Shown here piece by piece: positions 1 to 18,570 of a stretch of 18,570 nucleotides of DNA (within the stretch, counting starts at the first letter, position 1; each line of letters opens with the position of its first letter). Below the pieces are notes generated by a model. It searched no databases and was not told where the DNA came from. It saw nothing but the letters and a program-made list of their open reading frames with translations. The position numbers and the translations under genes are program-made. Source of the stretch: Bryobacteraceae bacterium (GTDB lineage Bacteria; Acidobacteriota; Terriglobia; Bryobacterales; Bryobacteraceae); NCBI GenBank assembly GCA_030039005.1, contig JASHQT010000512.1, forward strand, positions 1 to 18,570. Direction: 5' to 3'.

Positions 1-1518
1 ACGGTGGACTCGAAGTTCTCGACCGCCCAGGCCATCGCTGTTCAAGGCGATCGGATATTGGCTGTCGGTTCGACCGCGCAGGTGCGGAAAGTGGCGGGCG
101 GTGACGCAAGGGTGATCGATCTGGGAGGGCGCACGGTGATTCCGGGCCTGATCGACTCCCACATGCACGCCATTCGCGCCGCCCTCAGCTTCAGCACGGA
201 GGTCAACTGGATCGGCACGCGGTCGCTCGCCGAAGCGCTGGAGCGCATCCATCAGGCCGCGCAGAGCATGGCTCCCGGCGCCTGGCTGATCGTCGCCGGC
301 GGCTGGAACCCGCGCCAGTTCTCCGAAAATCGGCGTCCGACACAGGCGGAACTCACGGCGGCCGCGCCGGAGAATCCCGTGTACGTGCAGCAAGGCTACG
401 GGTGGGCGATGCTGACCCCGAAAGCCCTCGCGACGCTGCATATTTCAAGTGATGCCGACCTCCCGGAAGGCGGGAAATTGGAGCGCGATCCGGCCGGAAA
501 GCCGACTGGCGGCGTCAGCGGCGGGCAGAAAGCCATCATCGCGTTGTTTGACCGGCTGCCCGTGCCCACCCCCGAGCAGGAAGTGCAGGGCACGAAGAAG
601 TTTTTTCGCGAGCTGAATCGGCTGGGCCTGACCGGTGTGGTGGATCCCGGCGGAAACAACATGACTGCCCAGTCGTACCAGGCGCTGTTTCAAGTCTGGC
701 GGCAAGGCGAACTGACTGTGCGCGTGGCTTACAGCCTGTGCGGGATCACGCCCAGCAAGGAATTCGAGGAATTACAGGACCTCACGCAGTTGCTGCCCAT
801 GGGCTTCGGCGACCGCATGCTGCGTTTTAATGGGATCGGCGAGCGGATCACCTGGGCAATGAACAACAACGATCATCCAACTGACGCCGAGATCGAGGAG
901 TATTACAAGATCGTGCGATGGGCTGCCGCGCGCGGGATGTCGGTGACGATGCACTGGCCGAAGAACGATTCGGTGGGCGTGTTGCTCGACATTTTCGAGC
1001 GCGTGAACCGCGAAGTGCCGATTACGAATCTGCGCTGGAGCATCGCGCACTTGAACGATGCGTCGGCGGAAAATTTGCGGCGGATGAAAGCGCTGGGCGT
1101 GGGCTGGACCATGCAGCCGGCCGGGCGCATGCCGCCGGTGGCGACGGCGCGGGAGTTGGGCGTGATGGTGGGAGCGGGCACGGACGCGCACCGGGTGGCC
1201 TCCTACAATCCGTTCACCGCACTGCAGTCGCTGCTCGGCGGCAAGACAGCGAATGGGGTTCCTCTGGATGGTCCCGATCCTGCGCCTTCACGCGCGGAAG
1301 CGCTGCGGCTGTACACGATCGGCAGTGCCTGGTTCTCGCGTGACGAGGGCGAGCGCGGGTCGCTAGAGCCGGGGAAACTGGCGGATTTGGCCGTGCTGTC
1401 GAAGGACTATATGACCGTGCCCGTGGACCAGGTCAGCGGTCTCGAGTCCGTTTTGACGATGGTCGGCGGTAAGATCGTATATGCTGCCGCGCCGTTCACG
1501 AATCTGGAAGACCAATAG
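1..1518 (+). CDS. YtcJ-like metal-dependent amidohydrolase, 5'-truncated by the window
   Basis: This is an amidohydrolase-superfamily enzyme of the YtcJ/exoenzyme-regulatory type; the substrate cannot be read from sequence. The frame is open to base 1, so the true start lies outside the window. A GTG at 4 falls inside the conserved first beta-strands and is unlikely to be the start. Numbering from that GTG, the metal-site HxH is at H53/H55 (GLIDSHMHA), with further candidate ligands at H317 (TMHW), H349 (IAHLND) and D394 (GTDAHR). The C-terminal part ending in RGSLEPGKLADLAVL is the usual YtcJ family signature. About 20-60 residues, probably including an export signal, are missing. The gene overlaps the next one by 38 bp on the same strand, suggesting co-transcription. 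The family call is firm. Confidence 0.9.
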   Translation, partial: TVDSKFSTAQAIAVQGDRILAVGSTAQVRKVAGGDARVIDLGGRTVIPGLIDSHMHAIRAALSFSTEVNWIGTRSLAEALERIHQAAQSMAPGAWLIVAGGWNPRQFSENRRPTQAELTAAAPENPVYVQQGYGWAMLTPKALATLHISSDADLPEGGKLERDPAGKPTGGVSGGQKAIIALFDRLPVPTPEQEVQGTKKFFRELNRLGLTGVVDPGGNNMTAQSYQALFQVWRQGELTVRVAYSLCGITPSKEFEELQDLTQLLPMGFGDRMLRFNGIGERITWAMNNNDHPTDAEIEEYYKIVRWAAARGMSVTMHWPKNDSVGVLLDIFERVNREVPITNLRWSIAHLNDASAENLRRMKALGVGWTMQPAGRMPPVATARELGVMVGAGTDAHRVASYNPFTALQSLLGGKTANGVPLDGPDPAPSRAEALRLYTIGSAWFSRDEGERGSLEPGKLADLAVLSKDYMTVPVDQVSGLESVLTMVGGKIVYAAAPFTNLEDQ

Positions 1519-2782
1519 CCGTTGGCTTGGGGCTGCCGTAGCGCTGCTCGGGCCGTGCTTCGCCCAAGCCGCGCGTCCATCGAACACACCGGCCAATGCA
1601 CCTGCGCAGCAGGACAAGCCGTATGTTCTGTTGATCTCGATCGACGGTTTTCGATGGGATTACGCCGAGCGCGATCACGCCGCCAATCTGCTGGCTTTGG
1701 GAAAGCGCGGTGTGCGCGCCAAAGCGCTGATTCCGTCGTTCCCTTCCACCACGTTCCCGAATCACTACAGCATCGTCACCGGCCTTTATCCCGAACATCA
1801 TGGCATCGTTGACAACTCGTTTTGGGATGCGGCGCGAAATGCACTGTTCAAAATCAGCGATTCCGCCGCGACGACGAATGGAAGTTGGTGGGGCGGCACG
1901 CCGCTATGGGTGCTGGCCGAGCGGCAAGGGATGCGCGCAGCGTCGTTCTTCTGGCCGGGCAGCGATGCGGACATTCAAGGCGTGCGGCCGACCTACTACT
2001 ACAAGTACGACGCCAAGATTCCGAACGAGCAGCGCGTCGAGCAGGTGGTGGCCTGGCTGAAGCTGCCCAAGGCGGAGCGGCCGCACTTCATCACGCTATA
2101 CTTTTCCGACGTGGATCATGCCGGCCATGAATATGGTCCAGACGCGCCGGAAACGCGCGCGGCGATTCATATGATCGATGGCGTGCTGGGCAGGCTCTTC
2201 ACTGAGCTTCGTTCCGTAACTCCTGCGCCCGATATCTTCGTGGTTTCCGACCACGGGATGACTACGGTGACAGGCGACATCGATATCTCGAAGCTGGCTG
2301 ACCTCGCGGGCGTGGAAGTGGCGCCGAATAGCACCGATTTCAAGTTCTATTCGAGCGATCCCAAGAGAATCGACCGGCTTTATGCGCAGCTACATGCTAA
2401 AGACCCGCGCATCGCGGTTTACCGTGCCGGCGATATCCCGGCCAGCTTGCACTACTCGGGCAACGCGCGCATCGGCGCGGTGGTCGCGCTGGCGACGGCG
2501 CCCGTGGTTCTGCACCTGACTGAGAAGCCCGGACAAACTTTACCGAAAGGGATGCACGGCTACGATCCCGCCGCGATGCCTGAAATGCGCGGAATTTTTT
2601 TCGCCGCTGGACCCGACCTGAAGGCCGGACTTACGATCGACGAATTCCAGAACATTCATATTTACCCGCTCATCGCGCATGTGCTGCGCCTCGAAATCTC
2701 TTCGCAGATCGACGGTAGCTTGTCCGTTCTAGAGCCGATTCTGCGCTCCAAGGCAGCAGCGGCCACGGCCGGGAGCCGGTAG
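1481..2782 (+). CDS. Secreted nucleotide pyrophosphatase/phosphodiesterase (alkaline phosphatase superfamily)
   Basis: A 433-residue enzyme of the type I phosphodiesterase/nucleotide pyrophosphatase (ENPP-like) family, expected to hydrolyse phosphodiester or pyrophosphate bonds with two zinc ions outside the cytoplasm. The start at 1481 gives a good signal peptide (basic RR near residue 5, hydrophobic core 17-28, likely cleavage near AQA-30), although no strong ribosome site is seen because it lies within the end of the amidohydrolase. The full metal set is visible: D54 (SIDGFRWD), nucleophile T91 (STTFPNHY), D212 and H216 (DVDHAGH), D257/H258 (VSDHGM) and H359 (GMHGY). Length is normal for bacterial NPPs. 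It converges on the carboxylesterase gene with only 6 bp between stop codons and no obvious terminator. Confidence 0.92.
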   Translation: MLPRRSRIWKTNSRWLGAAVALLGPCFAQAARPSNTPANAPAQQDKPYVLLISIDGFRWDYAERDHAANLLALGKRGVRAKALIPSFPSTTFPNHYSIVTGLYPEHHGIVDNSFWDAARNALFKISDSAATTNGSWWGGTPLWVLAERQGMRAASFFWPGSDADIQGVRPTYYYKYDAKIPNEQRVEQVVAWLKLPKAERPHFITLYFSDVDHAGHEYGPDAPETRAAIHMIDGVLGRLFTELRSVTPAPDIFVVSDHGMTTVTGDIDISKLADLAGVEVAPNSTDFKFYSSDPKRIDRLYAQLHAKDPRIAVYRAGDIPASLHYSGNARIGAVVALATAPVVLHLTEKPGQTLPKGMHGYDPAAMPEMRGIFFAAGPDLKAGLTIDEFQNIHIYPLIAHVLRLEISSQIDGSLSVLEPILRSKAAAATAGSR

Positions 2783-2788
2783 AGAAGT

Positions 2789-4417
2789 TTAAGCGAGACC
2801 GAGCGCCTGGAACATCGCGATGCGCTGCGCGCGAATGGGATCGTCCACCACTTTGCTCACGTTGTTGATGACCATCGTCGGCCGGTCCTTCGGATTAAAC
2901 GCCGGCCAGTGCGGCAGCTTGGACGTGTTGGGGTCGCCCGAGCGAGCGAACGCGATCCAGGTATCGCTGAGTTTATCGGCCAGCGCCATGGCGTCGGCGC
3001 CGCCTCCGGTGAGCGCGCGCGAGATTTGCACGTTATCGAAGGCGAACGGAATCTCCATGGTGTGCGGCGAGTGCAGGCGGCCGCCCTGCGCGGGGCTGTC
3101 CCAGGTGAAGTAATACAAGTGGACGGGGCCGCGGCCCAAAGCCGCGCGGCGTTCGGCAATTTTCATCACCGGCGCGCCATAACGGTAATCGCTGGCGATC
3201 AGGAAATATAGATCCGACGGCGAGGCGCCCGGATTCGCTTTTCGATACACCTCGATCATCCCGTCAGTGTGCTCGCCCACCAGCGTCTTTACACGGCTAC
3301 GCATGCCGTCTTCGTCGAGCGAGAACGCCTGAGGGTCGCTGCCCTCGCTGAACAGGGTCATTTCCGTGCGGGTGTGACCCAGCATCAGCGGCACGTCTGC
3401 CGAGATCGGCGAAGCAGCGGGATGGAAGGGGTGGTGCGGGATGGCGCTGCCATCCACGGTGGGCGAGAAGCCCTGCGTCATTTGATCCGCGTCGCCCATG
3501 TCCTTCACGACGGCGAAATAAGCGCTCATGATGCGCTCCACGGACATTTCCTGCAGGCGGCGCACGTCGGATTTGCCGACGTCCAGCTTCGCCAGCAACA
3601 TGCCGGCTACGCGAATGGCTTGCTCGCGCTCCACCAGCTTGATGGTGGGGCCGCTTTCGATCACCGCGCGATGAAACAGGCCTTTGGCCGAAGGCATGGC
3701 GAGCAGCGTGCCGACCTTGCGGCCGCCGCCCGATTGACCGAAGATCATCACGGTATTGGGATCGCCCCCGAAATTTCCGATATTCTTGCGGACCCAGCTG
3801 AGCGCGTGCACGATGTCGAGCATGCCGGCGTCGCCAGAGGATGCAAATTCGGAGCCGCCGAATTCGGCGAGATAGGTGAAACCGAGGGCGTTCAGGCGAT
3901 GGTTAATCGTTACCACCACCACGTCGCCGCGCCGCGCGAGATTGGTGCCGTCGGTCCCGGGCGAAGAACCGGAGCCGCTCACGAATCCGCCGCCATGGCA
4001 CCAGAACAGCACCGGCCGCTTGCGCCCATCGTTCACCGCGGGCGTCCAGATATTCAGGACCAGGCAGTCTTCACTTTCGGGCGGCAGATTCGCGCTGGCG
4101 GTGGAAAGCGGCGAAACCCGGCGCGGCGCGGCGGGATTGCTCTGGGGTGTGCTGGGGCCGAAGTTTAGTGCGTCGCGAATCCCGGCCCAGGGCGCGGGGT
4201 CCTTCGGCGGCATGAAGCGATTTTCGCCGGCCGTGCTCGCGCCGTAGGGAACGCCTTTGAAGATTTTGATGCCATGCGCTTCCTCGCCGCGAACTTTGCC
4301 GAAGGCCGTTTCCGCGACCACGTAAGTGGCGCCGGACTGCGCGCGCGCGAGTACGGCCGCTGCGGGCGCCGAAGCCAGCAGCGAGACTTGTTTCAAGAAT
4401 GTACGACGATTCGTCAT
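2789..4417 (-). CDS. Type B carboxylesterase with Tat-like signal
   Basis: A 542-residue alpha/beta-hydrolase of the type B carboxylesterase/lipase family, predicted to hydrolyse carboxylic esters outside the cytoplasm. The ATG at 4417 is chosen over a TTG nine codons upstream because it follows GAGGAGG and begins MTNRRTFLKQ, a twin-arginine-like n-region with a hydrophobic stretch to about residue 26. Visible motifs are the oxyanion-hole HGGG (141-144), EDCLVLNIWTP (family signature 2, about 116-126) and the nucleophile elbow GQSGG with S229. The likely acid is E352 (HTRTEMTLF) and the likely base H452 (HTMEIPFAF). It follows the HEAT-repeat gene by 57 bp on the same strand and may share its transcript. 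Substrate is unknown. Confidence 0.92.
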   Translation of the reverse strand: MTNRRTFLKQVSLLASAPAAAVLARAQSGATYVVAETAFGKVRGEEAHGIKIFKGVPYGASTAGENRFMPPKDPAPWAGIRDALNFGPSTPQSNPAAPRRVSPLSTASANLPPESEDCLVLNIWTPAVNDGRKRPVLFWCHGGGFVSGSGSSPGTDGTNLARRGDVVVVTINHRLNALGFTYLAEFGGSEFASSGDAGMLDIVHALSWVRKNIGNFGGDPNTVMIFGQSGGGRKVGTLLAMPSAKGLFHRAVIESGPTIKLVEREQAIRVAGMLLAKLDVGKSDVRRLQEMSVERIMSAYFAVVKDMGDADQMTQGFSPTVDGSAIPHHPFHPAASPISADVPLMLGHTRTEMTLFSEGSDPQAFSLDEDGMRSRVKTLVGEHTDGMIEVYRKANPGASPSDLYFLIASDYRYGAPVMKIAERRAALGRGPVHLYYFTWDSPAQGGRLHSPHTMEIPFAFDNVQISRALTGGGADAMALADKLSDTWIAFARSGDPNTSKLPHWPAFNPKDRPTMVINNVSKVVDDPIRAQRIAMFQALGLA

Positions 4418-4474
4418 GGGCCTCCTCGATTCAAAGCTACTCAATTCAGAGTTGCTCAGTTTAGGGCTCCCGAG

Positions 4475-5377
4475 TCAGGGTTGAGCTTTCGGCGGAGCCG
4501 TCTGGGTAAGGCGACGCTTGCGTGGCGCGGTTTTGGACTTGCTTTTTATGGCCTCCAGCCGCAGATAACCGGCGGCCGCACGCAGGCGGACGCCTTGGTT
4601 CTTGTCGTCGAGCAAGGGGATGATGTCGGTCTCGAACGCGGGCTCATCGCGCAGCACCAGCGCGTGCACGCCGGCGGCGCGGACGGACCAATCCTTATCC
4701 GTGAGCGCTCCCTTCAGGGCCGCCAGAGTTTCCGGATCTTTGTCTTTTTCGAGCAGCAGAGCGGCGGTAGCGCGGCCCGATACCGACGGATCGGAAAGCA
4801 GCGCTTCCATGGAAGAGATGCCTTCGCCCAAGCCCGGAACCGGCGCCAAGCCGGCTCCCTGTTTCACGGCGAACAGGAACGCGGTTCTGGGCGTGTGCAG
4901 CATGCGCAGTGCGTCGCGCTTTTGCTTGGCGATGTATCCGGAGGAGGCTTTGGTTTCGCCGCTCAGGACGGAGAGCAGAACCTTCTTGCCCTCCACGTCG
5001 TGCAGCGCCCACAAGGAGCGCGCGGCAGCGAAGCTGACTTCGGGAACGTCATCGTTCAGCGCCTTGTGAAGCGCCGCCACGGTGCGCCCGTTCTTGATTT
5101 CGGCGAGGCTCGAAATCGCGGCCAGCCGCACTTCGACGTCTTTGTCGTCGAGGAGCGCTTCGAGTTCGGAAGGAAACGGCTCGGTGGATCCCACCAGGCT
5201 TAGCGCGATCGCCGCCTGTTTGCGCGTGTCCGGGTTTTTGTCTTGGAGGGCTTTTCCCAAAATGTCCTGGCATTGCTGGTCACGGCCCGGCGAAGACGGC
5301 GCCGGCGCCGGGGCAGGCGCTGTCTGGCACGGCGCGAGAACGGAGGTGAGAAGCACAACCAGTAAGGCGCGACGCAT
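4475..5377 (-). CDS. Secreted HEAT-repeat protein
   Basis: A 300-residue protein with an N-terminal signal sequence (MRRALLVVLLTSVLAP) followed by a Pro/Ala-rich linker (about 20-30) and alpha-helical HEAT/PBS-lyase-type repeats. Repeat cores read as D-x-x-V/S-x-x-R-x-A-A-x-x-L near residues 48-62, 80-92, 112-124, 197-209, 228-240 and 259-272. The C-terminus is basic and low-complexity (KSKSKTAPRKRR). The frame opens further upstream to 5593, but the ATG at 5377 has GGGGAG six bases ahead and is the first start that gives a signal peptide. The Cys at 17 follows LAP, which is a poor lipobox, so soluble periplasmic export seems more likely than lipidation. HEAT scaffolds usually mediate protein binding; no catalytic motif is seen. 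Confidence 0.85.
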   Translation of the reverse strand: MRRALLVVLLTSVLAPCQTAPAPAPAPSSPGRDQQCQDILGKALQDKNPDTRKQAAIALSLVGSTEPFPSELEALLDDKDVEVRLAAISSLAEIKNGRTVAALHKALNDDVPEVSFAAARSLWALHDVEGKKVLLSVLSGETKASSGYIAKQKRDALRMLHTPRTAFLFAVKQGAGLAPVPGLGEGISSMEALLSDPSVSGRATAALLLEKDKDPETLAALKGALTDKDWSVRAAGVHALVLRDEPAFETDIIPLLDDKNQGVRLRAAAGYLRLEAIKSKSKTAPRKRRLTQTAPPKAQP

Positions 5378-5406
5378 ATGGATCTCCCCAAAGAAATGCG
5401 CTCTCC

Positions 5407-5412
5407 AGTATA
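5407..5412 (-). promoter_or_regulatory. Possible -10 element for the HEAT-repeat gene
   Basis: On the minus strand the hexamer reads TATACT, about 30 bases before the ATG at 5377. That would give a leader of roughly 20-25 nt containing the GGGGAG ribosome site. No TTGACA-like -35 is seen at 16-18 bases upstream, so this is a weak call. Confidence 0.25.
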
Positions 5413-5493
5413 CGTCTCTCCTAATCCCTCGCGTGGCAGCCAGCCTACGCGCGGCGCGGCGGGCCGTAATCCGTCCATAAGGCATCGGAAAAT

Positions 5494-5593
5494 GTGGCGC
5501 ACGCACTTTGCGTGCCGCGCAGGCAATCATGCCCGCGGTGTTTTTCTTGGCGTTCACAAAGTGTGAACGCGGCACGTTGAGAACGTGCGCCAC
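5494..5593. repeat. BIME-like element: two inverted REPs around a central REP palindrome
   Basis: This is a 100-bp nested structure. A perfect 10-bp outer inverted repeat is formed by GTGGCGCACG (5494-5503) and CGTGCGCCAC (5584-5593). The left arm continues into a 7-bp hairpin, GCACGCA/TGCGTGC with loop CTT (5499-5515). The right arm is its counterpart on the other strand, GCACGTT/AACGTGC with loop GAG (5572-5588). Between them sits a perfect 9-bp hairpin, GCGTTCACA/TGTGAACGC with loop AAG (5550-5570). The central stem is identical to the stems bordering the RAYT gene at 15831-16492. The outer units begin with GTGG, the head typical of RAYT-associated REPs (GTRG). It carries no coding sequence and is a likely non-autonomous element. 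Confidence 0.75.
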
Positions 5594-5765
5594 GCCCTCT
5601 CCCCGCCCATCGGGTGCGCTGAATACCTGATCCCACCTCTCGAAACCATCCGCCTCGAGGACAAACTTTGCTGGCTTACGGGCGGATTACGGGCGCGGCG
5701 AGGAACTGGAAATCTCGTGCATTCCGCATTTGTGATATAACGCAGTGAGTTAGCCGGGAGGTCCT

Positions 5766-6794
5766 ATGGATTTGAGGCGCATTTTGCCTGGAGTATGGCT
5801 GGCATCCATTGGCTTTTTGATTCCCTCCGTGTTCGGCGACACTTATTCCATCATCCTGCATGGCAAAGTGCAGATGGAAGACGGCTCGCCTCCGCCTGTC
5901 ATTGTGATGGTGGAACGCGTGTGCAGCAACCAGTTCGGAGACATGCCGGGCGTGCAAACCGACAAAAAGGGGGAGTACATCTGGCGCATGGATATCGACC
6001 CGATGGAGGCGCGCAACTGCGTGCTCCGCGTCAACCATACCGGCTATTCCTCCACCGCGGTGGAGGTCTCCGGCTCGGACGGGTCACTCCACACCACGCT
6101 CGATCTTCCGCCGATCAAGCTTCATCCCACCGCGCCCGATCCCTACACGCTGAATTTTTCCGACAAAGACATCCCTGGGCGCGCCAGGAAGGATTGGTTA
6201 GCGGCTTCCAAGGCTGTGGACAATCAGAATCTCCCGGAGGTCGCGCAGCATCTAGAACAGGTGACCGCGGCGGCCCCTAAGGCGGCGCAGGCGTGGCAGG
6301 ACCTCGGCATCATAGACGAAAAGCTCCAGAAGACCGCCGAGGCCCGCACGGCCTACGAACACGCCATCGCGATCGATGCCAAGCTGCTTCCAGTCTATGT
6401 CACGTTAGCGCGAGTGTGCGTCAAAACCAAGGACTGGAACTGCGTGACCAAGAGCGCGGACACCTTGATCTCGCAGGACAGCAAGAATAGTTATCCGGAA
6501 ATCTACCTGCATCAGGCGGTGGCTCGTTATGAGTTGAAGGACCTGAAAGGCGCCCAGGAGAGCGCGGAAGAAGCGATTCGCCGGGCTGCTAAGAATAGCT
6601 TGCCGAGAGCGCAGTACGTGCTGGGACGGATACTGGAAGCCAATGGTAATTTGAACGGCGCCGAGCAGCACATGGAGGAATATTTGAAGCTCCAGCCAGG
6701 CGCGCCGGATATCGACGTGATCCGCGGCCACATCGCCGGGCTGAAGAACCCGCTGGCGCCCGGCGCCGATCCGGATTTAGAAGTGCTGTATTAA
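5766..6794 (+). CDS. Secreted TPR protein with N-terminal carboxypeptidase-regulatory-like domain
   Basis: A 342-residue protein. Residues 1-24 form a signal peptide (hydrophobic 7-22, cleavage near VFG-24). Residues about 27-120 look like a beta-sandwich of the carboxypeptidase-regulatory/CnaB-like kind, with the phrases GKVQMEDGSPPP, TDKKGEYIW and LRVNHTGYSS; C53 and C85 could form a disulfide. Residues about 140-315 are tetratricopeptide repeats, clearest at AWQDLGIIDEKLQKTAEART (176-195) and ARYELKDLKGAQESAEEAI (253-271). The start follows GGGAGG by 4 bases. Proteins of this build are common in Acidobacteriota and act as extracytoplasmic binding or assembly factors; the partner is unknown. 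Confidence 0.82.
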   Translation: MDLRRILPGVWLASIGFLIPSVFGDTYSIILHGKVQMEDGSPPPVIVMVERVCSNQFGDMPGVQTDKKGEYIWRMDIDPMEARNCVLRVNHTGYSSTAVEVSGSDGSLHTTLDLPPIKLHPTAPDPYTLNFSDKDIPGRARKDWLAASKAVDNQNLPEVAQHLEQVTAAAPKAAQAWQDLGIIDEKLQKTAEARTAYEHAIAIDAKLLPVYVTLARVCVKTKDWNCVTKSADTLISQDSKNSYPEIYLHQAVARYELKDLKGAQESAEEAIRRAAKNSLPRAQYVLGRILEANGNLNGAEQHMEEYLKLQPGAPDIDVIRGHIAGLKNPLAPGADPDLEVLY

Positions 6795-6811
6795 TCGCTC
6801 CCATCATTCAG

Positions 6812-6837
6812 GCTAATGCAGCCAAGCTAATGCGGCC
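6812..6837 (+). repeat. Short tandem repeat, GCTAATGCRGCC x2
   Basis: Two 12-bp copies, GCTAATGCAGCC (6812-6823) and GCTAATGCGGCC (6826-6837), differ at one base and lie 14 bp apart between the TPR gene and the next gene. They could be a regulator binding site or simple slippage; no function is inferred. Confidence 0.3.
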
Positions 6838-6901
6838 GATGCGGAGCACGACCGGCCCTGGCAGGCCTGGAAACGGGCGCGGATGGTTGCGCGGAGCGCG
6901 A

Positions 6902-6907
6902 TACAAT
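6902..6907 (+). promoter_or_regulatory. -10-like hexamer placed for a leaderless transcript
   Basis: TACAAT, one mismatch from the -10 consensus, ends 6 bases before the ATG at 6914, so a standard start point would fall at or next to the start codon. No Shine-Dalgarno is present between it and the ATG, and no clear -35 is seen. Leaderless initiation is an inference. Confidence 0.35.
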
Positions 6908-6913
6908 ACCGCC

Positions 6914-7837
6914 ATGCCACGTTTGCGATTGTTGGGAATCCTCGCGATATTTGCCGCCGGAAGCGCTTTCGGCGCGGGCTGCGACCGCGCATGTTTGAAG
7001 ACCGCGCTCGATCAGTACCTCAACGCCGTGGTCAAGCACGATCCGGCCGCTGCGCCGCTCTCGGTAGGATTCCGTCAGACCGAAAACGGGGTGGTTCGCC
7101 GTCCCGGCACGGGAATGTGGCAGAGCGCGAAGGCACTGGGGACGATCGAGCGGCGCTACTTCGATGTCGAACGCGGGCAGGCGGGTTATTTCGGAACCTT
7201 CGAAGAAGAGAGCGGCACCGATATCGTGACGGTGCGAGTGCGCGTGGAGGATCGCAAGGTCAGCGAAGCCGAGTGGTACATTTCGCGTAAAGGCGCGGCG
7301 GGCATCGGAACCGGCGCGGGCGCGCAGGCCAATGCCGCCTTTCACGATCCCGATAATTTGATCGCGCATCCACCGGCCGAGCGCATGGTTCCGAAGGCCG
7401 AGCGGCTCTCGCGCGCCGACATGGTCGCGATCACCAATAGCTATTTCGACGGGCTCACCGCGCACGACGGTACGCTGATCATCGCGTACCCGGGATGCAT
7501 CCGACTGGAGAACGGCTTCGCGACCACGCAGCGCAAGCTTCCGAACGGAACCATGAGCGACTGCACATCCAACGGCGCGATGGCTAATATTTTCGCGGTG
7601 ACGGCACGCCGCTACCCGATCGTGGACGAAGAAGCGGGCGTGGTGCTGGGCCTGGGTGTGTTCGAGCGCAAGCCGGGTGTGGCCATGCGGCGCAATTCGT
7701 TCAGCGAGTGGTTTGTGATCGAGCAAGGCAAGATCCGGGCCATCTATTCAGCGATGTATTATCCCGATCAGGATGCGATCACCCCGAATTGGCCGCCTTA
7801 CGACGGAAATTGGCCGGTGGCGCCTCCGCCGAAATAA
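6914..7837 (+). CDS. Secreted protein with two tandem NTF2-like repeats
   Basis: A 307-residue exported protein with no confident family name. Residues 1-21 are a signal peptide (cleavage near FGA-21), immediately followed by CDRAC with a possible disulfide pair (C23/C27). The sequence is duplicated internally. LDQYLNAVVKHD then RQTENG (about 32-59) is matched by TNSYFDGLTAHD then RLENG (about 174-201), and each unit ends in a strand-rich block with a R-K-V/I-S/R-x-A/I-x-x-Y pattern (114-123 and 272-282). Small alpha/beta cone (NTF2/SnoaL-like) units fit this helix-then-sheet layout; some such regions are annotated as DUF8021-like. The ATG at 6914 is preferred over an upstream in-frame start (6830) because it creates the signal peptide. 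No ribosome site is seen. The Pro-rich tail ends in VAPPPK. Confidence 0.75.
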   Translation: MPRLRLLGILAIFAAGSAFGAGCDRACLKTALDQYLNAVVKHDPAAAPLSVGFRQTENGVVRRPGTGMWQSAKALGTIERRYFDVERGQAGYFGTFEEESGTDIVTVRVRVEDRKVSEAEWYISRKGAAGIGTGAGAQANAAFHDPDNLIAHPPAERMVPKAERLSRADMVAITNSYFDGLTAHDGTLIIAYPGCIRLENGFATTQRKLPNGTMSDCTSNGAMANIFAVTARRYPIVDEEAGVVLGLGVFERKPGVAMRRNSFSEWFVIEQGKIRAIYSAMYYPDQDAITPNWPPYDGNWPVAPPPK

Positions 7838-7853
7838 GTGCGCGCGCAGCGGC

Positions 7854-7859
7854 TATACT
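7854..7859 (+). promoter_or_regulatory. -10-like hexamer before the small ORF and secA
   Basis: TATACT ends 9 bases before the GTG at 7869. If used, the transcript would start within a few bases of that codon, giving a near-leaderless message that carries the small ORF and then secA. No good -35 is visible. Confidence 0.35.
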
Positions 7860-7868
7860 GAGATTCTG

Positions 7869-8135
7869 GTGAACAAGCGAGCCATCACCTGGTTGCTGGC
7901 GGCGCTGCTGGCGCTCGCGGGCGCGGCGGCTGCGCCTGCGTCGACCGCGCGCACTCGCGATGCCGGAATGCTCATCGTCTGGATCGCGCAAGATCGCGCC
8001 GAACAGCAAATTCCAGTCCGGGCGCGAGTGGCTCGTTGCGCACCCGTGCTGGTGCGATCCGGCTACGAAGCCCCCGCCCCAACCCGGATTTTCGCCGCGT
8101 TCCTTTATCAACGTCCTCCTCCTGCTCTTCGATAG
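7869..8135 (+). CDS. Small exported protein upstream of secA; candidate SecM-like secretion monitor
   Basis: An 88-codon ORF starting at GTG. It begins with a textbook signal peptide: NKR n-region, hydrophobic core TWLLAALLALAGAAAA, and likely cleavage near residue 22. The mature part (about 65 residues) has no recognised domain. It ends FLYQRPPPALR, with three consecutive prolines at residues 83-85 of 88, encoded CCT CCT CCT. Polyproline is a known ribosome-slowing motif, and E. coli SecM also stalls at a proline four residues from its end. The stop is 29 bases before the secA ATG. The final codons form the left arm of a hairpin that pairs with the secA ribosome site. Codons in the first half have GC-rich third positions; the last ten do not, as expected if they are also under RNA-structure constraint. 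No Shine-Dalgarno precedes the GTG, so coding status is unproven. Confidence 0.5.
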   Translation: MNKRAITWLLAALLALAGAAAAPASTARTRDAGMLIVWIAQDRAEQQIPVRARVARCAPVLVRSGYEAPAPTRIFAAFLYQRPPPALR

Positions 8136-8160
8136 CTCCCAGATCGAAGAAGAAAGGAGG
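8118..8160 (+). promoter_or_regulatory. RNA hairpin sequestering the secA ribosome-binding site
   Basis: Two stacked stems can form in the mRNA. TCTTCGAT (8126-8133) pairs perfectly over 8 bp with ATCGAAGA (8143-8150) around a 9-nt loop. CCTCCT (8118-8123) pairs over 6 bp with AGGAGG (8155-8160), which is the Shine-Dalgarno four bases before the secA ATG. The two stems are separated by a small internal loop (GC versus AGAA). The left arm lies in the last six codons and stop of the upstream ORF, so ribosomes translating or stalled there would open the structure and expose the secA site. The pairings are seen directly; the regulatory role is inferred. Confidence 0.6.
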
Positions 8161-8164
8161 CGCC

Positions 8165-10315
8165 ATGCCTAAGAAAAGCGCGGGCCAGTTCCTGCGCAAT
8201 TTGTTTCGCGGTCCGGCTGGGTCCGGATCGTTGCTTGCTACCATCAACCGGTGTCGCGAGGAATTGGACGCCCTAAGCGACTCCGAACTCAAGACGATCT
8301 CATGGCGCGACATGGATCTGGCGGGAGTTATCGCGTTGACGGCCGCAGCCGCCGAACGCGTGCTGGGCCTGAAGATGTTCGACGTCCAGTTCGAAGGCGC
8401 GCTCGCGCTCACCGAGGGAAAGATCGCCGAAATGCAGACCGGCGAAGGCAAAACGCTAGCCGCCGTTCCCACCGTCGCGTGGTTCGCGCGCGAGGGTGCG
8501 GGCGTCCACGTCCTGACGGTGAACGATTACCTGGCGCGGCGCGACGCCCAATGGATGGGCGGCATCTACGAATTCCTGGGGCTTTCAGTGGGGTTCATCC
8601 AGCAAGGCATGAATGCGGACGAGCGCCGCCGTGCCTACGCCTGCGACATCACCTACGCGACGGCCAACGAAATCGGCTTCGATCTATTGCGCGACGGGCT
8701 GGCGCTCTATCCGGGCGAGCAGGTGCAACGGGCCTTCGCGACGGCCGTGATCGACGAAGCTGATTCGATCTTGATCGATGAAGCGCGCATTCCGCTAGTG
8801 ATCGCGGGCGGCGAAGCAGGCGCGGAACCGCTGGCATACCGGGTGGACCATGTCACGCGTCATTTCCGCCGCTGGCGTCATTTCACGCTGGACGAATACG
8901 CGCGCAATATCGCGCTTACTGACGCGGGCATTCGCGCGGTGGAAACTTCGTTCGGCTGCGGCAATCTCTTCGATGAACACAATCTTGCGCTGCTGACCGC
9001 GGTCCAGGATTCCCTCCACGCGCACGCGCTGTTGCGCCGCGACGTCGACTATCTGGTGAAGAACGGCGCGATCGAATCCGTCGACGAATTCAAGGGCCGC
9101 ATCGCGGAGAACCGGCGCTGGCCGGCAGGTTTGCACACTGCCATCGAGGCCAAGGAAGGCGTGGCGCTTAAGACGCAGGGGCGGATTCTCGGGTCCATCA
9201 CCTTGCAAAACCTGATGTCACTTTATCCGCAGATCTGCGGGATGACCGGGACCGCCGCTACGCAGGCCGAAGAATTCCGTCTGGTGTACGGGCTGGAGGT
9301 GGAAGTGATTCCCACCCATCGGCCGGTCATTCGCGTGGATTCGCCCGACGTCGTCTTCGCGCATCGAGGGGACAAGGAACTGGCCGTGCTCGGTGAAATC
9401 CGCAAAATGCACGCCACAGGCCGGCCGGTGCTGGTGGGAACGCGCAGCGTGGAGGAGTCCGAACGCTTGAGTGCGCGGCTTTCCGGTTCAAATCAAGCGG
9501 AGGTTCCTCACCAGGTGCTGAACGCGCGACATGAAGAGCTGGAAGCCGGAATGATCGCCCGCGCCGGCGAGCGCGGCGCCGTCACGATTTCGACCAATAT
9601 GGCTGGCCGCGGCACGGATATCCGATTGGGCGAGGGCGTGGCCGAGCTCGGCGGATTGCACGTGATCGGGACCAATCGCCACGAGAGCCGCCGCATCGAT
9701 CATCAATTGCGCGGCCGCGCGGGGCGGCAGGGCGATCCGGGCAGCTCGCGATTTTTCGTCTCGCTCGAAGACGATCTGCTGGTGAAATACGGTGGCCAGC
9801 GGCGCGGCGCGGAGCGGGATTTCGACTTGGATATCGAGCAGATCCAACGCATCGCCGAGGGACAAAATCTCGAAATCCGGCGCTTTCTGCAAAAATACGA
9901 GAGCGTCATCGAGGGACAGCGGCAGAAGATGCAGCGTCGGCGCCAGGCGATCCTGATCGGCGAGACGGCCGTTTCCTCTGAGTTGGAGCAATTGGTCGCC
10001 CTCCGCACCATCGACGATCTCTGGGCCGATTATTTGTTTACCATCACCGATCTCCGTGAAGGCATCCAGTGGATTTCCTGGGGCGGCCGCGACCCGCTGC
10101 ACGAGTATCTAGCTTCGGTCCATGCCATCTTCACCAAGCTCGAAGAAGATCTGGACAGCGAAATCGCGACTCGCCTGGAAGCGGCTCAGACATCAGGCTT
10201 GGACCCCACCGAGCGCGGCGCCACTTGGACCTATCTGACAACAGACCAGCCGTTCGGAACGGGCACCGAGCGGATCCTGCGCGGTTTGCTGCGCAAGAAC
10301 AGGAATCAGGGCTGA
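8165..10315 (+). CDS. secA: SecA-type preprotein translocase ATPase, short form lacking the helical wing domain
   Basis: A 716-residue SecA homologue: the cytoplasmic motor that drives unfolded preproteins through SecYEG. Start is the ATG at 8165 behind AAAGGAGG. Motor motifs are intact: Walker A QTGEGKT (91-97), IDEAD (196-200) followed by SILIDEARIP, the RRWPAGLHTAIEAKEGV segment (317-333), MAGRGTDI (479-486) and RGRAGRQGD (516-524). A preprotein cross-linking region lies between NBD1 halves (about 210-320). After the DIR..L-Q-YE/ESV helix (568-582) the sequence passes almost directly to the scaffold/two-helix-finger part (TIDDLWADYL to DPLHEY, 615-647). The helical wing domain is therefore missing, and there is no C-terminal zinc-binding tail. 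Standard SecA is about 800-900 residues, so this is probably a second, specialised SecA (SecA2-like). Confidence 0.88.
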   Translation: MPKKSAGQFLRNLFRGPAGSGSLLATINRCREELDALSDSELKTISWRDMDLAGVIALTAAAAERVLGLKMFDVQFEGALALTEGKIAEMQTGEGKTLAAVPTVAWFAREGAGVHVLTVNDYLARRDAQWMGGIYEFLGLSVGFIQQGMNADERRRAYACDITYATANEIGFDLLRDGLALYPGEQVQRAFATAVIDEADSILIDEARIPLVIAGGEAGAEPLAYRVDHVTRHFRRWRHFTLDEYARNIALTDAGIRAVETSFGCGNLFDEHNLALLTAVQDSLHAHALLRRDVDYLVKNGAIESVDEFKGRIAENRRWPAGLHTAIEAKEGVALKTQGRILGSITLQNLMSLYPQICGMTGTAATQAEEFRLVYGLEVEVIPTHRPVIRVDSPDVVFAHRGDKELAVLGEIRKMHATGRPVLVGTRSVEESERLSARLSGSNQAEVPHQVLNARHEELEAGMIARAGERGAVTISTNMAGRGTDIRLGEGVAELGGLHVIGTNRHESRRIDHQLRGRAGRQGDPGSSRFFVSLEDDLLVKYGGQRRGAERDFDLDIEQIQRIAEGQNLEIRRFLQKYESVIEGQRQKMQRRRQAILIGETAVSSELEQLVALRTIDDLWADYLFTITDLREGIQWISWGGRDPLHEYLASVHAIFTKLEEDLDSEIATRLEAAQTSGLDPTERGATWTYLTTDQPFGTGTERILRGLLRKNRNQG

Positions 10316-10328
10316 ATCGCTGGCGGGC

Positions 10329-10976
10329 TTACGCGACCAAAGCCACACAGCCGGCGATGATCAGCGCGCCCGCCCACAGCAGATCCAGATTGAACCAGCC
10401 CTTGCGCAGCAGGGAGAGCCCGAGTTTGCGATACACCACGATCGCGATCAGAGCGGTGACGCTTAAGTAGCCGAACGTGTGGACCAGCGTGGCGGACACG
10501 CCGGTCCAAGCGCCGGCGGCAGGGGCCGCGTGCATGTGGTGTTCATGCCCGCCGGCCATCGTGCTCGGCGCGGCGGAATGCAGCACAATCGGCAGCACCA
10601 TCAAGCCCGCGCCATGCGCGCTGGCCATGAGGAAGGACCAGAACATCAGATCCCGAAAACCCACTTGCATTCCGCCCCACGCGAAATGCTTGCGCCGCAG
10701 CAGGCGAAAAATGCCGAGTGCAATCAGGGCCAGGGCCACAACGATCTGCACGTATCCCAGCGGCAGAACAATCTGAATCAGTCCCGCGAGCGCCACGGCC
10801 AAGCCGATGGAAAGTGCGTGCCCCAAACCGATGGGCACGATCGCGCGAGCCACGGCCTTAGTGGCATGCTCCTGCATCCCTCGCGCGACTGCGAACAGCC
10901 ACCCCATTCCGGGGTTGATGCCGTGATAGGCGCCCAGCAAAAATAGCGCGGTCCATCCCAACGAACCCGGCGTCAT
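10329..10976 (-). CDS. Polytopic membrane protein with His-rich loop, coupled to SBP56
   Basis: A 215-residue inner-membrane protein with about six hydrophobic segments (roughly 7-31, 46-70, 74-92, 108-133, 160-181, 197-214). Conserved-looking membrane motifs are HGINPGMGW (18-26), GHALS (52-56) and HGAG (121-124), and a loop at 142-150 is His-rich (GGHEHHMHA). Paired His/Gly motifs in helices and a His-rich loop recall metal transporters of the NicO/RcnA/HupE kind, but membership is not certain. The ATG at 10976 overlaps the TGA of the preceding SBP56 gene as ATGA; a TTG three codons upstream is also open. The coupling suggests the protein serves the metalloenzyme SBP56, perhaps by metal supply, which is an inference. 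Confidence 0.75.
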   Translation of the reverse strand: MTPGSLGWTALFLLGAYHGINPGMGWLFAVARGMQEHATKAVARAIVPIGLGHALSIGLAVALAGLIQIVLPLGYVQIVVALALIALGIFRLLRRKHFAWGGMQVGFRDLMFWSFLMASAHGAGLMVLPIVLHSAAPSTMAGGHEHHMHAAPAAGAWTGVSATLVHTFGYLSVTALIAIVVYRKLGLSLLRKGWFNLDLLWAGALIIAGCVALVA

Positions 10977-12367
10977 GAATAGCAATACGAATCCGAAGAG
11001 GCGTCGCCGCCCTCCAGACGCACCTGATGCCCACGCAACTCGCCGAATTCCAGGAAGAATTTCGGATCAAGCTCCATCCCACCATCGGGCTGCGCGTCCA
11101 GCTTCACCATCCAGCTTCGAACGCCTTCCGGATAAAATTGCGCGTCCCAAGGCGAATAGAGGGAATTGGTGAAATAAACGCGCTTGCCGTCGCGGCTCAA
11201 CTCCACCATTTGCGGACCGCCGTTCAACGGCTTCTGCGGCGCTTTCGGATGCGCGGCATGGCGCACGATGCCACCCAGATGCACCGAGCCGGTCTTCTTG
11301 GGATGAAACGGATCGCTCACGTCGTATTGCAGGAACTCGCCGGTGCCCCAGCAGGAAACGTACAGAAAGCGGTCGTCGAGCGAGAGATTGATGTCGGTAA
11401 TCAACGGGGGCACCGCTTTGAAACCTTGCAGCAAGGGCGGCAGCAACTCCGGATCGGCGGGTTCGGCGGGGATGTCGATGATCTTTTTAACGCCCCATTT
11501 GCCGTCTTCGCGATGCCAGGTCCAGATGGACGCGGAGAGATCCTTCAGCGAGACCACCACTCCCAGGAAACCATATGCGCGCGTGGGATCATGCGCGGGC
11601 CGCAGCTCGAGCGCCATTTGATATTCGGGGCCAAGCTCGATTTCCTGCAGGTGACGCCGCTTTCGGAGATCCCAAATGTGCAGTTTGTGACCGTAGCCGC
11701 CCTTGAGCAGAATCTCCGGATTCAAACCGTGTCGCACCATGTTGGGCGTACCCCACTCGCTGGTGACCACGGTGTCCAATCCCAAGTGCCACCAAAAATC
11801 GTAGGCCAGTTGCTGCGGGCCGCGATCGAGCTCCCACTTGCCGAGAATGTCAAAGCTGTCGTGATCGATGACGAAGATTCCGCCCGGCCCGTCGCCCGCG
11901 GGCGTTCCCAGCGCGCTGGCATAAATTCCCTCCGGACCGCAGTGGATGGTGTGCGGCGACGCGTAGCCGGCGCGATCGGCCAGCGTTTCCGGCTCGATTA
12001 CCTTCACGATTTGCGGCTTCTTCGGGTCCGGCTTGGTGTCCACGACATGAATGCGCGAGGAGTTGATGCCCGGTACGATCAGGTATCTCCGTTCGATATG
12101 CGGATGCGGCGCGTACGGGCACAAGCTGGCGCTGCAGGCGTTCCAACCAAAATGATGCAGCTCGTCGCCCACGTTCGGCATGTCGAGCTGGCCGACGATG
12201 TGCCCGTAGCCGGTGGACTGCGGATCGACGTCGACCACCCCAAGAGCGTCCGGACGCTGATTGCCATTGGCATTGAGCATGGCGACATACGCCAGCTTTT
12301 CGGGAGGGGCTGCCATCGCCAGCTTGGGAGACGGGTAAAAACTCGGGTCGGGGCGCCAGAGGCTCAT
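10973..12367 (-). CDS. Selenium-binding protein 56 / methanethiol oxidase family
   Basis: A 464-residue seven-bladed beta-propeller protein of the SELENBP1/SBP56 family. Characterised members (human SELENBP1, Hyphomicrobium MtoX) oxidise methanethiol to formaldehyde, H2S and H2O2 and use copper. Recognisable family blocks are GDELHHFGWNACS (67-79, with C78), ASPHTIHCGPEG (136-147), TSEWGTPN (202-209), KLHIWDL (228-234), SLDDRFLYVSCWGTGE (329-344) and the C-terminal GHQVRLEGGDASSDSYCYS. Histidines 71/72, 139 and 142 are candidate copper ligands. The usual selenium-site pair appears as C78 and C83 rather than adjacent cysteines. No export signal is visible. Start is the ATG at 12367 with AAAGGA eight bases ahead. 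Downstream partner is a coupled membrane protein rather than the SCO1/MauG pair seen in some mto operons. Confidence 0.92.
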   Translation of the reverse strand: MSLWRPDPSFYPSPKLAMAAPPEKLAYVAMLNANGNQRPDALGVVDVDPQSTGYGHIVGQLDMPNVGDELHHFGWNACSASLCPYAPHPHIERRYLIVPGINSSRIHVVDTKPDPKKPQIVKVIEPETLADRAGYASPHTIHCGPEGIYASALGTPAGDGPGGIFVIDHDSFDILGKWELDRGPQQLAYDFWWHLGLDTVVTSEWGTPNMVRHGLNPEILLKGGYGHKLHIWDLRKRRHLQEIELGPEYQMALELRPAHDPTRAYGFLGVVVSLKDLSASIWTWHREDGKWGVKKIIDIPAEPADPELLPPLLQGFKAVPPLITDINLSLDDRFLYVSCWGTGEFLQYDVSDPFHPKKTGSVHLGGIVRHAAHPKAPQKPLNGGPQMVELSRDGKRVYFTNSLYSPWDAQFYPEGVRSWMVKLDAQPDGGMELDPKFFLEFGELRGHQVRLEGGDASSDSYCYS

Positions 12368-12368
12368 C

Positions 12369-12383
12369 GGAAAGATCCTTTCC
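12369..12383 (-). promoter_or_regulatory. Perfect palindrome overlapping the SBP56 ribosome site
   Basis: GGAAAG (12369-12374), spacer ATC, CTTTCC (12378-12383). On the minus-strand message this is a 6-bp stem with a 3-nt loop that contains the AAAGGA ribosome site and ends two bases before the ATG. It could be a repressor operator or a translation-limiting hairpin. The rest of the divergent gap to the sigma-factor gene (12384-12533) shows no clear promoter. Confidence 0.4.
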
Positions 12384-12533
12384 CAGGCATTCTAGCGCGT
12401 GCTATCGGCAGAAACGCGGCCCGAGCGCCGCCGGTGCGAAAATTGGGTCAGAGCCGGAAACATTAGGGACGGCCGTTACGAAGTGGTTTCGTCTTTTTTG
12501 CCCCGGATTGCGTCTCTGGATTGGAGCCGAAAT

Positions 12534-13082
12534 TTGATCTTTCGGGAGGTTGAGGACCGCGACCTGATCGCCAAGGCGCGACGAGGGCACGTGGAAGCCT
12601 ACAACGTGCTCGTCTCGCGCTGGGAGAAACGTGTCTTCAATTATCTCCTGCGATTGGTGGGCGAGCGTGAGGACGCTCTCGATCTCAGCCAGGACGTGTT
12701 TTTGAAGGCCTATCAGAATTTGAAAAAGCTCGACGATCCGGCGAAATTCCCCGCCTGGCTGTTTCGCATCGCGCACAATGAGGCGTACTCGTTACTACGG
12801 CGGGCGAAGCCGGAGGGCGAAATCACCGCTGAACCCCGGATAGCCGAAGCGAGCGGCGGGCTGTTTCCCATCGAATCGGCGCTCGCGGTGCGTAGCGCGC
12901 TCGCCAAGCTCTCGGGCGATCAGCGCGAGGCGGTGCTGCTCAAGGTCTACCAGGGATTCAAATTCGAGGAAATGGCGGAAATTCTCTCCTGCCCGGTCTC
13001 GACGGTGAAGTCCCGTTTGTACACGGCGCTCGATCTTCTGAAACAAACATTGGCTCCAGTGAATAGCGGAGGCGCGCAATGA
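12534..13082 (+). CDS. ECF-type RNA polymerase sigma factor
   Basis: A sigma-70-family ECF factor, about 182 residues from the TTG at 12534. Region 2 spans roughly DLIAKARRGHVEAYN to DPAKFPAWLFRIAHNEAYSLLRR, with the DALDLSQDVFLKAYQ helix that contacts core polymerase and the -10. Region 4 is LSGDQREAVLLKVYQGFKFEEMAEILSCPVSTVKSRLYTALDLLKQ, a helix-turn-helix for the -35. The start is uncertain: TTG 12534 has GGAG seven bases ahead and sits just before the conserved domain; GTG 12483 (after GGACGG) and GTG 12399 are in frame but would add residues with no family resemblance. The stop overlaps the next ATG (ATGA), pairing it with the anti-sigma factor. By analogy with other ECF pairs, it may activate its own operon, which here continues into the type II secretion genes. 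Confidence 0.9.
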   Translation: MIFREVEDRDLIAKARRGHVEAYNVLVSRWEKRVFNYLLRLVGEREDALDLSQDVFLKAYQNLKKLDDPAKFPAWLFRIAHNEAYSLLRRAKPEGEITAEPRIAEASGGLFPIESALAVRSALAKLSGDQREAVLLKVYQGFKFEEMAEILSCPVSTVKSRLYTALDLLKQTLAPVNSGGAQ

Positions 13083-13651
13083 GTCCAGAAACGACTTGCT
13101 CCAGCAATGTGGATTTGAAGGCATATATTTTGGGTGAAGCGGCGGCGGGCGAACGCAGCGCGGTGGAAGATCACCTGCGCGCGTGCGAAGCCTGCCGCGA
13201 AGAGTTGGACCGGTTGAAGCTGACGCAGGTCGCGCTGGCGTCGCTCCCGGACGAAGTGATCCCGCAGCGCATCGCGTTCGTTTCCGATCGCGTGTTTGAG
13301 CCGCGCTGGTGGCAGACGATCTGGCGCTCGGGGCCGGTGATGGGGTTCGCCTCAGCGATCGTGTTAGCGGCAGCGATTCTGGTGCATGGCTTCGGCGCGG
13401 CGCCCGCCGCCATCGATACCGCGCAGATCGAGAAACGTGTGGATGCCCAGGTGAACGCGCGGGTGACTGCGGCGGTCAGCGCGGCGCAGGCCCAACAGTC
13501 CGCCGAATTCGCGAAGGAATTGCAGGCAAGCGAGGCTCGTTTTGAACGCCAGCGCCAGGACGATCTGGCGGATGTGCAACAGTACGCCGCCTATTTAAAA
13601 CAACAGATGGCCCGCTTCGAAGTGGCCAGCAATGGAGGATACGGACAATGA
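13079..13651 (+). CDS. Membrane-anchored zf-HC2 anti-sigma factor
   Basis: A 190-residue anti-sigma factor expected to hold the upstream ECF sigma at the membrane. The N-terminal cytoplasmic zinc motif reads H32-x3-C36-x2-C39 (VEDHLRACEACREEL) within the usual LKAYILGEAAAGER helix. One transmembrane segment lies at about 85-107. The outer part, 112-182, is a long Ala/Gln/Arg-rich helix with coiled-coil heptad character (QIEKRVDAQVNARV, EARFERQRQDDLADVQQYA). It starts within the sigma stop (ATGA) and ends overlapping the next start in the same way, so all three should be translated in step. The coiled-coil outer domain may sense a periplasmic partner, possibly the next gene product. The family call is firm; the signal is unknown. 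Confidence 0.88.
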   Translation: MSPETTCSSNVDLKAYILGEAAAGERSAVEDHLRACEACREELDRLKLTQVALASLPDEVIPQRIAFVSDRVFEPRWWQTIWRSGPVMGFASAIVLAAAILVHGFGAAPAAIDTAQIEKRVDAQVNARVTAAVSAAQAQQSAEFAKELQASEARFERQRQDDLADVQQYAAYLKQQMARFEVASNGGYGQ

Positions 13652-14178
13652 AAATCGCTGCTGTCGCTTTACTGGCGCTGTGCGCGCTACCGGGCGGGTC
13701 CCTAGCTGACAACCCGAAGGTCAACCGGGCCATGATCGAAGCCATGCAACAGAGCATGGACCGCAAACTGGCCGCGATCTGGCCCCAGGATCCGGCCGAA
13801 GTGCTGGGCCTCTCCCAGGGCGCATACATCCAAGGTTACGGGGCCGTGTTTTTGGGCGAACTCAACGCCGCGCCTACCGCCGGGATCACTCCATTCCATC
13901 CGTCCGTGACGCCGGAGGAGATCCGCCGGACGCACGATAAGAAGCTGCAGCGCCTCGCGGCCATTCGCAGCGCCATGCGTTCCGTGTTGATGGATTCGGC
14001 GCGGTCGCTGGACGCCGTTCCGGCTGTTGAGCAGGTCACCGTCGGGCTGTCGCTGTTTTATTGGAAATGGGAGAATCGCGACGGCCTGCCCGGGCAGATC
14101 GTGATGCACGCCCAGCGCAAGGCGCTTCTCGAAGCCGCCAACGCCGAGCAGGCTTCCATTTCCACCGAAGAGTTTTAG
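13648..14178 (+). CDS. Small secreted protein of unknown function in the sigma/anti-sigma operon
   Basis: A 176-residue protein with a clear signal peptide (MKIAAVALLALCALPGGSLA, cleavage near 20). The mature part is predicted mostly helical and has no motif I recognise. Distinct stretches are VNRAMIEAMQQSMDRKLAAIWP (25-46), LSQGAYIQGYGAVFLGELNAAP (55-76) and VTVGLSLFYWKWENRDGLPGQIVM (130-153). Its ATG overlaps the anti-sigma stop (ATGA), and gspE begins three bases after its own stop. The position suggests an extracytoplasmic partner of the anti-sigma factor or an accessory factor for secretion; both are inferences from context only. Confidence 0.8.
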   Translation: MKIAAVALLALCALPGGSLADNPKVNRAMIEAMQQSMDRKLAAIWPQDPAEVLGLSQGAYIQGYGAVFLGELNAAPTAGITPFHPSVTPEEIRRTHDKKLQRLAAIRSAMRSVLMDSARSLDAVPAVEQVTVGLSLFYWKWENRDGLPGQIVMHAQRKALLEAANAEQASISTEEF

Positions 14179-14181
14179 CCC

Positions 14182-15822
14182 ATGCGGCTGGGCGAGATCC
14201 TGATCGGGCGCAAGCTGATCACCGAGGAGGACCTCGAGCGGGCGCTCGAACTGCAAAAGGAGCGCGGCGACAAGATCGGCAAAACGCTGGTCGACATGGG
14301 CTTCATTGCCATGCGCGACGTACTGGCCGCGCTCTCCGAGCAACTGGAAGTCCCGCTGGTCTCCATCGACGCTCCCCCCGTCGTCTCGCCGGAAACCGAA
14401 ACCCTCTCCCCCCGCTTTCTGCGCCAATTCCGCTGTCTGCCCATCAGCCGTGACGACCATACCATCACGCTCGCCATGGCCGATCCCCTGGATGTGGAAA
14501 CCATCGCGGCGGTTCGCAAGTGCACCGGGCTCAAAATCAGCACTGTGCTCGCGCCGGAGCAGGAAATCGTCGATGCGATCGACAAGTACTACGGCGAATC
14601 GGCCGCGCGCTCGGAGGCGGAGTTCGAATTCCAGGCCGGCGAGATGTCGGAAGACCTGGAGCACTTGCGCGACATGGCGAGCGAAGCGCCGGTCATTCGC
14701 CTGGTGAACGCCATCATCGCGTCGGCGGTCGAAAAGCGCGCCAGCGATATTCACCTGGAGCCGTTCGAGAAGGAATTTCGCATCCGCTACCGCATCGACG
14801 GCGTGCTGTACAACCAGGACCCGCCGCCGCGCGAACTCAAGGCTGCGATGATTTCGCGCGTGAAGCTGATGGCCAAGCTCAACATCGCCGAACGCCGCCT
14901 GCCGCAGGACGGCCGCATCAAGATCAAGACACTGGGACGAGAAGTGGATTTGCGTGTCTCCACGCTGCCCACCCTGTACGGGGAAAGCGTGGTGATGCGT
15001 TTGCTCGACCGCTCGGCCGGCGATTTCTACGATCTTGGCCGCCTGGGATTCGACCGGCACATGCTGAATCGCATGGAGTACTACACGTCGCTGCCACACG
15101 GAATTTTTCTGGTGACTGGACCCACCGGCAGCGGCAAGTCCACCACGCTCTATTCGGCGCTCAAGCGCATCAATCTCACCGACAAGAAGATCATCACCAT
15201 CGAAGATCCGGTCGAGTACCAAATGGACGGCATCAATCAGCTCCATGTGAATACGCAGATCGGGCTGACGTTCGCCTCCGGGCTAAGGCACATCGTGCGC
15301 CAGGACCCCGACGTCATCATGGTGGGTGAGATTCGCGACCGCGAGACCGCCGATATCGCGATCCGCTCCTCGCTCACCGGGCATTTCGTCTTCTCGACGC
15401 TGCACACCAACGACGCGCCCAGCGCCATCACGCGCCTGAGCGACATGGGCATGGAGAACTACTTGATTACGTCGTCATTGGTGGCGGTGCTGGCGCAGCG
15501 GCTGGTGCGCGTGATCTGCGACCATTGCAAGGAAACGAATGGAACGCGCATCGCGCCGGATGGCAGCACCGTCGTGTGCTATATCGGACGCGGCTGCGAG
15601 CACTGTTTCGGTTCCGGCTACACGGGGCGCGTGGGCATTTTCGAGCTGATGGAGTTGGGCGATGAGATCCGGCAGCTCATCATGAAAAATGCCGACGCCG
15701 CCGCCATCACCAACGTGGCGCGGCGCAACGGCATGCGCAATCTGCGCGAAGACGGCTGGTTGAAGGTGATGAACGGCGTCACGACGCCCGACGAGGTGAT
15801 GCGTGTCACGCAAGAGTTCTGA
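14182..15822 (+). CDS. gspE: Type II secretion system ATPase GspE (PilB/GspE family)
   Basis: A 546-residue cytoplasmic hexameric ATPase that powers pseudopilus assembly. The N-terminal GspE_N/MshEN-type domain begins MRLGEILIGRKLITEEDLE and spans about 1-140. The ATPase core has Walker A GPTGSGKST (313-321), an Asp box (about 331-349, ending EDPVEYQ), Walker B DVIMVGEIRD (377-386, E383) and the His box STLHTND (405-411). The metal-binding tetracysteine is present as CDHC (446-449) and CEHC (472-475). Length is typical. PilB and GspE are close relatives; the gspF-gspG-gspH order downstream decides for type II secretion. Start is three bases after the upstream stop. The last 17 bases overlap the antisense end of the RAYT gene. 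Confidence 0.93.
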   Translation: MRLGEILIGRKLITEEDLERALELQKERGDKIGKTLVDMGFIAMRDVLAALSEQLEVPLVSIDAPPVVSPETETLSPRFLRQFRCLPISRDDHTITLAMADPLDVETIAAVRKCTGLKISTVLAPEQEIVDAIDKYYGESAARSEAEFEFQAGEMSEDLEHLRDMASEAPVIRLVNAIIASAVEKRASDIHLEPFEKEFRIRYRIDGVLYNQDPPPRELKAAMISRVKLMAKLNIAERRLPQDGRIKIKTLGREVDLRVSTLPTLYGESVVMRLLDRSAGDFYDLGRLGFDRHMLNRMEYYTSLPHGIFLVTGPTGSGKSTTLYSALKRINLTDKKIITIEDPVEYQMDGINQLHVNTQIGLTFASGLRHIVRQDPDVIMVGEIRDRETADIAIRSSLTGHFVFSTLHTNDAPSAITRLSDMGMENYLITSSLVAVLAQRLVRVICDHCKETNGTRIAPDGSTVVCYIGRGCEHCFGSGYTGRVGIFELMELGDEIRQLIMKNADAAAITNVARRNGMRNLREDGWLKVMNGVTTPDEVMRVTQEF

Positions 15823-16411
15823 TCGAACCTGTGGCGTTCACACCTGTGGCGTTCACACTCATGTGAACGCTTCCCCTGTATTTCGGGTTAGCACTCGACC
15901 ACGCATAACGCTCGGGCTTCGCCACCAGTCCAGCTTTAACAGGATTCCACTCGATATACCGCGCGATCCTATGCCATTCCGGTTCGTTTCTGACGTAGTG
16001 GTCGTACGATTCCCGCTGCCAAAACGGCTCTCCCGTTCGTCGGAGGACGCGATTTGCTTCCCGTGCCGTTGCGCCCTTCAGCGACTTCAACAACAGACTC
16101 GGGTCAATTCCAGGCAGCAGAAGCACGTGGACATGATTCGCCATCATGACCCACGCCCCAAGCTGGTAATGGCCGAAGCCTTCGCCACGAAGCAGCGACC
16201 TAACAACTATTTTGGCGATCGTTTCCTGGCGCAAGTACAAAGGCCCCGAATGTGCGCTGTCCAGATACCGATCCACCGTAGCAAACATCACTCCATCCAC
16301 CACCTTCCGCGCCGGTGGGAATTGCGAATGTGGAAGACTTCCGTGCAGGCGCCAGGTTACGAAGAGCCACCGATTCCTCGGATAGATGTGCGAAAGATGG
16401 GGGTGGGTCAT
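15806..16411 (-). CDS. rayT: RAYT transposase (REP-associated tyrosine transposase, Y1/HUH type)
   Basis: A 201-residue single-domain Y1 transposase of the IS200-related RAYT family, which recognises REP hairpins and can cleave and join single-stranded DNA. The opening HLSHIYPRNRWLFVTWRLHGSLP region, the metal-binding HUH triad ANHVHVLLLP (H93, H95), the catalytic-tyrosine region WQRESYDHYVRN (Y136 most likely) and the tail YIEWNPVKAGLV are all characteristic. ATG 16411 is chosen; a TTG at 16438 would add nine residues. No ribosome site is clear. The C-terminus reads through the left REP units as SVNATGVNATG, and the stop codon lies in antisense within the end of gspE. It appears intact and therefore potentially active. 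Confidence 0.9.
   Translation of the reverse strand: MTHPHLSHIYPRNRWLFVTWRLHGSLPHSQFPPARKVVDGVMFATVDRYLDSAHSGPLYLRQETIAKIVVRSLLRGEGFGHYQLGAWVMMANHVHVLLLPGIDPSLLLKSLKGATAREANRVLRRTGEPFWQRESYDHYVRNEPEWHRIARYIEWNPVKAGLVAKPERYAWSSANPKYRGSVHMSVNATGVNATGSIRTLA
15831..15870 (+). repeat. Left REP unit of the RAYT element
   Basis: Two direct copies of GTGGCGTTCACA (15831-15842 and 15846-15857) are followed by TGTGAACGC (15862-15870). The second copy forms a perfect 9-bp stem (15849-15857 with 15862-15870) around the loop CTCA. The GTGG head precedes the stem, matching the GTRG tetranucleotide known for RAYT-linked REPs. Confidence 0.85.
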
Positions 16412-16446
16412 CAACGCGTAAGTGGAGTTGTTGAACAAAAAATCTC

Positions 16447-16492
16447 GCGTTCACACGAGTGTGAACGCCACAAGCACGAGTGTGAACGCCAC
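16447..16492 (-). repeat. Right REP unit of the RAYT element
   Basis: GCGTTCACA (16447-16455) pairs perfectly with TGTGAACGC (16460-16468) around the loop CGAG. The 19-bp unit CACGAGTGTGAACGCCACA occurs at 16454-16472 and again at 16475-16493, a 21-bp period. The first arm can therefore pair with either copy, giving alternative hairpins directly before the gspF start codon. Confidence 0.85.
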
Positions 16493-16496
16493 ACGT

Positions 16497-17705
16497 ATGA
16501 CTAACTATCACTTCCGGGCCGTGGCTTCCGATGGGCAGATTCGCACCGGCGCGATTCAGGCCGAATCCGAGCGTTTAGTTGCGTTCGAGCTGCGCCGCCA
16601 GGGCCTCTCGCCGGTTTACGTCGGCAAGGAACCCAAGAAATCGTTCGAAATCAAGCTGCCGTCGTTCACCGGCCGCAAGAAGAAGGACGTGTTGTTCTTC
16701 ACCCAGGAACTGTCCACGCTGTTGAGCGCGGGTGTTCCGGTAGACCGCGCGCTTTCCATCACGGCCGAACTGAACGAAAGGGAATCGTTCCGCAAGCTCG
16801 TGCTGGATATTCTGCGCGTCTTGAAAGGCGGGCGCACGCTGGCCGACAGCCTGGCGGCGCACCCCGATCATTTTTCGGAACTGTACATCAATATGGTGCG
16901 CGCGGGCGAAGCCGGCGGATCGCTCGCGGTGGTTTTCGAACGGCTCACCGAATTCGAGCGCACGCGCGACGATCTGCGCAGCTACATCATTTCATCCATG
17001 GCCTATCCGACGCTGCTCTCGCTGGTGGGCGTCGGGTCCATCCTCATCCTGATGAATTTCGTGGTGCCGCGATTTGCCGCGGTGTTCGAAGAGTCGCGCA
17101 TGCCCATGCCTCTGCCCACCAAAATGATGATCGTCGGAAGCAATTTTCTGCAAGCTTATGGCGGCATCGGTCTGGCGCTATTGGCCATCCTCGCGATCGG
17201 GACTTACACCTACGTGCGCACGCCGGCCGGACGCCTATGGTGGGATGCGCTGCGGCTCAAAATTCCGCTTCTGGGTGACGCGCTGCGCAAGGCCGAAACC
17301 GCGCGGTTCGCGCGCGCCATGGGGACCTTGGTGTCGAACACCGTACCGCTGGTGCAATCGCTCGCCATCGCCGGCGCCACGTTGAACAACCGGCGCATCG
17401 CGAAGTCGCTCGAGTCGGTTTCGCTCGGAGTGAAGCGCGGCGAAGGCCTGGCTGGACCTTTGCGGCGCGCCGGCCAATTCCCGCCCCTGGCCGCGCATTT
17501 GTTGAGCGTGGGCGAAGAAACCGGACGCCTGGATTCGATGTTCCACCGCATGGCCGACATCTACGACGCCGACACGCGCGCATCGATCCGGCGCTTTACG
17601 TCGTTGTTCGAGCCAATCGTTATTCTGATAATGGGCATTGTAGTAGGTAGTCTGATTTTGAGCATGCTGCTGGCGATCGTCGGCATGAACGACGTCGCCA
17701 TGTGA
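16497..17705 (+). CDS. gspF: Type II secretion inner-membrane platform protein GspF
   Basis: A 402-residue polytopic platform protein that links the GspE ATPase to the pseudopilus. Two T2SSF domains are visible: about 65-192 (FFTQELSTLLSAGVPVDRAL, then MVRAGEAGGSLAVVFERL) and about 268-394 (ARFARAMGTLVSNTVPLVQSL, then LLSVGEETGRLDSMFHRMADIYD). Membrane segments lie near 168-192, 222-240 and 371-394. The start at 16497 (MTNYHFRAVASDG) matches the usual GspF N-terminus. The frame remains open upstream to a GTG at 16422, but that extension only translates REP repeats (two SVNAT units). There is no Shine-Dalgarno: REP sequence stands where one should be, which suggests the insertion displaced the original leader. 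Confidence 0.92.
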   Translation: MTNYHFRAVASDGQIRTGAIQAESERLVAFELRRQGLSPVYVGKEPKKSFEIKLPSFTGRKKKDVLFFTQELSTLLSAGVPVDRALSITAELNERESFRKLVLDILRVLKGGRTLADSLAAHPDHFSELYINMVRAGEAGGSLAVVFERLTEFERTRDDLRSYIISSMAYPTLLSLVGVGSILILMNFVVPRFAAVFEESRMPMPLPTKMMIVGSNFLQAYGGIGLALLAILAIGTYTYVRTPAGRLWWDALRLKIPLLGDALRKAETARFARAMGTLVSNTVPLVQSLAIAGATLNNRRIAKSLESVSLGVKRGEGLAGPLRRAGQFPPLAAHLLSVGEETGRLDSMFHRMADIYDADTRASIRRFTSLFEPIVILIMGIVVGSLILSMLLAIVGMNDVAM

Positions 17706-17748
17706 GAAGAGCCGCGCCCGTGAGGAAGCGGTGGCTGGAGGTGATGCA

Positions 17749-18177
17749 ATGAAGAACAGAAAACGAAGCCAAGCCGGTGTCACGTTGATCGAAATGATGG
17801 TGGTGGTCACCATCATCGCGTTATTCGCGGCGCTGGTGCTGCCGAAGATGATGAATCAGGCCGACCGCGCCAAGGTTACCAAGGCCAAAGCCGATATCAA
17901 CGGGTTTGAGACCGCGCTCGGATCCTACAAGCTCGATACCGGCGTGTTCCCCACCACCGATCAGGGCCTGCAGGCGCTGCGCGTGCAGCCGGAGGGCGTC
18001 CAGAACTGGCAGGGTCCCTACGTGCAGAAAGACATCGGGAACGATCCGTGGGGCCATCCCTACGTCTATCACTATCCCGGCGATCACGGCGACGAGCCCG
18101 ACATCATCAGCTACGGCCTGGACGGCCAGCCCGGTGGAGACGGATACAGTGCCGACATCGTCAGTTGGAAGAACTAG
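17749..18177 (+). CDS. gspG: Type II secretion major pseudopilin GspG
   Basis: A 142-residue major pseudopilin, the main subunit of the periplasm-spanning pseudopilus. The short basic leader ends QAG before VTLIEMMVVV, so prepilin peptidase should cut after G10, with E5 of the mature protein in place. The hydrophobic helix follows (to about 32). The GspG hallmark region is present (YKLDTGVFPTTDQGLQAL, GPYVQKDIGNDPWGHPYVY) together with the Asp-rich loop DGQPGGDGYSADI that binds calcium in known GspG structures. The ATG at 17749 follows GGAGG by seven bases and is chosen over an in-frame ATG six codons upstream. Confidence 0.95.
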   Translation: MKNRKRSQAGVTLIEMMVVVTIIALFAALVLPKMMNQADRAKVTKAKADINGFETALGSYKLDTGVFPTTDQGLQALRVQPEGVQNWQGPYVQKDIGNDPWGHPYVYHYPGDHGDEPDIISYGLDGQPGGDGYSADIVSWKN

Positions 18178-18262
18178 CACCGCTGGCTTACGCGGGCGGC
18201 TCAGCTGTTCGCGGCTCGGTCGTCTCCTCACGTTACTGCGCCGCGTCCGCGAGGGAGCGGTT

Positions 18263-18570
18263 TTGCGGTCGCGCGCCGGCGTCACGCTCATCGAAATGAT
18301 GGTCGTGGTGGCGCTGATCTCGTTGATGGTCGGGGTCAGTTATCCGGCGATCACCTCGGGGATCGAAACGTTACGCTTGAACGGCGCCACCAACGGCATA
18401 GTCAGCTTCCTCGATTACGGATTGAGCCGCGCTGAGCGCCGACAGCAGACGGTGGAGATCACCATTTCCAAGGCCGACAACTCACTCGAAATGCGGTCCA
18501 CCGAACCCGGCTTTTATCGCAAGCTGCAACTGCCGGAGGGCGTCTCCATCGTGCAGGTGCTTCCGGCATT
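18263..18570 (+). CDS. gspH: Type II secretion minor pseudopilin, GspH/FimT-like, 3'-truncated by the window
   Basis: A partial ORF of 102 codons running off the window end. It starts at a TTG (18263) five bases after GGGAG; no ATG or GTG occurs upstream in this frame after the gspG stop. The leader is only six residues (LRSRAG) before VTLIEMMVVVALISLMVGVSYPAI, a standard class III prepilin signal with E at mature position 5. The following LRLNGATNGIVSFLDYGLSRAERRQQTVEITIS resembles the GspH/FimT minor pseudopilins, where residues after the helix lead into a beta-sheet domain. The 85-bp gap after gspG contains no other gene. Assignment to GspH rather than GspI or GspJ is likely from order and sequence. 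Confidence 0.8.
   Translation, partial: MRSRAGVTLIEMMVVVALISLMVGVSYPAITSGIETLRLNGATNGIVSFLDYGLSRAERRQQTVEITISKADNSLEMRSTEPGFYRKLQLPEGVSIVQVLPA

Follow-up and report, generated by a model that had tools for sequence, protein, structure and literature searches.

Organization of the locus

The window, an 18,570-nucleotide stretch of DNA from a Bryobacteraceae bacterium (Acidobacteriota; contig JASHQT010000512.1), carries a short upstream open reading frame (uORF) directly before a secA2-like gene, both on the + strand. The uORF (7869..8135), recognized from its reading frame, orthologues, profile relatives and column conservation, comprises 88 codons from a GTG at 7869 to a TAG at 8133-8135, leaving 29 bases between its stop and the secA2 ATG at 8165. 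The first-pass annotation had described an 88-codon ORF with a signal peptide and an RPPPALR ending 29 bases before secA, and its coordinates check out. Aligned orthologues favour the GTG start, and the in-frame ATG at 7773 falls within an upstream ORF (6830-7837).

The encoded peptide begins with a putative signal peptide (residues ~1-23), called from hydropathy and alignment rather than by a dedicated predictor, followed by a conserved IVW (residues 36-38, from column conservation) and, about 60 residues after the signal peptide, by the terminal L-Y-Q-R-P-P-P seen in orthologues (residues 79-85), after which come three residues and the TAG, giving the C-terminus LYQRPPPALR. R82 and P83-P85 are encoded by CGT CCT CCT CCT (8112..8123, +), the predicted arrest site and 5′ arm of a helix that pairs with the Shine-Dalgarno (SD) sequence, with CCTCCTCCT at 8115-8123 forming the three proline codons. 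Neither Pfam nor NCBIfam models matched the peptide, and Rfam at its gathering threshold gave no match in 7700-8400. A -10-like box, TATACT (7854..7859, +), ends 9 nt before the GTG, and 24 of 38 uORFs have TATACT/TATAAT, allowing one mismatch, 7-11 nt upstream of a possible start; the position of this box suggests that the uORF-secA2 transcript is leaderless or has a very short leader.

The downstream gene (8165..10315, +; 716 aa) was assigned by Pfam SecA domains, NCBIfam and clade placement. High-scoring NCBIfam models include TIGR04221 (SecA2_Mycobac), at 693.9 against a curated cut-off of 725, and, among the 24 solved chains listed, the best stretch extends to residue 701 only for 4uaq (PDB name SecA 2), which we take to be mycobacterial SecA2, the others reaching residue 611 at most. 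In the tree, the secA2-like clade is separate from three housekeeping-type SecAs with a support of 100. All five related genomes contain a second SecA match, with open frames spanning 804-982 aa and that of L019 truncated where its contig ends; the four of these matches that were placed in the tree all fall outside the SecA2-like clade. By sequence, the downstream gene is a shortened accessory SecA of the SecA2 type, found alongside a longer housekeeping-type SecA in related genomes, in agreement with the earlier designation as a SecA paralogue. The housekeeping-type genes showed no such uORF at the four loci with upstream DNA (L015-L018), the fifth (L019) having no upstream DNA to read.

Distribution of the uORF

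An ORF with the motif lies upstream of 39 of 71 secA2-like loci. The same criterion applied to seven long loci was satisfied in 49 of 4660 overlapping windows (1.1%, true sites included), and against this background a chance ORF was rejected. Four of the 32 misses (L030, L093, L097 and L122) have <180 nt of upstream DNA, which leaves 67 testable loci, 28 of them without the motif ORF; three further SecA2-type loci from the phylum sample (L127-L129) also lack it. The first-pass annotation had counted orthologous genes devoid of the ORF against its proposal, and such genes do exist, next to the 39 loci that carry it. Two sets of rows stayed outside the scan: L004, the same match as L003, and L007-L009, with 39-45% identity and from other phyla.

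Across 200 genomes of the order, profile A1, built from 12 uORFs and used to score 26 candidates per genome, matched once in each of 24; of these matches 21 adjoin secA2-like hits by coordinates, two adjoin a secA2-like piece and one is cut by a contig edge. The class sample yielded matches in 21 of 399 genomes, 12 of them already counted in the order sample; the nine new matches comprise five adjacent to a secA2-like gene, two at contig edges and two that are weak and partial, one of which was checked and had no SecA beside it. Both matches of the phylum sample (2/386) had already been counted. The uORF is a conserved upstream ORF of a SecA2-type gene in Acidobacteriota, separated from it by 27-129 nt (38 loci).

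The 39 uORFs end in RPPP (31), RAPP (4) or LPPP (4), frequencies that are biased because the locus criterion required the motif. In the searches of database relatives and genomes the motif was not required, though the profile contains it and only best candidates were scored; 90 of 94 database relatives carry XPPP or RAPP within their last 20 residues. The orthologue comparison that had been called for thus finds the signal peptide and terminal RPPP kept at many secA2-like loci. One of the 39, L031, ends in RAPP and has an N-terminus without apparent homology; this locus was excluded from the codon and SD tests and retained in folding and in the -10 count.

Selection on the peptide and its codons

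Selection was estimated from 10 non-overlapping orthologue pairs, two of which share a branch, and the statistics treat loci with no correction for relatedness. The pN/pS ratio is 0.39 over the first 28 codons, 0.51 in the middle of the uORF, its least conserved part, and only 0.06 in the last hexapeptide (nonsynonymous, 4.0 differences over 132.3 sites; synonymous, 24.0 over 47.7). Purifying selection on the ORF, which the first-pass annotation had made a check of its proposal, is present and strongest at the end. The family ends in (F/Y)Q-R-P-P-P, with the F/Y and Q conserved too, and the motif lies 1-9 residues from the C-terminus. Synonymous change is frequent at the motif (pS ~0.5) and the residues stay; on this ground, conservation of CCTCCTCCT at the RNA level only was rejected.

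Codon usage at the motif is skewed as well. CCT occupies the first, second and third proline positions in 18, 14 and 10 of 34 uORFs, versus 41 of 279 in uORF bodies, and CGT encodes the motif arginine in 16 of 33, versus 52 of 311. Over 34 loci, the duplex between motif and SD has an energy of -8.5 kcal/mol, versus -6.4 kcal/mol when synonymous codons are drawn, and in the window 10% of such draws pair equally well. Motif codon choice favours SD pairing over synonymous alternatives.

A predicted hairpin over the secA2 Shine-Dalgarno

The secA2 SD, AGGAGG (8155..8160, +), lies 4 nt before the ATG, and the predicted fold masks it with CCTCCT in one of two registers, 8118-8123 (MFE) or 8115-8120 (centroid); the complementarity between the triple CCT and the SD, as proposed earlier, is present. 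Folding also gives an inner helix with its 5′ arm at 8126..8133 (+), which would lie beneath a ribosome stalled at PPP, and its 3′ arm at 8143..8150 (+). This 8-bp stem (TCTTCGAT/ATCGAAGA) is perfect, as had been noted, but its 5′ arm stops at the first base of the TAG, a codon that the stem had been said to span. The fold that the first-pass annotation called for sequesters the SD, yet does so no better than shuffled sequences: the window hairpin has a z of -1.05, 27 of 200 shuffles fold equally well, and SD accessibility ranks 0.48 among 60 shuffles.

Across loci, the unpaired fraction of the SD is 0.20 versus 0.27 in shuffles at 34 uORF loci (p 0.0014) and 0.41 versus 0.40 (p 0.58) at 14 loci counted as uORF-less. 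These 14 come from the 32 loci that lack a motif ORF, the others having no start with a scored SD, and three of the 14 (L030, L093 and L122) have no upstream DNA; the genomes of L030 and L093 (G168 and G316) do match the uORF profile elsewhere, at the edge of a contig. The SD is buried in uORF-bearing loci and not in uORF-less ones. Folding covered 36 of the 39 uORF loci, leaving out L047 and L054, whose gap exceeds 100 nt, and L005, for which no SD-bearing start was assigned, while the accessibility and duplex-energy tests covered 34; L126, whose peptide is identical to that of L120, was kept in the 36-locus folding and omitted from the codon, accessibility and duplex tests. The secA2 starts follow from an SD rule, and some of them may be misplaced.

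Pairing of the PPP codons with the SD, the anti-SD role read into them earlier, is common, with a leaning to CCT, but not universal. At some loci the fold pairs the SD with bases immediately 3′ of the motif. No such hairpin formed when the NRPPP clade (L119-L121, L125 and L126) was folded; the SD there is AAGGAA, which does not pair with the motif, and RPPP is still retained. RNAalifold on seven loci recovers the SD helix with two-sided change at 0 of 8 pairs; because no compensatory change was obtained, the covariation expected of both stems is not claimed.

Proposed mechanism and alternative explanations

We propose that the uORF is probably a translation-arrest leader, an export-monitoring substrate, for the secA2-like gene. 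The computed parts of this proposal are the conserved peptide with selection on its terminal motif, synteny with secA2, SD-pairing codon choice and SD burial, to which we add by inference arrest, release by export and secA2 induction. The signal peptide would direct the nascent chain to the export machinery and the ribosome would stall at R-P-P-P, most likely with P84, the second proline, in the P site and P85, the third, in the A site, an assignment made by analogy with the published uA_LPPP toeprint. Under slow export the stall would last, and a ribosome covering the mRNA to ~8134 would mask 8115-8123 and 8126-8133, the upstream arm of each helix, freeing AGGAGG at 8155-8160 so that SecA2 could be made. 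Under brisk export, pulling would lift the stall, the hairpin would re-form and little secA2 translation would follow. The proline codons would do two jobs, since the same codons give the stall motif and can pair with the SD as an anti-Shine-Dalgarno.

Several points stand against the arrest-leader reading: the 28 of 67 testable loci without the motif ORF, a window hairpin within the range of shuffles, the absence of compensatory changes on seven loci and the NRPPP clade without the hairpin. Besides, EF-P rescues RPPP in the E. coli context tested (PMC4176338), a stall motif alone is insufficient (PMC10987492) and the arginine is irreplaceable in ApdA/ApdP (PMC12992588), yet 4 of 39 uORFs here end in LPPP.

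What the leader senses at PPP might instead be how active EF-P is or how much prolyl-tRNA is available, and not export, so that the signal peptide would serve only to dispose of the product. Strong RPPP stalling without EF-P and its rescue with EF-P (PMC4176338) fit such a sensor, which we nevertheless consider unlikely: selection on the signal peptide (pN/pS 0.39) and the ~60-residue spacer fit export monitors, the downstream gene encodes an export motor, and 4 of 39 uORFs end in RAPP, at which arrest in ApdA/ApdP is EF-P-resistant (PMC12992588). Plain translational coupling, in which translation as far as the stop codon (8135) opens the hairpin and supplies ribosomes to secA2 with no arrest, would suit the short gap (29 nt here; 27-129 nt over 38 loci) and the SD-burying hairpin, but needs neither amino-acid-level conservation of RPPP nor a signal peptide, and is likewise improbable.

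Two further explanations carry still less weight. A small exported protein with an extracytoplasmic job of its own, such as a SecA2 substrate or regulator, would account for the signal peptide and the steady pairing with secA2; it is made very unlikely by a mature middle that is the least conserved part (pN/pS 0.51), by the lack of Pfam or NCBIfam matches and by a motif placed 1-9 residues from the C-terminus. Conservation of CCTCCTCCT solely as an anti-SD, with RPPP as a by-product, would explain the CCT enrichment but is hardly credible, as residues stay at a motif pS of ~0.5, RPPP is kept in the NRPPP clade, whose AAGGAA does not pair with it, and the preceding F/Y and Q are conserved as well.

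Taken more broadly, the arrest-leader reading may, tentatively and with somewhat less than even confidence, extend to an arrest-peptide family that is old within one Acidobacteriota class, serves the accessory SecA2 and reports the load of a second export route in these soil bacteria. Its RPPP codons would be read twice, as ribosome stall signal and as mRNA anti-SD, and one orthologous family would move between RPPP, RAPP and LPPP, which would link two classes of arrest peptide hitherto treated as unrelated. The literature searched contained no arrest leader for SecA2, though acidobacterial uORFs may be listed in the supplements of Fujiwara et al. 2024 or of the 2025 EMBO J paper; if the reading is true, this would be, within that literature, the first arrest peptide whose partner is an accessory and not the housekeeping SecA. 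The role of SecA2 would then become testable, blocks of SecA2-dependent export being expected to raise a reporter. RPPP, RAPP and LPPP within one orthologous family offer a natural series for asking how arrest motifs change, and the codons would be a clear case of simultaneous protein and RNA selection.

Comparison with known systems

Escherichia coli SecM has a signal peptide, a C-terminal stall proline, a hairpin over the secA SD and the arrest motif FxxxxWIxxxxGIRAGP. The uORF shares this layout but precedes a SecA2 paralogue instead of a housekeeping secA, and here the SD has a potential pairing partner in the codons of the motif itself. Membership in SecM was rejected, the motif being absent (LYQRPPPALR) and the downstream gene lying outside the housekeeping-type clade; this corrects the SecM comparison first put forward, and among peptides already described RAPP-type ones and planctomycete uA_LPPP come closest. 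CutF, upstream of cutO in Rhodobacter capsulatus, shares a Sec signal peptide, a proline-rich C-terminus and a stem-loop hiding the downstream SD, but has another target gene and needs a copper-binding CxxxC (PMC9973294); with no CxxxC and a single Cys (residue 57) in the window peptide, membership in CutF was rejected too. The likeness to mycobacterial SecA2 (TIGR04221), an accessory, shortened SecA motor, concerns the downstream gene only.

The uORF has the features by which PMC10987492 defines Sec-monitoring candidates, namely a small secA uORF with an N-terminal localization signal, a conserved C-terminal motif and a spacer of >30 residues. The same paper describes uA_LPPP of Planctomycetota as a small uORF before secA with an N-terminal signal sequence and XPPP in its last 15 residues, all of which are found here. 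Its hosts are Phycisphaerales, UBA1161 and WQYP01, with LPPP in 45 of 52 (Fujiwara et al. 2024, PMC10987492), whereas 31 of 39 uORFs here carry RPPP, in Acidobacteriota and before a SecA2-type gene, the comparison resting on published descriptions. As reported there, B. subtilis ribosomes stall on uA_LPPP when the third codon of LPPP occupies their P site, E. coli ribosomes are scarcely arrested by it in vivo, and most RAPP-like stretches in E. coli and B. subtilis proteins, searched RPPP included, cause no efficient arrest.

RPPP was the strongest staller of the tested XPPP motifs in an NlpD context without EF-P, and EF-P rescued this stalling in the tested E. coli context (PMC4176338). RAPP-type peptides (ApcA, ApdA, ApdP and the RQH family) share a C-terminal R-x-P-P, a localization signal and a position upstream of a Sec/YidC gene (PMC7897499, PMC10951233, PMC10987492 and PMC12992588). 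Against the RAPP/RQH endings (RAPP, RGPP, HAPP, QAPP and RAGP), the window has RPPP and 4 of 39 uORFs have RAPP. According to PMC12992588, ApdA/ApdP arrest at RAPP resists EF-P, tolerates no replacement of the arginine and is partly kept when proline replaces the alanine; RPPP, merely a partly active variant there, is the dominant ending in the present family, whose downstream gene is an accessory SecA.

The uORF and its SecA2-like partner

The first-pass annotation had placed an upstream ORF (uORF) of 88 codons before a secA gene, and all of its coordinates are borne out by the window sequence, from the GTG start at 7869 to the stop codon at 8133-8135 (+). The product reads MNKRAITWLLAALLALAGAAAAPAS...LYQRPPPALR, and the GTG is backed by the orthologues, whose alignment begins at that residue. 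A TATACT box lies 5' of it at 7854-7859 (+), and 24 of 38 uORFs carry a similar box (TATACT or TATAAT, no more than one mismatch) that ends 7-11 nt 5' of a candidate start; judged from sequence, this -10-like element predicts a leaderless or near-leaderless mRNA for the uORF-secA2 pair.

The downstream gene (8165-10315, +) encodes a 716-aa SecA motor. Among the NCBIfam models that it matches is the one for mycobacterial SecA2, with a score below the cut-off, and of 24 listed solved chains 4uaq (SecA 2) alone has a best stretch that extends to residue 701; in all others it stops at residue 611 or earlier. All five related genomes combine this gene with a second, longer SecA match (truncated by the contig edge at L019), and the gene separates from three second SecAs with support 100 in one tree and stands likewise apart from four of them in another. 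We call the motor SecA2-like; its named relatives are labelled Bryobacterales, Bryobacteraceae, Terriglobia or Acidobacteria.

Occurrence and conservation of the uORF

SecA2-like genes are present in 61 of 200 genomes of an order sample (E <= 1e-150) and 48 of 399 of a class sample (E <= 1e-160), while the matches in 32 of 396 genomes of a phylum sample (E <= 1e-160) fall in their majority outside the SecA2-like clade of the tree. The loci examined numbered 71: the window, a scan of genome contigs and the order sample supplied 64, and the class sample seven new ones. We scored as uORF an ORF just 5' of secA2 that begins with a hydrophobic stretch and has XPPP or RxPP among its last 22 residues. 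The predicted conservation of signal peptide and terminal motif held at 39 of the 71 loci but not at the other 32, four of which were scored as misses with less than 180 nt of upstream DNA; the same criterion selected 49 of 4660 control windows from both strands of seven long loci. The 39 uORFs end in RPPP (31), RAPP (4) or LPPP (4), followed by 1-9 further residues, and their stop lies 27-129 nt from the secA2 start (38 loci with an assigned start). The uORF was also sought at L127-L129, three more loci of SecA2 type from the phylum sample, and none was seen.

The uORF is present on every main branch of the SecA2 tree, and its distribution involves 14 changes of state if five loci with little upstream DNA are excluded and 18 if they are included. 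From these sequences we read the uORF as old and often lost, although it may alternatively have been gained repeatedly. At some loci another ORF abuts secA2 in its place, biotin-carboxylase-like by eye at L033, L035 and L040. L046, L123 and L124 (L084 and L085 being alternative numbers) keep a signal-peptide ORF without the terminal motif that related loci retain, and are possible natural cases of motif loss.

Searches started independently of secA2 led to the same neighbourhood. Profile A1, built from 12 uORFs and run on the three samples, gave one match each in 24 of 200 order genomes (best 26 candidates per genome scored), of which 21 adjoin a secA2-like gene, two more adjoin a secA2-like piece and one (G168) lies at a contig edge. 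In the class sample it matched 21 of 399 genomes, nine of them new; five of these nine adjoin secA2, two (G316, G344) lie at contig edges and two (G362, G363) are weak partial matches, the former with no SecA alongside in the neighbourhood inspected. Both matches among 386 phylum genomes had been found previously.

A protein database yielded 94 uORF relatives (E <= 0.01, among 7994 candidates scored), none with a Pfam domain listed. XPPP or RAPP occurs within the last 20 residues of 90, directly preceded by Q in 89 of these, with F or Y before the Q in 87; Arg 4, Pro 23 and Ile-Val-Trp 36-38 are also conserved. In most relatives the I-V-W patch (IVWI, codons 36-39, window 7974-7985) precedes the motif by about 46 residues.

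Selection on peptide and codons

Purifying selection on the ORF, which the annotation had anticipated, is evident in ten non-overlapping orthologue pairs, two of them on a shared branch. The ORF as a whole has a pN/pS of 0.46; its first 28 codons give 0.39, the middle 0.51 and the terminal hexapeptide, which ends with the motif, 0.06. Since the codons of the motif change without altering its residues, constraint acts on the peptide.

Besides this constraint, the motif codons (8112-8123) are not neutral. CCT encodes the three motif prolines at 18, 14 and 10 of 34 loci, respectively, against 94 of 842 proline codons in secA2 genes and 41 of 279 in uORF bodies, and the first is CCT in 12 of 20 when one locus per relative group is taken; the motif Arg is CGT in 16 of 33 cases versus 52 of 311 in uORF bodies. 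Over 34 loci, pairing of the motif codons with the Shine-Dalgarno sequence (SD) of their own locus averages -8.5 kcal/mol, and synonymous draws average -6.4 (Wilcoxon p 1e-5, relatedness ignored); 14 of 34 loci fall in the best 10% of draws.

RNA structure around the Shine-Dalgarno sequence

The hairpin proposed to hide the SD (AGGAGG, 8155-8160) finds support as a collective property of uORF loci. Across 36 loci, the mean probability of an unpaired SD is 0.17 versus 0.27 with the upstream part shuffled; its predicted partner is mainly the stretch under a ribosome stalled at the motif (0.69), with direct pairing to the motif codons at 0.37 versus 0.10 in shuffles, and accessibility of the SD rises to 0.41 once that stretch is masked. 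In a fixed 75-nt context, the SD of 34 uORF loci is unpaired at 0.20 versus 0.27 (p 0.0014), 10 of 34 lying in the lowest tenth of shuffles. Fourteen loci scored as uORF-less, three of which have no upstream DNA and two of these three probably carry a uORF, gave no SD burial (0.41 versus 0.40, p 0.58; 2 of 14 in the lowest tenth). Against the proposal, however, the NRPPP clade (L119-L121, L125 and L126) does not form the hairpin; the window's own hairpin is no better than its shuffles, and the alignment contains none of the compensatory pairs that covariation would give.

Proposed mechanism

A ribosome would stall at RPPP with P84 in the P site, a position taken by analogy with the uA_LPPP toeprint (PMC10987492). 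On the assumption of a 16-nt footprint counted from the P-site codon, it would cover both 5' arms of the helices (8115-8123 and 8126-8133), up to about 8134, and leave the SD and the ATG at 8165 free and distant enough for a second ribosome. About 60 residues separate signal peptide and motif, so that the signal will already have left the tunnel by the time the motif arrives at the catalytic centre.

RPPP is an established staller of ribosomes in other systems, from which we argue by analogy. According to PMC4176338, no other XPPP motif assayed in NlpD in the absence of EF-P stalled as strongly, and EF-P relieved the stalling. In PMC12992588, random screens yielded RxPP with x being Gly, Ala, Ser or Pro, and Pro replacing Ala leaves arrest of ApdA/ApdP partly intact. 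Context matters, because most RAPP-like stretches in ordinary proteins of E. coli and B. subtilis failed to arrest efficiently (PMC10987492).

Relation to known arrest-peptide uORFs

Different small hydrophobic ORFs of 54-79 aa, which have RSPP or RAPP at their C-terminal end or close to it, lie 5' of a longer secA at nine of 28 phylum-sample loci (L131, L134, L135, L136, L139, L140, L142, L143 and L145, among L127-L154; looser criterion than for the uORF). The secA genes at these nine loci group in a single clade (support 100) that represents another type of SecA, and the ORFs may, judged from sequence, be a second family of arrest peptides in Acidobacteriota.

The kind of uORF is already known: RAPP-type uORFs and the planctomycete uA_LPPP are described by Fujiwara et al. 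2024 (PMC10987492). Its main text contains neither Acidobacteri, Bryobacter nor Solibacter, which the supplements may still list, and in that text RPPP is mentioned once, for a search of the E. coli and B. subtilis proteomes, and SecA2 itself is absent, the sole such string being secA plus reference number 24. PMC12992588, the only paper located that combines this phylum with an arrest peptide and secA, names Acidobacteri once, where a figure legend deals with motif frequency, and the papers located that name both Acidobacteri and SecA2 have, by title, other subjects. As far as we can see, Acidobacteriota is a new phylum for such uORFs. The mix of motifs is new compared with RAPP-type and uA_LPPP uORFs; the putative target is an accessory SecA, and the motif codons would double as anti-SD.
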